NCBI GenBank assembly: GCA_950022695.1
Contig: CATLLN010000002.1
Location: forward strand, 248,001 to 312,000
Length of the DNA: 64,000 bases
Reading direction: 5' to 3'
Source of the DNA: an uncultured bacterium
GTDB lineage: Bacteria; Cyanobacteriota; Vampirovibrionia; Gastranaerophilales; Gastranaerophilaceae
Below the pieces are notes generated by a model, which saw only the letters and a program-made list of their open reading frames with translations, was not told where the DNA came from and ran no database searches. The position numbers were made by a program, and so were the translations under genes. Shown one piece after another: positions 1 to 64,000 of the stretch. How positions within the stretch are numbered: the stretch's first letter is position 1; each line of letters starts with the position of its first letter.

Positions 1-2
1 AA

Positions 3-374
3 ATAAGCAAACATTATTTTAGTTATTTTAATCACTCATTGGATAAAGAAACCGCTGATATAATTGGTGAAATTCCATACAAAATGATAGGTGATGAGAA
101 AAATATTCAAAAAGGTGCACCGGTATATAATATTTTTGACTTCATAAAAATGTTTGTTTTTGGGAATAAAGGATTTAATAGTCACATGAATTTTGTTTCG
201 CTCAAACGTTCAAATGAAAACTTTACTAAACTGCATGAATTTAATTGCAGACATAAAAATATTGTAAACTTCATAATAACATCTATTTTCTCAATAACAA
301 ATTCCGCAGACAAAACCCACAAAGAAATAACTATTTTAGGGATAAAAATAAGATTGAAACGTAAAAAATCATAA
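3..374 (+). CDS. C-terminal part of a possible glycosyltransferase (runs off left edge)
   Basis: The reading frame is open from the first bases of the window and stops at 372-374, so this is the 3' end of a longer gene. About 123 residues are visible. The tail ITILGIKIRLKRKKS, a short hydrophobic stretch followed by a basic end, is typical of the C-termini of many cell-surface glycan glycosyltransferases. That is the only hint of function, and no catalytic motif lies in the visible part. A TTG at 39 is an internal codon rather than a convincing start, because the frame is open upstream and no ribosome site is seen. The gene overlaps the convergent small gene on the minus strand by 6 bp. Confidence 0.5.
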   Translation: MSKHYFSYFNHSLDKETADIIGEIPYKMIGDEKNIQKGAPVYNIFDFIKMFVFGNKGFNSHMNFVSLKRSNENFTKLHEFNCRHKNIVNFIITSIFSITNSADKTHKEITILGIKIRLKRKKS

Positions 375-677
375 CCCGAGAATAAATTTATTTACATTTG
401 CACTCATATTAAGCATTGAAAAAATAGCTTCTTCATTGCGTTTTTTGGTGTTGACTTCTTCTTCCTCACTGACAGTATTTTTAGAATTGCTTTGATTGTC
501 TACTTTTTGAACTTCTTTTTTACGTTCAATCGATTCAATAAGTCGTAAAGCCTCAGATTCCGAAGATACAGTGCTTGGATCAATTCCAAGAGCAATAAGT
601 TTGCGGCGGGTTTGTTCGCTAAGCCTATCTTGTATTACAATAAAACCGGATAAACTTCCGATATTATTTATCGACAT
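369..677 (-). CDS. Small unknown protein (102 aa)
   Basis: I do not recognise this family. The protein starts MSINNIGSLSGF, has a basic/acidic charged middle rich in Glu, Lys and Ser (residues about 50-85), and ends in a hydrophobic VNKFILGL. The region QTRRKLIALGIDPSTVSSESEALRLI is predicted helical. I chose the ATG at 677 because AAAGG lies 8-10 bases upstream. An in-frame GTG three codons earlier would place that ribosome site on the start itself. It reads convergently with the truncated gene at the left edge and overlaps it by 6 bp. No signal peptide or membrane segment is seen. It is probably a cytosolic lineage-specific protein. Confidence 0.65.
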   Translation of the reverse strand: MSINNIGSLSGFIVIQDRLSEQTRRKLIALGIDPSTVSSESEALRLIESIERKKEVQKVDNQSNSKNTVSEEEEVNTKKRNEEAIFSMLNMSANVNKFILGL

Positions 678-779
678 AAAATACACCTTTCTATTATTTT
701 TTTAATGGTTTTAATCCCTAAGTCAACAATTATATTATCGGTACTTTTTGTGTAAACTTTAATTTAAAATTTACGCATG

Positions 780-808
780 TTGTTTTAGCCCTATGTTTTT
801 TGTAAAAT
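780..808 (+). promoter_or_regulatory. Putative sigma-70 promoter of pgk
   Basis: A -35 like TTGTTT (780-785) is followed after 17 bp by a -10 like TAAAAT (803-808), about 32 bases before the pgk ATG. The -35 is imperfect. The call is by eye. Confidence 0.45.
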
Positions 809-840
809 AACCATGCGGTACTTTTAAAAAGGAGAGACTA

Positions 841-2037
841 ATGAAAAAATCAATCAAAGATCTTGGCGATATCCAAGGTAAAAGAGCGTTAATCAGAGTT
901 GACGTAAATGTTCCTCTTGACGCTGACAAAAACGTAACAGATGATACAAGAATCCAAGCAATTTTACCTACCGTAAAATTCTTAAAAGATAAAGGCGCAA
1001 AAATCATCCTTATGGCTCACTTAGGAAGACCAAAAGGTGAAAAAAATCCTGAATTTACATTAGCACCTGTTGCAAAATACATGTCTAAAGTTTTAGGTGA
1101 AGAAGTTATGTTCATCCCTAGTGTTGAAGAAGCAGCTGATTATGTTGCAAAACTTCAAGACGGACAAGTTGCATTGTTAGAAAACATCCGTTACTACAAA
1201 GCTGAAGAAGCTAAAGATGATGATATGACATTTGCACAAGAACTTGCAAAACTTGGTGATTTCTATGTAAACGACGCATTCGGTGCAGCTCACAGAAAAC
1301 ATACATCTACTGCAAAATTAGCTGAAATCCTTAAGCCTGCAGTTTCAGGTTTGTTAATGGAAAAAGAAATCAGATGCTTATCTCAAGCTCTTGATAACCC
1401 TGTAAGACCATTTACAGCAGTTGTAGGCGGCGCTAAAGTTTCATCTAAAATCGGTGTTTTAGAAAACTTAATCGATAAAGTTGATAACCTAATTATCGGC
1501 GGCGGTATGGCTTATACATTTGTAAAAGCTAACGGCGGTAAAATCGGTAACTCAATCTGTGAAAATGACCAAATTGATGTTGCTAAAGCTATCGAAGCTA
1601 AAGCTGCTGCTAAAGGCGTAAAACTTGTTATGGCAACTGACGTTTTAGTTACTGATGATTTTTCAGGTAACGGAACAAACAAATTCGTTAAAATCGATGA
1701 AATTCCAGACGGATTTGAAGGCGTTGATGCCGGTCCTGAATCAAGAAAAGCTTTCGCTGAAGTTCTTAAATCTTCAAAAACAATCTTGATGAACGGTCCT
1801 GTAGGTGCATTCGAAAACCCTGCATTTGCTGAAGGTACAAAAGCTGTATTAGAAGCTATTGTTGAAGCAACTAAAAATGGTGCAGTTTCTGTTATCGGCG
1901 GCGGAGATTCAGTTTCAGCAGCTAAAAAATTCTGCAAAGCTGAAGACTTTACTCACGTTTCAACAGGTGGCGGAGCTTCATTAGAATTCATCGAAGGTAA
2001 AGTATTACCTGGCGTTGCAGCTTTAGATGAAGTTTAA
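841..2037 (+). CDS. pgk: Phosphoglycerate kinase
   Basis: This glycolytic enzyme interconverts 1,3-bisphosphoglycerate plus ADP with 3-phosphoglycerate plus ATP in the cytosol. At 398 residues it is full length for bacterial PGK. Diagnostic stretches are RVDVNVPLD near residue 20 and AHLGRPKG near 60 (substrate arginines), GGAKVSSKIGVLENL near 200, and the nucleotide loop GGGDSVSAA near 355. The start follows AAAGGAGAG by a few bases. It appears monocistronic: a promoter-like pair lies upstream and a strong terminator lies 30 bases after the stop. No other glycolytic gene is adjacent. Confidence 0.98.
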   Translation: MKKSIKDLGDIQGKRALIRVDVNVPLDADKNVTDDTRIQAILPTVKFLKDKGAKIILMAHLGRPKGEKNPEFTLAPVAKYMSKVLGEEVMFIPSVEEAADYVAKLQDGQVALLENIRYYKAEEAKDDDMTFAQELAKLGDFYVNDAFGAAHRKHTSTAKLAEILKPAVSGLLMEKEIRCLSQALDNPVRPFTAVVGGAKVSSKIGVLENLIDKVDNLIIGGGMAYTFVKANGGKIGNSICENDQIDVAKAIEAKAAAKGVKLVMATDVLVTDDFSGNGTNKFVKIDEIPDGFEGVDAGPESRKAFAEVLKSSKTILMNGPVGAFENPAFAEGTKAVLEAIVEATKNGAVSVIGGGDSVSAAKKFCKAEDFTHVSTGGGASLEFIEGKVLPGVAALDEV

Positions 2038-2065
2038 GGGTAAATTTATAATACCAATTATAAAC

Positions 2066-2097
2066 AAAAAGACAGAACAATTTGTTCTGTCTTTTTT
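2066..2097 (+). terminator. Intrinsic terminator of pgk
   Basis: AAAAAGACAGAACAA pairs with the following TTGTTCTGTCTTTTT, leaving a very small loop and ending in a T run. Confidence 0.85.
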
Positions 2098-2106
2098 ATA
2101 TTCAGA

Positions 2107-2135
2107 TTGACCCAAATATAATTTAATGATTTAAT
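2107..2135 (+). promoter_or_regulatory. Promoter of spmA, apparently leaderless
   Basis: TTGACC (2107-2112), a 17-bp spacer and TTTAAT (2130-2135) end only 6 bases before the ATG at 2142. No Shine-Dalgarno sequence precedes that ATG, so transcription would begin at or next to the start codon. Confidence 0.55.
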
Positions 2136-2141
2136 TAGTTT

Positions 2142-2738
2142 ATGAATTATATATTCTATTTTTTAATAGTTTTTTCAATAATTATCGGAGCAATTAACGG
2201 TAAACTACAAGATGTGGTTAATGCAGTTATGTCTGGCGCTGAATTATCCGTAAAAGTAGCATTTTCATTAATTGGAATTATGGCATTCTGGCTCGGAATT
2301 ATGAGGATTGCAGAAAAATCCGGTTTAATTGAATGGATTTCAAAACTTCTTCGCCCGATAACTAAAGTTTTATTTAACGAACTGCCGCCTGATTCTCCGG
2401 CAGTTGGCGATATCGCAATGAACTTTACAGCAAACGCATTCGGACTTGCAAATGCGGCTACACCATTCGGAATTCGTGCAATGGAAAATATGCAAGACGT
2501 AAATAAAGATAAAAAAACAGCAAGCAATTCCATGTGTTTATTTTTAGGGATGAATACAGCAGGTTTTCAACTTATTCCAACTACGGTTTTAGCTGTATTA
2601 CTTGGAATAGGTTATAAAAATCCTACAGAAATTATAGCTCCGACACTTTTGGTTACATCAATTGCATTTATTTCTGCAATAGTTATGGCAAAATTTGCTC
2701 AATGGATATCAAATAAAAAGGAGGCTGAAAATGAATAA
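2142..2738 (+). CDS. spmA: Spore maturation protein A family (nucleoside-recognition/gate domain membrane protein)
   Basis: This is a 198-residue multi-pass membrane protein, matching the usual SpmA length of about 196. It has the Gate (nucleoside recognition) pattern: an N-terminal helix, the GxMAFWLGIMRIAEKSG region near 45-60, a conserved segment with P and N (FTANAFGLANAATPFGIRAMENMQ) near 95-115, and C-terminal helices. In Bacillus, SpmA with SpmB is needed for spore-core dehydration. In non-sporulating bacteria the pair is widespread and its transported substrate is not settled. The gene overlaps spmB by 8 bp, implying coupled translation and a heteromeric membrane complex. Confidence 0.9.
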   Translation: MNYIFYFLIVFSIIIGAINGKLQDVVNAVMSGAELSVKVAFSLIGIMAFWLGIMRIAEKSGLIEWISKLLRPITKVLFNELPPDSPAVGDIAMNFTANAFGLANAATPFGIRAMENMQDVNKDKKTASNSMCLFLGMNTAGFQLIPTTVLAVLLGIGYKNPTEIIAPTLLVTSIAFISAIVMAKFAQWISNKKEAENE

Positions 2739-3264
2739 CCTTCTTAATCTAATTTCTCTTTGGGCACTGCCTGCAATTCTAATAATAGTTTTGACATGCG
2801 GACTTGTTAAAAAAGTTCCTGTATATGAAGAGTTTACTGATGGCGCAAAAGACGGATTTAAAGTTGCGGTTAAAATTATCCCGTATCTTGTTGCTATAAT
2901 TGTGGGGGTTTCAATGTTTAGAGCAAGCGGCGCAATTGATATGATTGCAAATTTTGCATCGCCTCTTCTAACAAAATTCAATATTCCATCAGATACTCTA
3001 CCTCTAATGATTGTACGTTCTTTATCAGGCTCTGGTGCGCTTGGAATATTTTCTGATATCGCAAACTCAGCAGGACCTGATGCATATTCAACAAAACTTG
3101 CAGCAATAATGCTTGGAAGCAGTGAAACAACATTTTATGTGTTAGCCGTATATTTTGGAGCAGTTGGAATTACAAAAATAAGATATGCTTTAATTATCGG
3201 GCTTTTGGCTGATTTTATCGGGATTGCCGCAGCAGTTTTGGTGTGTAATTTGATGTTTGCATAG
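2731..3264 (+). CDS. spmB: Spore maturation protein B family
   Basis: This is the partner of SpmA, a 177-residue membrane protein close to the usual 178. It carries the second Gate-domain half, including VRSLSGSGALGIFSDI near residues 92-107 and GSSETTFYVLAVYFGAVGI near 128-147, both typical of SpmB. The ATG at 2731 is preferred over one 12 codons upstream because AAAGGAGG inside the end of spmA lies at the right distance. Its 3' end overlaps the convergent zinc-ribbon gene by 50 bp. The substrate is unknown. Confidence 0.9.
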   Translation: MNNLLNLISLWALPAILIIVLTCGLVKKVPVYEEFTDGAKDGFKVAVKIIPYLVAIIVGVSMFRASGAIDMIANFASPLLTKFNIPSDTLPLMIVRSLSGSGALGIFSDIANSAGPDAYSTKLAAIMLGSSETTFYVLAVYFGAVGITKIRYALIIGLLADFIGIAAAVLVCNLMFA

Positions 3265-3595
3265 CATCAACCCAGCTTTGAGTATATTCATTTATTTCAT
3301 TTTTTACAATTTCACGAACCACAATTGCGTAATTTATATTTATACAATCTATTTTTTCAATTTCTTCAACCTTGTAAGCTTTACCGCCGCAGTTAGGACA
3401 GAATTCAGCTTCCGGTACAACTTCACCGTTTCTGATTGTAGCACGCTCTTTTACACCACAGCAAGCACAACGGGTAATATACCAGTGATTTTCTATTAAT
3501 TCTCCGCAATCCGGACAGTAACCAATATCTGTATCTAACGGTACTTTATTATGCTGACATTTTTTATTAAAATTAAAAAGCTCACTCCATTGCAT
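3215..3595 (-). CDS. Zinc-ribbon protein of unknown function (126 aa)
   Basis: Three Cys pairs (CPDC near residue 28, CACC near 44, CPNC near 67) and a further Cys near residue 13 suggest rubredoxin-like zinc ribbons in the N-terminal 75 residues. A charged helical tail follows (VVREIVKNEINEYTQSWVDAM). No enzyme signature is visible. It could be a nucleic-acid or protein-binding adaptor. The 3' end lies under the end of spmB on the other strand by 50 bp. No ribosome site precedes the ATG. Instead a good promoter ends 6 bases upstream, so a leaderless mRNA is likely. Confidence 0.7.
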   Translation of the reverse strand: MQWSELFNFNKKCQHNKVPLDTDIGYCPDCGELIENHWYITRCACCGVKERATIRNGEVVPEAEFCPNCGGKAYKVEEIEKIDCININYAIVVREIVKNEINEYTQSWVDAMQTSNYTPKLLRQSR

Positions 3596-3601
3596 AATAT
3601 A

Positions 3602-3629
3602 TTTATAATTAGTTTTTTTTATTAGTCAA
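3602..3629 (-). promoter_or_regulatory. Promoter of the zinc-ribbon gene, apparently leaderless
   Basis: Read on the minus strand, TTGACT (3624-3629), a 16-bp spacer and TATAAA (3602-3607) end 6 bases before the ATG at 3595. The predicted transcription start coincides with the start codon. Confidence 0.6.
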
Positions 3630-3640
3630 GGAAACTACTT

Positions 3641-3656
3641 TGTAAACAAATGTAAC
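3641..3656 (+). promoter_or_regulatory. TGTAA direct-repeat box 1
   Basis: TGTAAACAAATGTAAC contains two TGTAA units exactly 10 bp apart, 98 bp upstream of the gene at 3739. The same arrangement occurs at 25565, 32350, 41916 and 45610, always upstream of a small unknown gene. The layout resembles response-regulator boxes of the CpxR/OmpR type (GTAAA-N5-GTAAC). Confidence 0.45.
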
Positions 3657-3687
3657 AGAAAAACCCAACCTTGAAATCACAACTTTT

Positions 3688-3703
3688 CAAAATACTTTAT
3701 ATA
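3688..3703 (+). promoter_or_regulatory. Shared promoter-like core CAAAATACTTTATATA
   Basis: This 16-mer is repeated exactly at 25604-25619 and, with one substitution and one inserted base, at 45656. Each copy stands 29-36 bases before the start of a small unknown gene. TATATA is the likely -10 region. No standard -35 is seen at the usual distance, consistent with activator dependence on the nearby direct repeat. Confidence 0.45.
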
Positions 3704-3738
3704 ACTAAGAGAGATTTAATAAGAAGAGGACAAAAGTT

Positions 3739-4134
3739 ATGGCTATTTCAAATTTCCAAGAAAAGTTGTTATTTTACACACAACAAAAAAGCAGAATCAG
3801 TATGCAATTATCTGATGTTCAAATGAGACAATTATCAGCATCAAAAACAATTCAAACAAAACAGCAAGAATTCAATGCAAAATTAAGTGCATTGTATTAC
3901 GATGAAGAATACGGTTATGGTACAGATGAATATTCAGAAATGTTACTACAGCTTCAAAGCGAACACGAATTTGAACTTGCAAGTATAAATTCTTGGGAAT
4001 CACAACTCGATATTGAAAAAGAAAACTTAGAAACACAGTTAAATGAAATTCAATCTTATGAAAGTACATGGCAAAAATTACTTTCAGCTGCAATCAAAAC
4101 AGATTTTGTATACGGCGGTATTGGCGGTAAATAA
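3739..4134 (+). CDS. Small Gln-rich coiled-coil protein, unknown function (131 aa)
   Basis: I do not recognise the family. The sequence is Gln/Ser/Glu-rich and almost entirely helical: residues 5-55 and 75-115 form long amphipathic helices with no proline, and a Tyr/Glu/Gly turn (YYDEEYGYGTDEY, about 53-65) separates them. It ends in VYGGIGGK. There is no signal peptide. The overall shape, a helical hairpin of about 130 residues, recalls structural or chaperone-like small proteins, but no homology is claimed. AGAGGA lies 9 bases before the ATG. Upstream are a TGTAA direct repeat and the shared CAAAATACTTTATATA core. Confidence 0.7.
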   Translation: MAISNFQEKLLFYTQQKSRISMQLSDVQMRQLSASKTIQTKQQEFNAKLSALYYDEEYGYGTDEYSEMLLQLQSEHEFELASINSWESQLDIEKENLETQLNEIQSYESTWQKLLSAAIKTDFVYGGIGGK

Positions 4135-4154
4135 TAGCATAACTTCTTATATAT

Positions 4155-4192
4155 AAAAAAGGTGGAAATTGTTAATACAATTTCCACCTTTT
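4155..4192. terminator. Bidirectional terminator between the coiled-coil gene and fusA
   Basis: AAAAAGGTGGAAATTG and CAATTTCCACCTTTT form a long stem around a TTAATA loop, with A and T runs on both sides. It can end both convergent transcripts. Confidence 0.85.
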
Positions 4193-4213
4193 AACTTTTA
4201 AATTATTTAAAAC

Positions 4214-6301
4214 CTATGCTTTAGCACCTGATTTTGAAATAATTTCGTCTTCGATGTTTTTCGGAACTTGTTCGTAGCATTGGAATTCCATAGAGAATGT
4301 ACCACGACCTTGAGTATTTGATCTCAAGTCTGTAGCATATCCGAACATGTTAGCCAACGGAACAAGAGCTCTAACGATAACGTTTCCGGTATTACCAAGA
4401 GGTTCTTGACCTTCAACACGACCGCGACGTCTTGAAATATCACCGATGATTGTACCTGTAAATTCGTCTGGAATTTCAACTTCAACTTTCATCATAGGTT
4501 CTAAGATACAAGGTTGAGCTTTTTTAGTACCTTCTTTAATAGCCATTGAACCAGCAATTTTGAACGCCATTTCAGAAGAGTCGACTTCGTGGTAAGATCC
4601 ATCATAAAGTTCAACTTTAACGTCAATCATTGGATAACCTGCTAAGATACCGCCTTCAAGAGCTTCTTCCATACCTTTTCTAGCCGGTTCGATGTATTCT
4701 TTCGGAACAGCACCACCAACGATTTTGTTTTCGAATACGAATCCTGCATTTTCTTCAGCTGGAGAGATTCTAATTTTAACGTGACCGTATTGACCTTTAC
4801 CACCTGATTGGCGAGCAAATTTAGAATCTTGATCAGCGTTTCCGCGAATTGTTTCACGGTAAGCAACTTGAGGTTTACCAATATTAGCTTCTACTTTGAA
4901 TTCTCTCATCATACGGTCAACAATGATATCAAGGTGAAGTTCACCCATACCGGAAATGATTGTTTGACCGGTTTCTTCATCAGATTTAACACGGAATGAC
5001 GGATCTTCTTCAGCAAGTTTTTGAAGAGCGATACCCATTTTATCTTGGTCAGCTTTTGTTTTTGGTTCAATAGCAACAGAGATAACCGGTTCAGGGAAAG
5101 TCATTCTTTCTAAGATGATAGGTGCTTTTTCATCACATAATGTATCACCTGTTGTTGTATCTTTTAAACCAACAGCAGCACAGATATCACCTGCGTATAC
5201 TTCTGATTCTTCTTGACGTTGGTCAGCATACATACGAACCAATCTTGAAATACGTTCTTTTTTACCATTTGTTGAGTTAAGAACATAAGAACCTGATGTA
5301 ATAACACCAGAATAAACTCTTAAGAATGTTAAACGTCCAACGAATGGGTCTGTCATAACTTTGAATGATAAAGCTGAGAACGGTTCAGAATCAGATGAAT
5401 GTCTTTCAGTTTTTGTACCATCTTCTAATTCACCTTCAATAGCTTTAACATCAACCGGTGATGGCATATAATCAACAACGTTGTTCAACAATAATTGAAC
5501 ACCTTTGTTTTTAAATGCTGTACCGCAGCAAACAGGAACGATTTTGTTATCACAAACAGCTTTTCTTAATACTGCTTTTAATTCATTAACAGTAATTGAT
5601 TCAGGATCTTCAAAGAATTTTTCCATTAAAGCGTCATCTTCAGATGCGATAGCTTCAACCATAGCATCACGGTATTCTTTAGCTTTTTCAGCTAATTCTG
5701 CCGGAATATCTTCTTCTTTAATATCAGTACCTAAATCGTTTGTATAAATTTCAGCTTTCATTGTCATTAAGTCAACTAAGCCTGTAAATTGATCTTCTGC
5801 ACCGATAGGTAATTGAATAGGAACAGCGTTAGCACCTAGTCTGTTTTTGATTTGGTCAACTACACGATAGAAGTCTGCACCTGTTCTGTCCATTTTGTTA
5901 ACAAAAACCATACGAGGAACTTCGTAACGGTTTGCTTGTCTCCAAACTGTTTCAGATTGAGATTGAACACCGCCAACCGCACAGAATACAGCTACAACAC
6001 CATCAAGTACACGAAGTGAACGTTCAACTTCAATTGTAAAGTCAACGTGACCCGGGGTATCGATAATGTTGATTTGGTGATTTTTCCAAGAAGCAGTAAC
6101 CGCAGCAGATTGAATTGTAATACCACGTTCTTTTTCTTGTTCCATAAAGTCAGTTACAGCTGCACCATCGTGAGTCTCACCAATTTTGTGAGTTTTACCT
6201 GTGTAAAACAAGATACGTTCTGTTGTAGTTGTTTTACCGGCATCGATGTGGGCTGCAATACCAATGTTTCTAATTTTTTCCAATGGAGTTTTTCTAGCCA
6301 T
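4214..6301 (-). CDS. fusA: Translation elongation factor G
   Basis: This GTPase drives ribosomal translocation and, with ribosome recycling factor, subunit splitting. It has 695 residues, close to the 690-705 of bacterial EF-G. The GTP-binding motifs are intact: [13 protein letters not shown] near residue 17, DTPGH near 82 and NKMD near 136. Domains II to V follow, including GMGELHLDI near 455. AAAGGA precedes the ATG. It stands alone here, not next to rpsL, rpsG or tuf as in the usual str operon. Confidence 0.98.
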
Positions 6302-6457
6302 TTTGTTTTTCCTTTTTCTATTTATATGTACATCGCTATTTTATATTTAGCCTCATTTTAATTATTCCATAAACATGATATTTTTCAAACGAATACAAGC
6401 TTTTTATGAAAGATTATTAATATTAGCAAAAATTATTTTTACAGACATTAAAACATT

Positions 6458-7261
6458 ATGAAAATCATGCCGGAACACTCATATAATACTAGTTGCAGAA
6501 AATCTGTTTCATTTGGTTCAACCGACAGATATTACAAGACAGAAGCAGGAAAAGAAATCGGAAATAATACCTGGCTTTTCAGGGAAGATATTAGCTGGCA
6601 TAATTTAGCTCAATTAGAGATTTCACACTTTCAACATAAAGACAAGGTTAATATCATTCAATTTGCAGCTTCTGACGGTTCGGAAGGTTATACTCAAATA
6701 ATGTCGCTACTTGAAAATGCAAAAAGAAAAGAGGTAAATAAATTCTTCCCAATTCAGGCTTTTGATATAAACGAATTCATTATAAATAGAGCTAAAAGCG
6801 GCAAAATTTGTCTTGGAGAAAAAGATATTCAACATTTGCGCACAAATTCTATAAATATTCCAACGTATTTTGAACGTATGCCTTTTACATTCAATTTATC
6901 AGACAGAGAGCTTGAAACTTTAAGAAATCATCCTTATAAAATTATAGGTACAAGAAATGAATTCAAAGTTTCTGATATCTTAACAAGCAGAATTTCTTTT
7001 AAACAAGGTGATATGTTTGAGATTCTTCCCAAAATAAAAGATGATTCAAACACAATTATCTTATGCCGAAATATTTTAGGATATTTTTTCGAAGAACCAA
7101 ATATAATAAATAACTTTGTAGAAACAATTTCAAAAGTGTTGAAAAAAGGAAGCTTATTTGTTATTGGAAAATTAGATACGGAGCTTCTAAAAATAGAAAA
7201 ATTACTTAAAGATAACTCATTTATTAAAATCTCTAAAAATGTATTTTTAAAAGTAAAATAA
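6458..7261 (+). CDS. CheR-like SAM-dependent methyltransferase
   Basis: The fold resembles the catalytic domain of chemotaxis methyltransferase CheR. The SAM-binding segment IIQFAASDGSEGY lies at residues 66-78, an acidic residue in AFDIN follows at about 103, and ILCRNILGYFFEE (about 201-213) matches the CheR pattern of RN followed by a Tyr-Phe pair. Instead of the CheR N-terminal helical domain it carries a short leader with SVSFGS at 16-21, and the middle (125-175) is unusual. No chemoreceptor or CheB is nearby, so the substrate is unknown and it may not act in chemotaxis. No ribosome site is evident before the ATG at 6458. It is single, with a shared terminator behind it. Confidence 0.7.
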   Translation: MKIMPEHSYNTSCRKSVSFGSTDRYYKTEAGKEIGNNTWLFREDISWHNLAQLEISHFQHKDKVNIIQFAASDGSEGYTQIMSLLENAKRKEVNKFFPIQAFDINEFIINRAKSGKICLGEKDIQHLRTNSINIPTYFERMPFTFNLSDRELETLRNHPYKIIGTRNEFKVSDILTSRISFKQGDMFEILPKIKDDSNTIILCRNILGYFFEEPNIINNFVETISKVLKKGSLFVIGKLDTELLKIEKLLKDNSFIKISKNVFLKVK

Positions 7262-7287
7262 AAAAGACCTCTTTATGAGGTCTTTTT
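7261..7287. terminator. Bidirectional terminator
   Basis: AAAAAGACCTC and GAGGTCTTTTT form a perfect 11-bp stem with a TTTAT loop between two convergent genes. Confidence 0.9.
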
Positions 7288-7304
7288 CATTATAGTTAAT
7301 TTAA

Positions 7305-7859
7305 TTAAATTTCGATATCACCGTATTTTTTAAATAAATCAGCGGCAGCCTGTTGAGTTTGTTTTTTCAAAGCATCTTCTGCAGCGTCAGTGGTTCTTTG
7401 AAATATTGTCCACTCATCAAGTACTTTTGTAGCTGCTACTGCATTATCTAAACTGTTAGAAACATCTAAAGAATCATATGCTTTTAATGCTGCATCTTTA
7501 CTAGCTAATCGCATAACAGTTTCACAAGCTTCGCCTTTTTTCTTACCGCCAACACCATCTGTGCCGTCCCAAGTCGATTTAATTGTTAAAAACTCATTAT
7601 GCGGAACAGCTTTTCCACGAATATCTCCAATATAAGCATTTGCACAATAATTACCATTTACTCTATATCGCAACGGAGTAAATTCGCTTGTTCCTTTTAC
7701 AACTTCTAAATCCCAATACTTAGTACCAGCAAGCTCTTCACCTGCTTTACCTAATCTTTCAATAACCTTTGCTCCTGCTGCTTCTAAATCTTTAGGAGAA
7801 CATTTAATTTTAAGTGCCATACCAAAATTTGGAGATTGTACATTGTTTTTAACTTCCAT
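7305..7859 (-). CDS. Unknown protein (184 aa) with N-terminal SPNFGM motif
   Basis: I do not recognise the family. After MEVKNNVQ comes SPNFGMALKI (residues 9-18), a motif that also occurs as KPFGMNVRV in the 95-residue protein at 25201-25488, where it is likewise followed by a helix containing AG and EEL. The rest is a mixed alpha/beta domain with a Gly/Lys turn (GVGGKKKGE, near 112) and a helical, Ala-rich C-terminal third. No signal peptide or membrane segment is seen. The ATG at 7859 is favoured because AAGGA lies upstream. An in-frame start 13 codons earlier would place that site inside the gene. Confidence 0.65.
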   Translation of the reverse strand: MEVKNNVQSPNFGMALKIKCSPKDLEAAGAKVIERLGKAGEELAGTKYWDLEVVKGTSEFTPLRYRVNGNYCANAYIGDIRGKAVPHNEFLTIKSTWDGTDGVGGKKKGEACETVMRLASKDAALKAYDSLDVSNSLDNAVAATKVLDEWTIFQRTTDAAEDALKKQTQQAAADLFKKYGDIEI

Positions 7860-7962
7860 TGGGTAAATTTCCTTCCTGCTTATTACACACATATACATTA
7901 AAGATAATAAAAATAAAATTTGCTGATTTTACAAACATTATTACGATTTATTAACATTTATT

Positions 7963-8670
7963 CTAAATACCGACAGATAAGCCTGCACAAAGATTTATAG
8001 ATTGACCTGTAATTCCTTTAGCTTCATCTGCCATCAAATATTTAACAAGTCCCGCAACTTCTTCAGGTTTTACGAAGCGTCTTTGCGGTATACATTCAAG
8101 GATTTCATCTTCTGAGAATTCACTATCTTCAATTGAAGATTTCCCCAGTTCTGTATCAACCCATCCGGGATTAATTGTATTTACTGTAATGCCATATTGA
8201 GCAAGCTCTAATCCCGCAGCCTTTGAAAGTCCGATAAGTCCTGCCTTTGTTGAAGAATACAAACTTGCATGTGCTTCTCCCATTACTCCTGAAATTGAAC
8301 CGATATTAATTATTCTTCCAAATCGCTGAGATTTCATATAAGGTACAGCACAATTCGTTAAATAAATCGGAGCTTTTAAATTCACTGCAATTATATGATT
8401 CAAGTCTGATAAACTAACTTCATCAATACATCCGTAAATATATTCTCCAGCATTATTTACAAGAACATCAATACTTCTTTCTTGTATAAATTCACCAAGT
8501 TTAACAAGCTCATCTTCATTTGCAAGGTCGCATACAAAATACCCTGCGTTGTCGAAACTTTTCAACGCTTCTTCATTTCTTCCGGTAACGTAAACCTGAC
8601 CAACAGCTTTTAAATTCTCTGCTATTGCTCTGCCAATCCCCTTTGATGCACCTGTAACTAATATATTCAT
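7963..8670 (-). CDS. Short-chain dehydrogenase/reductase (SDR family, FabG-like)
   Basis: This is an NAD(P)H-dependent oxidoreductase of the classical SDR family. TGASKGIG at residues 6-13 binds the cofactor, NNAG lies at 72-75, and the catalytic Ser in NIGSIS (about 125) plus Tyr138 and Lys142 (YSSTK) form the active site. At 235 residues it is a little shorter than FabG. The substrate cannot be told from sequence, and both 3-oxoacyl-ACP reduction and sugar/alcohol oxidation are possible. It is the last gene of the block nrtR-secG-unknown-SDR, starting 2 bases after the preceding stop. Confidence 0.88.
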   Translation of the reverse strand: MNILVTGASKGIGRAIAENLKAVGQVYVTGRNEEALKSFDNAGYFVCDLANEDELVKLGEFIQERSIDVLVNNAGEYIYGCIDEVSLSDLNHIIAVNLKAPIYLTNCAVPYMKSQRFGRIINIGSISGVMGEAHASLYSSTKAGLIGLSKAAGLELAQYGITVNTINPGWVDTELGKSSIEDSEFSEDEILECIPQRRFVKPEEVAGLVKYLMADEAKGITGQSINLCAGLSVGI

Positions 8671-8672
8671 AA

Positions 8673-9008
8673 TTATTTAGCTGTCTTTGTTATAATTTTT
8701 AAACTATCGTTTTTTAAAGAATCTAATGCATAAAGATGCATTTTTTCATATCGTGCTTTCAATTCTAACGAATCCAAAGCTTTTTGGTATACTTTATTAG
8801 CTGAAAACGGGTATTTTTTAGTTTGAGCCTGCGCCTCTATCCTGCTATATTCAACATCGCTAATACCGGATTGTTTAAGTTGTTTTTTGAGTTCAATCTG
8901 TAATTTTTTATCCTCATTAAGCTTTTTATGCCACCCGGACAAAGCAGAACCGACAGAAACAATTGATGCCGTTAAAAGTATTCCGCCAACAATTCTTCCT
9001 GCCTTCAT
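8673..9008 (-). CDS. Small membrane-anchored unknown protein (111 aa)
   Basis: An N-terminal hydrophobic segment (residues 5-25, IVGGILLTASIVSVGSAL) is probably a membrane anchor or uncleaved signal. The rest is highly charged and helical, with two KYPF/KARYEKMH-like Lys-rich helices. I do not recognise the family. It lies between secG (10 bases upstream) and the SDR gene (2 bases downstream), so it is cotranscribed with both. The location next to secG suggests, without proving, an envelope role. Confidence 0.6.
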   Translation of the reverse strand: MKAGRIVGGILLTASIVSVGSALSGWHKKLNEDKKLQIELKKQLKQSGISDVEYSRIEAQAQTKKYPFSANKVYQKALDSLELKARYEKMHLYALDSLKNDSLKIITKTAK

Positions 9009-9017
9009 AAATTCTCC

Positions 9018-9242
9018 TTACTTAACGATTCCAAACCCTATTAAAAATGTACAAATAATAAATACAGCACATACAATTCCGGTTAATTTATTCAACCCTT
9101 TTTCCGCGCTTTTTTGAGAAGCAAAAACGTGAGATGCTCCGCCAATCCCGCCGATTCCGTCACCTTTTGGCGAATGAAGCAGAATCAAGATAATCAATAA
9201 TACAGCTGCAGCAGTTGAAATTGCCCATAATATATTTACCAT
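9018..9242 (-). CDS. secG: Protein-export membrane protein SecG
   Basis: This is a small accessory subunit of the SecYEG translocon. At 74 residues it has the typical SecG layout: transmembrane helix 1 (residues 3-22), the conserved cytoplasmic loop HSPKGDGIGGIGGASHVF (23-40), and helix 2 (about 53-72). Its ATG overlaps the stop of the upstream nrtR by one base (TAATG), so translation is probably coupled. No tRNA-Leu, tpiA or rnr neighbour is present. Confidence 0.93.
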   Translation of the reverse strand: MVNILWAISTAAAVLLIILILLHSPKGDGIGGIGGASHVFASQKSAEKGLNKLTGIVCAVFIICTFLIGFGIVK

Positions 9243-9922
9243 TATTTAATTTTCTCCTTTTTTATGAAATGTGCTCTTTTTGAGTTTAATTCAATATTTT
9301 CAAAAGTATATAGCCTTGCCGGGCGTTTTGAAGATGACTTTGTATACTCATCGAGCTCAATTAAACCATCTGTACATAAAGCTTTTTTCCTGAAATTACG
9401 TTTATCCAATTTCTTATCCATAATAAGTTCATAAGCTTTTTGCATTTCTGTTAGCGTGAATTTTTCCGGTAAAAGCTGGTAAGCAACCGGACATAATTCA
9501 AGTCTTTCTCTTGTTCTTTTTATTGAATACTGAATGATTTCCTTGTGGTCGTATCCTAAAGGCGGAAGGTCCTCGATTTTGTGCCATGCAAGTTCAGGAG
9601 ATGAAGCGATTGTGATATCCTCAGAACGCACAAGGGCAAAATATGCACAGGTAATTACACGGGCATTAGGGTGACGAAGCGGATCACCAAATGTATAAAG
9701 CTGTTCAAGATAAATATTATCTACATCTGTTTTTTCTTTCAAAACACGTAATGCAGCTTCATCAAGATTTTCTGATAATCTGATATATCCCCCCGGAATC
9801 GCCCACTTACCTTTGAACGGTTCTGTAGTACGTTTTACCAATAATACCTGAATATTGTTATTCTTAATAGTTAAAATTACTACGTCGACTGTAATCTCGT
9901 GTGTTTTTGTTACGCTGAACAT
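9242..9922 (-). CDS. nrtR: NrtR-like Nudix-domain transcriptional regulator
   Basis: The N-terminal Nudix fold is followed by a winged helix, as in NrtR, the ADP-ribose-sensing repressor of NAD metabolism genes. The Nudix box (residues 45-67) keeps G45, E51, R59 and E63. The expected Glu after R59 is Val60, the second Glu of the EE pair is Lys64, and the Gly is Asp66, so hydrolysis is unlikely and a ligand-sensing role fits. The C-terminal FTLTEMQKAYELIMDKKLD, followed by KRNFRKK and KRPARLYTFE, matches NrtR winged-helix sequences. No NAD biosynthesis gene is in the window. The gene heads the block with secG. Confidence 0.8.
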   Translation of the reverse strand: MFSVTKTHEITVDVVILTIKNNNIQVLLVKRTTEPFKGKWAIPGGYIRLSENLDEAALRVLKEKTDVDNIYLEQLYTFGDPLRHPNARVITCAYFALVRSEDITIASSPELAWHKIEDLPPLGYDHKEIIQYSIKRTRERLELCPVAYQLLPEKFTLTEMQKAYELIMDKKLDKRNFRKKALCTDGLIELDEYTKSSSKRPARLYTFENIELNSKRAHFIKKEKIK

Positions 9923-10088
9923 TTAGTATAACCTTTTTATCCTTCTTCTATATTTATATAATAAACATACTTAATACAATTAATCAATGTGTTAAAACTT
10001 TTAATATTTGTTTACAAACGTATGAAAAGTATGCAATTATTATATACTTTTTATCTTTATATTAATAAGGATACTAAAAGAGATACGT

Positions 10089-11057
10089 ATGTTTTATTTC
10101 ACACCGCCACATATGCATCAATGCTTTTCAAACCCGTTTGGAGCAACGATGCTAAATCCAAAAATTAACTTCTGCTTAGGAATGGCAGCAGCCACATCTC
10201 CTATGTCTATGTATGGAGTACCTTTTGGCGGTTCATTATTTATGCCATACAGTAGTAGTATGATGGGCTTTAACAGTTATCATATGATGCCTGCGATGCC
10301 AACATTTGGATTTGGATTCAATAATACAAATAATCTTACAGGTTTTAACACACTTAACAACAATTACAACTTTAATTCATTTGCACCTGTTAATAATTTC
10401 GGAACTGACTTAAATTCATACATGGCATTATTAACCAAACAAATGCAATCATCATTTAAAATGCCGAATTTTAGTTTTAACCCATACTTAGGTGCCGCAA
10501 CAAATAACAGTAATGACATTAATGATATAGACCCGAATGAACCACAGGGTGTAAAACTTAATAAAGACAAATCCAAATACGGACCTGAATTTTTAGCAAA
10601 AGTTAAACAAATTGCTAAAAAAATCAATTGTAATTATAGAGATTTACTTGCTGTAATGAACTCTGAATCCGGAATTGATGCTCAGGCTAAAAACTCTAAC
10701 GGTTCAGCTACAGGACTTATTCAGTTTATAGAATCAACCGCGCGTACATTAGGTACAACAACAGCTGCGTTAAGAAACATGAGCCCGATTCAACAGCTTG
10801 ATTATGTTGAAAAATACTTTATTATAAATAAAACAACAGCCGGTTTCAGTGCATCTGATAAATTATCAGCAGGAGATTTATATGCTTTAGTATTCCTACC
10901 GGCAAGAGCAAAACGCGAAATACTAACTACATCAGACGAAAATTTTTATAATGCAAATAAAGCACTTGATAAAAACAATGATGGCAAAATAACAAAAGAT
11001 GAACTTGCCCAACGCGTTCAATCCCATTACGTAAGTGATAGTACATTTTTAGCGTAG
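10089..11057 (+). CDS. Lytic transglycosylase (SLT domain) with Met/Phe/Asn-rich N-terminus and EF-hand-like tail
   Basis: Residues about 165-290 form an SLT-type peptidoglycan lytic transglycosylase domain: AVMNSESG with the likely catalytic Glu193, then GSATGLIQFIEST. It would cleave the MurNAc-GlcNAc bond and leave 1,6-anhydro ends. Residues about 294-305 (DKNNDGKITKDE) match the calcium loop of an EF-hand or dockerin repeat. Residues 1-145 are low-complexity (Met, Phe, Asn, Gly, Tyr), and no classical signal peptide is seen, so export is unexplained. Similar Phe/Gly composition recurs in the 122-residue protein at 45690. A single gene upstream of minC, it could take part in wall remodelling at division, but only position suggests this. 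Confidence 0.82.
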   Translation: MFYFTPPHMHQCFSNPFGATMLNPKINFCLGMAAATSPMSMYGVPFGGSLFMPYSSSMMGFNSYHMMPAMPTFGFGFNNTNNLTGFNTLNNNYNFNSFAPVNNFGTDLNSYMALLTKQMQSSFKMPNFSFNPYLGAATNNSNDINDIDPNEPQGVKLNKDKSKYGPEFLAKVKQIAKKINCNYRDLLAVMNSESGIDAQAKNSNGSATGLIQFIESTARTLGTTTAALRNMSPIQQLDYVEKYFIINKTTAGFSASDKLSAGDLYALVFLPARAKREILTTSDENFYNANKALDKNNDGKITKDELAQRVQSHYVSDSTFLA

Positions 11058-11157
11058 ACAATATTACATTTTAATTACAAAAAGTACATAATTTCTTGAA
11101 GTCTGCAATTGTTTCGTGTACCTTATCTTATGTAAGTTATTTTTTAGAAAGGGAAAA

Positions 11158-12021
11158 ATGGATAAGGGATATATAGAGAACGGCTTTATTGTTGACTTAA
11201 CCGGTGCCAAAAAAACTTCTGAAGTTATTTATGAAATCTCCAGAATTCTTGACATGCCGGAATCAAAACAAAAGCATATCTGCCTGAAACTTGGTTCTGT
11301 TGACCTTACTCAGGCTGAATTAACAAGCGTAAAAGCTTTAGTTGAACTTATGGAATCCCGCCTTGGATTTATCAGCACAAGTTCAACCGTAACACTTGAA
11401 TCTGCAACAGCTTTAGGAATTAAAATTTCAGAATTCACAACAAAAGTTGAAGCACCTGATTTTGAAGCACCGGAATCAACTCCGGATGTTTCTAATGCAT
11501 TGGATAACATCTTTGGAGAAGAACAAAAACCAGCTCCGATAAACGATGAAAAAGAAATTTTTCCTGTATTGCAACACGATGAAATAATCGCAGAACAAGT
11601 AACAGAACAAGAAATTAAAGAACAATCAGATGAAGATATCGCGGCTTTAAAAAATGAAGCTGAAAATCTTCCAACACTTTATATAAGAAAAACAATACGT
11701 TCAGGTCAAAGTATTTCATCAGACGGAAACATAATTGTTATTGGTGATGTTAACCCCGGTTCTGAAATTATCGCTAAAGGTGATATTACTGTTTGGGGTA
11801 TCTTAGGCGGAATTGCACACGCAGGTTCTGACGGCAACAATTACGCAAGAATCCGCGCACTTAAACTTAACCCTGTTCAAATCAGAATCGGAGAAGTTTT
11901 CGCTCGCAGACCGGATACAATTAACCTGCCTTATATTCAAAAATCAAGTGAATACATTCCTGAAGAAGCATTCACTCACAAAGGCAGTATTGTAATAAGA
12001 AAAATACACGAAGAAAATTAA
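11158..12021 (+). CDS. minC: Septum site-determining protein MinC
   Basis: This inhibitor of FtsZ ring assembly is recruited to the membrane by MinD. The C-terminal beta-helix domain is clear (from about residue 175: TIRSGQSISSDGNIIVIGDV, PGSEIIAKGDITVWGILGG and AHAG near 220), matching the MinD-binding MinC_C family. The N-terminal domain (1-100) is divergent, as is usual, and is joined by an acidic linker (about 105-165). I chose the ATG at 11158 (287 residues) because AGAAAGGG precedes it. An in-frame start 14 codons earlier has no such site. It is first in minC-minD-minE, 10 bases before minD. Confidence 0.92.
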   Translation: MDKGYIENGFIVDLTGAKKTSEVIYEISRILDMPESKQKHICLKLGSVDLTQAELTSVKALVELMESRLGFISTSSTVTLESATALGIKISEFTTKVEAPDFEAPESTPDVSNALDNIFGEEQKPAPINDEKEIFPVLQHDEIIAEQVTEQEIKEQSDEDIAALKNEAENLPTLYIRKTIRSGQSISSDGNIIVIGDVNPGSEIIAKGDITVWGILGGIAHAGSDGNNYARIRALKLNPVQIRIGEVFARRPDTINLPYIQKSSEYIPEEAFTHKGSIVIRKIHEEN

Positions 12022-12031
12022 GGAGATATAA

Positions 12032-12847
12032 ATGACTGGTAGAGTAATAGTAATTACATCCGGAAAAGGCGGAGTTGGTAAAACAACTACTAATGCCAAT
12101 ATCGGTACAGCTCTTGCCAGAGCAGGTAACAAGGTTGTTATGATTGATACAGACCTTGGTTTAAGAAACTTAGACCTGCTTCTGGGATTAGAAAACAGAA
12201 TTGTTTACACAATTGTTGACGTTGTGGAAGAACGCTGTAAACTAAAACAAGCACTGGTTAAAGATAAGAAAAACCCTAACCTTTGCCTTCTTGCAGCTGC
12301 TCAAACAAGAGATAAAACCGCAGTAACAGAAGAACAACTTAAAGAGATTTGCGACAAACTTAAAAAAGATTTCGATTTCATTTTGGTTGACTGTCCTGCA
12401 GGTATTGAACAAGGTTTCCAAAACGCAGTAGCAGGCGCTACAGAAGCAATCGTTGTTACAACTCCTGAAATGTCAGCAGTTCGTGACGCGGATAGAATTA
12501 TCGGACTTTTGGAAGCTAAAGAAGAAATTAAATCTTATAAACTGCTTTTAAACAGAGTTAGACCTAACTTAATCAAATCTAACGACATGATGAGCGTTGA
12601 AGATGTTGTTGAAATCCTTTCAGCAGAACTAATCGGTATAATCCCTGAAGATACAGGAATTATCACATCAACAAACAAAGGTGAACCAATCGTTAATGAT
12701 GAAAAATCACTAGCTGGTACTGCCTATAGAAATGTAGCAAAAAGAATTATGGGCGAAGAAGTTCCGTTCATTGACCTTGAAGAAGCAACAAGCGTTGTAG
12801 CTAAGGTTAAGAAATTCTTCTCAAACCTGATTGGTAAGGAGAAGTAA
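12032..12847 (+). CDS. minD: Septum site-determining ATPase MinD
   Basis: This deviant Walker ATPase cycles on and off the inner membrane, carries MinC, and is displaced by MinE. The deviant P-loop SGKGGVGKTT lies at residues 10-19, the conserved DTDLGLRNLD near 39-48, and the second Asp motif VDCPAG near 118. The last 15 residues (VAKVKKFFSNLIGKEK) form the amphipathic membrane-targeting helix. The length of 271 is standard. The ATG follows AAGGAG. The stop lies one base before the minE ATG. Confidence 0.97.
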   Translation: MTGRVIVITSGKGGVGKTTTNANIGTALARAGNKVVMIDTDLGLRNLDLLLGLENRIVYTIVDVVEERCKLKQALVKDKKNPNLCLLAAAQTRDKTAVTEEQLKEICDKLKKDFDFILVDCPAGIEQGFQNAVAGATEAIVVTTPEMSAVRDADRIIGLLEAKEEIKSYKLLLNRVRPNLIKSNDMMSVEDVVEILSAELIGIIPEDTGIITSTNKGEPIVNDEKSLAGTAYRNVAKRIMGEEVPFIDLEEATSVVAKVKKFFSNLIGKEK

Positions 12848-12848
12848 G

Positions 12849-13340
12849 ATGAGCGAAAATATTTTAAAAGAATTATGTAATAGAGTTTTGAGCCTGTTTA
12901 AACAAACAGAATCAAAAGAAGAAAATGCAAAAGAAGTAGCTTGCAACAGACTGCGTGTAGTTTTAATGCAAGACAGAACGAACCTTACACCGGAACTTTT
13001 ACAACGTATGAGACGCGAACTTGTTGAGCTTCTATCAAAATACGTTGAGATGGATAAAGATGCACTTGAATTGAACTTCGACCAAGAAGGCGATCAAATG
13101 GCATTAATGCTTTCAATCCCTGTAATCAGAGCAAAAGATGAAGCAGAAATCGAAGAAGCATTGAAAACCGAAGAAGTTGATAATGAAACTGAAGACGAGG
13201 AAGATTCTGACTCAGAAGAGGAAATAAGTGAAGAAAACTTCGAAGAGGATGAAGCCTCAGAAGAAGAAGTAAATGAAGAAATAATCGAAAAAAACGATGA
13301 AAATCTTCAAGAAGACGAAGCAACCGAAGAAAATAAATAA
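12849..13340 (+). CDS. minE: Cell division topological specificity factor MinE with long acidic tail
   Basis: Residues 1-100 fit MinE: a short N-terminal membrane/MinD-binding helix, ACNRLRVVLMQDRTNLTPELLQRMRRELVELLSKYVEMD (about 32-72), and a beta strand IPVIRAK near 95. Canonical MinE is about 88-100 residues long. This one has 163, and residues about 101-163 are almost wholly Glu/Asp/Asn/Ser. The core is standard, so MinD-stimulating function is likely. The role of the tail is unknown. The ATG at 12849 has AAGGAG from the minD end 9 bases upstream. It is the last gene of the operon, with a hairpin downstream. Confidence 0.92.
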   Translation: MSENILKELCNRVLSLFKQTESKEENAKEVACNRLRVVLMQDRTNLTPELLQRMRRELVELLSKYVEMDKDALELNFDQEGDQMALMLSIPVIRAKDEAEIEEALKTEEVDNETEDEEDSDSEEEISEENFEEDEASEEEVNEEIIEKNDENLQEDEATEENK

Positions 13341-13361
13341 TTAAATATTTATAAGAAAGAA

Positions 13362-13388
13362 AATGGGCGGATTGAAAATCCGCCCATT
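13362..13388 (+). terminator. Hairpin after minE
   Basis: AATGGGCGGAT and ATCCGCCCATT form an 11-bp stem around a 5-base loop. The following T run is weak, so it may be a terminator or an RNA-stabilising hairpin. Confidence 0.65.
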
Positions 13389-13408
13389 ATAGTATTACAT
13401 TTATCATC

Positions 13409-13428
13409 ATTCTGACGAAAGTCAGAAT
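13409..13428. repeat. Small inverted repeat ATTCTGAC-GAAA-GTCAGAAT
   Basis: This perfect 8-bp stem with a GAAA loop lies between convergent minE and the XRE gene. Related GTCATTCTGA-type sequences occur near 26944 and 14599, suggesting a dispersed small intergenic repeat. Confidence 0.5.
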
Positions 13429-13442
13429 CTAATATCGAAATC

Positions 13443-13655
13443 TTACTCAAAATCAAATAAATCTCTAGGATGAACCCCCAATGTATCTGCTAACAATTTT
13501 ACTTTTGAAACAGTTAAATCTGTTTTTGCAATTTCTATCAAACTAACCATTGAACGGGAAATCCCTTCTGATGCTAAATCATCCTGCGTAAAGCCTTTTT
13601 CTTTCCTCAGACGTTTCAAATTTTTTGCAAATTTTTGTAAATAATCCTTGTTCAT
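13443..13655 (-). CDS. XRE-family helix-turn-helix regulator (70 aa)
   Basis: This is a minimal lambda-repressor-like DNA-binding protein: NLKRLRKEKGFTQDDLASEGISRSMVSLIE (residues about 9-38) holds the helix-turn-helix, and TLGVHPRDLFDFE ends it. It has no ligand or dimer domain beyond the HTH. The ATG at 13655 is chosen because a longer frame would cross the divergent promoter region and translate a hydrophobic, non-HTH stretch. It is divergent from the pilin-like gene at 13723, and a palindrome with a third half-site lies between them, so it probably controls the pilin gene and itself. Confidence 0.85.
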   Translation of the reverse strand: MNKDYLQKFAKNLKRLRKEKGFTQDDLASEGISRSMVSLIEIAKTDLTVSKVKLLADTLGVHPRDLFDFE

Positions 13656-13671
13656 TTTTAAATTGTTTGCT

Positions 13672-13704
13672 ACACTAGCAATTAATACAACTAGTGTCAC
13701 TAGC
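13672..13704. promoter_or_regulatory. Palindromic operator between XRE and pilin genes
   Basis: CTAGTGTCACTAG (13691-13703) is a perfect palindrome around a central T. An extra half-site ACACTAG (13672-13678) forms a second inverted pair with CTAGTGT (13691-13697). The three half-sites sit between the divergent starts, as expected for an autoregulatory XRE repressor. Confidence 0.6.
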
Positions 13705-13722
13705 AAAAGGAGAATTAAGGTT

Positions 13723-14517
13723 ATGTATATATCAAATGACAGGTGTAAATATTTATTCCCTCGCCCCTTGCAGGAGAGTGTTAGGAAGAGGGGATTTACA
13801 TTAGCAGAAGTATTAATCACCCTTGGAATAATCGGTGTTGTTGCAGCTATGACTATTCCGACATTGAATAATCACCTGCGCGGGAAAAAACTTGAATCGC
13901 AATTCAAAAAGACATACTCAGAACTCAACCAAGCCGCAAGAGGTTTTTATGCTGATAATGATATGCCGTTCAGAGATTTTCAGGATTCGGTATACGATGG
14001 TTCTTCCTGGAATTCCAATAACTCAATGGAAAAATTCATGTCTTATTATAAAGGAGTTACTACTAACACTACCTGGACTTATCGTACATTCGATCAAATA
14101 CATAAAATTAAAAACTTAAACTTAAATAACCAAGAAGTGACACAATGGCCGTGTGATCAATCTAATGTATTTATTGATATAGTTGGACGTACATATACGA
14201 TGGATGATAATGCAGGCTATCAAAATCTTTCATACGGACCTAAAATTTGTGTCGACATAAATGGGGTAAATAAACCAAATAAATGGGGCGTTGACAGATT
14301 TGTATTTGTATTTACCGAAAATAACAGCATTGTTCCGTATACTGGAGCAGTATGGAATACTTTGAGCTCAAAACAACTAACAAATGAAAAAGAAATTGCA
14401 AAATATTGTAGCACAGAAAACGAAAATGTATCTCATACCTGTGGATATTTTGCATTAAACAATAAAAGTCCCGACGGGAAAGGCAACTACTGGTACGATT
14501 TCCTAAAAGGAAAATAG
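13723..14517 (+). CDS. Type IV pilin-like (prepilin) protein, 264 aa
   Basis: A leader of about 23 residues ends KRG|FTLAEVLITLGIIGVVAAMTIP, the type III prepilin signal: prepilin peptidase would cut after Gly and N-methylate Phe. Glu5 of the mature protein is present. The hydrophobic helix is followed by a large globular domain rich in Asn/Trp/Tyr with scattered Cys (two near the end, YCSTENENVSHTC, could pair). It is a minor or pseudopilin type, since no pilus assembly genes are nearby. The ATG at 13723 has AAGGAG 10 bases upstream. The leader codons (13757-13793) are Arg/Pro-rich and resemble repeat DNA rather than a typical leader. Confidence 0.82.
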   Translation: MYISNDRCKYLFPRPLQESVRKRGFTLAEVLITLGIIGVVAAMTIPTLNNHLRGKKLESQFKKTYSELNQAARGFYADNDMPFRDFQDSVYDGSSWNSNNSMEKFMSYYKGVTTNTTWTYRTFDQIHKIKNLNLNNQEVTQWPCDQSNVFIDIVGRTYTMDDNAGYQNLSYGPKICVDINGVNKPNKWGVDRFVFVFTENNSIVPYTGAVWNTLSSKQLTNEKEIAKYCSTENENVSHTCGYFALNNKSPDGKGNYWYDFLKGK

Positions 14518-14538
14518 TCCTCGACCGTACGCATTATG

Positions 14539-14573
14539 CTACCAACTATTTCCAAGTCATTTTAACAGTTCAG
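14539..14573. repeat. Dispersed intergenic repeat, copy 1
   Basis: The core TATTTCCAAGTCAT with flanks TACC before it and TTCAG after it matches copies at 21951, 25098 (inverted) and 33484. It lies just after the pilin stop in an otherwise non-coding gap (14518-14647). Nearby GTCATGCTGGTGAG (about 14600) resembles a second small repeat class. Confidence 0.6.
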
Positions 14574-14647
14574 TTTAGCAGTGACAAATACATTTACCCT
14601 CTGTCATGCTGGTGAGTAAAGAATCTCATTACTAATACCACATTATA

Positions 14648-15574
14648 TTATATATTGCCGGTTGAACTGTTTCTATCATCTTCAAGCTGTTTAATATCAA
14701 TATTTGAGCTGTCCTCATCTGTGTAATTATTGATTGCAGGAACATCAATTTCGACATTTACATCAGCATCTACCATTTCAATATCATTTTTATCAAATTC
14801 TTTTGTCTTACCGTCTTCAAGCTTAACGGCAACTTTTCCGCTCATAAATTGAAGATAACAAACCTTACCTAAACCTTCGGTTGTCATAACAGAAGATCCG
14901 ATTGGAGGCATACCTTTAGCAGCATCAATATAATTTGAATATTCATATGTCAAACAGCATAAAAGTCTTCCGCAAGTACCTGAAATTTTACCCGGTGCTA
15001 TTGGCATACCTTGATCTTTTGCAAGTTTTACGTTAATTGTCGCAAATTTTCGTAAAAAACTTGAACAGCAAAACGGCTGACCACAAATTCCAACACCTTC
15101 TAGTATTGAGGTTTCATCACGCACACCGATATGGCGAAGATCAATTCTTACTCTTGTAAATGTTTGCGTTAAATCTTTCAAAAGTGCCCTAAAATCAACT
15201 CTTTCCGGCGCTGTATAATAAAAAGTAATCTTACGTCTGTCAAAAGTTATACGACACTGAACAAGATTCATATTAAGCTTATGCTGTTTTACAAGAGCCT
15301 GACATTTAAAATACGCTTCAACTTCCTCTTTTTTAATTTCATCAAGTGTCTGTAAGTCTCGCTGAGATAAGGTTCTTATCACAGAAAACGGTTCAGGTTT
15401 GTTTTTAGCGTTTTGCCAGAGTTTTTCAATTTCTGAGTTTACTAAAAAAACCTTTAATGCCTCTTCACCTTTTTCAGTTCTTACAACAACCATCTGTCCG
15501 TCTTCGAGTTTAATCGTTTCCGGAACATTTAGAGGATAATATGTATTTTTCAAATATCTTACGGCAAATTTCAT
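14648..15574 (-). CDS. ricT: PSP1-domain protein, RicT (YaaT) family
   Basis: This belongs to the family of Bacillus RicT, which with RicA and RicF binds Fe-S clusters and modulates RNase Y-dependent mRNA maturation. The Cys motifs typical of the family are present: CGQPFCC at residues 164-170 and CGRLLCC at 201-207, followed by TYEYSNY. The 308-residue length is somewhat above the Bacillus protein (about 275) because of an acidic, Asn-rich tail (about 265-308). No ricA or ricF is in the window. Its ATG overlaps the gpsA stop by one base (TAATG), so it is translated from the same message. Confidence 0.85.
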   Translation of the reverse strand: MKFAVRYLKNTYYPLNVPETIKLEDGQMVVVRTEKGEEALKVFLVNSEIEKLWQNAKNKPEPFSVIRTLSQRDLQTLDEIKKEEVEAYFKCQALVKQHKLNMNLVQCRITFDRRKITFYYTAPERVDFRALLKDLTQTFTRVRIDLRHIGVRDETSILEGVGICGQPFCCSSFLRKFATINVKLAKDQGMPIAPGKISGTCGRLLCCLTYEYSNYIDAAKGMPPIGSSVMTTEGLGKVCYLQFMSGKVAVKLEDGKTKEFDKNDIEMVDADVNVEIDVPAINNYTDEDSSNIDIKQLEDDRNSSTGNI

Positions 15575-16575
15575 TATACGTATCTTTCTTCTTCTTTCAG
15601 TTTTCTATTCATAAGTTTTGACAAAAGTTCTTCCGGTGTAATATCTGTATAAACAGCTTCATAAATCGCGCTTGACACAGGAACTTCAATATCAAGTTTT
15701 TGAGCAAGTTCGCAGATTGCTTTTGAAGTTTTAACTCCTTCTGCAACAGAACCCAACTCAGCTAAAATATCGTTAATTTTTTTACCTTTTGCAAGCATAG
15801 AACCGACTGTGTAATTTCTAGACATCGGAGAAGAACAAGTTGCAATCAAATCGCCCATACCTGAAAGACCGTATAAAGTAGAAGGATTTGCACCAAGTTG
15901 TAAACTTACTCGAACAATTTCAGCCATTCCGCGGGTCAAAAGAGAGCCTGAGCAGTTATCCCCTAACCCCATTGTATGTGCAAAACCTGAAGCAATAGCA
16001 ATTACATTTTTCAAACTTCCGCCAAGCTCAACCCCAATTACATCTGTATTTGTATAAAGTCTGAATTTATTCGGCACATTACAAGCTTTTTGTACAAATT
16101 GTGCGGTTTCAATATCTTCGCATGCAACACATGCTGCTGTAGGCTTACCTTGAAGAACTTCTTTTGCAAGTGTCGGCCCTGACAAAATTGCTAATTTTTG
16201 TTCAGGAAGAACATCTTTAATTACTTCTGACATTCTCATCAATGAGGGTAATTCAATACCTTTTGATGCATTAACAAGAATTTGTTCAGACTTGATTCCT
16301 GCAGCTTTTAAGTTTTCGCATACATCACGTGTTCCTGATGTTGCAACAACCGATAAAATAATATCAGCATCTTTTATTGCCTCTGTAAGGCTTGAAGTAA
16401 TCTCAACCTTAGAATCTAATTGGACTTCTAACGGTTTTGAACAGTGTTTATTTTGGATTAAATCTTCTGTTAAATCCTGCGCTCTGCCCCAAACTGTAAT
16501 ATCTTCAAAATTATCTGTTAAAAGCCACGCTAAAGTAAGCCCCCAACATCCTGCTCCAAGTACTGTTAATTTCAT
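15574..16575 (-). CDS. gpsA: NAD(P)-dependent glycerol-3-phosphate dehydrogenase
   Basis: It reduces dihydroxyacetone phosphate to sn-glycerol 3-phosphate, the backbone of membrane phospholipids. The Rossmann loop VLGAGCWGLTLAWLL opens the protein (residues 4-18). GPTLAKEVLQGKPTA near 137 and LGGSLKNVIAIASGFAHTMG near 184 carry the conserved catalytic Lys. At 333 residues it matches the family. It lies between murQ (16 bases upstream) and ricT (one-base overlap). SD-like GGAAG precedes the ATG. Confidence 0.97.
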   Translation of the reverse strand: MKLTVLGAGCWGLTLAWLLTDNFEDITVWGRAQDLTEDLIQNKHCSKPLEVQLDSKVEITSSLTEAIKDADIILSVVATSGTRDVCENLKAAGIKSEQILVNASKGIELPSLMRMSEVIKDVLPEQKLAILSGPTLAKEVLQGKPTAACVACEDIETAQFVQKACNVPNKFRLYTNTDVIGVELGGSLKNVIAIASGFAHTMGLGDNCSGSLLTRGMAEIVRVSLQLGANPSTLYGLSGMGDLIATCSSPMSRNYTVGSMLAKGKKINDILAELGSVAEGVKTSKAICELAQKLDIEVPVSSAIYEAVYTDITPEELLSKLMNRKLKEEERYV

Positions 16576-16591
16576 TACTTCCCGCCTTCCT

Positions 16592-17494
16592 CTATACCGC
16601 TGTTTCCTCAGGCTTGATTATCTTACGAAGAACCCCGCCGTGTTTTCTTAGTTCTAATCTTGCCTTGTCGGCATCTGTTTTCATTTTTATTATAATAATA
16701 GCTGTTTTAATTTCCCAGTCACATTTTAAAAGTGCTGCTAAAGCTTCGCTATGGGTAACTTCTGCGATTTGAGAAACAATTCTGATTGCGCGGTCTTTTA
16801 ATTTTTCATTAACCGCTTTTAAATCAATCATAAAGTTTTCATAGGTTTTTCCGATTTTAATCATCGCACCTGTTGATAACATATTTAAAATCATTTTCTG
16901 TGCAGTTCCGGCTTTTAATCGGCTTGATCCTGCGATAACTTCCGGACCTACTTCTGCACATATTACGTGCCCTGCATCTTGTGCTATAGCCCCGTGCGAA
17001 TTACAAGTTACAGCAATTGTTGCGGCACCGGCTTCATCAGCTTGTTCCAAAACACCAAGCAAATATTTCGGATTACCGCTTGCAGAAATAACTACACAAA
17101 CATCTTTATCTGTTAAAATTTTTGCATCTTCTTTTCCGGCAGAAAAACTATCTTCAGCACCTTCTACTGCGTTAAGTATTGCACCGTTTCCGCCTGCGAT
17201 AATTCCCTGAACCATTGAAGGTTCAACACTAAAAGTCGGAGGACACTCAGAAGCATCTAAAATTCCAAGCCTGCCTGATGTTCCTGCACCGAAATAAAAT
17301 AACCTTCCGCCTTTTAAAAACGCTTTTGCAATCATATCGATTGCAGATGCAATATTTGCGGCTTCATCACCGACAACTTTTGCAACTATCAAATCTTCTT
17401 CGTTCATTTTACGAACCATATCAATAGTTGATAAAAGATCGATATCCTTTGTATTTTCATTCCTGTACTCGGTAATTGCTTCTGTCATCTCCAA
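16592..17494 (-). CDS. murQ: N-acetylmuramic acid 6-phosphate etherase
   Basis: It cleaves the lactyl ether of MurNAc 6-phosphate to GlcNAc 6-phosphate and D-lactate in cell-wall recycling. The SIS-domain signature YFGAGTSGRLGILDASECPP (about 67-86) and the catalytic Glu region NAVEGAEDSF near 108 are present, with a UBA-like C-terminal helical part from about 225. The 300-residue length is typical. It implies reuse of wall fragments, consistent with the lytic transglycosylase at 10089. No anmK, nagA or murP partner is seen here. Confidence 0.95.
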   Translation of the reverse strand: MEMTEAITEYRNENTKDIDLLSTIDMVRKMNEEDLIVAKVVGDEAANIASAIDMIAKAFLKGGRLFYFGAGTSGRLGILDASECPPTFSVEPSMVQGIIAGGNGAILNAVEGAEDSFSAGKEDAKILTDKDVCVVISASGNPKYLLGVLEQADEAGAATIAVTCNSHGAIAQDAGHVICAEVGPEVIAGSSRLKAGTAQKMILNMLSTGAMIKIGKTYENFMIDLKAVNEKLKDRAIRIVSQIAEVTHSEALAALLKCDWEIKTAIIIIKMKTDADKARLELRKHGGVLRKIIKPEETAV

Positions 17495-17523
17495 CTCCTT
17501 TCCAAAACCTTATTAAGGTTTTA

Positions 17524-17988
17524 CTACACTAATTTAACGAGATTTGCCATTTCGATTGCAGCTTTAGCGGCATCAGAACCTTTATTACCGGCTTTTGTTC
17601 CGGCACGTTCGATTGCCTGTTCAATATTATCAGTTGTTAAGACACCAAAGATTACAGGAACACCTGTTTGAAGACTTACCTGTGCAACACCTTTTGAAAC
17701 TTCGGCACAAACATAATCATAATGAGATGTTGACCCTTTAATCACAGCACCAAGAGTGATTACTGCATTATACCTGCCTGATTTTGCGCATTTTTGAGCA
17801 ATTACAGGAATTTCAAAAGCTCCCGGAACTTTAACCACATCAATATTATCAGGATTAACACCGTGACGTTTTAGTTCATCTACAGCGCCATCCAATAATT
17901 TTGAACCGATAAAATCATTAAATCTTGCAATAATTATACAAAATTTATCATCAGTTGTTGTAGTTAATTGTCCTTCGAAAGTTTTCAT
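17524..17988 (-). CDS. ribH: 6,7-dimethyl-8-ribityllumazine synthase
   Basis: It is the penultimate enzyme of riboflavin synthesis, condensing 5-amino-6-ribitylaminouracil with dihydroxybutanone phosphate. The family segments are clear: [15 protein letters not shown] (19-33), [15 protein letters not shown] near 55, [14 protein letters not shown] near 82 and [11 protein letters not shown] near 110. The length is 154. Other rib genes are absent, so the pathway is scattered. SD AAGGAG lies 8-9 bases before the ATG. It probably heads ribH-murQ-gpsA-ricT and is separated from ccdA upstream by a terminator-like hairpin. Confidence 0.96.
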
Positions 17989-18011
17989 TTATACCTGCTC
18001 CTTAAAAATAT

Positions 18012-18043
18012 CCTTCTATGCGTATATTTTACTATACAGAAGG
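18012..18043 (-). terminator. Terminator between ccdA and ribH
   Basis: On the minus strand, CCTTCTGTATA and TATACGCATAGAAGG form a bulged stem directly after the ccdA stop, followed by ATATTTTT. It would separate the ccdA unit from ribH. Confidence 0.6.
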
Positions 18044-18742
18044 TTATTTTACAAGGACAGAGCCGAAAATCTTATAAAAAATATATAAAGCAACAAGGAT
18101 TAACAAAACCCCGCTGACTTTCATAATGGCTTCGGAGACTTTATAGAAGTTTTCGTTTGCTTTAAGTTTTGAAGTCAAAAATCCTGCAATTACTAAAATC
18201 AATCCCTGCCCTATAGAAAACAGGAACAACATTACAACTGCCTGACTAATTTTTGCTGACATTGAAGCAAATGCCATAATACTTGCTAAGATAGGGGTTG
18301 AACAAGGTGTTCCGATAAGCGCAAATACAGCACCTAAAATTAAAGGATATAAAAAGTCGTTATTAACTTTATTTTGCGGAATTTCTTTAATAATAACAGG
18401 TAAATCAAAATCAATTACACCAAGAATCTTAAGCCCCATAATCATTACAACAGATGCTACAATCAAGGCAAAGTAAGGGTTTCCGACAAACATTTTGCCG
18501 GTAAATGCGCAAATTCCGCCAATAATTGCAAATACAAGCCCAGAACCGATTACAAATATAATCATTTGTAAAAGGGTTCTCATAGGTTTGGCATCCGAAT
18601 ACCCGCCGATATATCCGATAATTAACGGCAACATAGATAATGAGCAAGGAGAAATTGACGAAATTAAACCACCCAAAAATGATGCCAAAAATAAAATATA
18701 AATACTTGATTGGTTAGTGAACAGTTGTGTTAAATTTTCCAT
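18044..18742 (-). CDS. ccdA: CcdA/DsbD-type cytochrome c biogenesis membrane protein
   Basis: This six-helix membrane protein moves reducing equivalents from cytosolic thioredoxin across the inner membrane. The opening LASFLGGLISSISPCSLSMLP (about 18-38) carries the first redox Cys next to Pro, and GAVFALIGTPCSTPILASIMAF (about 137-158) the second. The 232-residue length is typical of CcdA. Its ATG overlaps the stop of the upstream thioredoxin-like gene by one base, so the two form a transmembrane dithiol relay with an extracytoplasmic thioredoxin-like acceptor. Confidence 0.88.
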   Translation of the reverse strand: MENLTQLFTNQSSIYILFLASFLGGLISSISPCSLSMLPLIIGYIGGYSDAKPMRTLLQMIIFVIGSGLVFAIIGGICAFTGKMFVGNPYFALIVASVVMIMGLKILGVIDFDLPVIIKEIPQNKVNNDFLYPLILGAVFALIGTPCSTPILASIMAFASMSAKISQAVVMLFLFSIGQGLILVIAGFLTSKLKANENFYKVSEAIMKVSGVLLILVALYIFYKIFGSVLVK

Positions 18743-19131
18743 TATTTAAGTCCTTTAATGCACTCATCCATTTCTTCTGCCGGTACAGCTCCTTCAATAC
18801 GTCTTGCTTGAGTTCCGTCAGAATTCAACATAATAACTGTTGGTACTAATGTTACATTATATTTTTTAATAAGTGCATTTTTCATATCATTACGGCTATC
18901 AACAACGATTTCGGTATAAACAATTTTATCACCGTATTTAGGCATAATTTCTTTAAAAACTTTTTCAACTTCTTTACATTCAAGACACATAGTTGAAGAA
19001 AATTTAATAATCTGAGGTTTTCCGCCCGCTTCAGCTATAACAGATGTATCACGATTAAATGTTAAACCGAAAAAAGCAAGTAACGGTAAAAATAATATAG
19101 CTAAAATTGTAATAAGTGATTTTTTGTTCAT
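18742..19131 (-). CDS. Membrane-anchored thioredoxin-like protein
   Basis: An N-terminal hydrophobic helix (residues 5-24) would export or anchor the protein. Residues 38-129 form a thioredoxin fold with the redox motif Cys49-Leu-Glu-Cys52 and the cis-Pro context VTLVPTVIML near 95. CLEC differs from the CGPC of thioredoxin, and ResA/TlpA or DsbD-gamma-type roles are possible. Its cotranscription with ccdA points to the periplasmic partner that CcdA reduces. SD AAGGAG lies before the ATG. Confidence 0.85.
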   Translation of the reverse strand: MNKKSLITILAILFLPLLAFFGLTFNRDTSVIAEAGGKPQIIKFSSTMCLECKEVEKVFKEIMPKYGDKIVYTEIVVDSRNDMKNALIKKYNVTLVPTVIMLNSDGTQARRIEGAVPAEEMDECIKGLK

Positions 19132-19294
19132 AAAAATACTCCTTCTTCTTTTAATACCATATTATTACAAACAAGCAAAATTTTTTGCAATACCCTATCG
19201 GACAATGATGATATAAGGTTTTACCCCCGATGGATGATTTCAAATGAACAAATTAATAGTTTAATCGTTATATATACGGATTATGAGGATTTTA

Positions 19295-20746
19295 ATGCAT
19301 AAATTTGCAAAAGCAATATTAAGTATAATTTTAGCTCTATCATTGAATTCACCGGTGTTTGCATTGGAAGATATTAAAGTTGAGCAGGGTTCAATCCTAT
19401 CTCTAAATGACTGTATAACTATAGCACTGAACAACAATCCGAATATTAAAAACGCCCAATATAATTACGGAATTTCAAAAGCTAATGTAAATATCGCACG
19501 TTCGGAATTCTTCCCGACAATAGGAATCGGAACAGGTTATAATCTGGGTAACACAAATACAAAATACTACACCCAAGGCACAAATACTTATAATGTTCAA
19601 GCCCAGTTAAACCAATTATTGTGGAATTTTGGCAGAACAAACGCAAATATTAAAATGCAAAAATTCTACCTGATTGCAGATCAATATTATTTTGACAACA
19701 CCGTCAGAGAAACTACTTTTAACGTTAAACAAAAGTATTATGAAGTTCTTGCTGCCCGCGCAACAGTTAAAATAAACGAAGCATATGTTGATATTAATGA
19801 ACGAAATTACTTAAGAACAAAAGCCTATTTTGACGAAGGAATTAAATCAAAAATCGACCTTGTAAACGCCGAAGTAACCCTGAGCGATTCTAAAATTACA
19901 CTAATACAATCCCAAAAAGCATACAAAAATTCTCTGGTAAACTTAAACAATGCAATGTATCTTGCAAATGCACCGGCTTATTCTATCGAAAGTACTGAAG
20001 AATTTAATATTCAGGATAATGTTGCGCCGGTAGACTTAACAAAAATAACAAAATCTTCAGAAATAAATGTTAACCATATTCCTGCAAATGTAGAAGATGC
20101 AAAACTTATCACATCGGTTGAAAAGCTTGAAGTTCTTACAGATTACAAGATGTCAGAATTTCCGTATTCGTTTGAAGAATGTATAAAAATGGCTTACAAA
20201 AACAGAGCTGATCTAAAAGCTTACAATTCAACTCTTGATGCTGTTAAAGAAAATCTTTTATTAACCAAAAGAAATTACTATCCAGAATTGTCAGCTACAG
20301 CAGGCTACGGATTTCGTGACACAAACCGCACAAACTCACTAACCCTTGGATTTAATATTTCAAGCTCAGTTAACATAATGAACCAAAAATCAAGAGTTGA
20401 TGCAGCTAAATTTCAGGTAAATATCGCCGAAAATTCACTAAACCAACTTAATCAAGATATATATTTTGAAGTTCAAAACGCTTACATAAATATGATTGAA
20501 CTTGAAAAACAAATTCCGCTTTTAGCGGTTAAAGTCCGCCAAACCTTAGAAAACTTTGAACTTGCCGAAGGCAGATACTATGTCGGTTTAGGGGATTATA
20601 TTCAATTGCAGGATGCAAAAGTAAACTACAACAATGCTCAATGTTCTTACATTGAAACAATCTATAAGTACAACGTAGCAAGAGCAAATTTAGAAAGTGT
20701 AATCTCACTTCCGCAAGAAGTTACCATAACCTTAGAAGGAAAATAA
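19295..20746 (+). CDS. tolC: TolC-family outer-membrane efflux protein
   Basis: It has an N-terminal signal peptide (about residues 1-24, ending SPVFA) and two homologous outer-membrane-efflux repeats. The first opens LSLNDCITIALNNNPNIKNAQ, and the second, from about residue 290, opens FSFEECIKMAYKNRADLKAY. Length is about 483, within the 420-500 of the family. The ATG at 19295 is preferred: GAGGA lies 6 bases before it, within the first codons of an alternative start 4 codons upstream. It leads the operon with the membrane-fusion and ABC genes and implies an outer membrane. Confidence 0.93.
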   Translation: MHKFAKAILSIILALSLNSPVFALEDIKVEQGSILSLNDCITIALNNNPNIKNAQYNYGISKANVNIARSEFFPTIGIGTGYNLGNTNTKYYTQGTNTYNVQAQLNQLLWNFGRTNANIKMQKFYLIADQYYFDNTVRETTFNVKQKYYEVLAARATVKINEAYVDINERNYLRTKAYFDEGIKSKIDLVNAEVTLSDSKITLIQSQKAYKNSLVNLNNAMYLANAPAYSIESTEEFNIQDNVAPVDLTKITKSSEINVNHIPANVEDAKLITSVEKLEVLTDYKMSEFPYSFEECIKMAYKNRADLKAYNSTLDAVKENLLLTKRNYYPELSATAGYGFRDTNRTNSLTLGFNISSSVNIMNQKSRVDAAKFQVNIAENSLNQLNQDIYFEVQNAYINMIELEKQIPLLAVKVRQTLENFELAEGRYYVGLGDYIQLQDAKVNYNNAQCSYIETIYKYNVARANLESVISLPQEVTITLEGK

Positions 20747-20747
20747 A

Positions 20748-21950
20748 ATGGATTTACAAGAAATCAAAACAAAATACTTAAAAAAACGCTTTATAATCCC
20801 CGGGGTAATTGTATTGGCATTAGGCGGAATTTGTGCAGCAAATTTCAACGCCAACAAAATTACTTACCAGACAGAAAAGCTCAAAAAATGTACAATCACA
20901 GATATAGTTGAAGCATCAGGTACAATTAACCCCGTAAACATTGTCAGCGTAGGTTCAACAGTATCAGGGCTTATGAAAGAAATCTATGTCGATTTTAACG
21001 CGGAAGTCAAAAAAGGTCAGATGCTGGCGCAAATCGACCCTGCAAACTTTCAGGCAGCAGTAGATCAAAATACAGCACAAATCAACAATGCACAGGCAAA
21101 TTTAGCAAAACTTAACGCCCAGCTTATAATGGCTGAAAAAACTTACAATCGTTACAAAAATCTTTATGCAAAAAACTTTATAGCCAGAAGCGAACTTGAT
21201 CAGGCAGAAAGCGACTACCTTGCCCAAAAAGCCGCAATAGGAGCTCAAAGAGCATCAATCGCTCAAGCACGCGCAAGCTACAACACTGCAATGACAAACC
21301 TCGGATATACAAAAATCATTGCACCTGTTGACGGAACAATAATATCACGTGATATTGACGTAGGTCAGCCGGTTGCAGCAAGCTTCCAGGCTCCTGAACT
21401 TTTCAAAATCGCACAAGACTTAACCAAAATGCAAATTGAAGTTAACGTTTCAGAAGCCGATATCGGAAGAGTAAAAGAAGGACAAGAAGTTGAATACAAT
21501 CTTGACGGATATCCGGACAGCACCTTTTATGGAAAAGTAACACAAGTACGACTTGATTCTACAACAACATCTAACGTTGTAACCTATACCGTAATTGTCA
21601 GCGTTAACAATGAAGACCTGAAACTTAAACCAGGAATGACCGCTAATGTTTCAATCATCACAAAGCGCAGTAATGACGTAATGTGCACACCAAGCATTGC
21701 ACTAAAATACACACCGGAAACAGACGGACAAAAATACCAAAACCGCGGAATTTGGATTCTTGATAACGGAAAGCCATTAAGAGTTGATATTAAAGAAGGC
21801 GCAAGTGATGACACAAACGTTGAAATAATTTCCAAAAAACTTAAACTCGGCGATGAAGTAATTATAAGTTCATCAAGCAAAAAATCACAAGCAAAAACAA
21901 TGAATACAGGTAAACGCCGTGGCGGACCTCCGGGAATGTTCAGGGGGTAA
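20748..21950 (+). CDS. macA: MacA-like periplasmic membrane-fusion protein
   Basis: This is an adaptor joining an inner-membrane ABC transporter to TolC. It has an N-terminal membrane anchor (about 15-33), a lipoyl half-motif (SVGSTVSGLMKEIYVDFNAEVKKGQ, about 66-90), an alpha-helical hairpin (about 105-185), the second lipoyl half TKIIAPVDGTIISRDIDVGQPV, and beta-barrel domains. The 400-residue length is typical. The tail is basic and Gly/Pro-rich (KRRGGPPGMFRG). It starts one base after the tolC stop. Confidence 0.92.
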   Translation: MDLQEIKTKYLKKRFIIPGVIVLALGGICAANFNANKITYQTEKLKKCTITDIVEASGTINPVNIVSVGSTVSGLMKEIYVDFNAEVKKGQMLAQIDPANFQAAVDQNTAQINNAQANLAKLNAQLIMAEKTYNRYKNLYAKNFIARSELDQAESDYLAQKAAIGAQRASIAQARASYNTAMTNLGYTKIIAPVDGTIISRDIDVGQPVAASFQAPELFKIAQDLTKMQIEVNVSEADIGRVKEGQEVEYNLDGYPDSTFYGKVTQVRLDSTTTSNVVTYTVIVSVNNEDLKLKPGMTANVSIITKRSNDVMCTPSIALKYTPETDGQKYQNRGIWILDNGKPLRVDIKEGASDDTNVEIISKKLKLGDEVIISSSSKKSQAKTMNTGKRRGGPPGMFRG

Positions 21951-21995
21951 GGGGTAAATGAACTACCAATTATTTCCAAGTCATTTCAATAGTTT
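21951..21995. repeat. Dispersed intergenic repeat, copy 2
   Basis: GGGGTAAATG, then ACCAATTATTTCCAAGTCAT and TTCAATAGTTT, match copies at 33484 and 25098. It sits inside the efflux operon between macA and the ATPase gene. It contains AAGGGG plus an ATG (21958) in frame with the ATPase gene, so it could supply an alternative start. Confidence 0.65.
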
Positions 21996-22011
21996 TAGGC
22001 ACAAAGAATAT

Positions 22012-22728
22012 ATGAACTTAATCGAAGTAAAAAATGCAATAAAAACATACCAAACCGGTGAAGATTCGTTTAACGCTTTAAACGATGTATCTTTAACGAT
22101 AAAAAAAGGTGAATTTACTGCGATTATGGGCACATCAGGTTCAGGGAAATCAACATTTATGAATATGCTCGGAACTCTTGACAAACCTACATCCGGAAGC
22201 TATTTCCTTGACGGAGAAGATATGTTGAATCTTGATAATAACCGTCTTGCAATGGTCAGATGTGAAAAAATCGGATTTATTTTTCAAGGATTTAACCTGA
22301 TTTCAAGAACATCCGCAATTGATAATGTATGCCTTCCAATGATTTATAAAGGTGTACCTGAAGAAGAAAGAATTGAGCGCGCCAGATGGGCGCTTAATAT
22401 TGTAGGACTAAAAAACCGGGAAGACCATATGCCAAACCAGATGTCAGGCGGGCAGCAGCAGCGTGTTGCAATCGCACGGGCTATAGTTAACGATGCACCA
22501 TTAATCTTAGCTGACGAACCGACCGGAAACTTAGACACAAAAACAAGTATTGAGGTGATGGAATTTTTTGTACGTCTCAATGAAGAAATGGGAAAAACAA
22601 TAGTACTTGTAACCCACGAACCTGATATTGCAGAGTATACAAAACGAATTGTAAAATTCAAAGACGGAAACATCGTTCTGGATGAAGCTAAAGAAAAATG
22701 GCTTGCACACCGCACAAGGGAGACATAA
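22012..22728 (+). CDS. macB: MacB/LolD-type ABC transporter ATPase
   Basis: This is the ATP-hydrolysing subunit of a MacAB-type exporter, encoded separately from the permease. It has Walker A GTSGSGKS (about residue 41), Q-loop FQGFN, signature MSGGQQQR near 145, Walker B LILADEPTG near 165, and H-loop VTHEPD near 199. From MNLIEV at 22012 it is 238 residues, the family length. No clear ribosome site precedes this ATG. An alternative ATG at 21958, within a dispersed repeat and preceded by AAGGGG, would add 18 residues not seen in the family. Which start is used is unsettled. Confidence 0.92.
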   Translation: MNLIEVKNAIKTYQTGEDSFNALNDVSLTIKKGEFTAIMGTSGSGKSTFMNMLGTLDKPTSGSYFLDGEDMLNLDNNRLAMVRCEKIGFIFQGFNLISRTSAIDNVCLPMIYKGVPEEERIERARWALNIVGLKNREDHMPNQMSGGQQQRVAIARAIVNDAPLILADEPTGNLDTKTSIEVMEFFVRLNEEMGKTIVLVTHEPDIAEYTKRIVKFKDGNIVLDEAKEKWLAHRTRET

Positions 22729-23958
22729 ATGCTCGATTTTAAATCAATATTAAAAATGGCAACAGTGTCATTAAAAATAAACAAAATGCGTTCAATTCTG
22801 ACAAGTTTAGGCATAATTATCGGAGTAAGCGCCGTGATTATAATGCTTGCAGTAGGCTCAGGCGCAAGCAAAAAAATTGCCAAAGATATGGAATCAATGG
22901 GAAGCAATCTGCTTATGATACGTTCAGCATCCGCAAAATCCGGCGGAGTAAGAATGGGTTCAGGAACCCGTCCGACATTAACAATGAAAGATGCCGAAGC
23001 CATTGAAGCCAAATGCCGAGGAATCTTAGCACTTGCTCCGTATTCATCCGAAGCAAAACAACTAACTTACGGAAATCAAAATTGGTCCACATCTGTTGGC
23101 GGAACTACAATGCCTTATTTTATGATAAGAAACTATGAAATTGAATCAGGCAGAGGTTTTTTACCTGAAGATAACAAAAACAGCACCAAAGTCACTATAA
23201 TCGGACAAACCGTATCAACAGAGCTTTTCGGCGATGTTGATCCGATAGGAAAAACAGTAAGAATCGGTAACGTACCATTCAAAGTTGTCGGACTTTTAAA
23301 GAAAAAAGGTTCAAGCGGAATGGGACAAGATCAGGATGATATGGTCTTTATACCTATTACAACAGCCCAAAGAAAAGTTTTTGGAACAAATTTTCCGGGA
23401 ACTGTAAATATGATTGCCGTAAAAGCCCAAAATGATGAAGTAATAAATATAGCTCAAGAAGATATAACAGAACTTTTACACCACCGTCATAACATTGGAA
23501 AAAATCAGGAAAATGATTTTGAAATCCGAAATCTTGCAGAAATGCAGGAAACAATAAAATCTGCAACAAAAACTATGTCACTTTTACTTGGTGCAATCGC
23601 AAGTGTTTCATTGATTGTCGGCGGAATCGGGATTATGAATATTATGTTAGTTTCTGTAACCGAAAGAACCAAAGAAATCGGGATTCGTATGGCAATAGGC
23701 GCAAAAGCTTCAGATATCAGAATACAGTTTTTGATAGAATCCTTCTTACTATCAATGATAGGCGGACTTATCGGTGTATTTATCGGAGTTTCTGGGGCAC
23801 TTTTAATGCAAAAGTTTGGCGGAATGAATGTTGCAATAACACTTGAATCCATTCTGCTTTCGATGGGATTTTCAGCCGCAATCGGAATAGGATTCGGATA
23901 CTATCCTGCATATAAAGCTTCTTTGCTTAACCCGATTGATGCCCTGCGTTATGAGTAA
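22729..23958 (+). CDS. MacB-type ABC transporter permease (FtsX family)
   Basis: This is the membrane subunit of the efflux system. A first helix near residue 20-40 (ILTSLGIIIGVSAVIIMLAVG) leads into a MacB_PCD periplasmic domain (about 45-245), then three helices of the FtsX domain (ASVSLIVGGIGIMNIMLVSVTERTKEIGIRMAIGA from about 290, followed by two more). The 409-residue length is typical. Its ATG directly follows the ATPase stop. The 3' end overlaps the convergent Fe-S gene by 10 bp. Confidence 0.93.
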   Translation: MLDFKSILKMATVSLKINKMRSILTSLGIIIGVSAVIIMLAVGSGASKKIAKDMESMGSNLLMIRSASAKSGGVRMGSGTRPTLTMKDAEAIEAKCRGILALAPYSSEAKQLTYGNQNWSTSVGGTTMPYFMIRNYEIESGRGFLPEDNKNSTKVTIIGQTVSTELFGDVDPIGKTVRIGNVPFKVVGLLKKKGSSGMGQDQDDMVFIPITTAQRKVFGTNFPGTVNMIAVKAQNDEVINIAQEDITELLHHRHNIGKNQENDFEIRNLAEMQETIKSATKTMSLLLGAIASVSLIVGGIGIMNIMLVSVTERTKEIGIRMAIGAKASDIRIQFLIESFLLSMIGGLIGVFIGVSGALLMQKFGGMNVAITLESILLSMGFSAAIGIGFGYYPAYKASLLNPIDALRYE

Positions 23959-25037
23959 GATTCAGCTTTAGCTAAAAATTCTAGAAGACTGACTATTTTC
24001 GTTTTCCCGCCTGTCAAAAACAGTCCCTGTTTTAAACCTAAAACACAAGCCGGACAAGTTGTAATAACATAATCTGCGCCGGTTTGAACAATATTTTTCG
24101 CCTTTTGTTTTGATAATTCCATTGATAATTTTCGGTTTTTAAGAGCAAAACTTCCGGAAAAACCACAGCAATCATCATAGTTTTCCATTTTTATATATTC
24201 TACATTTTCACAATTTGCCAAAATTTGTTCAAAAAAAGAATCATCAGCCAAATGACAAGGTTTATGAAACGTCACTTTAACAGGCTTTTTAAACCGAAAT
24301 TTCAGTCCCTTATCAGCAATCAATTCCCCCCAGTTAACAACATTTAATACATTTTCCCCGCAATCCAAAATTTTTGGATAATCGTGTAAAGTACTTTCAC
24401 AGCTTGCACAATCTGTAACAAGGTAATCATAGTCAATATCCAAGAGTTTTAAATTATGTTCAGCCGCCTGAATAAAGCGTTCCATATTACCTTCTGACAA
24501 AAACGGTATACCGCAGCAGTCAAAATCAGGTTCGATGATTTCAAAAGGTACGTTTTTAAATATTTTGTTCAAATAATTATCAGTTTGAGGGCAAATTTTA
24601 TTCACACAACCTTTAAAATAAACAACTTTTTGCACTGGTTTTTTATGAGATTTTTCGGGGCGAAACGGGGCAGAAACAAGCGCACCAAGCTGCAAAAACA
24701 ATCCAAAAACATACTTGCTTTCAAGAAAATTTATAAACTTACCCCATAAAGTATTTTTCATATATTCATATTTTGCAGTCGCCAAAATCTGACAAATATC
24801 AATACCGCTTGGGCAAAAAATCTTACACTTGCCGCACTTTAGACACATATCAATGTATTTGTTGATATTTTTTGAAAGCGTTAAATCACCTTTTGTAACC
24901 CCGTGAAGCATAATAAACTTGCCTTTACTTGCAACACAATCATTAGGGTTAAGTTTAAAAAGCGGACAAACAGACTCACAAAGCCCGCATTTTGAACATT
25001 TATTTAAATCGCTTTCAAAATCTTTTAAATACTTCAT
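23949..25037 (-). CDS. GlcF/HdrD-like iron-sulfur oxidoreductase subunit
   Basis: Two ferredoxin-type 4Fe-4S motifs lie at the N-terminus (CSKCGLCESVCPLFKLN near 15-31, and CLKCGKCKIFCPSGID near 65-80), and two CCG domains follow (DCCGIPFLSEGN near 172 and DDCCGFSGSF near 277). This is the layout of glycolate oxidase GlcF, lactate LutA-like and heterodisulfide reductase subunits, which pass electrons from a partner flavoprotein. At 362 residues it is shorter than GlcF (about 405). No GlcD-like FAD partner is adjacent, so substrate and electron acceptor are unknown. Confidence 0.82.
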   Translation of the reverse strand: MKYLKDFESDLNKCSKCGLCESVCPLFKLNPNDCVASKGKFIMLHGVTKGDLTLSKNINKYIDMCLKCGKCKIFCPSGIDICQILATAKYEYMKNTLWGKFINFLESKYVFGLFLQLGALVSAPFRPEKSHKKPVQKVVYFKGCVNKICPQTDNYLNKIFKNVPFEIIEPDFDCCGIPFLSEGNMERFIQAAEHNLKLLDIDYDYLVTDCASCESTLHDYPKILDCGENVLNVVNWGELIADKGLKFRFKKPVKVTFHKPCHLADDSFFEQILANCENVEYIKMENYDDCCGFSGSFALKNRKLSMELSKQKAKNIVQTGADYVITTCPACVLGLKQGLFLTGGKTKIVSLLEFLAKAESYS

Positions 25038-25097
25038 ACTAAGATTTTAGCACGAATAAACCAACTCCGGCATTGTCAACATTTACCCATGGTTTTG

Positions 25098-25142
25098 AAC
25101 AATGGAGATGACTTGAAAATAACCGGTAACAACATTTACCCC
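25098..25142 (-). repeat. Dispersed intergenic repeat, copy 3 (inverted)
   Basis: Read on the minus strand it begins GGGGTAAATGTTGTTACCGG, continues TTATTTTCAAGTCATCTCC, and is nearly identical to the first 40 bases of the copy at 33484. It lies in a non-coding gap (25038-25200) upstream of the Fe-S gene. Confidence 0.75.
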
Positions 25143-25200
25143 TTTACACCTACCAGCCTGTGCAATCAAAGATTGCTACACTGCATTCACATCTTACGCA

Positions 25201-25488
25201 CTAAAAGTGCATGTCAAAGCTAGGATTTCTGCCATTAATCTTTTCATCTTCCATACGCATAGCAGAACCTATTGTAAAATTCTGGGCATTTGTTCTGTTA
25301 ATCTCAAACGCCACATCACCATTAAATACACCTTCGTTTTCTTCTAAAAATTCAAACAACGGAGCAGCCGGAGCTTTCACAAGTTCTTCTAAAGTTTCCC
25401 CTGCCTGCTGTAATGTTCTTTCAGGAACTCTTACATTCATACCGAAAGGTTTATATGGTCTGTTAAACATGAAATTTGAATCTGACAT
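25201..25488 (-). CDS. Small unknown protein (95 aa) with KPFGMNVRV motif
   Basis: I do not recognise the family. KPFGMNVRV (residues 13-21) and the following helix (TLQQAGETLEELV) parallel SPNFGMALKI plus helix in the 184-residue protein at 7305, so the two may share an N-terminal module. The C-terminal half is a short mixed region. There is no signal peptide. AAGGG lies 9 bases before the ATG. It is divergent from the 71-residue gene at 25648, and the intergenic region between them carries a TGTAA direct repeat. Confidence 0.65.
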   Translation of the reverse strand: MSDSNFMFNRPYKPFGMNVRVPERTLQQAGETLEELVKAPAAPLFEFLEENEGVFNGDVAFEINRTNAQNFTIGSAMRMEDEKINGRNPSFDMHF

Positions 25489-25564
25489 AACTTTGCCCTT
25501 TTTTAACTAAGATTACTTATGTTATCGGCATTTTTTTTGAAAAATTTAGTATTTTAAGGATTTT

Positions 25565-25580
25565 TGTTAAAATTTGTAAA
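25565..25580 (+). promoter_or_regulatory. TGTAA direct-repeat box 2
   Basis: TGTTAAAATTTGTAAA has two TGT(T/A)AA units 10 bp apart, 83 bp before the gene at 25648. The first unit has one mismatch. See the box at 3641 for the full set. Confidence 0.4.
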
Positions 25581-25603
25581 CCTACATAGCAATTTTTCAC
25601 CAT

Positions 25604-25619
25604 CAAAATACTTTATATA
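25604..25619 (+). promoter_or_regulatory. Shared promoter-like core CAAAATACTTTATATA, copy 2
   Basis: This is identical over 16 bases to 3688-3703 and lies 28 bases before the ATG at 25648. Confidence 0.45.
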
Positions 25620-25647
25620 TATGTAAGGGAAATTTTTGGGGAATACT

Positions 25648-25863
25648 ATGGCACCAATAAACGGTATATTTTCTATAAATCCGAATACAGCAATAAACGC
25701 AGGACGCGGAGCTAAAAAAGTTCAAGCACAAAATGTTTCAAACCCGTTTTTTGCAACAAATGCGTTCAGCACAAACTATAATCAAGGAGAATTATCTCCA
25801 AGAGTTGATTCAGATTTAGCTTATAGTCCAGTTGGGAATGTTTTCCCAAGACTTTATGCTTAA
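25648..25863 (+). CDS. Small unknown protein (71 aa)
   Basis: I do not recognise the family. The sequence (MAPINGIFSINPNTAIN, then NPFFATNAFSTNYNQGELSP) is Asn/Ala/Phe-rich, with no signal peptide or membrane segment, and probably lacks a compact fold. The ATG at 25648 follows GGGGA by 6 bases. An in-frame TTG four codons upstream is less likely. Its stop abuts the convergent proC stop. A TGTAA direct repeat and the shared CAAAATACTTTATATA core lie upstream, which supports it being a real regulated gene. Confidence 0.6.
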   Translation: MAPINGIFSINPNTAINAGRGAKKVQAQNVSNPFFATNAFSTNYNQGELSPRVDSDLAYSPVGNVFPRLYA

Positions 25864-26670
25864 TTATTTACCTAATGCGTTAGCTTTTTGAGTTGTTTTA
25901 TCGATTACATCGTAGAACAACTTATCAGAGTGCTGTTCTTTCATTTCACAAATTCCGACATAAGTACATCCACCTTTTGTTGCGACATTATCAATAAGAG
26001 TTTGAACAGTTGTTTCACCACGGCTAAACACCATTTGAGCAGAGCCTAACGCGGTTTGCGCAGCTAAAATCAGAGATTTTTCATAATCCAAACCAAGTTT
26101 TTCACCTGCACGCGCCATATCTTCTATGACCTGATAGAAAAATGCCGGACCTGAACCTGAAATAGCTGTAACAATATCAATTTGAGATTCTTCAACAGTA
26201 ATACATCTGCCTAAAACGGATAACAATTCTTCAATAAGCTCCAAATCAGAATCTGATGCATTTTTACCTTTGCAAACCCCAAACATTCCTAAATTCACAA
26301 GTGCAGGAGTATTAGGCATAACACGGATTACACGATTTTGCGGAATAACATTCCCGATTTTTTCGGTACTCACACCTGCGGCAATAGATACCAAAAGTTT
26401 TTCAGGTGTTAATTGTTCTTTGATTTCTTCCAAAACCTCTACAACAGAATTCGGTTTTGTTGCAATAAACACAATATCTGAATTTTTCACAAGTTCTTTA
26501 TTATCAGTCAAAACTTCAATACCAAGTCTTTGAGCAGCAGATTTTGCAAATTCTTCACATACTTCAGAACCTCTTACAATATAATTTTCGTCTTTGTCAG
26601 AACCTAAAATACCTTTAATTATAGCGCTTGCCATCTTGCCGCAGCCAATAAATCCTATGTTTTTCTTCAT
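25864..26670 (-). CDS. proC: Pyrroline-5-carboxylate reductase
   Basis: It performs the final step of proline synthesis, reducing pyrroline-5-carboxylate with NAD(P)H. The N-terminal GFIGCGKMASAIIKGIL holds the dinucleotide loop, IRVMPNTPALVNLGM lies near 115, and the C-terminal SGSGPAFFYQVIEDMARAGEKLGL and GGCTYVGI segments are diagnostic. The length is 268. The start follows AAGGGAATGG loosely. It is divergent from rpmH. Confidence 0.96.
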   Translation of the reverse strand: MKKNIGFIGCGKMASAIIKGILGSDKDENYIVRGSEVCEEFAKSAAQRLGIEVLTDNKELVKNSDIVFIATKPNSVVEVLEEIKEQLTPEKLLVSIAAGVSTEKIGNVIPQNRVIRVMPNTPALVNLGMFGVCKGKNASDSDLELIEELLSVLGRCITVEESQIDIVTAISGSGPAFFYQVIEDMARAGEKLGLDYEKSLILAAQTALGSAQMVFSRGETTVQTLIDNVATKGGCTYVGICEMKEQHSDKLFYDVIDKTTQKANALGK

Positions 26671-26698
26671 AATATTTAACCATTCCCTTCGTATTTTG

Positions 26699-26722
26699 TT
26701 GACTAATAAGTTTGTTTACTAT
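26699..26722 (+). promoter_or_regulatory. Possible promoter of rpmH-rnpA
   Basis: TTGACT (26699-26704) is followed at 15-17 bp by overlapping -10 candidates TATAAC and TAACAT. Spacing is ambiguous. Confidence 0.35.
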
Positions 26723-26768
26723 AACATTTGAATTATACGACAAATAAATAGTAAAAGGAAATAAAAAA

Positions 26769-26921
26769 ATGAGACGTACACTAGAAGGAACTAAAAGAAA
26801 AAGACAAAACGTAAGCGGTTTCAGAGCAAGAATGTCAACTCCGGGCGGACGCGAAGTTATCAACAGACGCAGAGCTCGTGGTCGTCATAAAGTTGCTATC
26901 ACTGCTAAAAAACGTGCTTAA
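26769..26921 (+). CDS. rpmH: 50S ribosomal protein L34
   Basis: This 50-residue, very basic protein reads [20 protein letters not shown], then [20 protein letters not shown] and an Ala/Lys end. It matches L34 (KRTxQPSxxKR...GFRxRMxTxxGRxVLxxRRAKGRxxL) throughout. It is a component of the large ribosomal subunit. AAAGGA lies 8 bases before the ATG. As in most bacteria it is followed by rnpA, here 75 bases downstream beyond a small inverted repeat. Confidence 0.95.
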
Positions 26922-26943
26922 TATTAAAAAAGTCCACGCACAA

Positions 26944-26982
26944 TTTGTCATTTTGGTCTTTGAACCAGTTCAGAATGACAAA
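26944..26982. repeat. Inverted repeat between rpmH and rnpA
   Basis: TTTGTCATT and AATGACAAA are the outer arms, and inner TGAAC-CA-GTTCA forms a second small stem. It resembles a dispersed GTCATTCTGAAC-type intergenic repeat and may attenuate or process the rpmH-rnpA message. Confidence 0.55.
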
Positions 26983-26996
26983 CAGCAGGAGGCAAA

Positions 26997-27347
26997 ATGC
27001 TGCCAAAGCAATATCGCTTAAAAAAAAGATCAGCTTTTAAAGCTACATATAAAGTTAAAAACTCCACCCATTCGGGCGGAGTAACTTTGTTTGCAGGGAT
27101 TCTAAAAAAAGAAGATTATCCAACAAAAGTTGGATTTGTTGTTAGTAAAAAAGTCCACAAACGCGCAGTAAAACGTAATCGCTTGAAACGACTTATGCGC
27201 GAAAGCTACAGACAGCTTTTAAAAGAAAACTATCTGGGAAATTCACAACAGTTTATGTCTTTAGTTTTTGTAGGCTCTGATAAAGCCCTTGGCAAAAGCT
27301 TTTCTGAAATCAAATCAAGTATCCAAAAAACTCTGGAGAAATTATGA
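26997..27347 (+). CDS. rnpA: Ribonuclease P protein component
   Basis: This is the protein subunit of RNase P, which matures tRNA 5' ends together with a catalytic RNA (not in this window). The RNR motif is present as KRAVKRNRLKRLMRES (about 57-72), and the 116-residue length is typical. AGGAGG lies 5-6 bases before the ATG. The 3' end overlaps the next gene by 4 bp (ATGA). Confidence 0.93.
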   Translation: MLPKQYRLKKRSAFKATYKVKNSTHSGGVTLFAGILKKEDYPTKVGFVVSKKVHKRAVKRNRLKRLMRESYRQLLKENYLGNSQQFMSLVFVGSDKALGKSFSEIKSSIQKTLEKL

Positions 27348-27877
27348 TTGAAGGCGTTTATGTCGACAATATAATGATGCATTCTGAAACCCGTGTTTAT
27401 CCGACAGAACCTCAGATTACAGCAGGACTAATTGTTGGCTCTCAAGCAATTTATCGTTACGGACTCAGAGAATCCTCATATCCGACACTTTCTCTTGTTG
27501 ATGAGCTTTGTGACAATCAAGGAAACATAATCCCGCCCGGACATTACGAGCTTGCACTGTCTGATGAAAGAGATTTCCTTATCCTAATTCAATCTAAAAA
27601 AGCGCTTGCAATAATTCCTGTTTTTAAAGTTGAAGTTGATATGTCACAATACGAACAGGTTCGTGATAATAAATCCCTGCGCAAAAAGAAAAAAGAAGAA
27701 AAAGAAATTGCAAAAACCAATAAAAAACGAGCCAAACAAGGTATGCCGCCAGTTAATGATGAAGCAGACATTTATCAGGAAGCTTCAATTGAATACATTC
27801 CCGCAGGTTCTTACTACTTAATCAGATACGAACGAGGCGATGTAAAAGCCTGGGGCGCAATTAAAAGTTACAAATAA
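27344..27877 (+). CDS. Unknown protein cotranslated with rnpA (177 aa)
   Basis: I do not recognise the family. An N-terminal beta-rich half (residues 1-105: strands such as GLIVGSQAIYRYGLR, GHYELALSDERDFLILIQ and ALAIIPVFKVEVD) is followed by a strongly basic Lys/Glu helix (about 110-135) and a short beta end (YIPAGSYYLIRYERGDVKAWGAIKSY). No signal peptide or membrane helix is seen. It starts by a 4-bp overlap with rnpA, in the place where yidD or yidC usually stands. The basic helix could bind RNA. Confidence 0.7.
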   Translation: MIEGVYVDNIMMHSETRVYPTEPQITAGLIVGSQAIYRYGLRESSYPTLSLVDELCDNQGNIIPPGHYELALSDERDFLILIQSKKALAIIPVFKVEVDMSQYEQVRDNKSLRKKKKEEKEIAKTNKKRAKQGMPPVNDEADIYQEASIEYIPAGSYYLIRYERGDVKAWGAIKSYK

Positions 27878-28039
27878 CTATTTTTTGACCTGTTCAATCT
27901 TGATAGTATATCCTAAAAGCTTACAAATTTTCTGAAATTCCTCAAGTTTCAAAGTATTCCTACGAATTTTACAAGAAAAAGTACTTTGAGGAATATCATC
28001 TCCCATAGATTCTTTTAATCTTTCCAGAATAGCTTGTGC
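27878..28039 (-). pseudogene. Remnant of an XRE/HTH regulator
   Basis: A 53-codon minus-strand frame reads AQAILERLKESMGDDIPQST, then FSCKIRRNTLKLEEFQKICK and LLGYTIKIEQVKK. This is the C-terminal two thirds of a small HTH protein (recognition helix plus the closing LGY strand). It begins directly after an in-frame TGA, and the first helix and start codon are missing. Together with the pilin tail at 28029 it forms a divergent XRE/pilin pair whose centre has been deleted. Confidence 0.65.
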
Positions 28040-28094
28040 TCACAAAACCAAAACTGAAACAGATTATTTTAAACGAATTGTAAAATTAAAATAA
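28029..28094 (+). pseudogene. Remnant: 3' end of a pilin-like gene
   Basis: The frame reads IACAHKTKTETDYFKRIVKL before Lys and a stop. It closely matches the end of the intact pilin at 51558 (ITCANKAKTETDYFKHIIKK). Only about 21 codons remain, with no prepilin leader upstream. Confidence 0.75.
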
Positions 28095-28096
28095 TT

Positions 28097-28843
28097 TTAA
28101 TATTCATCAACACTACATTTTGGAATACATGCATTTTCACAGAAAATAGCCTTAATTTCTTCATCTTGTTTTGCATGATACTTAAGTCCCGGAGTTACAA
28201 GTCCCGTTACAAGCCCGATGAAAGTTCCAACAGGTACACCAATAGCTGCTGCTCCGACTGCAATTTTTTGAGGATGCGGAATAAACGCCAATCCGGCACC
28301 AGCCCCTGCTCCAACAATACCTAAACCAACAGTTGAAGCCGCAAGTTTTCCCGCTGTCATCCAACCATTTTCCACTAGCGAAAAATCCTTGCTAAAAGGT
28401 TTAAGTTTCACATCAACTTCTGTATTATCAGGTAAAATAAGTTTATTGATATTCAAATAAACACGCGCATTTTTATTAAACATTCTCTGTTTATAAACTC
28501 CGCGAACATTACCTACAAACTTTGACCCCATGGGAATAATTACACTACCGCATGATGTCATAATATCCTTTGGAACATAAAAATAAACACATTCTCCATC
28601 TTTGACGCATTCAGACATAAACTTACATTCAAAAGCAATTTTAATAACATTACCTTTACAAATAATATAGAAATTTTCAGTTTCATAAACACTATTTGCA
28701 AGAGCTTTTGAATCCGGATTTGCAATAGTTTCACTAGATAAAATATGCTCCTGAGCATCACAATCATCACAATCCGCAAATGCAGCAGAAGGAATAAAAC
28801 TAAACAAATTAAACATTAAAAATATAGTCAATAACTTCTTCAT
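28097..28843 (-). CDS. Exported Cys-containing protein, unknown function (248 aa)
   Basis: A signal peptide (about 1-23, ending AAFA) precedes DCDDCD. A beta-rich domain follows (about 45-145: IMTSCGSVIIPMGSKFVGNV, then YLNINKLILPDNTEVDVKLK). The pattern of an added inhibitor-like strand, IPxGSKxxGxV and LPDxTxV recalls the VirB10/TrbI beta-barrel, but only weakly. Residues about 165-215 are Gly/Ala-rich and hydrophobic (GLGIVGAGAGAGLAFIP, then AVGAAAIGVPVGTFIGLVTG), and could insert in a membrane. Cys recur at both ends (CENACIPKC). No secretion-system gene is next to it, so the function is open. Confidence 0.65.
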   Translation of the reverse strand: MKKLLTIFLMFNLFSFIPSAAFADCDDCDAQEHILSSETIANPDSKALANSVYETENFYIICKGNVIKIAFECKFMSECVKDGECVYFYVPKDIMTSCGSVIIPMGSKFVGNVRGVYKQRMFNKNARVYLNINKLILPDNTEVDVKLKPFSKDFSLVENGWMTAGKLAASTVGLGIVGAGAGAGLAFIPHPQKIAVGAAAIGVPVGTFIGLVTGLVTPGLKYHAKQDEEIKAIFCENACIPKCSVDEY

Positions 28844-28955
28844 ACGCTCACTATAAATTAAAAACCCTAAATTTTTATTGCCTATATATCCTAATTCTAT
28901 TATTTATAAAATTCCCAGATTTTTATGATAAAATTCCGATATGGAGGAAATAAAT

Positions 28956-30068
28956 ATGGATCAAGCAACAGTAAAACCAAAACGCGAAATGTTAAATTAC
29001 ATCAATGTATTCAGAGGGCTTGCGATTTTATTAATAGTTGCCGGACATACTATGCAATTTGGTACAAAAGGAACTTGGATTAATGACACTGCATTTGAAA
29101 TTTTAACAGGTGGCACTGCTCTTTTCATATTCATTTCAGGATTTTTATTTCAACATTTGTCTGATAAATTTGAATATAAAACTTATCTCAAAAAGAAATG
29201 GATAAATGTAATTCTCCCATATATAATAACCGCAATTCCTGGGATAATTCTTTGTTTTACCATGCCGGAAGCTTACGGGAACCCGTTTGTTGGATTAAAT
29301 CCTTTTGCTCAAATTGGAATATTTTTGACAACCGGACGGGTTCATAACGTTCCAACCTGGTATATCCCAATGATTTGTATATTCTTCTTACTTGCAGATT
29401 TATTTATCATTCTGGAACGCAAAAAAATATTATACAAATTTTTACCAGTCCTGTTTTTAATAACCTTCTTTGTTCCACGTATAGATATTGAACCATCTTA
29501 CCTTACCGGAATGAGTTACGGAGCAAAGTATTTTGCCTACATAAAATATATTTTAAACGGATTTATTCATTTTGCATCAATGTACATTTTAGGAATGTAC
29601 TTTTCTTCCTTTAAAGAAAAAATTAATTACTGTTACAAATACCGTTGGGGGCTAATCCTTGGTATGCTTATAACCGCAGGAGCCGATATTTATTTAAACC
29701 ATACATTCCACATTATGAATAATACAATTTCAAAAATCTTTTTAACCCTAATTGTACTTGGATATTTACAACACTATGATAATGAAATAAAAAACTGCCA
29801 ATGGTTTAATAAATCAGCAGATTTTGTAGCAAAATACAGTTTTTCAATTTTCTTTATACACTGGTATATTTTATTTGCTTTTAATCAAATATTCAAAGTT
29901 TCAAAAGTTATTTCCGTAAATTCTTTAAAAGAATTATTCTCAGCAATAGGAATAGTTTCAATTCGATATATCACAGTCACTCTAGTAAGTTTAGGAATCT
30001 TATATATACTTAAACAATTATTATCCAAACTCCAAGTAAAAAATACGCGTTCAATTATTGGAGTATAA
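28956..30068 (+). CDS. Acyltransferase family 3 membrane protein
   Basis: This multi-pass membrane O-acyltransferase resembles the OafA/WecH family, which acetylates or succinylates surface glycans. YINVFRGLAILLIVAGH (about 16-32) carries the family Arg and the catalytic His. About ten membrane helices follow, with FIHWYILFAFNQIF near 305. The 370-residue length is typical. The acceptor is unknown. The ATG at 28956 follows GGAGG by 7-8 bases and is preferred over an ATG five codons earlier, which overlaps that site. Confidence 0.85.
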   Translation: MDQATVKPKREMLNYINVFRGLAILLIVAGHTMQFGTKGTWINDTAFEILTGGTALFIFISGFLFQHLSDKFEYKTYLKKKWINVILPYIITAIPGIILCFTMPEAYGNPFVGLNPFAQIGIFLTTGRVHNVPTWYIPMICIFFLLADLFIILERKKILYKFLPVLFLITFFVPRIDIEPSYLTGMSYGAKYFAYIKYILNGFIHFASMYILGMYFSSFKEKINYCYKYRWGLILGMLITAGADIYLNHTFHIMNNTISKIFLTLIVLGYLQHYDNEIKNCQWFNKSADFVAKYSFSIFFIHWYILFAFNQIFKVSKVISVNSLKELFSAIGIVSIRYITVTLVSLGILYILKQLLSKLQVKNTRSIIGV

Positions 30069-30093
30069 AAATAATAAAGGGACTTATATATTA

Positions 30094-30154
30094 AACTCCA
30101 CTAAATAGGTTCAACTCCAATACCGCATTAGTAAATAGATTCTGGAGTGGAGTT
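30094..30154. repeat. Inverted repeat between convergent genes
   Basis: AACTCCACT (30094-30102) and AGTGGAGTT (30146-30154) are perfect 9-bp arms about 43 bases apart, between the acyltransferase and ugpC. It may act as a transcript end or be a small repeat element. Confidence 0.4.
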
Positions 30155-30167
30155 CGGAGTGGCAATG

Positions 30168-31163
30168 TTAGATTCTTTCGCCGGTTTGCATATCAAACTT
30201 ATACAAATCGGATGATTTAATACTTAATTCAAGTGTTTTACCAATCTGAACATCCGCTTCCAGTTTAGCTGAACACTTTCTGTCCCCGATATTAAAATAT
30301 GCGATTTTTTCACTACCTAGCATCTCTGATATATCAACATTTACGGTTAATTTTATATCTCCGTCAGGTTTGGTCATTTTTTCAGGACGGATTCCGTACA
30401 AAATGTTTTCATCTAGTCCTAAATCTTTACCTTCAATAAAATTCATCTGCGGAGAACCCACAAAACCAGCTACAAAGGTGTTTTTAGGATTGTTATAAAT
30501 CTCTTCAGGGCTGTCAACCTGCTGAATTATTCCGTTATTTAAAACAACGATTCTGTCACCCATTGTTAAAGCTTCTGTCTGGTCGTGGGTCACGTAAATA
30601 AATGTTGTTTGTAATTTTTCGTGCAGTTTTTTTATCTCAGAACGCATTTGAACACGTAATTTCGCATCTAAATTTGACAGCGGTTCATCCATCAAGAAAA
30701 CTTTAGGGTTTCTTACAATTGCACGTCCTAAAGCTACACGCTGACGCTGTCCGCCTGATAATTGTTTCGGCTTGCGGTCTAAATATTCTTCTAAATTCAG
30801 GATTTCTGCCGCTTCTTGTACTTTTTTATCAATTTCAGATTTCGGAACTTTGCGCATTTTTAAACCGAATGCAATATTTTCTCTTACTGTCATATGCGGA
30901 TAAAGTGCGTAACTCTGGAAAACAAATGCAATATCTCTGTCTTTTGGCGCAACGTTATTTACTTTATTGTCGCAAATAAAAATTTCGCCGTCAGATATGT
31001 CTTCAAGCCCTGCAATCATTCTCAAAAGTGTTGATTTTCCGCAGCCGGAAGCCCCGACAAGAACAATAAATTCTTTATCTTTTATTTCCAGACTAACATT
31101 GTTTATTACGGTTTTGTTGTTATCATAAGTTTTTGTGACGTTTTTTAAAATTACGCTGCTCAT
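30168..31163 (-). CDS. ugpC: UgpC/MalK-type ABC transporter ATPase (sugar import)
   Basis: This ATPase energises carbohydrate ABC importers. It has Walker A GASGCGKST (about 37-45), Q-loop FQSYALYPHMTVREN near 83, signature LSGGQRQR near 135, Walker B VFLMDEPLSNLDAK near 155, and H-loop VTHDQTEA near 190. A C-terminal TOBE/regulatory domain follows, a little short (331 residues against about 360). No permease or binding-protein gene is adjacent, so it may be a shared ATPase serving importers elsewhere. It follows the kinase-like gene with a one-base gap. Confidence 0.88.
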   Translation of the reverse strand: MSSVILKNVTKTYDNNKTVINNVSLEIKDKEFIVLVGASGCGKSTLLRMIAGLEDISDGEIFICDNKVNNVAPKDRDIAFVFQSYALYPHMTVRENIAFGLKMRKVPKSEIDKKVQEAAEILNLEEYLDRKPKQLSGGQRQRVALGRAIVRNPKVFLMDEPLSNLDAKLRVQMRSEIKKLHEKLQTTFIYVTHDQTEALTMGDRIVVLNNGIIQQVDSPEEIYNNPKNTFVAGFVGSPQMNFIEGKDLGLDENILYGIRPEKMTKPDGDIKLTVNVDISEMLGSEKIAYFNIGDRKCSAKLEADVQIGKTLELSIKSSDLYKFDMQTGERI

Positions 31164-31164
31164 C

Positions 31165-32292
31165 TTATTCCTTTTCTATAGGAAGGATTATGTCGTATCT
31201 TGTACCCTTCATAATTTCAGAGAAGATATCAATCATACCGTCGGCTCTTCTTACTAAAATACTTGCAGTCCCAAGTTTTAGTGCTCTTAAAAAGTTCTTT
31301 TTCCCTTTTTCAAGCTGTGCATAAGGCTCACATAAATATTTCATATCTTCTTCTGCAATGCCTGCTCCTGTGTCCCTTATTGTTATTCTCAAATATGATG
31401 TTTGTCTTAGTGCCGGTATACTTAAGTTGTAGCGTGCACAAGTTTTTTCGTCAGGATATGCTAATTTTACTGAAATATAACCTGTTTCTGTCATTGAAAT
31501 AGCAACTTCAAGAATATTTTTTAAAATTGTTTTTACAGCATTTAAGTCAGCATAAACTGTACGTTTTTCAATGCTTTCATAATTAAAATCAAACACAAGT
31601 TTTTTGTCTTGCATCTCGTTTTCGAAATCTTTAATTATCGCTTTGAAAACTTCTATAATATCAAAATTGTGATAATCGGATTCGTAAATAGAAGATTCCG
31701 CCTTTGAAAATTCTAAAAATTTATCTAAAAAGTGATATAATTCTTCTGAATTATTATTTATTATTTTGACGTATTTTGCTTGCTTCTCGGATAATTCTCC
31801 GCCAAGCCCGTCCAATAAGCCTTTTGAAAACCCGCTGATTGATGTGACAGGTGATTTTAATTCGTTTTCAAGTTTTGCGAGCATGGCATTTTTTTCGCCG
31901 TTAAATTTTATAACTTTTTCTTCGTTGAAAATTTCGTCTGTTAATTTTGTTAAATCTCTTATGCTAAGAAAATAACCTTTCCATCCTTTTGAAGCGTTAA
32001 GCTCAACATAAAAATCTCTGCCCGGGATGGATGCTGTTGCAAGTATTGGTCTGGATTTTGTTACGGATTCTGATATACAGTTGAGTCCGTCTTTTATTAT
32101 TTCAAGGATATTGGCAGGGGTAAAGTCGTCTGAACCTAATGCAAAAAGCACTTGTGCTTTTTTATTAAAGTGTTTGATTTCACCTTTAAACCCTACAAAT
32201 ATAACCGCATCCGGTAATTCATCAATCGTTTTATATGCTGTAAGAGCCCACCACAAATTTTTTGAAAATTTATCCAAGTTCATAATTTGCAT
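31165..32292 (-). CDS. Histidine-kinase-like protein lacking the phospho-acceptor His
   Basis: The layout is a PAS-like N-terminal domain (about 20-115), a HisKA-like dimerisation helix pair (about 130-205) and an HATPase-like domain (about 240-372). In the H-box the usual HELRTP is NELKSP (residues 143-148), so the acceptor His is Asn. The N-box is weak (NILEVAISM), but G1 DTGAGIAEEDM near 306 is present. The protein is thus probably a pseudokinase or an ATP-binding sensor. No response regulator is adjacent; the next gene is ugpC, one base on. AAAGGA precedes the ATG at 32292. A second ATG lies three codons in. Confidence 0.8.
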   Translation of the reverse strand: MQIMNLDKFSKNLWWALTAYKTIDELPDAVIFVGFKGEIKHFNKKAQVLFALGSDDFTPANILEIIKDGLNCISESVTKSRPILATASIPGRDFYVELNASKGWKGYFLSIRDLTKLTDEIFNEEKVIKFNGEKNAMLAKLENELKSPVTSISGFSKGLLDGLGGELSEKQAKYVKIINNNSEELYHFLDKFLEFSKAESSIYESDYHNFDIIEVFKAIIKDFENEMQDKKLVFDFNYESIEKRTVYADLNAVKTILKNILEVAISMTETGYISVKLAYPDEKTCARYNLSIPALRQTSYLRITIRDTGAGIAEEDMKYLCEPYAQLEKGKKNFLRALKLGTASILVRRADGMIDIFSEIMKGTRYDIILPIEKE

Positions 32293-32349
32293 TACATCCT
32301 TTTATAGTATATAATACATCATAACATGAAAAATTTTTGTGAATTTGCA

Positions 32350-32365
32350 TGTAAATTTTTGTAAT
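32350..32365 (+). promoter_or_regulatory. TGTAA direct-repeat box 3
   Basis: TGTAAATTTTTGTAAT has TGTAA units 10 bp apart, 122 bp before the gene at 32472. Its first 15 bases match the box at 41916. Confidence 0.45.
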
Positions 32366-32471
32366 CTTTTTTTATAAAAAGTAGCAAAAAATATTATTTA
32401 GGTGTTTTCTATACAAAAACCAACATGAAGATAATAGAGAAATGAATAATTTCTGAAAGTAAGGTGATACT

Positions 32472-32795
32472 ATGAGAGAAATCGACAACAAAAATATTAA
32501 TAGTTTAAACTTTAAGGGTATCCAAAAAGCATCAAACGATAGTCAGATACCGGAGACTCCGGCAATTCCTGTTGAAGAAAAAGAGATAAAAGATTTGTCA
32601 AATATGCCTGCTGCATCTTTAGGTAAATCTCAGGTTGCATCTGATTCTTTAGAAAGCGATATGAAGTTTTTGGAAAAAAATCCCGGTCTTGTCGAAGGTC
32701 TAAACAAGGCAATAGATAACTATGCAGAAACTCATAGTGAAGAAGAAACTCTTCAGATGATTGAAAAAATGCATCAAGAATTCGTTAAAAAATAA
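32472..32795 (+). CDS. Small unknown protein (107 aa) with SLNFKG motif
   Basis: I do not recognise the family. SLNFKGI at residues 11-17 is one of several N-terminal F-x-G motifs in this window. A Pro/Glu-rich linker (25-45) and an acidic helical C-terminal half (55-107, MKFLEKNPGLVEGLNKAI and EEETLQMIEKMHQEF) follow. There is no signal peptide or membrane helix. AAGGTG lies before the ATG. A TGTAA direct repeat lies upstream, and it appears monocistronic. Confidence 0.65.
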   Translation: MREIDNKNINSLNFKGIQKASNDSQIPETPAIPVEEKEIKDLSNMPAASLGKSQVASDSLESDMKFLEKNPGLVEGLNKAIDNYAETHSEEETLQMIEKMHQEFVKK

Positions 32796-32973
32796 TTATA
32801 GATTCCGTCTTGCAGATCGGAATGAACAATAAAAATAAGTTGTATGATTGTGACTTTTTTTGCAAAAAAAAAGTCACAACTTTTTGCGACTTGAACAATA
32901 ATCTTGGGAGGAGATTTTGGGATAGTTTGTACATGCATGATATGATAATCATGTCAAATTGGTTACATTAATA

Positions 32974-32999
32974 TTGTAAATTTTAACAAAAATTTACAA
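32974..32999. promoter_or_regulatory. Palindrome over the aroQ -35 region
   Basis: TTGTAAATTTT (32974-32984) and AAAATTTACAA (32989-32999) are perfect 11-bp arms around AACA. The right arm contains the -35 TTTACA, as expected for a repressor operator. Confidence 0.5.
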
Positions 33000-33021
33000 A
33001 AACAGTTTTTTGTATTATAAT
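32993..33021 (+). promoter_or_regulatory. Promoter of aroQ, apparently leaderless
   Basis: TTTACA (32993-32998), a 17-bp spacer and a perfect TATAAT (33016-33021) end 6 bases before the ATG at 33028. No Shine-Dalgarno can fit. Confidence 0.7.
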
Positions 33022-33027
33022 GGCATT

Positions 33028-33483
33028 ATGGAAAAAGATTTAAATATTTTAATAATTAATGGTCCAAATCTCAATATGCTGGGTGTTAGAGAGCCTGAAC
33101 AGTATGGTTCTAAGTCGTATAAAGATTTAGAAATGGAGCTTTATGAGTATTCTTTTGAACTCGGGATAAATGTTGAGATTTTCCAGAGCAATTTTGAGGG
33201 TGAAATTATCGAAAAGATTCAATATGCGCTTGGAAATTTTGACGGAATAGTTTTAAATGCAGGGGCTTACACTCATACAAGTGTTGCAATTCGTGATGCA
33301 TTAACATCAGTTAAAATTCCGACTGTTGAGGTGCATATTTCCAATATTTATAAACGTGAAGAATTCCGTCATAATTCAATGTTTGCAGATGTTTGTGTCG
33401 GTCAGATTACAGGTTTTAAGACAGATAGTTATAAGTTAGGCATGCAAGGACTTGTAAATTTCCTTACCAGTGCAAACGACTAG
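33028..33483 (+). CDS. aroQ: Type II 3-dehydroquinate dehydratase
   Basis: It is the third step of the shikimate pathway, dehydrating 3-dehydroquinate to 3-dehydroshikimate. The family segments are intact: INGPNLNMLGVREPEQYG (catalytic Tyr region), FQSNFEGEIIEKI, DGIVLNAGAYTHTSVAIRDAL (His region) and VEVHISNIYKREEFRHNS. From the ATG at 33028 it is 151 residues, close to the usual 145-155. An in-frame TTG at 33010 lies inside the -10 region and cannot be the start if the promoter is right. A dispersed repeat begins at its stop. Confidence 0.95.
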   Translation: MEKDLNILIINGPNLNMLGVREPEQYGSKSYKDLEMELYEYSFELGINVEIFQSNFEGEIIEKIQYALGNFDGIVLNAGAYTHTSVAIRDALTSVKIPTVEVHISNIYKREEFRHNSMFADVCVGQITGFKTDSYKLGMQGLVNFLTSAND

Positions 33484-33532
33484 GGGGTAAATGTTGTTAC
33501 CGGTTATTTCCAAGTCATCTCAATAATTCAGC
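33484..33532 (+). repeat. Dispersed intergenic repeat, copy 4
   Basis: GGGGTAAATGTTGTTACCGG followed by TTATTTCCAAGTCATCTC matches the inverted copy at 25098 almost base for base and those at 21951 and 14539 more loosely. The following 33533-33673 is non-coding. It includes CTCGACCGCACGGGGCATTA, which resembles TCGACCGTACGCATTATG upstream of copy 1, so a larger composite element is likely. Confidence 0.75.
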
Positions 33533-33673
33533 TCTGCAAGGTGCTCGACCGCACGGGGCATTATGCCACCAATTGTTAAACACAACACCAACATTTGAGC
33601 TTCGCAGGGGTTTCGTCTGCACGGAAGTTAGACGAGCAGGTGCGAACATTTATATAATTCCCGTTGTGCTTTA

Positions 33674-33928
33674 TCACTCATTTATGCTTATTTTTGATGA
33701 AACTTCGGCAATAATTCTTGCAATATCTGCTCCGCCGATTGATACTTCTAAAATTAATGGGGCATAAATCAGCATGGTTTCCTGATAATTCATAGTATCA
33801 GTGTCGATAATATTAAATTCTATAAAATCATCTCCTGCATATATAAGCTTACCGTACTCAGCACCTGTTGCCCAGCGGATAAATAAATATTGATTTTCGT
33901 ACTCTTTTAATTTCTCTACTAGCTTCAT
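33674..33928 (-). CDS. Small unknown protein (84 aa), possibly Sm-like
   Basis: The family is not recognised. A short N-terminal helix (KLVEKLKEYENQ) is followed by strands YLFIRWATG, YGKLIYAGDDFIEFNII, TMLIYAPLILEVSI and a C-terminal helix. The helix plus five-strand order with GKLIYAGDDFIEF resembles an Sm/Hfq-like barrel, but this is only a fold impression. There is no signal peptide. The ATG is preceded by TTAGGTTAGG at 5-8 bases. It lies downstream of a 213-residue unknown gene on the same strand, 62 bases apart. Confidence 0.6.
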   Translation of the reverse strand: MKLVEKLKEYENQYLFIRWATGAEYGKLIYAGDDFIEFNIIDTDTMNYQETMLIYAPLILEVSIGGADIARIIAEVSSKISINE

Positions 33929-33989
33929 ATCCTAACCTAAAAATGTTTATACTTATATTATTAGTGATTATTTTTGTTATGTCAAATTA

Positions 33990-34631
33990 TCATACAGTAA
34001 ATGTTTTAACAGAGCCGTCCTGATGGTATAAGCCACCGCCGCATATGGTTTCTACAACTTTTAAGACAACTTCACGTGGCGCATCTGTTTGATTGATTGT
34101 AAATTCTTGACCGGTATGTTTGATTTTGAATACACATTTTTGATTTTGATCAGCAGGAATATATAATGATGCAATTTCGTTTTCTAAAAGTTTAACCATC
34201 TCTTCTTCACGGTCTTTAGCGTCTTTTATAATATCGTTGTAGTTTCCGCGAAGTGCCATAATACGGTTTGAAAAAATATGTCTGCCATCATCTCTAAATA
34301 AAGCCTGAGGCTGAAAGTTGCAACGGGTAGTGAAACTCATTTTATGCCATAGAATATTAACAACAGCAACTGATTTTAAAGAATCTGCATCTACGTAAAT
34401 ATTTTGAGTTGTAACTCCGCGTGATGAAAATGATTGTTTTAAATTATTTGAAACAAGTTCAAGACATTCAATCATTCTCGTAAAAATATCATTGGTATTA
34501 ACGGTTGAATGTTGGTAATCCAAAAACTGTTTATACATATGAGAAGATACAAGTTCTACTCTTTCTTGTATAACGATATCTTTTTTTGTAGCTGTTTCCG
34601 AGTTGTCAAAACTTTCAAAATTATTTAGCAA
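33990..34631 (-). CDS. Unknown cytosolic protein (213 aa), TTG start
   Basis: I do not recognise the family. The N-terminal half is helical (ERVELVSSHMYKQFLDYQHS and IFTRMIECLELVSNNLKQ). The C-terminal half is mixed, with KCVFKIKHTGQEFTINQTD and a Gly/His turn CGGGLYHQDGS. No signal or membrane segment is present. The start is TTG at 34631, with AAAGGA 8 bases upstream. No in-frame ATG lies nearer. It is separated from the large ATPase gene upstream by 116 bases. Confidence 0.65.
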   Translation of the reverse strand: MLNNFESFDNSETATKKDIVIQERVELVSSHMYKQFLDYQHSTVNTNDIFTRMIECLELVSNNLKQSFSSRGVTTQNIYVDADSLKSVAVVNILWHKMSFTTRCNFQPQALFRDDGRHIFSNRIMALRGNYNDIIKDAKDREEEMVKLLENEIASLYIPADQNQKCVFKIKHTGQEFTINQTDAPREVVLKVVETICGGGLYHQDGSVKTFTV

Positions 34632-34747
34632 TTTAGTTTCCTTTTTTATACCATATTTTTAGAATAAACATGTTTTCTTGTAAAGATTATATATCTTTTC
34701 GTAACAAAAAGGAATACTTATATAGGATTATAAATATATATTCATAT

Positions 34748-37732
34748 TTAAATATTTAGCCCATTTGAACTGCAGTATGCTGTTAAAATACTTTTTTTGT
34801 TGTTTATTTTCTCTCTTAAATATGAATTTTTGGTTATTTTTATAACAATTTCCATGGCTTTATCGTACATTTTGGCAGAACCTTTAAGGTATTCAAGCTG
34901 GTTTTGCGATTGTACATTGCCTAAATCCAGATAATAATTTCCGTATAAGAAATAGATTTTTGAAGTCAGGTCATTCATATTATATTTTTTTGTAAGAATT
35001 GCAGCTGATTCAAGGTTAATCTTAGCACTTTCATAGTCGGAAAGTTCCATATATGCTTTTGCAAGAAGAATTTTTAATAATACAATAAAGAAAGTATTAT
35101 TGATTCTTGGGTTTTGTGCGATATCAAGTGCTTGGGATGCAATTTCAATACAGTTTTTCGGGTTTTCGGTTACCATTGTTGCTTCGGCTATAAAATACCA
35201 GGTTAAAAGAGCGCCCATAGCCATTTTTTTATTTGCAAAATATGTAACTTGTTCATTATAAATATGGACAGCGTGTTTTGCCTGTCTATTTTCATAGAAA
35301 AGTTTCCCTAAAAAAGTTTTGAATATATTTTTCAGAAATTCATTTCCGGAATCCCCGGCAGTCAGTGTGGAATCAAACAAAATTTCTTGCATGTTATCAA
35401 GTTCTTTTGTCATATATTTATTTATTATTGTGATTAGGTTGAAATAGTTGACGATATCACATGTTTCAGAATCAAGACTGTTTACATCAATGTATTCTGC
35501 TCCAAATCTGTTTGAAATATCTGACAATACTTCCTGGCTTGTTTGGAAGTTACCTTTCATTGTATTTGCGTAAGCTAAAACCAGTTTGGTTTTACATATT
35601 AAAGTTTCATCATTGATTTTGTGTTTTTCAATGATTTCAAATAATAACGAAAGAACTTCAAATGCACGATCGTTACCTTGAAGTACTAACGCTGCTGCTA
35701 GCAAAAGGTAAACTCTTAATAAGGTATCGTATAAAAATCCAAGCGGAATTGTTTTATTTAGTCGCGGCTTAGATATATTTGAAGTCAATACAGGCAGAAT
35801 GTCGTTATCAATAAGATTAATTACTTCACCGCAGTTTCCGATGCTGATAAGTGATTGAAGTTTTGAAGCTTTAATCATTGCTTCTTCTATATCCTGGCTT
35901 TCTGTAAGTTTTTTTAGTACATTATCTACGCATTCTACATCGCCAAAATAGTTACCGATTTTTTTACAGCACAGTGATAAGTAACCTAAAAGTTCAATTT
36001 CTCTGGCTTCATCGTTGTTTGATTTAGCATTTGAAATTGCATCAGGAAGAAATTCTATTGCTTCTTCAGGATTATATTCTGTTAAAAGTTTTCCGAGTCT
36101 TTCACTTATGTTATATCGAATATTTAATGTTTCGTTTTCGTTGAATTCATTTAAAAGAGCAAGACATTGTTTTTGTGCAATTACATAAAGGTTAATATCT
36201 CCAATGTATGATGCAAGTCTTGTGGTTTTTGTCCAAATATCAAATGCCATACGGTTTTCTTTTAAATTGTGTGCAATCATTGCCATAGTTGCGTTAGTAT
36301 TAAGATTAAATACACTGATTGCTTTACCGATTTTCATATTAATATCTTCGAATTCGGAGTTGTGTTGAATATTTGTTAAAATAGTTTCCCACAAAAGCAG
36401 ATTATTAAATTCATAGAAAACATCATTATATGGTCTTACAAAATTTGATTTTACCAAAAATGACATTATGTCTTTAAATTCGGGTGTTTTTAAGCCAAAA
36501 ATTTCTTTTAACAATGCTAAATTTATTCTATCTCCTAAAATAGCTGCACCGCATAACAATTTATGTGCTTCTTTATTTGATTTTTTTAATGTTTCCAGCC
36601 GTTCTTTTATGAGTTCCGAAAAAGTATTTGGCATTAAAAATGCTTTATCTGAAATTTGACAATCGAAACAATAGCTTACTGCTTGTTCAACGAAAGCCGG
36701 ATTACCTTTTGATTTTTTAAATATAATTTCTTTTTCACGTTCTGAAACATATGCTCCGGCATCTTGTGTAAGTTTAATGTTTTTAACAAGCTCATCTTCC
36801 GATGCAGGAGCTAAATGAATATCTGTGTATGCTTTTAATTCTTTTTTCTCAATTCCAAAAATACTGCTGACAGGTTTATGGTCATTATAAATTGCAATAA
36901 GTTTTAAATTTTTCCAGTTATTTCCACGTCGAATAAAATTTGTAAGAAATTCTATCGAAAAACCATCAATAAAGTCAAAATTATCGACAACAAAAATAAA
37001 CCTTCCTGTGTGACAGAATGCGTCAAAAATTCTGCTTAAGATATTGTAAGTTTTTTTCTTATTTATAATAAGATCTTCGTAGTATCCGTCTTTGGAATTG
37101 TATAAAAAGTTTAGAAAATCGTTGATTTCTTCGGGGGCAAGAAATTTGAATTCACTGCTAAAGAATTGTAGAGCATCTTTTTTTAATTCTTCATTATTTG
37201 TATAATAATTTGGAAGCTTAAAAAGATTAAGAAGCATATCCTGGATTACGCCTCCGGGGGTTAATTGAGTTAGCGGTGTACATTTACCGATGCACCATTC
37301 GTAACGTTCTTTGCCAAGTGTTATTATTATATCTTTTAATAAAGAAGTTTTCCCTAATCCTTTTTCACCTGTAATAGAAAAGATTTTTTGATCTTTTGAT
37401 TTCAATCCTTCTATTAAAATTTCAACAGCTTTATTTTTTAAACAAAGTTGAGGAGTAAATTCTGTAATAACTTCAGATTCGGCATTTGGGTGACTATTTT
37501 TATTATTTCCGAATGGCGAACCACATTTTCTGCATTTTAGAGCGCTTGGAAAATTCACGCTTTTGCAGCGAGAGCAAATTTTTAACAATTCTTGTCCGCA
37601 TTTTTTGCACACAAGTGTACCAACAGGGTTTACTGTATTGCATTCACTGCAAAGAAGTCCTGTACGGGTTTTACAATACGGGCATTTAAGAGCCGTACTT
37701 GAAATATTTTTTTTACATATTGGACATTTCAT
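34748..37732 (-). CDS. Three-zinc-ribbon P-loop ATPase with helical (TPR-like) repeats, 994 aa
   Basis: Residues 1-72 hold twelve Cys in six CxxC pairs (C3/C6/C17/C20, C28/C31/C42/C45, C53/C56/C67/C70), which form three zinc ribbons. A P-loop NTPase follows: TGEKGLGKTSLL at about 121-132 and a Walker-B-like FIFVVDNFDFID near 240. Residues from about 430 to 994 are helical, TPR-like repeats (for example AKAYMELSDYESAKINLESA). This is the plan of STAND/AAA_16 regulators such as MalT-like or cyclase-associated ATPases, but no effector domain (HTH, cyclase, kinase) is seen. It follows the sigma-factor gene by 10 bases without its own ribosome site, so translation is probably coupled. Its partner and trigger are unknown. 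Confidence 0.78.
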   Translation of the reverse strand: MKCPICKKNISSTALKCPYCKTRTGLLCSECNTVNPVGTLVCKKCGQELLKICSRCKSVNFPSALKCRKCGSPFGNNKNSHPNAESEVITEFTPQLCLKNKAVEILIEGLKSKDQKIFSITGEKGLGKTSLLKDIIITLGKERYEWCIGKCTPLTQLTPGGVIQDMLLNLFKLPNYYTNNEELKKDALQFFSSEFKFLAPEEINDFLNFLYNSKDGYYEDLIINKKKTYNILSRIFDAFCHTGRFIFVVDNFDFIDGFSIEFLTNFIRRGNNWKNLKLIAIYNDHKPVSSIFGIEKKELKAYTDIHLAPASEDELVKNIKLTQDAGAYVSEREKEIIFKKSKGNPAFVEQAVSYCFDCQISDKAFLMPNTFSELIKERLETLKKSNKEAHKLLCGAAILGDRINLALLKEIFGLKTPEFKDIMSFLVKSNFVRPYNDVFYEFNNLLLWETILTNIQHNSEFEDINMKIGKAISVFNLNTNATMAMIAHNLKENRMAFDIWTKTTRLASYIGDINLYVIAQKQCLALLNEFNENETLNIRYNISERLGKLLTEYNPEEAIEFLPDAISNAKSNNDEAREIELLGYLSLCCKKIGNYFGDVECVDNVLKKLTESQDIEEAMIKASKLQSLISIGNCGEVINLIDNDILPVLTSNISKPRLNKTIPLGFLYDTLLRVYLLLAAALVLQGNDRAFEVLSLLFEIIEKHKINDETLICKTKLVLAYANTMKGNFQTSQEVLSDISNRFGAEYIDVNSLDSETCDIVNYFNLITIINKYMTKELDNMQEILFDSTLTAGDSGNEFLKNIFKTFLGKLFYENRQAKHAVHIYNEQVTYFANKKMAMGALLTWYFIAEATMVTENPKNCIEIASQALDIAQNPRINNTFFIVLLKILLAKAYMELSDYESAKINLESAAILTKKYNMNDLTSKIYFLYGNYYLDLGNVQSQNQLEYLKGSAKMYDKAMEIVIKITKNSYLREKINNKKSILTAYCSSNGLNI

Positions 37733-37742
37733 AGTTTAGAGT

Positions 37743-38303
37743 TTATTCAATGACGTCTCTGACTTTTTCCATCAATTTGTATAATCTTTTTGAGATTTCA
37801 GATTGAGAGATACCAATTTCTTCTGAAATTTCTTTCTGCGTCATGCCTTTATCATAACGCAAAGTATAAATATGTAAATAGTTTTTATCCGGATCTTCTT
37901 CGTCGATTTTTTTAATTGTATCTGCAACAAATGTTAAAATCTCTTTTTGAATAACAATTTCTTCAGGATTTTCAGGAATTTTTATATCTGAATAGTTTAT
38001 GACAACATCAGAATAATCAACAGCTGGTGAATCATCTAAGGCAACTTCATTTGTTGACATGTAACCGCTGCGGGTTCTTCTTAATCTTCCGGAGTCTTTC
38101 AAAACATTGATTATAGAAGTAGTTACAACACGTCTTAAATATGTTTCCAAAGTAGATTCGGTGTCAATTGCACCAAGAATTGCAACTGAACGCTTACAGG
38201 TTTCATTAAAAAAATCATCGTACAAATCTTCGTTATTCGGGTATTTGCGATCGTTTTTTATTATTTTGCTTATTAAATCAATTTTATCTTGTGCCAGTTC
38301 CAC
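37743..38303 (-). CDS. Sigma-70 family RNA polymerase sigma factor (186 aa)
   Basis: The C-terminal region-4 helix-turn-helix is clear: YTLRYDKGMTQKEISEEIGI, then SQSEISKRLYKLMEKVRDVI (about 145-186). The N-terminal half fits region 2 loosely (NEDLYDDFFNETCKRSVAIL, then TLETYLRRVVTTSIINVLKD). Size and layout suggest a small alternative sigma factor. No anti-sigma gene is evident, although the downstream zinc-ribbon ATPase or the upstream TonB-like membrane protein could serve as regulator. The start is GTG at 38303 with GAGG 10 bases upstream. It lies 38 bases after the 1170-residue gene on the same strand. Confidence 0.8.
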   Translation of the reverse strand: MELAQDKIDLISKIIKNDRKYPNNEDLYDDFFNETCKRSVAILGAIDTESTLETYLRRVVTTSIINVLKDSGRLRRTRSGYMSTNEVALDDSPAVDYSDVVINYSDIKIPENPEEIVIQKEILTFVADTIKKIDEEDPDKNYLHIYTLRYDKGMTQKEISEEIGISQSEISKRLYKLMEKVRDVIE

Positions 38304-38341
38304 AGCTCAATTTCCTCTACTTCAACAGCATTATATCATAT

Positions 38342-41300
38342 TTAAAAGTAAATTTTAAGTATTGCTGTTGTGCTTTCGTCATTTCCCACGCTATGAGGGG
38401 CTTTGAGTGCTTTTAGTGTTTGGTTAACAGTTTGTAACACAATTTTATCAATTTCTTGAGAGCCGCTTGATACGATTATTTGTGATGTTTTAAATGTTCC
38501 GTCTTTATCAAATGTAACGCTTACTCTAACTTGACTTGAATATAGATAATCTTTTGCAAGAAGCAAATCGCTGGTTAGGGTTAATTTTAAGCTTTTACCT
38601 ACAGATTGGAAGTACTGTTTAAATTGTGGATTATATGAAACATAATCAGGAACTTCCCAAGTTAATTTTTTTATATCAATAAATGATTTTGCCGGTCCTG
38701 TTTTTGCAGCTGGTGCGGTTGTTTGGGTTGGCGCCGGAGAAACTGTTTGTTGTTTCTGTACAGGCGTTGGTGTTGGCGTTGGTGTTGAAGCTAAAGAGTT
38801 TGTATTATTTTCCATATTAATAACATTATCAGGATTTACATTTAATGTGTTAGCTTCAGAAACACCATTATCATGGCTTGTTGGAAGAGCTTCGTCTGTT
38901 ATAGGTTGCGGAGTTTCTTCTGTCGGAGTTTTGAACATTTTGGATACACCAAATCCTATTGCTCCTACTAATGCTAATGTGATTAGTGTTCCGGCAATAC
39001 CAAGTCCAATACTAAGTCCAGATTTACCTTGTATTTTTGCTCCCATTCTGCCCGGATTTTGTAATAATGCACCACCGGGAACTTGTGAATTTGAATCATA
39101 TAATTCTTCAAGATTTTCAGAACCTTCATATTGAATATTTTCTTCATTATTAATATCAATTAGGATTTCGCCCGGTGTGAATGTTTTGTCACTTATTACT
39201 GTTGAATTTTCCATTACAGCGAATTCTTTTTGAGCAGGTTCCGGCTCGATAATAAATTCTTCAACTGGGGTTGGAGCTTCAATTTCAGCATCTTGAAGAT
39301 TTTCATAATCCGTGTCAGCCATCCAGTCTTGAGATTCTTGTACCGGTTCTTCAGTTTGGTTCGGTATATCTGTTTCAAGATTAAAGTCGACTTCAGGTTG
39401 AATATCTGATTCTAAATCAAATTCATTTGTCTCAATATTAGAAATTTTTTCTTCCGGATTTTCAATATTTTGAGATTCGTCAATATCTGTAATGTTATTG
39501 TCAAAAATATCTTCATTTTGTTCATCTTCAGAGTTTACCAATTCTTCATTGTCAAATAATGTATTATTTGATGGTTCGTTCTCTTGTTGGATTAGTTCAT
39601 TTTCATCAAAAGTATTTAATAACTCTTCTTTATCAAATTCTTCGAAACTATTGTTTTCGTTGTTATCTTCAAATAAATCATCTTGAAGATTTAGTGAGTC
39701 ATTTTCTGAATCTAGTAGTTCATCATTGATTTCAGATAAAGTTTCTAAAGTATTTGATTCAAAATTTTGCTCATTATCAAGCGGCATTAGATTTTCTGTA
39801 TTGAAATCATAATTATCAAGATTATCATCAAAAGAAATTTCATTAATATTCATTTCCATATCAATAAGGTGTTCATCATTTTTCGCTTCGAATTCAAATC
39901 CAGTATCAAAATTGTCAAGAGGTGATGTTGATGTACCGTCTTCATTGATAGTGTATGAAGATAAATCAGGTAAATCTATTCCTGCAAAATCTTCGTCTTT
40001 TGTGATTTCAGGAAGATTTTCAATTGGTTTTGTTGGTGAATCAATTTCTGATAGATTTTCTAAGTTAACAATTTCATCTGTATTTTCTATAAATTCTTCG
40101 GTCATAACAGAATCCATTGAAGTAATATCAACAGTTTCTTGTTCAAATGATTCTTCTTCGTATTTTTCTACAGTGTTAAGTGCAGATAAATCAGTTGGAG
40201 TGTCAAATTCACCTGAGAATTCAGCTTCTAAATTCGCTTCCATTTTAACAATTGATAATTCATCTCCAAATGCTGCAAGGTTTTCCGGGATTTCTACTGT
40301 ATCAGGAGCAATGTCTGTTTTTTCATAATCAATTCGGTCAAGATTTTTTTGTTGTTTTTCAATGTTTTCACCAATAACATTGTCAACTAAGTCTCCGGCA
40401 ACTGATGCAAGTTTTATAACTTCTTCAGATGCAGTTAAGGCAGAGGCAGCTTCTGCTGCTAATGCTCCTGTTGCAGCAACTGCCCCAGCAGCAGCTGATT
40501 TTTCAAGTGCTCCTTGAACTACATTACCAAGAATTTCAGATAAATCTTTATTTATATCTTTTTGAGGTTCTTCTTTTGCTTCTTCTGTATTGATAGATGC
40601 TATAGTATTATCAAGAATAGAATCAACAGACATTATTTCATCAGGTGTTTGCTCTTCATCTGTTAATTGCTCTTCTTTATTATCAGCAACCGGTGCTTCG
40701 TCTGTGATTTCTTCTTGAATATTTTCTTGCTCAACAGATTCCGGCAGGTCTATTTCAAGAGAATTTATTTCTTCGTTTTCTAATAAATTATCTTCAAGTA
40801 AGTCGTAACCTAAATCTGTATTATCATTGTTAATTATACTTTCTTCGTCAATATTTTCTGTTCGTAATTCGTTGTTATCTATAATTTCTTCATTGTCATT
40901 ATTTACAGCATCAAATTCAGACTCAACATCAACTATCGTTTCAGGCTCAGTTTCAGTTTCAACTTCTATTTCAGATTCTTCTTGTTCTGCATTTTCTAAT
41001 AAAGTTTCGTCTTCTTCTTCGTCGTTGTCGTTTGTTTCATGATCCTCAAAGAATGACTCGCTAAGTGTTAATTCTTCATTTTCTTCGACAGTTTCAGTAT
41101 CAGTATCTGTAGTATTGTTTTCGTCAGTAATAAAAGTAAATTCTTGTACTGCGATATTAGCTAATTCAGGTGCTGCACTATAAGAAAGTGTTTCGAAATT
41201 GTCAAATTCTAAAATGCTTTCTCGCAAACTGTCATTCAGAAGTAATAATTCAAGAAGTTCTTTTTCTTCAGAATATGTAATATTGTGATCAGCTAATGCT

Positions 41301-41854
41301 ACAGAAAGCTCTCTTCCTCTGTACATATCTTCTTCTGAAATATTTCTTGAAGTTTTGCCTGTATGATTTTTAATAAATTTTGCAAGAGAATCTGGGTTTG
41401 ATAATTTATCTTTAGAAATAAAGTAATAATCATCATTTTCGTTTTTCTTGTTAATTCTGGTTGTTTTAAAATAGCCTAAAAGTTCAGTGTGTTGGAATTT
41501 TTTATCAAGTTTTAATACTACATATATATCAGGAGTTATTTCAAGTTCAAAATGGCTTTTTGGAATAAAAATTTCGTCTTCATCAAAAACTACACGAACG
41601 TCAATGTGAATATTTGGTAATAAAATATCCGCAATATCATATTTTTCAAGAATTTTAGATATAGAATGGATATTATGGACATTAGAAACATCGATACCTT
41701 CAGATGCTAAATATTTTATTAAAAGTTCTGCCCCTAAAGCATTGATATATGCCTTGTTTTTTATCTCCGGTTTTACGAAGTTTCTGGACATAAATTCTGC
41801 TTCTGCAGTGTTTTCTTTTTCAATATAAATTAATGTTTCTTGTCTTCTAGCCAT
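38342..41854 (-). CDS. Giant acidic membrane protein with TonB-like C-terminal domain (1170 aa)
   Basis: The N-terminal part (about 1-235) is a mixed domain of unknown family (IHIDVRVVFDEDEIFIPKSH). Residues about 240-930 are a very acidic, Glu/Asp/Asn-rich linker interrupted by one Ala-rich helix (near 450-480). One membrane helix lies at about 945-970 (GLGIAGTLITLALVGAIGFG), then a Thr-Pro linker (STPTPTPTPVQK). The last about 110 residues match a TonB/TolA C-terminal fold (VRVSVTFDKDGTFKTSQIIV, then a helix and ALKAPHS). With the long acidic part on the N-terminal (cytosolic) side and the TonB-like end in the periplasm, it could couple cytosolic signals to the envelope. It heads the unit with sigma factor and ATPase. 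Confidence 0.8.
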   Translation of the reverse strand: MARRQETLIYIEKENTAEAEFMSRNFVKPEIKNKAYINALGAELLIKYLASEGIDVSNVHNIHSISKILEKYDIADILLPNIHIDVRVVFDEDEIFIPKSHFELEITPDIYVVLKLDKKFQHTELLGYFKTTRINKKNENDDYYFISKDKLSNPDSLAKFIKNHTGKTSRNISEEDMYRGRELSVALADHNITYSEEKELLELLLLNDSLRESILEFDNFETLSYSAAPELANIAVQEFTFITDENNTTDTDTETVEENEELTLSESFFEDHETNDNDEEEDETLLENAEQEESEIEVETETEPETIVDVESEFDAVNNDNEEIIDNNELRTENIDEESIINNDNTDLGYDLLEDNLLENEEINSLEIDLPESVEQENIQEEITDEAPVADNKEEQLTDEEQTPDEIMSVDSILDNTIASINTEEAKEEPQKDINKDLSEILGNVVQGALEKSAAAGAVAATGALAAEAASALTASEEVIKLASVAGDLVDNVIGENIEKQQKNLDRIDYEKTDIAPDTVEIPENLAAFGDELSIVKMEANLEAEFSGEFDTPTDLSALNTVEKYEEESFEQETVDITSMDSVMTEEFIENTDEIVNLENLSEIDSPTKPIENLPEITKDEDFAGIDLPDLSSYTINEDGTSTSPLDNFDTGFEFEAKNDEHLIDMEMNINEISFDDNLDNYDFNTENLMPLDNEQNFESNTLETLSEINDELLDSENDSLNLQDDLFEDNNENNSFEEFDKEELLNTFDENELIQQENEPSNNTLFDNEELVNSEDEQNEDIFDNNITDIDESQNIENPEEKISNIETNEFDLESDIQPEVDFNLETDIPNQTEEPVQESQDWMADTDYENLQDAEIEAPTPVEEFIIEPEPAQKEFAVMENSTVISDKTFTPGEILIDINNEENIQYEGSENLEELYDSNSQVPGGALLQNPGRMGAKIQGKSGLSIGLGIAGTLITLALVGAIGFGVSKMFKTPTEETPQPITDEALPTSHDNGVSEANTLNVNPDNVINMENNTNSLASTPTPTPTPVQKQQTVSPAPTQTTAPAAKTGPAKSFIDIKKLTWEVPDYVSYNPQFKQYFQSVGKSLKLTLTSDLLLAKDYLYSSQVRVSVTFDKDGTFKTSQIIVSSGSQEIDKIVLQTVNQTLKALKAPHSVGNDESTTAILKIYF

Positions 41855-41915
41855 TTTAAAATCTCCCCTTCTTACTTATATAGATGACACGAGTTTTAAA
41901 AATATTCCAAAATAA

Positions 41916-41931
41916 TGTAAATTTTTGTAAC
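41916..41931 (+). promoter_or_regulatory. TGTAA direct-repeat box 4
   Basis: TGTAAATTTTTGTAAC lies in the divergent gap between the giant TonB-like gene and the gene at 42023, 107 bp before the latter. It could act on either side. Confidence 0.5.
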
Positions 41932-42022
41932 AAAAGATTGCATGCTTAAAGCTAATAAGTCAAAATTAATTCATTAGGAGTTTTATAGTGCATGTGATAG
42001 AAAAGTGTAAGGAGGTTTTCTC

Positions 42023-42412
42023 ATGTTGATGGTAAGTCCTGTATCTGTAGCGCAGTCCCGTGTAAATTTTCGCGCAGGGGCAGAAAATAATGTTTTAGAA
42101 AGACAAGGTGCTTTTTCAAAGCCTGCTGAAACAGCAGCGACACCGACTACAGAAGAAAAACCTGTGAAAAAATCAGGTCATAAATTAAGAAATACTTTTG
42201 TTGGTCTGGTTGTAGCAGCAGCTGCATTAGTAACATTAAAGAAAACTAACGTATTAAAGACTTTAGATGCTGCAGCTTTAGCTGATACTAAATTCTACAG
42301 TCCTAAAAAACTTGGTCACTATTTAGCTGTGGCAGGTGATGCAATTGCTAAATACACATATGATCCTATTGCAAAATTATGCGGCAAATGGTTTGGTAAA
42401 AAAACAGTATAA
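42023..42412 (+). CDS. Small membrane protein, unknown (129 aa), with VNFRAG motif
   Basis: I do not recognise the family. SRVNFRAGAENN (residues 12-23) is another N-terminal F-x-(G/A) motif. A Thr/Pro/Glu linker follows, then one hydrophobic helix (about 56-72, NTFVGLVVAAAALVTL) flanked by basic residues, and an amphipathic C-terminal part with Tyr and Lys (FYSPKKLGHYLAVAGDAIAKY). AAGGAGG lies 8 bases before the ATG. A terminator follows. Divergent from the 1170-residue membrane protein, it shares an intergenic region with a TGTAA direct repeat. Confidence 0.7.
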   Translation: MLMVSPVSVAQSRVNFRAGAENNVLERQGAFSKPAETAATPTTEEKPVKKSGHKLRNTFVGLVVAAAALVTLKKTNVLKTLDAAALADTKFYSPKKLGHYLAVAGDAIAKYTYDPIAKLCGKWFGKKTV

Positions 42413-42444
42413 ATAATTAGAGAAAACCTATCAAAATAATTCAC

Positions 42445-42479
42445 AAATACAGGTACATAAACATTATGTACCTGTATTT
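42445..42479. terminator. Terminator hairpin after the 129-aa gene
   Basis: AAATACAGGTACATAA and TTATGTACCTGTATTT form a perfect 16-bp stem with a 3-base loop. Confidence 0.8.
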
Positions 42480-42480
42480 C

Positions 42481-42509
42481 TTGACGTAGTGGGAATTTTA
42501 TGTTATAAT
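42481..42509 (+). promoter_or_regulatory. Strong sigma-70 promoter of the tail-like module
   Basis: TTGACG (42481-42486), a 17-bp spacer and TATAAT (42504-42509), with TGT directly before the -10 (extended -10). It is the best promoter in the window and begins just after a terminator. Confidence 0.8.
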
Positions 42510-42571
42510 AAGAATGAAATTTGAGCTTTCCCAATCTAAATAGTGTCAACGTTATGTCAGAAAGGTAAATT

Positions 42572-43210
42572 ATGACATACGGTGTACCATACTCTTTTGT
42601 CCCTGGAACAAAAGCAAGAGCAGATGAAGTTAATGCAAACTTTATCGAAGTATTAAACAAAATTGAAGAAACTAATACGCGTATTGATGAAGCTAATACG
42701 CAAAATAATGCAAACAAAGAAGAAATAGAACAAGTAGAACAAAATTTAAAAACTGAACTTGCTAAAAAGGCAGGGCTTGATCTTGCTAATTTAAACACTG
42801 CAGGAAAAGCAGTTTTAAATAATAAGGCAAATGCTGCAGATATTGACGGTAAATGGATTTATAAAACGTTTACGTTGCTTGGTTCTGTTGCAGGTCCTGT
42901 TTCAGGAAAATATGTTACTGTAAGTTTAGCCTCTTATTTACCATCCGGAAGTAGTGTTTATGATGTTATTTTACGTGCAGATATTGAGGCAAAAGCTAAA
43001 GGATCTTATGGACTTTATGCATTTGGTTCGGATTTAATGAACAATTGGTTTACCTTTGGACGTGTCGAAAATGGTAGAGCATATTATGCAGGAAATACTG
43101 TAAGAGTTCCGGTGAATTCTACTAAAAAAGTCTATATTAAATCGAATAACAGTACAGTAGGTTCTAATATGTTATATGTTGCAGCAATTGGTTATAGAAA
43201 GGTAAGGTAA
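42572..43210 (+). CDS. Phage tail-fibre-like protein (212 aa)
   Basis: The opening PYSFVPGTKARADEVNANFI (residues 6-25) is the typical start of phage tail or tail-fibre proteins that read as FVNGTxADADEVNANF. A short coiled coil (26-65, IEETNTRIDEANTQNNANKE) and an Ala/Lys linker follow. A beta-rich C-terminal domain of about 115 residues (VSGKYVTVSLASYLPSGSSV, ending VAAIGYRKVR) could be a binding tip. No capsid, terminase or integrase gene is nearby, so this is an isolated or domesticated module. AAAGG precedes the ATG. It is followed 5 bases on by a possible assembly partner. Confidence 0.75.
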   Translation: MTYGVPYSFVPGTKARADEVNANFIEVLNKIEETNTRIDEANTQNNANKEEIEQVEQNLKTELAKKAGLDLANLNTAGKAVLNNKANAADIDGKWIYKTFTLLGSVAGPVSGKYVTVSLASYLPSGSSVYDVILRADIEAKAKGSYGLYAFGSDLMNNWFTFGRVENGRAYYAGNTVRVPVNSTKKVYIKSNNSTVGSNMLYVAAIGYRKVR

Positions 43211-43215
43211 TATAT

Positions 43216-43593
43216 ATGAAAAAATATATTTTTGTTCAAGATGGAAAAATAAATGGCTATGGTGAAGCTATACAACTTACAGAAGGGGTGCAAAATATTG
43301 AAGTTAGCGAAGATGTATACAATGAGTTTATTCAAGAACCTTTAAAGTATATATATGCTGACAGAAAAATAGTAGAAAACCCAAATTATGAAAATGAAAA
43401 ACAAAGAGAATTTATTGAAAAACGGCTTGATGAAATTACACAAGAACTCGAAATATTGGATGCAAAGCGTATTCGCGCAGTTTGTGAAGATGAAGTTAAG
43501 TCCGAAAGGTCAGGAGAAACCTGGCTAGATTATTATAATGCGCAAATTTATGATTTACGTGTTGAATATAAAAGCTTAGAAGCACAACTTTAA
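43216..43593 (+). CDS. Tail-fibre assembly-like partner (125 aa)
   Basis: Short strands open the protein (KKYIFVQDGKINGYGEAIQL), as in phage tail-fibre accessory proteins, and a long helix follows (about 55-125, QREFIEKRLDEITQELEILD and ENETWLDYYN-like repeats, ending KSLEAQL). The pairing with the preceding tail-fibre-like gene supports a chaperone or baseplate role. No direct family match is claimed. AAGGTAA lies before the ATG, and a very strong terminator follows. Confidence 0.6.
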   Translation: MKKYIFVQDGKINGYGEAIQLTEGVQNIEVSEDVYNEFIQEPLKYIYADRKIVENPNYENEKQREFIEKRLDEITQELEILDAKRIRAVCEDEVKSERSGETWLDYYNAQIYDLRVEYKSLEAQL

Positions 43594-43614
43594 AACCTTT
43601 CTGTTTGGGTGACG

Positions 43615-43653
43615 GGCTGGCGCGGAAATTTCCGCGCCAGCCTTATTTTTTAT
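43615..43653 (+). terminator. GC-rich terminator of the tail-like module
   Basis: GGCTGGCGCGGAAA and TTTCCGCGCCAGCC form a perfect 14-bp palindrome followed by a T-rich run. Confidence 0.9.
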
Positions 43654-43691
43654 TTTTTTGATATAATTTAAATAAATATAGGAGAAAGATT

Positions 43692-44915
43692 ATGGTAGAA
43701 ATAAGAGAAGAATTTATAAATCAGGCAAAACACATTGCAAGAAATGCAGAAGTTTTACCGGGCGGAATTGAAGAATTAGCTGTGAAGTTACAACATTCGG
43801 CGGATACAAATACCCCACTTCGTGTAAAACTTGGTATGGATCCTACTCGTCCTGATTTGCATTTAGGTCATACTGTTGTAATGAGAAAACTGAAAGAATT
43901 TCAGGAATTCGGACATCAAGTTGTTTTAATTGTCGGAGGAGCTACAGCTATGGTTGGTGATCCGTCAGGTAAATCCGATACTCGTCCTGCTTTGACAAAA
44001 GAACAGGTTGATGAAAATGCTAAGACTTATTTTGAACAAATGTCAAAAGTTATTGATGTTACTAAAGCTGAAGTTACCAATAACGCGGATTGGCTTCATA
44101 AATTATCGTTTACAGAACTTTTACAGTTAGCAGGAAAAGTTACTGTTGCACAAATGATGACAAGAGATGATTTTGCAAAACGTTATGCTGACGGTCGTCC
44201 GATTGCTATTCACGAATTTTTCTATCCGCTTATGCAGGCGTACGATTCGGTTGCAATTGATGCAGACATTGAACTAGGTGGGACAGATCAAAGATTTAAT
44301 ACATTACTTGGTCGTGATATTCAATCTGCTTACGGTAAAAAATATCCTCAACTTGTTGTATTGTTACCGCTTTTAGAAGGTACAGACGGCGTTGTTAAAA
44401 TGTCTAAAACTTATCCTGAACATTGTATATCTTTAACTGATACAGCTAAAGATATGTTTGGTAAGTTGATGAGTATTCCTGATAATATGATTACCCGTTA
44501 CTATAGTCTTTTGACTAATGCAACAAAGGAAGAATTAGAAACTTATGACAGACAAATTGCAGATGGGTCTATAAACCCTCGTAATATTAAAATGCAGTTA
44601 GCTTACCAAATTACTGAAGAATATCACGGAAAAGACGGTGCAGATGCTGCTCAAGCTGATTTTATCAATGTTGTATCAAATAAAGGCATACCTGAAGATA
44701 TTCAAGAAGTTAAAGTTGAACAAGGTAAAGCAATGCTTGATTTACTTACTGAGCTTAACTTTGTATCAAGCCGTGGAGAAGCAAAACGCCTTATTCAAGG
44801 TGGTGGAGTAAAAATCAATGGTGAAAAAATTACTGACTTGTCTTATACAATTTCGTTTGAAGATAATGTAGTATTACAAGCAGGAAAACGTAAGTTTGCA
44901 AAATTAGTAAGGTAA
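43692..44915 (+). CDS. tyrS: Tyrosyl-tRNA synthetase
   Basis: It charges tRNA-Tyr. It has class I signature PDLHLGHTVVM (HLGH) near residue 53, the specificity stretch GGTDQRFN near 197, and KMSKT near 234 as the KMSKS loop. A C-terminal S4 RNA-binding domain (about 340-407, RGEAKRLIQGGGVKINGEKI) follows. At 407 residues it is of the TyrRS type with S4 tail. GGAGAAAG lies before the ATG. No T-box leader is seen in the short upstream gap. The gene cysE follows 3 bases later. Confidence 0.97.
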   Translation: MVEIREEFINQAKHIARNAEVLPGGIEELAVKLQHSADTNTPLRVKLGMDPTRPDLHLGHTVVMRKLKEFQEFGHQVVLIVGGATAMVGDPSGKSDTRPALTKEQVDENAKTYFEQMSKVIDVTKAEVTNNADWLHKLSFTELLQLAGKVTVAQMMTRDDFAKRYADGRPIAIHEFFYPLMQAYDSVAIDADIELGGTDQRFNTLLGRDIQSAYGKKYPQLVVLLPLLEGTDGVVKMSKTYPEHCISLTDTAKDMFGKLMSIPDNMITRYYSLLTNATKEELETYDRQIADGSINPRNIKMQLAYQITEEYHGKDGADAAQADFINVVSNKGIPEDIQEVKVEQGKAMLDLLTELNFVSSRGEAKRLIQGGGVKINGEKITDLSYTISFEDNVVLQAGKRKFAKLVR

Positions 44916-44918
44916 TAA

Positions 44919-45560
44919 ATGTTTAATGTTATAAAACGCGGTATAGTAAAAGTAAGCGAAGATATTAAAGTTATTTATGATAACGATCCGGCGGCAAAGA
45001 ATATTTTGGAAGTTATTCTTTGTTATCCTGGGTTGCATGCTTTAATTGCATATCGATTTGCTCATAGACTTTATAAATGGAAAATTCCTCTTTTCCCACG
45101 TATAATTTCATATTTAACACGAATTGTTACAGGTATTGAAATTCATCCTGGGGCAAGAATAGGCAGAAGATTTTTTATTGACCACGGTGAAGGTGTTGTA
45201 ATTGGAGAAACCACGATTATTGGTGATGATGTTTTGATTTATCAGCAAGTAACTCTTGGCGGAACAGGTAAAGAATCCGGAAAACGTCATCCGACACTTG
45301 GTAATAATGTTATTGTAGGTGCCGGAGCAAAAGTTCTTGGAAATATTACCATCGGTAATAGTGTTAGAATTGGTGCAGGTTCTGTTGTCGTTGAAGATGT
45401 CCCGGAATGTTCAACCGTTGTAGGAGTTCCCGGACGTGTTGTTCACAGGGCAGTCATAGATAGTAATGGACATCTTATGCATAATAGAATTCCTGATCCT
45501 ATCCGATGTGAAATAAATAAATTAAAAGCAGAAATAGAAATGCTGAAAATAAAGGAATAA
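44919..45560 (+). CDS. cysE: Serine O-acetyltransferase
   Basis: It acetylates L-serine with acetyl-CoA, the first committed step to cysteine. It has hexapeptide-repeat left-handed beta-helix signatures: [40 protein letters not shown], then [20 protein letters not shown]. The catalytic His/Asp region (IDHGEG) is intact. At 213 residues it is the short form common in Gram-positives and cyanobacteria. It starts 3 bases after tyrS with AAGG inside the tyrS end. A terminator follows. Confidence 0.95.
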
Positions 45561-45567
45561 TTATATC

Positions 45568-45605
45568 AAAAAGGCGCCGCCGAAATTTTCGGCGGCGCCT
45601 TTTTT
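45568..45605 (+). terminator. Terminator of tyrS-cysE
   Basis: AAAAAGGCGCCGCCGAAA pairs with TTTTCGGCGGCGCCTTTTT, a very stable stem with T run. Confidence 0.92.
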
Positions 45606-45609
45606 GTTT

Positions 45610-45625
45610 TGTAAATTTGTGTAAC
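45610..45625 (+). promoter_or_regulatory. TGTAA direct-repeat box 5
   Basis: TGTAAATTTGTGTAAC has TGTAA units 10 bp apart, 80 bp before the gene at 45690, and begins right after the cysE terminator. Confidence 0.5.
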
Positions 45626-45655
45626 AAATAATATAATTAGTGAAATTTACGTTTC

Positions 45656-45672
45656 CAAAAAACTTTTATATA
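45656..45672 (+). promoter_or_regulatory. Shared promoter-like core, copy 3
   Basis: CAAAAAACTTTTATATA differs from the copies at 3688 and 25604 by one substitution and one inserted T. It is followed by AAATAAAGAGAG, similar to ACTAAGAGAG after copy 1. Confidence 0.4.
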
Positions 45673-45689
45673 AATAAAGAGAGAAAACG

Positions 45690-46058
45690 ATGGTAAATGT
45701 AAACAATTATGGTAATCGAGGTGCTCCTTCAGTGCTTTGGGGCAGACAAAATATTGCAGCACGCTATGAAAATCATGCAATGATGCGGCGAAACGGGTCG
45801 TTATTTAATTGCTGTCATCATAGTAATTTTGGAAATTTCGGTGTTTTTCCTCAATTTGGCGGTTTTATGCCATTTGGTGGATTTAACTTTGGAAGTTTTT
45901 CGACTTTTGGCGGATGGGGTAATAATAATATTACTATAAATACTGGACCGTCTAATTCCATGGCCGCAGGCTATGTCGTAGGACAGACTGCAAATCTTGG
46001 GATAAGGTTTGCACCGCAAATAGGAAATTTCTTTAAGGGTTTATTTGGAAAAGCATAA
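45690..46058 (+). CDS. Gly/Phe/Asn-rich low-complexity protein (122 aa)
   Basis: The family is not recognised. Residues about 47-80 are repeats of Phe, Gly and Asn (FGVFPQFGGFMPFGGFNFGS), flanked by HH and CC, and the tail is QTANLGIRFAPQIGNFFKGL. There is no signal peptide. The composition parallels the N-terminus of the lytic transglycosylase at 10089, so both may carry a similar assembly or condensation-prone segment. The gene has a TGTAA direct repeat and the shared promoter core upstream and a terminator downstream, arguing that it is a real regulated gene. Confidence 0.65.
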   Translation: MVNVNNYGNRGAPSVLWGRQNIAARYENHAMMRRNGSLFNCCHHSNFGNFGVFPQFGGFMPFGGFNFGSFSTFGGWGNNNITINTGPSNSMAAGYVVGQTANLGIRFAPQIGNFFKGLFGKA

Positions 46059-46085
46059 AAACGGTCTTAAAAAGACCGTTTTTTC
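46057..46085 (+). terminator. Terminator after the Gly/Phe-rich gene
   Basis: AAAACGGTCT and AGACCGTTTT form the stem around a small A-rich loop, followed by a T run. Confidence 0.85.
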
Positions 46086-46123
46086 TTGACAAGAATTTAC
46101 TAATATGAGATTCTGAAACTACA

Positions 46124-47008
46124 ATGATTAAAGTTTCAATAATAATACCTGTTTATAATGTAGAGAAATATTTGCAAAGATGTCTTGAAAGTATTGTTAA
46201 TCAAACCTTACAAGATATTGAAATAATTTGTGTAAACGATGGTTCAAAAGATGGTTCTATTGAAATTTTAGAAAAATTTGCCTTGAAAGATTCGCGTATA
46301 AAACTAATTACCCAAGAAAATGCGGGAGTTTCTGCGGCAAGAAATACAGGACTTGATATTGCGCAGGGTGAATATGTTATGTTTCTTGACGGGGATGATT
46401 ATTATATAAAAAATGCCTGTCAGATAGCGTATGATTCTATAACTGCTCAAGGTGCTGATATTGGTGTTTTTGGATTATTTGAAAAATATTGGATATTTTC
46501 TAAATTTGGTAGGGTAAATAAAAGTATACGAAAGGCGTTGAAGACCATTACACCAAATTTGTGGTTATTTCAAACATTTTGTTGGAATAAAATTTATAAA
46601 AAAGAATTTCTTAGTAAAAATAATTTAAAATTCCCTGCTGGTATTAAAACATCAGAAGATGGTATATTTTCACTTTGTTGTATGTTTAATAACCCTAAAT
46701 ATTGTTTTATTAATAAGGCTTTATATGTGTATAGAAAAAATCGTTTTGGCTCTGCTACTGCCCAAAACGGTATAAAAAATGATTTAATTGCATTAAAAGC
46801 TTTTTATGGAATGGAAATTTTTAAAAAGCAATCATTAGAAATACAATTACGTGTTATTGAAAAATTTTGCAGCGGGGTTTGGAGTTATTACAAGAAGTGT
46901 CGCAAAAGTGAAGATGTGAGTTTATTTTTGGAGTTTGTTGAATCTAAGTATGAGGAAAAGGACTTAAATCAGTTCAAAAAGTATAGACAATTAAAAGGCG
47001 CGGTTTAG
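46124..47008 (+). CDS. Family 2 glycosyltransferase
   Basis: This GT-A enzyme probably extends a surface polysaccharide or lipopolysaccharide. VSIIIPVYNVEKYLQRCLES (4-23) opens the fold, NDGSKDGS lies near 39, SAARNTGLD near 69, and the metal-binding LDGDDYY near 87. The acceptor is unknown. At 294 residues it is typical for single-domain GT2. There is no ribosome site before the ATG. TTGACA lies 33 bases upstream but no good -10 is seen. Its stop lies in the loop of the downstream terminator. Confidence 0.9.
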   Translation: MIKVSIIIPVYNVEKYLQRCLESIVNQTLQDIEIICVNDGSKDGSIEILEKFALKDSRIKLITQENAGVSAARNTGLDIAQGEYVMFLDGDDYYIKNACQIAYDSITAQGADIGVFGLFEKYWIFSKFGRVNKSIRKALKTITPNLWLFQTFCWNKIYKKEFLSKNNLKFPAGIKTSEDGIFSLCCMFNNPKYCFINKALYVYRKNRFGSATAQNGIKNDLIALKAFYGMEIFKKQSLEIQLRVIEKFCSGVWSYYKKCRKSEDVSLFLEFVESKYEEKDLNQFKKYRQLKGAV

Positions 47009-47021
47009 AACCGCGCCTTTT
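46993..47021. terminator. Terminator between the glycosyltransferase and groEL
   Basis: AAAAGGCGCGG and CCGCGCCTTTT form an 11-bp stem. The loop holds the stop codon of the glycosyltransferase gene. It can serve both convergent units. Confidence 0.85.
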
Positions 47022-47061
47022 AAAATAATGCCGTAAAATTCGGACTTCACACCGGCTGGCG

Positions 47062-49009
<1,948 letters not shown>

Positions 49010-49112
49010 GATAATATTCTCCTTTTTTCATATTACATTATATTTATATAACAAATTTGATAAAATTTTAAAAAAGTTAAGGAAAAATTAATTATTTTTG
49101 ACATCTTTATAA

Positions 49113-49118
49113 TATAAT
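49113..49118 (+). promoter_or_regulatory. -10 element 6 nt before gmk
   Basis: TATAAT ends 6 bases before the gmk ATG (49125), with no Shine-Dalgarno in between. No good -35 stands at 16-18 bp; a TTGACA lies only 9 bp upstream of it. A leaderless start is possible but less clear than at 2142, 3595 and 33028. Confidence 0.4.
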
Positions 49119-49124
49119 CAATCT

Positions 49125-49700
49125 ATGAATAAAAAATTGTTTGTAATTTCAGGATGTTCAGGTGTCGGCAAGGGCACTGTATTAAAAGAATTTATGGCAA
49201 GAAATTCTGATGATTTTATGCTTTCTGTTTCTTGCACTACAAGAAAACCTCGTGTTGGTGAAGTTGATGGGGTTAATTACTTTTTCTTAACCCATGAAGA
49301 ATTTGAAAAAGCTGTTCAGGAAGATAAATTTTTGGAACACGCGCAGTTTGCCGGTAATTTTTACGGAACTAAGAAAAAGTTTATTAAACAAAAGTTTGAG
49401 GAAGGATTGAATATTATCCTTGAAATTGAAACACAGGGTGCATTGCAGGTTAAATCTAAAATGCCGGAAGCTGTATTGATATTTATCGCACCTCCGGGTC
49501 AGGGAGTTGATGAGCTTGAAAAACGCTTACGCGGCCGTAATACAGAAGATGAAGAAACTATTCAGCGCCGTCTGGCAGAGGCAAAAGTTGAGCTTGAACG
49601 AGCAAAACAATACGATTATGTTGTTGTAAATGATGATTTAGAACGTGCAATCAATGAGGTTGAAGAAATAACACGCAAGGAGCTTGGGTTAAATGCTTAG
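49125..49700 (+). CDS. gmk: Guanylate kinase
   Basis: It phosphorylates GMP to GDP. P-loop SGCSGVGKGT lies at residues 9-18, then SVSCTTRKPRVGEVDGVNYFF (about 35-55) with the GMP-binding residues, and IETQGALQVK near 99 in place of DVQGA. The 191-residue length is typical. No ribosome site precedes the ATG. The 3' end overlaps coaBC by 8 bp. In many bacteria gmk is followed by rpoZ then coaBC; rpoZ is missing here. Confidence 0.95.
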   Translation: MNKKLFVISGCSGVGKGTVLKEFMARNSDDFMLSVSCTTRKPRVGEVDGVNYFFLTHEEFEKAVQEDKFLEHAQFAGNFYGTKKKFIKQKFEEGLNIILEIETQGALQVKSKMPEAVLIFIAPPGQGVDELEKRLRGRNTEDEETIQRRLAEAKVELERAKQYDYVVVNDDLERAINEVEEITRKELGLNA

Positions 49701-50868
49701 CAATAAGACAATTTTGTTAGGTATTACGGGCGGAATTGCTGCGTATAAAATTTGTGAATTAATCCGTAGATTTAAGAAAAACGGAGCTGATGTTAAGGTT
49801 GTTTGTACGCCAAATGCGTTGAATTTTGTGACTAAACTGACTTTGCAGAATCTTAGTCAAAATGAGGTTTATGTTGAAGAATTTGAGGTAAAAGAGTGGA
49901 AACCTGAGCATATTTCGCTTGCTGATGAGGCTGATATTATGGTGATTGCACCTGCAACAGCTAATACTGTTTCTAAAATTGCATGTGGGATAGCCGATAA
50001 TTTGTTAACTTCAATTGCCTGTGCATTCAGAAAAAAAATGATTATAGCACCTGCTATGAACTGTAATATGTGGAATAATCCGGGGGTAAATGAAAATATA
50101 AGAGTTTTAAAAGCCCGCGGGGTAGAAATTCTGGAACCTGAAAGCGGTTTTTTGGCTTGCGGATATTTAGGAAAAGGTAGACTTTGCGGAGTCGATAAAA
50201 TTTATGATGCGGTTTGTGAATGGCTAAATTATTCACAAAAGTTGAAAGGTAAAAAAGTTGTTATAACATCAGGCGGTACAATTGAAGATATTGATCCGGT
50301 AAGGTATATTTCAAATTATTCATCAGGTAAAATGGGGTTTGCACTTGCAAATTCAGCAAAACAAATGGGTGCTGATGTCGTTTTGATTACTACAAAAGAA
50401 ATTGAAGCGCCTTACAAAATTATTAATGTAAAATCCGCACTTGATATGCAAAAAGCTTTGGATGAAGAATTTGATAGTTCTGATATTGTAATTATGGCGG
50501 CAGCTGTAGCCGATTATAGGGTAAAAGAAGTTAGCCCCCAAAAAATGAAAAAAGGGGTAAATGAAGAATTAACCTTAGAGCTTATAAAAAATCCTGATAT
50601 TTTAAAAGGTTTATGCGAGAAAAAAACTCACCAATGTATAATAGGATTTTGTGCAGAAAGTGAAAACCTGATTGAAAATGCAAAAGAAAAAATTACAAAA
50701 AAAGGTTGTGATTTTTTAATAGCCAATGATATTTCGCGCAATGATATCGGGTTTGGTTCAGAGGATAATGAAGTTGTTATATTAGATAAAAACGGCGGCA
50801 TGAAAAGGCTTGAAAAAGCATCAAAATCAGTTATTGCACGTCAGGTTTTAGAGTATATTAATGAATAA
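49693..50868 (+). CDS. coaBC: Bifunctional phosphopantothenoylcysteine decarboxylase / phosphopantothenate-cysteine ligase
   Basis: It carries out two steps of coenzyme A synthesis. The N-terminal flavoprotein CoaC domain (about 1-180) has GITGGIAAYK, a His in KPEHISLADE near 75, and APAMNCNMW near 117. The C-terminal CoaB domain (about 185-391) starts TSGGTIEDIDPVRYISNYSS and continues KMGFALA. The length is 391, in range. It overlaps gmk upstream and the Nif3 gene downstream by 8 bp each, so the three are translationally linked. Confidence 0.95.
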   Translation: MLSNKTILLGITGGIAAYKICELIRRFKKNGADVKVVCTPNALNFVTKLTLQNLSQNEVYVEEFEVKEWKPEHISLADEADIMVIAPATANTVSKIACGIADNLLTSIACAFRKKMIIAPAMNCNMWNNPGVNENIRVLKARGVEILEPESGFLACGYLGKGRLCGVDKIYDAVCEWLNYSQKLKGKKVVITSGGTIEDIDPVRYISNYSSGKMGFALANSAKQMGADVVLITTKEIEAPYKIINVKSALDMQKALDEEFDSSDIVIMAAAVADYRVKEVSPQKMKKGVNEELTLELIKNPDILKGLCEKKTHQCIIGFCAESENLIENAKEKITKKGCDFLIANDISRNDIGFGSEDNEVVILDKNGGMKRLEKASKSVIARQVLEYINE

Positions 50869-51565
50869 ATATGAAATTACAGAACGAATAGAAAATTTTG
50901 CACCTGTTGAAACTGCTGAAAGTTGGGACTGTGTCGGGTTTATGGTTGAAACAGATAAGAAAGATGTTTCAAAAGTTATGCTTTGTCTTACTGTGACAGA
51001 AGATATCATTCATCAGGCACGCGAATCAGGCTGTGATATGATAATTGCTCATCATCCGTTGTTTTATGTGCCGGCAGATTGGGCGAATATTGATATTTAC
51101 AGTGCTCATACCAATCTTGATAAAGCAAACGGCGGTACAACTGATACACTAATTAAATCTTCAGGTTTTGAAGTAGAAATTTCCCCCCCTAAGATTTACC
51201 CCCATGAGTTTTTGAGATTTGTGGATTTTGAAAATGGTATTGAAGTTTTGGATTTAGCTCGAAAATTGCAAAAAATCTCACCGAATTTGCGTTATGTAAA
51301 CAATCACGGACAAAAGGTTTTAAAACGCGCGGCATTTTGTGCAGGAAGCGGGTCTGAGTTTATCGGAGAAGCGCGGGAATTTGGCGCGGATTGTCTTGTA
51401 ACAGGAGACTTAAAATTCCATACTGCACTTGATAGTGATATTGTTGTTTTTGATATCGGGCATTTTGAATCCGAAATACTTATTTTACCCGTGTTAAAAG
51501 ATATTATCGGAGATGGTGTTAAGGTTGTTTTTGCAAAAGAAAACTGTCCGTTTATTACTATTTAA
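50861..51565 (+). CDS. Nif3/DUF34-family metal-binding protein
   Basis: It has the NIF3-like fold: AESWDCVGFMVE near residue 20, IAHHPLFYVP near 65 with paired His metal ligands, AHTNLDKANGGTTDTL near 86, GSGSEFIGEAREFGADCLVT near 163 and FDIGHFESE near 207. At 234 residues it is short; many members are 260-370. The biochemical role is uncertain; GTP cyclohydrolase-like or metal-chaperone activities have been proposed. It is last in the gmk-coaBC unit and its 3' end overlaps the convergent pilin gene by 8 bp. Confidence 0.85.
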   Translation: MNKYEITERIENFAPVETAESWDCVGFMVETDKKDVSKVMLCLTVTEDIIHQARESGCDMIIAHHPLFYVPADWANIDIYSAHTNLDKANGGTTDTLIKSSGFEVEISPPKIYPHEFLRFVDFENGIEVLDLARKLQKISPNLRYVNNHGQKVLKRAAFCAGSGSEFIGEAREFGADCLVTGDLKFHTALDSDIVVFDIGHFESEILILPVLKDIIGDGVKVVFAKENCPFITI

Positions 51566-52232
51566 ATTTTTTGATAATATGTTTAAAATAATCAGTTTCA
51601 GTTTTAGCTTTGTTTGCACAGGTTATGCCATTTAGAGTGTTTGAAGTATTAGGGTTGCAGTATTGGTCAGGATTGTTGTATTTTGTTTGTTTATCACCCA
51701 TTGTACGGAGTTCGCCATCTAAAAACTCAAATGTGAACAGATCATATCCCCAGCGATTTGGCGGGTTGTTAAATCCGTTCAAGTCAACTGATAACCATAA
51801 TTGATTAATTCCAGTATAATTCTCAAATAAAATTAAAGTACCGTCTTGTAAAGCAATTTGTCCGTCATCAAACCAGGCATATTGAACAGTTGCTTTGCCG
51901 TCATAACTTTTATATTGTTTACCTGTAGATGTTCCGGAGTGGCAGACAGAATTTTTTGTATTTCTATAACAATAAGTTGGAGCTTGAAGATACTTACCGA
52001 AAGTTTGATAAAATGTTCCTGTAGGATATGTTGACGGATCAAGTGAAACGTCATCAGCTTCCATACGCTTAAATACCTGCTGGAGGGTTGAATAAGATTT
52101 TAAAAATTGTGATTGCAGACGGTGTGCTTTATAATTGTAAATTAATCCCGGAATTGTAATTGCTGCAACTACTCCAATTATACCAAGAGTGATTAAAGTT
52201 TCAGCAAGAGTGAATGCTTTGTGTTTTTTCAT
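51558..52232 (-). CDS. Type IV pilin-like (prepilin) protein, 224 aa
   Basis: The leader is only MKKHKA, and FTLAETLITLGIIGVVAAIT forms the conserved helix; here the residue before Phe is Ala in place of the usual Gly. The C-terminal domain is Tyr/Asn/Gly-rich with Cys pairs (YCYRNTKNSVC near 93 and YCNPNTSNTLNGITC near 195). The ATG at 52232 has GGAGG 7 bases upstream. It is divergent from an XRE regulator at 52363. Its end closely matches the pilin remnant at 28029, so both are of one subfamily. Confidence 0.85.
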   Translation of the reverse strand: MKKHKAFTLAETLITLGIIGVVAAITIPGLIYNYKAHRLQSQFLKSYSTLQQVFKRMEADDVSLDPSTYPTGTFYQTFGKYLQAPTYCYRNTKNSVCHSGTSTGKQYKSYDGKATVQYAWFDDGQIALQDGTLILFENYTGINQLWLSVDLNGFNNPPNRWGYDLFTFEFLDGELRTMGDKQTKYNNPDQYCNPNTSNTLNGITCANKAKTETDYFKHIIKKFK

Positions 52233-52251
52233 ATTAACCTCCAATAAAATA

Positions 52252-52280
52252 ATATTATGACATTAAAATTCATAAGTCAA
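52252..52280 (-). promoter_or_regulatory. Promoter of the pilin gene
   Basis: On the minus strand TTGACT (52275-52280), a 17-bp spacer and TAATAT (52252-52257) lie 20 bases before the pilin ATG. Confidence 0.6.
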
Positions 52281-52362
52281 GAATATTATAAAAATAAAGA
52301 CCTAATATACCATTATTAAACTGCTGTTAAATTCCTATAATTAGTTAAACAGGAGATTAATA

Positions 52363-52764
52363 ATGTCATTTAAAAAACTTTTCGGGGCTCAGGTAAAATT
52401 ATTAAGGAATTTTCGTAAACTTACGCAGGAAGAGTTGTCTGAACAAATTAATATTGATATAAGACAGCTTGCACGAATTGAAGCCGGTACAAGTTTTGTT
52501 ACATCTGAAACCATAGAAAAACTTTGCACGGCATTAAATGTCACATACAAAGAATTATTTAATTTCGAAGATGTTGAAGAGAGTATGACATGTGAAGACA
52601 TTAAAAAATTTAAACAAAATTATTCAAAACTTTCAAAACTGATGCAAAAGATTGCACAAAATGATGCAAAAACAGAATATATTTCTCTGGCAGTGAATTC
52701 ATTAGAAAAGAAAACATCGCTTGAAAAGCTAAAATCAATAATATTTGGGATGACTTTAAAATAA
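52363..52764 (+). CDS. XRE-family helix-turn-helix regulator (133 aa)
   Basis: The N-terminal HTH (residues 6-62: FGAQVKLLRNFRKLTQEELS, then EQINIDIRQLARIEAGTSFV) is followed by a Phe/Asn/Lys-rich helical tail of unknown role (70-133). AGGAG lies 9 bases before the ATG. It is divergent from the pilin-like gene at 51558, the second XRE/pilin pair in this window, so it probably regulates that gene. The tail could sense a partner or mediate dimer formation. Confidence 0.85.
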   Translation: MSFKKLFGAQVKLLRNFRKLTQEELSEQINIDIRQLARIEAGTSFVTSETIEKLCTALNVTYKELFNFEDVEESMTCEDIKKFKQNYSKLSKLMQKIAQNDAKTEYISLAVNSLEKKTSLEKLKSIIFGMTLK

Positions 52765-52779
52765 ATAATTTGTGATAAC

Positions 52780-53766
52780 ATGAATGTTATGAATTTTTCA
52801 AAACAAGAAATTATTGAAATATTACGTGATGATAGCAAAAATAAATGGTTATTTTCGCTTGCAGATCGGGTTCGACGAGAAAATGTTGGTGATGAAGTTC
52901 ATTTGAGGGGTTTGATTGAGTTTTCCAATATTTGTAAAAGCACCTGTAAATATTGCGGTTTACGCTGTGAAAACAAAAATATAGAAAGATATAGAATTCA
53001 TCCGGAGGATGTAATCCATACCGCAGAAAAAGCTGTGGGTATGGGATATAAAACGATAGTTTTGCAATCAGGCGAGGATAAGTTTTTCTCACAAGACATA
53101 ATATGCGAAATTATCAAAGAAATTAAAAAACTTGATACGGCACTTACTTTAAGCATTGGTGAAAGAAGTTTTGAAGAATACAAAGCATTTCGAGATTCGG
53201 GTGCTGACAGGTATTTGATTCGAATAGAAACAACTGATAGAAATTTATATTCACAAATGCATCCGAATATGGGTTTTGATAATCGTGTAAGATGTTTGAA
53301 GGACTTAAAAGCGCTCGGGTTTGAAACCGGAACGGGTTGTCTTGTCGGGCTTCCGGGTCAAACGGTTGAATCTTTGGCAGATGATATTTTATTTTTCAAA
53401 GAAATTGGGGCTGATATGGTGGGTATCGGACCATTTATAGCGCACCCTGATACTCCGCTTAAAGATGAACCAAATGGCGATTTTATACTTGCTTTGAAAG
53501 TTATGGCGCTTACAAGAATTCTGCTTCCTGATATAAATATCCCCGCAACAACTGCTATGGAAACTTTAAATCCCAATGGCAGAATTATTGCACTGCAAAG
53601 CGGAGCTAACGTTGTAATGCCAAACGTTACTGTAACTGAATTTAGGGAAAAATATGAAATTTATCCAGGAAAAGTTGAAATTAGTGACTGTTCACGTGAA
53701 ATAATAGAAGAAAAAATAAATTCTATTGACAGAGTTATAGCATCAGGTTACGGGTTTAGAAAATAA
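52780..53766 (+). CDS. hydE: [FeFe]-hydrogenase maturation radical SAM protein HydE
   Basis: This radical SAM enzyme contributes to the H-cluster of [FeFe] hydrogenases. The cluster motif Cys52-x3-Cys56-x2-Cys59 lies in ICKSTCKYCG, preceded by LRGLIEFSN. VLQSGED, LSIGERS and GTGCLVGLPGQT match the BATS-type HydE/BioB relatives. At 325-328 residues it is a little shorter than HydE of Thermotoga (348). ATGs at 52780 and 52789 are both possible, with no ribosome site at either. No HydF, HydG or hydrogenase gene is in the window. Confidence 0.85.
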   Translation: MNVMNFSKQEIIEILRDDSKNKWLFSLADRVRRENVGDEVHLRGLIEFSNICKSTCKYCGLRCENKNIERYRIHPEDVIHTAEKAVGMGYKTIVLQSGEDKFFSQDIICEIIKEIKKLDTALTLSIGERSFEEYKAFRDSGADRYLIRIETTDRNLYSQMHPNMGFDNRVRCLKDLKALGFETGTGCLVGLPGQTVESLADDILFFKEIGADMVGIGPFIAHPDTPLKDEPNGDFILALKVMALTRILLPDINIPATTAMETLNPNGRIIALQSGANVVMPNVTVTEFREKYEIYPGKVEISDCSREIIEEKINSIDRVIASGYGFRK

Positions 53767-53790
53767 AATATTAAAAAATAATAAAAAAAC

Positions 53791-53821
53791 TTGCTTGATA
53801 GCTGCTATCAAGTTGTAATAT
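53791..53821 (+). promoter_or_regulatory. MerR-type promoter with 19-bp spacer and palindrome
   Basis: TTGCTT (53791-53796) and TAATAT (53816-53821) are 19 bp apart. The palindrome CTTGATAGC-T-GCTATCAAG (53794-53812) fills the spacer. This is the layout of MerR-controlled promoters, and the operon's last gene encodes a MerR-family protein. Confidence 0.65.
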
Positions 53822-53859
53822 TATATTGTTATGATTTTTAAGTATATAAAGGAGAGGTT

Positions 53860-55635
53860 ATGATTTTAGACAAAGTAAATATGCCGAATGATTTGAAGAA
53901 ATTATCACTTGATGAAATGAATGTTCTGGCAGATGAAATGCGTGAACTTATAATAAAAAAAGTTAACACAACAGGTGGGCATATGGGACCGAATTTAGGA
54001 ATTTTAGAAGCCACAGTTGCTTTGCATTATGTTTTTAATTCGCCTGTAGATAAATTTGTTTTTGACGTTTCTCACCAGTGCTATCCGCATAAAATTTTAA
54101 CAGGCAGGAAAGAAGGATTTACAAATCCTGAAAAATACCATGTTTATACAGGTTATACAGCACCGGAAGAAAGCGAACATGATTTATTCAAAATCGGTCA
54201 CACTTCAACATCTGTAAGTTTAGCGGCAGGTGTTGCAAAAGCCCGTGATTTGAAAGGTGAAAAAGCTAATGTTATAGCGCTTATCGGTGACGGTTCGTTA
54301 AGCGGCGGCGAAGCTTTGGAAGGCTTAGATAACGCTGCAGCTTTAGGAAGTAACATTATCATTATTGTTAACGATAATGAAATGTCTATTGCTGAAAATT
54401 ATGGCGGACTATATGATAATTTAAGACTTTTACGTGAAACAAACGGAAAAGCTGAACTTAATTTCTTTAAAACGTTAGGGTTTGATTACTCCTATGTTGA
54501 AGAAGGTAATAATATCGGCGAACTTATAAAAGCATTTGAAGCAGTTAAAGATTCAACAAAACCTGTAGTTGTCCATATTCATACAGAAAAAGGTCACGGG
54601 CTTGAAGCTGCGGTTGCAAATAAAGAAAAATTCCATTGGATTTTACCTGGAACTCTTGATGTAAAAGAAGATTCTGCTGCATCTGCTGTTGAATCTTATG
54701 ATTCGCTTGCAAAAGATTTTATTTTGAATAAAGTTAAAACAGATTGCCGTGCAATTGTTGTAAATGCCGGAACACCTGGTGTTTTTGGATTTGATAAAGA
54801 ATTTAGAAAAACTGTTGGTAAACAATATACTGATGTTGGTATCGCAGAAGAGCATGCTGTTGCTTATTCTTCTGCACTTGCAAAATGCGGTGCAAAACCT
54901 ATTTTTGCGGTTATGAGTTCATTTATTCAAAGAACATACGACCAGATGTCACAAGATATGGCACTAAATAATTCACCTATGACTATGCTTGTTTATTGGG
55001 GCGGAATTTCAGGAGCTGATGCAACACACCTTTGTTCTTTTGATATGTCTTTAATCGGTAATATTCCGAATATTGTTTATCTTGCACCGGCAAATAAAGA
55101 AGAATATTTAGCTATGCTTGAATATTCATACAATCAAAACGATTATCCTGTAGCAATTCGTGTTCCTATGGGCGGACTTGTTTCTACCGGTGTTGCGGAT
55201 AATACAGATTATTCAATGTTGAATAAGTTCAAAGTTGAGGAAAAAGGTGAAAAAATTGCAATTCTTGGACTTGGAAATTTCTTTAAATTAGCTAAGGAAG
55301 TTAAATCCGAACTTAAATCAAGACTTGGAATCGATGCAACTCTGATTAATCCAAGATTTATTACCGGAATTGATGAAGAATTACTTGAAAATCTTAAACA
55401 AGATCATAGTGTTGTTGTAACTTTAGAAGACGGTATTCTTGACGGCGGTTTTGGCGAAAAAGTTTCAAGATTTTACGGTAATTCCGATATGAAAGTTTTG
55501 AACTTTGGAGCTAAAAAAGAGTTTTCTGACAGAGTTCCGTTAGATGAATTATACAGAAGATATCATTTAACTAAAGAACTTATATCAGATGATGTTGAAA
55601 AATGTTTGAAAGAGGCTTGCTGTGTACACAATTAA
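53860..55635 (+). CDS. DXS-like thiamine-diphosphate transketolase-family enzyme (591 aa)
   Basis: The layout is that of 1-deoxy-D-xylulose-5-phosphate synthase: a ThDP-binding domain (GGHMGPNLGI near 39, IGDGSLSGGEALEGLDNAAA near 147, then NDNEMSI), a Pyr domain (VGIAEEHAVAYSSALAKCGA near 328) and a transketolase C-terminal domain (from about 465). It is 25-40 residues shorter than housekeeping DXS. In place of the usual DRAGxxGxDGxTHxG it has YWGGISGADATHLCSF, so substrate choice may differ. It is therefore a DXS-like paralogue rather than a sure dxs. AAAGGAGAGG lies before the ATG. It overlaps merR by 14 bp and sits behind a MerR-type promoter. Confidence 0.8.
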   Translation: MILDKVNMPNDLKKLSLDEMNVLADEMRELIIKKVNTTGGHMGPNLGILEATVALHYVFNSPVDKFVFDVSHQCYPHKILTGRKEGFTNPEKYHVYTGYTAPEESEHDLFKIGHTSTSVSLAAGVAKARDLKGEKANVIALIGDGSLSGGEALEGLDNAAALGSNIIIIVNDNEMSIAENYGGLYDNLRLLRETNGKAELNFFKTLGFDYSYVEEGNNIGELIKAFEAVKDSTKPVVVHIHTEKGHGLEAAVANKEKFHWILPGTLDVKEDSAASAVESYDSLAKDFILNKVKTDCRAIVVNAGTPGVFGFDKEFRKTVGKQYTDVGIAEEHAVAYSSALAKCGAKPIFAVMSSFIQRTYDQMSQDMALNNSPMTMLVYWGGISGADATHLCSFDMSLIGNIPNIVYLAPANKEEYLAMLEYSYNQNDYPVAIRVPMGGLVSTGVADNTDYSMLNKFKVEEKGEKIAILGLGNFFKLAKEVKSELKSRLGIDATLINPRFITGIDEELLENLKQDHSVVVTLEDGILDGGFGEKVSRFYGNSDMKVLNFGAKKEFSDRVPLDELYRRYHLTKELISDDVEKCLKEACCVHN

Positions 55636-56029
55636 AGAAGTTTCAGAAATTATGGAAGTCTCTGAACATACTCTGAGGTTCTGGGCAAAAAGCGGATTTT
55701 TCCCGTTTATTACGCGGGATAAGAATAACAACCGTCAGTTTTCAGAAGATGATTTGGGCTGGGTAAGAATTGTTAAATGTCTGCGCTCCGTTGGAACAGA
55801 TAATAAATCAATAAAAAAATATGTTGATTTATGTATTGTTGGAGATTCTACAATAAAAGAGCGATATGATATTATACGCTCTACAAAAGAAAAAGCTCTT
55901 CAACAAATGCAGGAACTTAAAACACAATTGGAACTTTTAGATTATAAAGAAAAGTTTTATGAAAATCTTATTGAAAATAATCTCGAAGATATTTGGAATC
56001 CAATGAATAATAAAATGCAGAAAGTATAA
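55622..56029 (+). CDS. MerR-family transcriptional regulator (135 aa)
   Basis: The N-terminal winged HTH (YTIKEVSEIMEVSEHTLRFW, then AKSGFFPFITRDKNNNRQFS, residues 2-42) is followed by a coiled-coil dimer helix (about 78-125). The effector-binding tail is short, like NolA/SkgA-type or MlrA-like members. The start is GTG at 55622, 14 bp inside the DXS-like gene, so the two are cotranslated. It probably controls its own operon through the palindrome at 53794. The signal sensed is unknown; no Cys cluster for metal is seen. Confidence 0.85.
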   Translation: MYTIKEVSEIMEVSEHTLRFWAKSGFFPFITRDKNNNRQFSEDDLGWVRIVKCLRSVGTDNKSIKKYVDLCIVGDSTIKERYDIIRSTKEKALQQMQELKTQLELLDYKEKFYENLIENNLEDIWNPMNNKMQKV

Positions 56030-56032
56030 TAT

Positions 56033-56069
56033 AAAGATGTCGCCGGCTTAAAAAGCCGGCGACATCTTT
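56033..56069. terminator. Terminator after merR
   Basis: AAAGATGTCGCCGGCT and AGCCGGCGACATCTTT form a perfect 16-bp stem with a TAAAA loop. It can act on both convergent genes. Confidence 0.92.
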
Positions 56070-56076
56070 TATAATT

Positions 56077-56355
56077 TTACTTATTAGCAAAGATTGCTTT
56101 AGCACGGTTAACAATTTTATTGTACTCAGGTTTTAAATTTTTTATAATTGCATGATTTTTTTCTGCAAATTTCCCGAAAAGAAAAACATTTATCATATCC
56201 ACAAATACTATTTTGTTACCCTGTTTTGCATGATTATATCCCAAAGAACAAGCGATAAAAACGTTAGCTGCAGAAAATGCTCTGATTTTCTGGGCATTTC
56301 TATACTGTCTTGTGATTGCTGTTCCTGATTTTAAATTTAAAACTTTTCTTATCAT
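56077..56355 (-). CDS. Small basic unknown protein (92 aa)
   Basis: The family is not recognised. It is Lys/Arg/Asn-rich with a hydrophobic middle (about 30-62: FSAANVFIACSLGYNHAKQG, then KIVFVDMINVFLFGKFA) that might pair with a membrane, and a basic helical tail (YNKIVNRAKAIFANK). It has no clear ribosome site; the ATG at 56355 is the most upstream in frame. It shares a terminator with merR. The 215 bases upstream (56356-56570) show nothing beyond the tRNA terminator. Confidence 0.55.
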   Translation of the reverse strand: MIRKVLNLKSGTAITRQYRNAQKIRAFSAANVFIACSLGYNHAKQGNKIVFVDMINVFLFGKFAEKNHAIIKNLKPEYNKIVNRAKAIFANK

Positions 56356-56530
56356 AATTTTTATGTCACGTTAATAATCCATTCTTCGCTATATTTAACG
56401 CATTCCTTATTCCATATGTGGTATAACTAAATTTAAATAATGAATCCCTTTTAAAGTTAATTTATAGTAACAGCTTGTGATTGTCAATAATAGAGGTATA
56501 TTTTGAATTTAAAGATTTACAATAACAAAT

Positions 56531-56564
56531 AAAAATACCTTCAACAAATATTGAAGGTATTTTT
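56531..56564 (-). terminator. Terminator of tRNA-Gln
   Basis: AAAAATACCTTCAA and TTGAAGGTATTTTT form a perfect 14-bp stem, 7 bases beyond the tRNA 3' end. Confidence 0.88.
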
Positions 56565-56570
56565 ATAACT

Positions 56571-56643
56571 CTGGGGCGGAAGGATTCGAACCTCCGGGAT
56601 GGCTGGACCAAAACCAGCTGCCTTACCACTTGGCGACGCCCCA
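56571..56643 (-). tRNA. tRNA-Gln, anticodon TTG
   Basis: On the minus strand it folds as a cloverleaf: acceptor TGGGGCG/CGCCCCA with discriminator G, D arm GCCAAGTGGTAAGGC, anticodon stem GCTGG/CCAGC with loop TTTTGGT (anticodon TTG, reading CAA), and T arm with GGTTCGAATCC. The sequence is close to bacterial tRNA-Gln. CCA is not encoded and must be added by nucleotidyltransferase. Confidence 0.95.
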
Positions 56644-56665
56644 ATATTTATTGGTCACATTTATT

Positions 56666-56693
56666 ATTCTATATGGTAAAAATTTATTGTCAA
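56666..56693 (-). promoter_or_regulatory. Promoter of tRNA-Gln
   Basis: On the minus strand TTGACA (56688-56693), a 16-bp spacer and TAGAAT (56666-56671) lie 22 bases before the tRNA. Confidence 0.65.
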
Positions 56694-56737
56694 TATTTTA
56701 TTTGAAAAATATTTTAGTATTATGATTATTGAATAAA

Positions 56738-57049
56738 TTAACAAATAATATTTTTTAATACTTTACCTAGATAATAGGTTACGATAGAGCTTCCGGGTAT
56801 TGGACTGAAAAATGTTGTACCTGCCATTATCCCCGGAAGATGAGGAGCTACCCCTTTTTTTAAGGTTGTTGCACTTATGATTCCGGCTTTTTCTATGTAA
56901 CTTTTATTCTGTATTTTGGCAAGGCGTGAACCTTGCTGCCAACCGTTTAAAATATCTATAGGCATATGTTTTACCTTTACTATATCTTTGGTAATTGTTT
57001 TAGATTGGTTTATTCCATATTTGAAAAGTGAATTAATTATTTTTGACAC
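56738..57049 (-). CDS. Small unknown protein (103 aa), GTG start
   Basis: The family is not recognised. It is Lys/Ile-rich, with a C-terminal weakly hydrophobic stretch (about 65-100, APHLPGIMAGTTFFSPIPGS, ending YYLGKVLKNIIC) that could lie on a membrane. The start is GTG at 57049, with AAGGG 8-9 bases upstream. It is divergent from the VWA operon with a 140-bp gap. Confidence 0.55.
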   Translation of the reverse strand: MSKIINSLFKYGINQSKTITKDIVKVKHMPIDILNGWQQGSRLAKIQNKSYIEKAGIISATTLKKGVAPHLPGIMAGTTFFSPIPGSSIVTYYLGKVLKNIIC

Positions 57050-57189
57050 AATACTAACCCTTGATTTTCTATCTTAATAATATAAAAGTTATTTTTGTCA
57101 ATTAATTGCGTTTTACTTTGCTTTTGTAACTTTTCTTTTACACCATTTAAATGATTAACTAAATTGGAATTTTATGATATTTTTTAATT

Positions 57190-57855
57190 ATGAATAATAC
57201 GCTTAAAATTATATTATTTGCAGCTGCATTTTTTATATTTATTTCACTGTGCATATTTGGGTTGTCAAAGTTAAAAGTTGATGATTTTCATAAAGCTGCA
57301 GTAATTTTTGTTGTGGATTCTTCCGCATCTAATTATAAGAATTTACCAGCTCAAAAGATGTTGATAAGACAGTTATGCTCTATGCTTGACCCTGAAGACC
57401 ATATAAAAATTCTAAGAGTTTCACAAGAGTCATATTTAATATATGAGGGTTCTCCTCAGTCAAGTGCTGATGTTAGAAAATCAATGGAAAAATTTACTCA
57501 ACTTGATTCAAATGAATATGGTACGGCATACGGACTTGCTTTGAAAAAAGCATTTAATCATGCTTTAACCAAAAATAAGGAAGATTTTATTCCTGCTGTT
57601 GTTGTAATAGGTGATCTTGAAAATGAAGGAGATATATCTAAACAAATAGATTGGGAAACCTTACCTGAAGAAGTTTCTAATGTTAAAAATCAAGCAGATG
57701 ATTTTGCTATGATGTTTTTATATGCTTCTCCTGAAAAATTAGATATGGTAAAAGAAAAGCTTGGGCCTGTACTTGGAGAAAATAAACTTATAATTGGTAA
57801 TGAAACTGCTTCAAATAGAGTTTTAAGACAATTTTTAGCTGCAATTGGAAGGTAA
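57190..57855 (+). CDS. Membrane-anchored VWA-domain-like protein (221 aa)
   Basis: One N-terminal membrane helix (about 5-24, IILFAAAFFIFISLCIFGLS) is followed by a von Willebrand factor A-like domain: AAVIFVVDSSASNYKNLPAQ (about 37-56) holds the DxSxS metal site, QLCSMLDPEDHIKILRVSQ near 67 and AVVVIGDLENEGDIS near 137 fit the later strands. Such domains bind protein partners through a metal ion. The C-terminal 60 residues lack a clear motif. It is first of three closely spaced genes, 6 bases before the FHA-like membrane protein. There is no ribosome site at the ATG. Confidence 0.72.
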   Translation: MNNTLKIILFAAAFFIFISLCIFGLSKLKVDDFHKAAVIFVVDSSASNYKNLPAQKMLIRQLCSMLDPEDHIKILRVSQESYLIYEGSPQSSADVRKSMEKFTQLDSNEYGTAYGLALKKAFNHALTKNKEDFIPAVVVIGDLENEGDISKQIDWETLPEEVSNVKNQADDFAMMFLYASPEKLDMVKEKLGPVLGENKLIIGNETASNRVLRQFLAAIGR

Positions 57856-57861
57856 AATTAT

Positions 57862-59433
57862 ATGAAGGTTGTTGTAAAATACGGTAATTTATCAAAAGAA
57901 TTTGATAATCAAGAAACAATAACTATAGGTAATAAAAACTGTGATATCATTATCTCAGAGTTCTCAGATGATGAAATATTAAAACTTGTTTATGCAGAAA
58001 AATATAATAATTATGTTTTGATGAATGTATCTCAAAGCAGAGAAATCTTGTGTAATAATAAGGTGTTTTCAAAAATCCTTGTAAATAAGAATTTCATAAT
58101 ATCTTCTAATAAAATTTCAGGAAATATTGAAGTTGAAGTAGAAGTTCCGGTAAAAACATCTGTTGCTGTCGGTGGACGTAATTCAGGTAGTGATATTTCT
58201 TTATCACAATACGTACCTGTTCAAGATAATGATATTTTTGGCAATATTGAAAAACAAAGAATTACTATTATTAAAGAAATAGGGTCTAAAATTCTTGAGT
58301 ATAAAAATAATATAAAATCAACAGGCATAACGTTATTTGTTTTAAATGCTGCAATGGTTATTTTGTCAATTGTTTCGGCTTTTGGAATAACTAATTTTTT
58401 ACTTGGTTTTAAAATAGATAATACATCATCTGTTTTAAATTTAACTACTAATTTTGGTTTTTTATTCTGTGTTAGTGCTATTTTGTGTGCAGTTTGTACG
58501 ATTTTGAAGCAGGGTGTATGTTCTTTATTAGAGTTTTCTGTAAATAAAAAATTCGGAGAGACAAATATTGCACAGAAATTTGTTGTCGGAATATCATCAT
58601 TTTTCTTATTTGTAGTATATGTATTAAATTTATTTTATTACAAAGCAATACCTGGTTTTGTTGCAGCTTCGCTTTTTATTTCACTATTATTTGTTGGAGG
58701 CTTAGCTATTGTAACTGTTGGTGGCGGGTATTTTAAATTTCAATCAAAACTTTATCAAAAACAACTGACAAATTGTGAATATAGAGAGGATTTTGAGTCT
58801 GTAATGAAAAATTATAGAAAATTGATCTCAGTATATATAAATAAATTAAGTCAGAATAAAATTAATACGATTAAAAGTAATCTTGTAAATAATCAATTAA
58901 AAATGGTAATGGAAGTGTTTATAGGACTAGTAACATCTCCTTTTTTAGCTTACGGTGTTTCAAACACATTAGCAAGTTGTTTTCCGGAAGCTGCAAATTG
59001 GGTTAGAATTTCCGGTTTAAGATTTTCTCCTATATTTTTAACTCTTTCTACTTTTTTGATTATTTTTGCATTTTTCTCTTTTGTACGAGCATTTGCTATT
59101 GGTAAACAAATAAAAGGATCTGAGATAATCAAATTTGACGGATTTCATGATTATTCCACTCACGGAGTTAATGTATTGGGACTGGATTCAATGAGAAACC
59201 TTGAACGTGAGAAAAAAGTCGTGATGTTTATTGCATGTTTTATAATAATGATAGAATTTACAATGAATGTCTCATATTTTGTAACTGAAATAGGTGGAGA
59301 TATTCAAGGAATGTTTTTGAGTTTTGTAACTGCTCTTGTTCCGACTGCTCTTTTGATTGCGGAAACTCATATGCTTAGTGCTACTATGCATAAAATTAAC
59401 AATTATAATGAATTATTAGCTGCTTTGGATTAG
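57862..59433 (+). CDS. Polytopic membrane protein with FHA-like N-terminal domain (523 aa)
   Basis: Residues about 1-100 resemble a forkhead-associated domain (VVVKYGNLSKEFDNQETITI, then GNKNCDIIISEFSDDE), but the Arg and Ser/His that bind phosphothreonine in classical FHA domains are not evident, so phosphopeptide binding is doubtful. From about 150 come seven or eight hydrophobic helices (for example ITLFVLNAAMVILSIVSAFG, FVVGISSFFLFVVYVLNLFY and MFIACFIIMIEFTMNVSYF). No transporter or secretion family is recognised. It sits between the VWA-like and TonB-like genes, 6 bases from each. Confidence 0.68.
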   Translation: MKVVVKYGNLSKEFDNQETITIGNKNCDIIISEFSDDEILKLVYAEKYNNYVLMNVSQSREILCNNKVFSKILVNKNFIISSNKISGNIEVEVEVPVKTSVAVGGRNSGSDISLSQYVPVQDNDIFGNIEKQRITIIKEIGSKILEYKNNIKSTGITLFVLNAAMVILSIVSAFGITNFLLGFKIDNTSSVLNLTTNFGFLFCVSAILCAVCTILKQGVCSLLEFSVNKKFGETNIAQKFVVGISSFFLFVVYVLNLFYYKAIPGFVAASLFISLLFVGGLAIVTVGGGYFKFQSKLYQKQLTNCEYREDFESVMKNYRKLISVYINKLSQNKINTIKSNLVNNQLKMVMEVFIGLVTSPFLAYGVSNTLASCFPEAANWVRISGLRFSPIFLTLSTFLIIFAFFSFVRAFAIGKQIKGSEIIKFDGFHDYSTHGVNVLGLDSMRNLEREKKVVMFIACFIIMIEFTMNVSYFVTEIGGDIQGMFLSFVTALVPTALLIAETHMLSATMHKINNYNELLAALD

Positions 59434-59439
59434 TTATTT

Positions 59440-60294
59440 ATGAATAAAAGTTTATGGTTTATTTGTGCAATTTTATTTGTGTTAGTAACAGTATTTGTTA
59501 TAGCATCTGATAGTTCAGTACCCGGACGCAGAGTTCGATTTTCAAATCAAGCGTTTGAAATAAACAATACAAATAATGAAATAGTTAATGATTCTAATAC
59601 AAAAATTAATTTCGGCAGTTCAAATATAAAAAATAAAAATATAAAAACAGATGAAAAAGAAATAAAGTTGAGTTCTGTAGATACACAAAATCAAAATATT
59701 GATTATAATAATTCATCAGGTTTTTCTATTCAAGAGAATGAAATTGAACATATTAACGCTGAATATTCTAACCAAGAGACTGAAATACAAAATCATAATA
59801 ATTTAAATTATAAAAATTTGGATTATAGTGATTTAGATTCACGTATAGAGCAGGCTAAAAAAATTACTTCTGACCCGGTTGATGTTAGTAACAAACCGTT
59901 TAGAATTATGCCAAAGAATAAATATACTTATAAAAATATAGATTGGAATACGTGGAAAAGTAACTTTGTTAATGCAATTTTGGATGAAAGCGTACGCATT
60001 AAAGAACTTGATAATTATCCTAACGGTTCGTGGTTTTATTATCAGTTTAATGTAGATACAGAAGGACGAATTTCTGACATTATTGTAAAATCAATGCACC
60101 TCAGCTTTGATGATAAACAGAAGATAATCGAACTCATTAAAAGTTTTGAATATTCTGAGTTAACAATATTTCCTCATAATACAAAGCGTAAAATAGCCAA
60201 GGTGTCTGCAGTGTTAATGCTTTCTAACGAAACCGAGTATTCGCGTCCGAATAATTTTAATGATTTTGAGCAGGTAAAAATAAAATTAGATTAA
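59440..60294 (+). CDS. Membrane-anchored protein with TonB-like C-terminal domain (284 aa)
   Basis: A membrane helix (about 4-22, LWFICAILFVLVTVFVIAS) is followed by an Asn/Ile/Glu-rich linker (25-150) and a domain at about 165-275 with the TonB/TolA C-terminal pattern: FVNAILDESVRIKELDNYPN, WFYYQFNVDTEGRISDIIVK, then a helix and ISAVLML-like strand. In TonB/TolA such a domain reaches across the periplasm to outer-membrane partners. No ExbB/D is adjacent; the VWA and FHA-like membrane proteins would take their place. The 3' end overlaps the convergent gene by 9 bp. Confidence 0.7.
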   Translation: MNKSLWFICAILFVLVTVFVIASDSSVPGRRVRFSNQAFEINNTNNEIVNDSNTKINFGSSNIKNKNIKTDEKEIKLSSVDTQNQNIDYNNSSGFSIQENEIEHINAEYSNQETEIQNHNNLNYKNLDYSDLDSRIEQAKKITSDPVDVSNKPFRIMPKNKYTYKNIDWNTWKSNFVNAILDESVRIKELDNYPNGSWFYYQFNVDTEGRISDIIVKSMHLSFDDKQKIIELIKSFEYSELTIFPHNTKRKIAKVSAVLMLSNETEYSRPNNFNDFEQVKIKLD

Positions 60295-60723
60295 TTTTCT
60301 TTTTAATAATTTGCTCAAAACATCCATGAACCATTTGTCTGCACGAAGTTCTGCCAAGTTTGCGTAATTCTTTTTAACGGGTTCAAAGTCTCTTCTGAAA
60401 AGATTTAAAGTAATGCCTTTTAGGCTGTTTCCAATTTCGTCAAAAAACACCAAAACATCAGCTTTGGGTACGGTTAAGTTAATAACTTGTGTTGCTAACT
60501 TTGGTTCATCTTTTGTTCCGATATTTCTCATTTGTCTGATAAGAGTCATATTAGGGTCGGTATCTAATCTTTGAGTAATTTTATTCATGTAATCTTTTCC
60601 GCGGTAAACACTAATTTTTCTGCGGCCATTAAAGTTCTCGAGCTTTCTTTCAGTACCAACTTCCATATGTTTAAATAAGTAGTTCAAATGATCTTCTGCA
60701 CTGACAGGTCTAACGTAACTCAT
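60286..60723 (-). CDS. Unknown protein (145 aa)
   Basis: The family is not recognised. It is basic at both ends (KLENFNGRRKISVYRGKDYM near 28-47 and KWFMDVLSKLLKRKLI at the end), with a central beta-like KLATQVINLTVPKADVLVFF. No membrane or signal segment is seen. The ATG at 60723 follows AAAGGA by 7 bases; an in-frame TTG five codons upstream lies just before that site. It is divergent from the TPR-glycosyltransferase gene, and a perfect 24-bp palindrome lies between them. Confidence 0.6.
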   Translation of the reverse strand: MSYVRPVSAEDHLNYLFKHMEVGTERKLENFNGRRKISVYRGKDYMNKITQRLDTDPNMTLIRQMRNIGTKDEPKLATQVINLTVPKADVLVFFDEIGNSLKGITLNLFRRDFEPVKKNYANLAELRADKWFMDVLSKLLKRKLI

Positions 60724-60805
60724 TTTATGTCCTTTCAAAATAGGTATGCATTTAGTTGTTATGTATAATAACCGTAAAAAATTATTTTTGCTATCTTTTT
60801 CTTGT

Positions 60806-60829
60806 AAATATTACAAATTTGTAATATTT
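60806..60829. promoter_or_regulatory. Perfect 24-bp palindrome between divergent genes
   Basis: AAATATTACAAA and TTTGTAATATTT are perfect 12-bp arms without spacer, in the gap between genes starting at 60723 (minus) and 60880 (plus). It is a good operator candidate for a dimeric repressor. Confidence 0.6.
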
Positions 60830-60879
60830 TCGTGTAGTTATATTAAGAAAAATTTTTCGCAATATGATATTATTATTTT

Positions 60880-62553
60880 ATGTTAAAAGAAGAAATTGAA
60901 AATATATTATTTCTTGATAAAATACCGTTTGAAACTAATGGTATATCCAGCGAACTTTTAAATGCATATGATGAATTTATACTGGATAATGAAACTTCTT
61001 TGGACTTTGTTTCTTCTGAAGTATTCAATATTTATAGTAAATTCGTTAGTATGAGGCGAGAAGCTCCAGAAGGAATGAAAAATGAACTTTTTCGAATTAT
61101 AAAAAGTTATATTAAAGAAAAAGTTGCTGAAGAAAAGTTTATAGATGGACTTTTTTTGCAGCGTTTTTTGATAATGAAATCCAGACTGCAGGCTGCAAGT
61201 TATTATGATATTGCAGAAATTTTTTCGAAACTTAATGATAATAAACTTGCTAAAGAATTTTTAAAACTTTATGAACAATATGAAACAAATAAACCGTTAA
61301 AATTATTATCTTTGGGTAATTTTTATAATCTGCAATTGAAAGAGTATAAAAATGCAATAAAATATTATGAACAGTATTTGAAAATAGATGAAACTAAAGC
61401 GGTTATTTATACAATTCTTGCAGGTTTATATGCAAAAGAGTACGGCGAATTCAGCCTGAAAGATCAAGTTTATTATTTTGAAAAAGCTTATCGATTAAAA
61501 CCTGATGAACGTTTGGTTTTACATGGTCTTGCTTTTGGGTATGAAAAACTTGGTGATATTAAAAATGCTGCAAAGTTTTATCAAAAGATTTTGGGAAATA
61601 ACCCGACAAATACTGATTATTATAATTATGGGGCGTTTTTAATAAGCTGTGGCAAGTTTCAAGAAGGGCACAAGTTTTTAACATATCGTTTTAATATTGA
61701 TGATAAAAATCTTAAATATCCTGTTTTAACTTCAAAAGGAATAAAGTGGGATTTAAAATCGGATATATCTGACAAAACTCTTCTTGTTCATTATGAACAA
61801 GGGTTTGGTGATACATTTATGTATTGCAGGTTTGTTCCGTATTTGAAATCCATGGCAAAAAAAGTAATCTTTGTTGTGCAGGATGAACTTTTTGAACTTA
61901 TTCAATCCTCAAAAATATTTGAAGGCATCAAGATTATTTCTGATAAGTTGAACCTTGATGAATTAGAGTTTGATGTTCATATGGCGCTTTTGGATGCCCC
62001 GTTTGTTTGCAAAGTAGATTCTTGTAATATGCCGTTTACTGACAAATATTTAGATGTTGATGAAATTTTAGTTCAAAAATATGCAAAAAAATATTTGGGG
62101 GGTTCTGGACATTTAAAAGTTGGAATTTCATGTCAAGGAAATAAATCTGCAAATTATAACAGTCGGGATATTGATTTTTCAAGGTTTAACAGATTGTTTA
62201 ATATTAAAAATATAGACTATTACTCTTTTTCGCTTGATGATAATTCTGATGAAAGAGTTATTTCACTAGGTAAAACATTTGAAAATTTCACAGATACGGC
62301 CTGTGCGTTAAAAAATATGGATATAATAATTTCAACTGATAATGTGATTTTAAATCTTGCAGGAGCTCTCGGTGTAAAAACATACGGTTTATTTAATAAA
62401 TATCCGAATTTTAGATGGTTTAAATTAAACGGTGATAATGTCGGCTGGTATGAATCTGTAACTCCTATACAGGTAGAAGAAAATAATTGCTGGTCGGATG
62501 TGCTTTCTGAACTTGTAAAAATATTGAGTAAATATAGCAAAAATAATTTTTAG
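60880..62553 (+). CDS. TPR protein fused to a heptosyltransferase-like (GT9-type) domain, 557 aa
   Basis: Residues about 100-270 hold TPR units (NFYNLQLKEYKNAIKYYEQY, then LKIDETKA and YEKLGDIKNAAKFYQKILGN). Residues about 290-555 resemble the GT-B fold of ADP-heptose:LPS heptosyltransferase relatives: LLVHYEQGFGDTFMYCRFVP near 302, KVGISCQGNKSANYNSRDID near 410, and the nucleotide-sugar region MDIIISTDNVILNLAGALGV near 483. It likely transfers a sugar to protein or glycan, with TPRs picking the substrate. There is no ribosome site at the ATG. The aminotransferase gene follows 19 bases later. Confidence 0.75.
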   Translation: MLKEEIENILFLDKIPFETNGISSELLNAYDEFILDNETSLDFVSSEVFNIYSKFVSMRREAPEGMKNELFRIIKSYIKEKVAEEKFIDGLFLQRFLIMKSRLQAASYYDIAEIFSKLNDNKLAKEFLKLYEQYETNKPLKLLSLGNFYNLQLKEYKNAIKYYEQYLKIDETKAVIYTILAGLYAKEYGEFSLKDQVYYFEKAYRLKPDERLVLHGLAFGYEKLGDIKNAAKFYQKILGNNPTNTDYYNYGAFLISCGKFQEGHKFLTYRFNIDDKNLKYPVLTSKGIKWDLKSDISDKTLLVHYEQGFGDTFMYCRFVPYLKSMAKKVIFVVQDELFELIQSSKIFEGIKIISDKLNLDELEFDVHMALLDAPFVCKVDSCNMPFTDKYLDVDEILVQKYAKKYLGGSGHLKVGISCQGNKSANYNSRDIDFSRFNRLFNIKNIDYYSFSLDDNSDERVISLGKTFENFTDTACALKNMDIIISTDNVILNLAGALGVKTYGLFNKYPNFRWFKLNGDNVGWYESVTPIQVEENNCWSDVLSELVKILSKYSKNNF

Positions 62554-62572
62554 AGGTTTTATAATTTTTACT

Positions 62573-64000
62573 ATGAAAATACTTACAATAAACCCATCAA
62601 GAAATAATTTTTTAATTCAAAATAAACAAGTCGAGGAAAATAAAAGATTACAAAATATTCCGATAAAAACTAATATAATCAATTTATTGCCGGGATATTC
62701 ACAAATAAATTTTACAGGTCTTATTCCGAAAGCTAATAGATTAACAAAATCGGATTATTTGATTTCCGGTTATATCAGAGAAATAAGTAAAGCTCGTAAT
62801 TTTCACGGAGACAGGGCTGTTGTAGATTTATCAATGGGTAATCCGGATTTAACTCCTCCGGAGAAAGCAAAACAAATATTAAAAGATAAAGTTAACGATT
62901 TATGGTCACACAGATATAACAGTCCAAAGGGTGAAGGTACTTTATTTCATACAGTTGCAGCTTGGATGGAAAAAAGGTTTGGAGTTGTCTTTAATCCTCG
63001 TACGGAAGTTATGGCAACATCAGGTTCTTCCGATGCAATAGATCATATTTTTACTGCTTATGCAAATCATGGTGATAAAGTTCTTGTACCAAATCCCGGT
63101 TATTCTTTATACGATGATTTAATTACTCGTCATGATTTAACAAAGGTTCAATTTGATTTAAATCCTGTAAATGGTTATTTACCTGATTTTTCTAAAATGC
63201 CAACAGATGCGAAAATTCTTATCTTGAATTATCCTCATAATCCAACCGGTTCATTTGCTCCAAAACAGGTATTTGAAGATGCTGTAAAGTGGGCAAAAGA
63301 AAATAAAACCTTAATTATTCACGATATGGACAATAGCGAAGTTACACATAGCGGTATAAAACCGGCAGGAATTATGCAAATTAACGGAGCGAAAGATGTA
63401 GCTTTTCAAATTCATACAATGAGTAAAGCTCAAAGTATGCCGGGATTAAGAGTTGCATTTACCGTAAGTGATGAAGAAAATATAACAAATCTTCTTGATG
63501 CTAAATATTTATCCGGCGGCAGTGTGTATGTACCTGTTCAGCATGCGGCAGTTGCAGCATTAAAAGACGAAGAAGGATATATAAATAAGGTTAATAATAT
63601 CTATCGCTGCCGTAAAAATACCGCAATTGATTGGCTTCATAAATTGGGGTCTGATGCAAAAGCAACTGATGGTACATACTATCTTTGGACAAAAATTCCG
63701 CCGGAATTTACATCCGATGAATTTTTTAAATATGTTCTCCATAAAGCTCATGTCGCATTTACTCCGGGTACGGTTTTTGGTACAAACGGTGAAGGATTTG
63801 TCAGAATTGTTATGTCCGCAGATGAAAGTGTTCTAAATAAATGTTTTGAGAGAATTCAAAAAGCAGGAATTCGTTTTGATATACCAAAATCTAAACTTCC
63901 TGCCGATGTTCAAAAAGAAATAGCAATGATGTCAGACGGCTTTTATTCAGTTGAACCAAAATCAGACAGAGACTTCAGAGCGTATCTTGAACAGCTTAAA
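62573..64000 (+). CDS. PLP-dependent aminotransferase class I/II with N-terminal extension (runs off right edge)
   Basis: 476 codons are open to the end of the window. The fold-type I aminotransferase core begins near residue 83 (VDLSMGNPDLTPPEKAK), with YNSPKGEGTL, ATSGSSDAIDHIF, VPNPGYSLYDD, LNYPHNPTGSF, DMDNSEV and the Schiff-base segment MSKAQSMPGLRVAF, whose Lys binds PLP. It resembles LL-diaminopimelate/aspartate aminotransferases; the substrate is unclear. The first about 70 residues are extra and contain SQINFTGL near 47, the F-x-G motif seen in other proteins here. TATAAT ends 7 bases before the ATG and no Shine-Dalgarno is seen. It also extends past the usual C-terminus. Confidence 0.82.
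   Translation, partial: MKILTINPSRNNFLIQNKQVEENKRLQNIPIKTNIINLLPGYSQINFTGLIPKANRLTKSDYLISGYIREISKARNFHGDRAVVDLSMGNPDLTPPEKAKQILKDKVNDLWSHRYNSPKGEGTLFHTVAAWMEKRFGVVFNPRTEVMATSGSSDAIDHIFTAYANHGDKVLVPNPGYSLYDDLITRHDLTKVQFDLNPVNGYLPDFSKMPTDAKILILNYPHNPTGSFAPKQVFEDAVKWAKENKTLIIHDMDNSEVTHSGIKPAGIMQINGAKDVAFQIHTMSKAQSMPGLRVAFTVSDEENITNLLDAKYLSGGSVYVPVQHAAVAALKDEEGYINKVNNIYRCRKNTAIDWLHKLGSDAKATDGTYYLWTKIPPEFTSDEFFKYVLHKAHVAFTPGTVFGTNGEGFVRIVMSADESVLNKCFERIQKAGIRFDIPKSKLPADVQKEIAMMSDGFYSVEPKSDRDFRAYLEQLK

Follow-up and report, generated by a model that had tools for sequence, protein, structure and literature searches.

The VWA-MEM-TonB-like operon

The window analysed here, i.e. the whole stretch of 64,000 nucleotides, contains three open reading frames (ORFs) on the + strand, all with ATG starts, which encode a VWA protein (221 aa, 57190..57855), an FHA-headed polytopic membrane protein termed MEM (523 aa, 57862..59433) and a TonB-like protein (284 aa, 59440..60294). 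These are the coordinates given in an earlier reading of the DNA letters (the sequence-only reading), which had taken the three genes, 6 bases apart, as one unit; the ORF coordinates, the gaps (57856-57861 and 59434-59439) and the linkage in relatives described below all agree with this view. Promoter and terminator scans at the operon gave signals at chance level. The operon carries no TrbI-like gene and, as had been noted before, no MoxR-like ATPase (ORF list, Pfam). The accompanying claim that ExbB/ExbD are absent holds for the window locus but not for the genome, which has a canonical TonB-ExbB-ExbD-ExbD operon on another contig. PADLOC returned no anti-phage match at the locus apart from a weak RTasSLATT match on MEM, and a role in anti-phage defence was rejected. 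Downstream of the operon, at window 60880-62553, lies a gene for a 557-aa TPR protein, which close relatives retain at this position after a window-type cassette; a small antisense gene (60286-60738) intervenes.

The VWA protein consists of an N-terminal TM anchor followed by a VWA domain, which is expected to be located in the periplasm. The domain matches PF13519 (1.4e-6, 29.3 bits against a Pfam cut-off of 27) and has a complete MIDAS made up of D43-x-S45-x-S47 (the DxSxS motif at residues 43-47, 57316..57330), T112 and D142, each at least 99% conserved across 81 homologues, so that the metal-site VWA domain proposed from the sequence is borne out by a profile match above cut-off and a nearly invariant metal site. 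The TonB-like protein comprises an N-terminal TM helix, an N-rich disordered linker of ~130 aa and a C-terminal domain (residues 161-283, 59920..60288) modelled with a pLDDT of ~96-98. The best Foldseek matches of this domain are TonB C-terminal domains (CTDs), namely those of H. pylori (6sly, E 3e-3, prob 1.00), FusB and HasB, and the model thus shows the TonB-CTD fold after a TM helix and linker that the name TonB-like had implied. Pfam TonB_C or TonB_2 was found neither in the window arm nor among the 25 families listed for its 46-member set.

MEM, a membrane core with an FHA-like head

The FHA-like head of MEM (residues 1-95, 57862..58146) is predicted to be cytosolic. MEM was modelled with AlphaFold2 (mean pLDDT 81), and the FHA fold of its head is supported by Foldseek, as each of the top 17 PDB matches is either a chain with an FHA domain or a complex that contains one (prob 1.00, best TMt 0.73), in keeping with the initial description of this region. 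Pfam FHA was matched neither by the window MEM nor among the 25 families listed for 47 members. None of the 47 MEM sequences has the phosphothreonine-binding Arg at either of the two positions that follow the Gly of the beta-turn, and a Hanks-kinase profile finds a match in only 1/28 genus genomes; together, these two results make a structural role likelier than phospho-reading, so that a function of the head as phosphothreonine reader was rejected and the head is probably structural. A homologue of the MEM head exists in genus g22 as a free FHA protein of 99 aa, encoded beside an EmrAB/TolC-like efflux operon (L190:7387-7686, L191:7539-7838 and L195:342-641).

The head is followed in the model by eight long helices, and eight hydrophobic helices are also predicted from the sequence, in agreement with the higher of the two numbers, seven or eight, proposed earlier. 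The membrane core (residues 127-523, 58240..59430) is delimited by the AlphaFold2 model, hydropathy and conservation, and its eight TM helices bear long cytosolic extensions; a topology of eight TM helices with predicted cytosolic N- and C-termini is consistent with both hydropathy and the positive-inside distribution of charges. Conservation among 47 sequences is strongest in TM5-8 rather than in the FHA head, and peaks at residues 364-390 (mean top-residue frequency 0.93), within a best-conserved stretch of about residues 358-390 (58933..59031) that covers the last part of TM5 and a hairpin predicted to be periplasmic. Two glutamates are invariant in these sequences, E465 in TM7 and E501 in TM8.

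MEM has no relative in Pfam, NCBIfam or PDB sequences, and Foldseek gave no convincing PDB fold match for the membrane core, the full-length search being dominated by the FHA head. Profile searches gave no match to a known transporter family; such a match, or genes that are not neighbours in relatives, would by the sequence-only reading's own account have refuted its proposal, and neither outcome was observed. Several assignments were considered and rejected. A divergent ExbB/MotA identity of MEM was discarded since profile-profile comparison with ExbB (10 sequences, hhalign) gave a probability of 0.1%, equal to that of unrelated membrane controls. An internal duplication was dismissed in the absence of a credible self-match (20% over 11 residues), and a SLATT-type protein was indicated by weak matches only (PADLOC RTasSLATT 0.0015 for the window MEM; Pfam SLATT_5 0.037 in 1/47 members). 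A literature search found no description of such an operon, which, with the lack of a family match for MEM, agrees with the earlier statement that no known system has this gene set.

Conservation and distribution

In gene calls on the loci of relatives, the order VWA-MEM-TonB-like is recurrent. Counted over all loci, there are 116 distinct MEM genes, and both neighbours are visible in 114 of them; in these, the TonB-like gene lies directly 3' of MEM on the same strand in 114/114 cases and the VWA gene directly 5', again on the same strand, in 111/114. This neighbourhood was the check proposed in the sequence-only reading, and linkage of this extent shows that the unit is real and old and excludes a chance neighbourhood. 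Two genomes have kept TrbI-MEM-TonB-TonB with no VWA gene directly upstream. A relative of MEM was present in 36/36 genus-mates searched with the 523-aa protein, and the window-type cassette (identity at least 54%) in 35/36, the lone exception being a 73% complete genome with the paralogous type only.

A distribution scan in which each bacterial and archaeal species was represented by one genome yielded 335 confirmed loci, the best 80 of which are from Gastranaerophilales/Melainabacteria or are loci of the same kind on generically or doubtfully named bins. Listed matches of class-wide and phylum-wide whole-genome searches were confined to one family. A single match in another family of the order (G052, a 66% complete genome, on an 8.7-kb contig) is either genuine or due to misassigned binning. 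Judged from these sequence searches, MEM was thus found only in Gastranaerophilales, and nearly always in one family, among the matches listed. Gastranaerophilales-type cassettes are also carried by FR900459.1 (L126, titled Fusobacterium sp. CAG:439) and JAMPCZ010000113.1 (L108, titled Muribaculaceae), which are probably mislabelled or contaminant contigs.

Paralogous operons

About half of the genus, as well as other genera of the family, encode a paralogous operon with a MEM ~40% identical to that of the window type and the order TrbI-like, VWA, MEM, TonB arm 1, TonB arm 2. A signal peptide and a glycine-zipper segment are present in the TrbI-like protein, whose VirB10/TrbI match is weak (13/15 TrbI-like proteins, best 4.7e-6; below the Pfam cut-off where scores are shown). 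Arm 2 is composed of an N-terminal four-cysteine ribbon, a TM helix and a TonB_2 domain, the latter being found by Pfam in 20/22 members. In genus g36, the unit is reduced to VWA-MEM-arm 2. Taken together, the paralogous, g36 and VWA-less operons point to a constant core of MEM with at least one TonB arm and, almost always, the VWA protein. Genes of other kinds were also seen beside paralogous operons, including a 705-aa protein near 16/36 loci with an MlaA domain (2.9e-41) and a possible alpha/beta-hydrolase part (L132:14625-16739), a secreted VWA protein at several loci (L033:3029-3946) and, beside other paralogous operons, a TonB_C-domain protein that carries a signal peptide (L133:11629-12366).

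The canonical TonB system and TrbI-like proteins

The standard TonB-ExbB-ExbD-ExbD operon of the window genome (C1, ~552-555 kb) has two TrbI/VirB10-like genes directly upstream (L189, G000:C1:546000-560000, 6187-10434). In 18 of the 19 genomes with ExbB, across seven families, a comparison of coordinates placed a TrbI-like gene no more than ~2.5 kb away from it, and canonical TonB-ExbB-ExbD-ExbD operons with TrbI-like genes are conserved across the order. Six TrbI-like matches were obtained in the window genome. Two of the proteins appear, by sequence, to be fused to SLH-type repeats (L216:5218-6492 and L219:5047-6195), and the gene at L219 and an MlaA-like neighbour (by sequence resemblance) are divergently oriented.

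The TonB-dependent-receptor plug PF07715 was found in 0/28 genus genomes and TolB (PF04052) in 0/30 genomes of the order, control genomes being positive in both searches. Siderophore or other TonB-dependent transporter (TBDT) uptake and a Tol-Pal function were therefore rejected, and the arms would need a non-standard target. The order Gastranaerophilales is described as diderm, with LPS/lipid A genes (PMC4040986). Such an envelope, together with the failure to find TBDTs or TolB and with the six TrbI-like matches (two of them SLH-fused), makes TrbI-like envelope proteins plausible targets of the window system.

Proposed function and alternative explanations

Our best explanation, to which we assign a probability of about 0.45, is that the operon encodes a second TonB-type trans-envelope transducer that would work without ExbB/ExbD, with MEM and the VWA protein in their place, and whose targets would be TrbI-like proteins or others of the envelope. 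The inner-membrane core would be MEM, with its cytosolic FHA-like head serving as an assembly platform and its eight TM helices, which include the invariant, buried E465 and E501, offering a candidate path for ions. The VWA protein, anchored by its TM helix, would sit on the periplasmic face of MEM, where its metal site could hold a partner. The TonB-like protein would be the arm across the periplasm; through it, MEM and the VWA protein may exert force on proteins of the outer membrane or bound to peptidoglycan, or signal to them by a change of conformation. The likeliest targets would be the TrbI/VirB10-like periplasmic proteins, as operon partners in the paralogous cassette and in trans for the window operon. 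The main reason for reading MEM and VWA as a functional stand-in for ExbB and ExbD is an argument from context, in that one TrbI-like accessory family and one arm domain are found alongside both cores, ExbB/ExbD and MEM/VWA. The explanation also draws on the near-invariant gene order, the TonB-type fold of arm 1 and the TonB_2 domain of arm 2, the two invariant glutamates and the strongly conserved TM5-6 region, the two VWA-less operons, the failure to find TBDTs or TolB, and the diderm envelope. Since MEM is not a detectable ExbB homologue, it is from this context that we infer an engine role, as we also infer complex formation, ion-driven action and the target. The hhalign result for MEM against ExbB and the lack of a membrane-fold match in the PDB count against this explanation, as do two further points: TrbI-like genes are common (six matches in the window genome) and none lies in the window operon, and the canonical ExbB/ExbD of the genome could energise the window arm too. 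A bolder version, which we regard as doubtful, would make MEM and VWA a new engine class, unrelated to MotA/TolQ/ExbB, that powers TonB-type arms on VirB10/TrbI-like proteins rather than on TonB-dependent receptors. Overall, the main reading of the earlier work is largely upheld, with partial support, the corrections being that ExbB/ExbD occur elsewhere in the genome and that the FHA head is probably no phospho-reader.

An unlikely alternative is an envelope-sensing or scaffolding complex, in which the VWA protein and the arm bind periplasmic or outer-membrane ligands and MEM signals to the cytosol through its FHA head with no ion flow. The retention of this head in both paralogous clades, its free 99-aa form by the g22 efflux operon and the strict conservation of the VWA metal site would fit such a role, whereas the loss of the phosphothreonine Arg (47/47), the scarcity of Hanks kinases (1/28 genus genomes) and the concentration of conserved positions in TM5-8 rather than in the head speak against it, and no regulator or kinase is regularly linked at the loci. 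It is improbable that the complex serves a structural or lipid-handling function, holding or remodelling the outer membrane (e.g. in Mla-type transport) with a TonB-type domain that merely binds. This would be in line with the position of the paralogous operon in other genera, near PlsY in 29, MlaA in 16 and MlaD in 18 of 36 loci, and with the divergent TrbI-SLH and MlaA-like genes of the window genome; however, PlsY, MlaA and MlaD lie outside the operon, the flanks of the window operon differ, and a shared position can reflect inherited synteny. We consider it very improbable that MEM belongs to an unrecognised family of transporters or ion channels and is regulated by the VWA and TonB-like proteins, as MEM has no family match and is always adjoined by a TonB arm, although it has eight TM helices with buried acids and the g36 operon follows TrkA-TrkH-like potassium uptake genes (sequence resemblance). 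An assembly of unrelated genes by chance, for which no supporting point was found, has been refuted by the linkage counted across 116 distinct genes (114/114 and 111/114), among them paralogues ~40% identical.

To our knowledge, the motor behind all well-studied TonB and Tol arms is of the ExbB/TolQ type. A second core of unrelated type alongside such arms would, if true, mean that the arm has been coupled to another engine or scaffold. It would also provide an initial entry point to the question of how the outer envelope is energised or held in Gastranaerophilales, which are common in the gut, are related to cyanobacteria and, in the genomes sampled, showed no TolB nor, in this genus, TonB receptors.

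Comparison with known systems

The TrbI-like periplasmic protein that comes first in paralogous operons resembles the outer-membrane barrel (VirB10/TrbI) of type IV secretion systems, but the match is weak, no further gene of these systems was recognised in the operons, and the window operon has no TrbI-like gene. Like the structural FHA domains of the secretion-system proteins YscD and EssC, the FHA fold of MEM caps a membrane protein on its cytosolic side and has lost its phospho-binding residue; however, the membrane part of MEM is unlike theirs and only very weak Yop-YscD_cpl sequence matches were obtained (2/47 MEM members, best 0.06). A membrane-anchored VWA protein with a MIDAS is shared with the BatA/BatB-type operons generally known to include MoxR, whereas the window operon lacks a MoxR-like ATPase and has a polytopic FHA protein and a TonB arm. 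In comparison with TonB-ExbB-ExbD and TolA-TolQ-TolR, the core is an eight-TM, FHA-headed protein with no detectable ExbB/MotA kinship, VWA replaces ExbD, and neither TonB-dependent receptors nor TolB were detected in the genus. With these systems, the operon nevertheless shares a single-TM arm with a long disordered linker and a TonB-type CTD, encoded together with a polytopic core of the inner membrane and another periplasmic protein that has a single TM helix.
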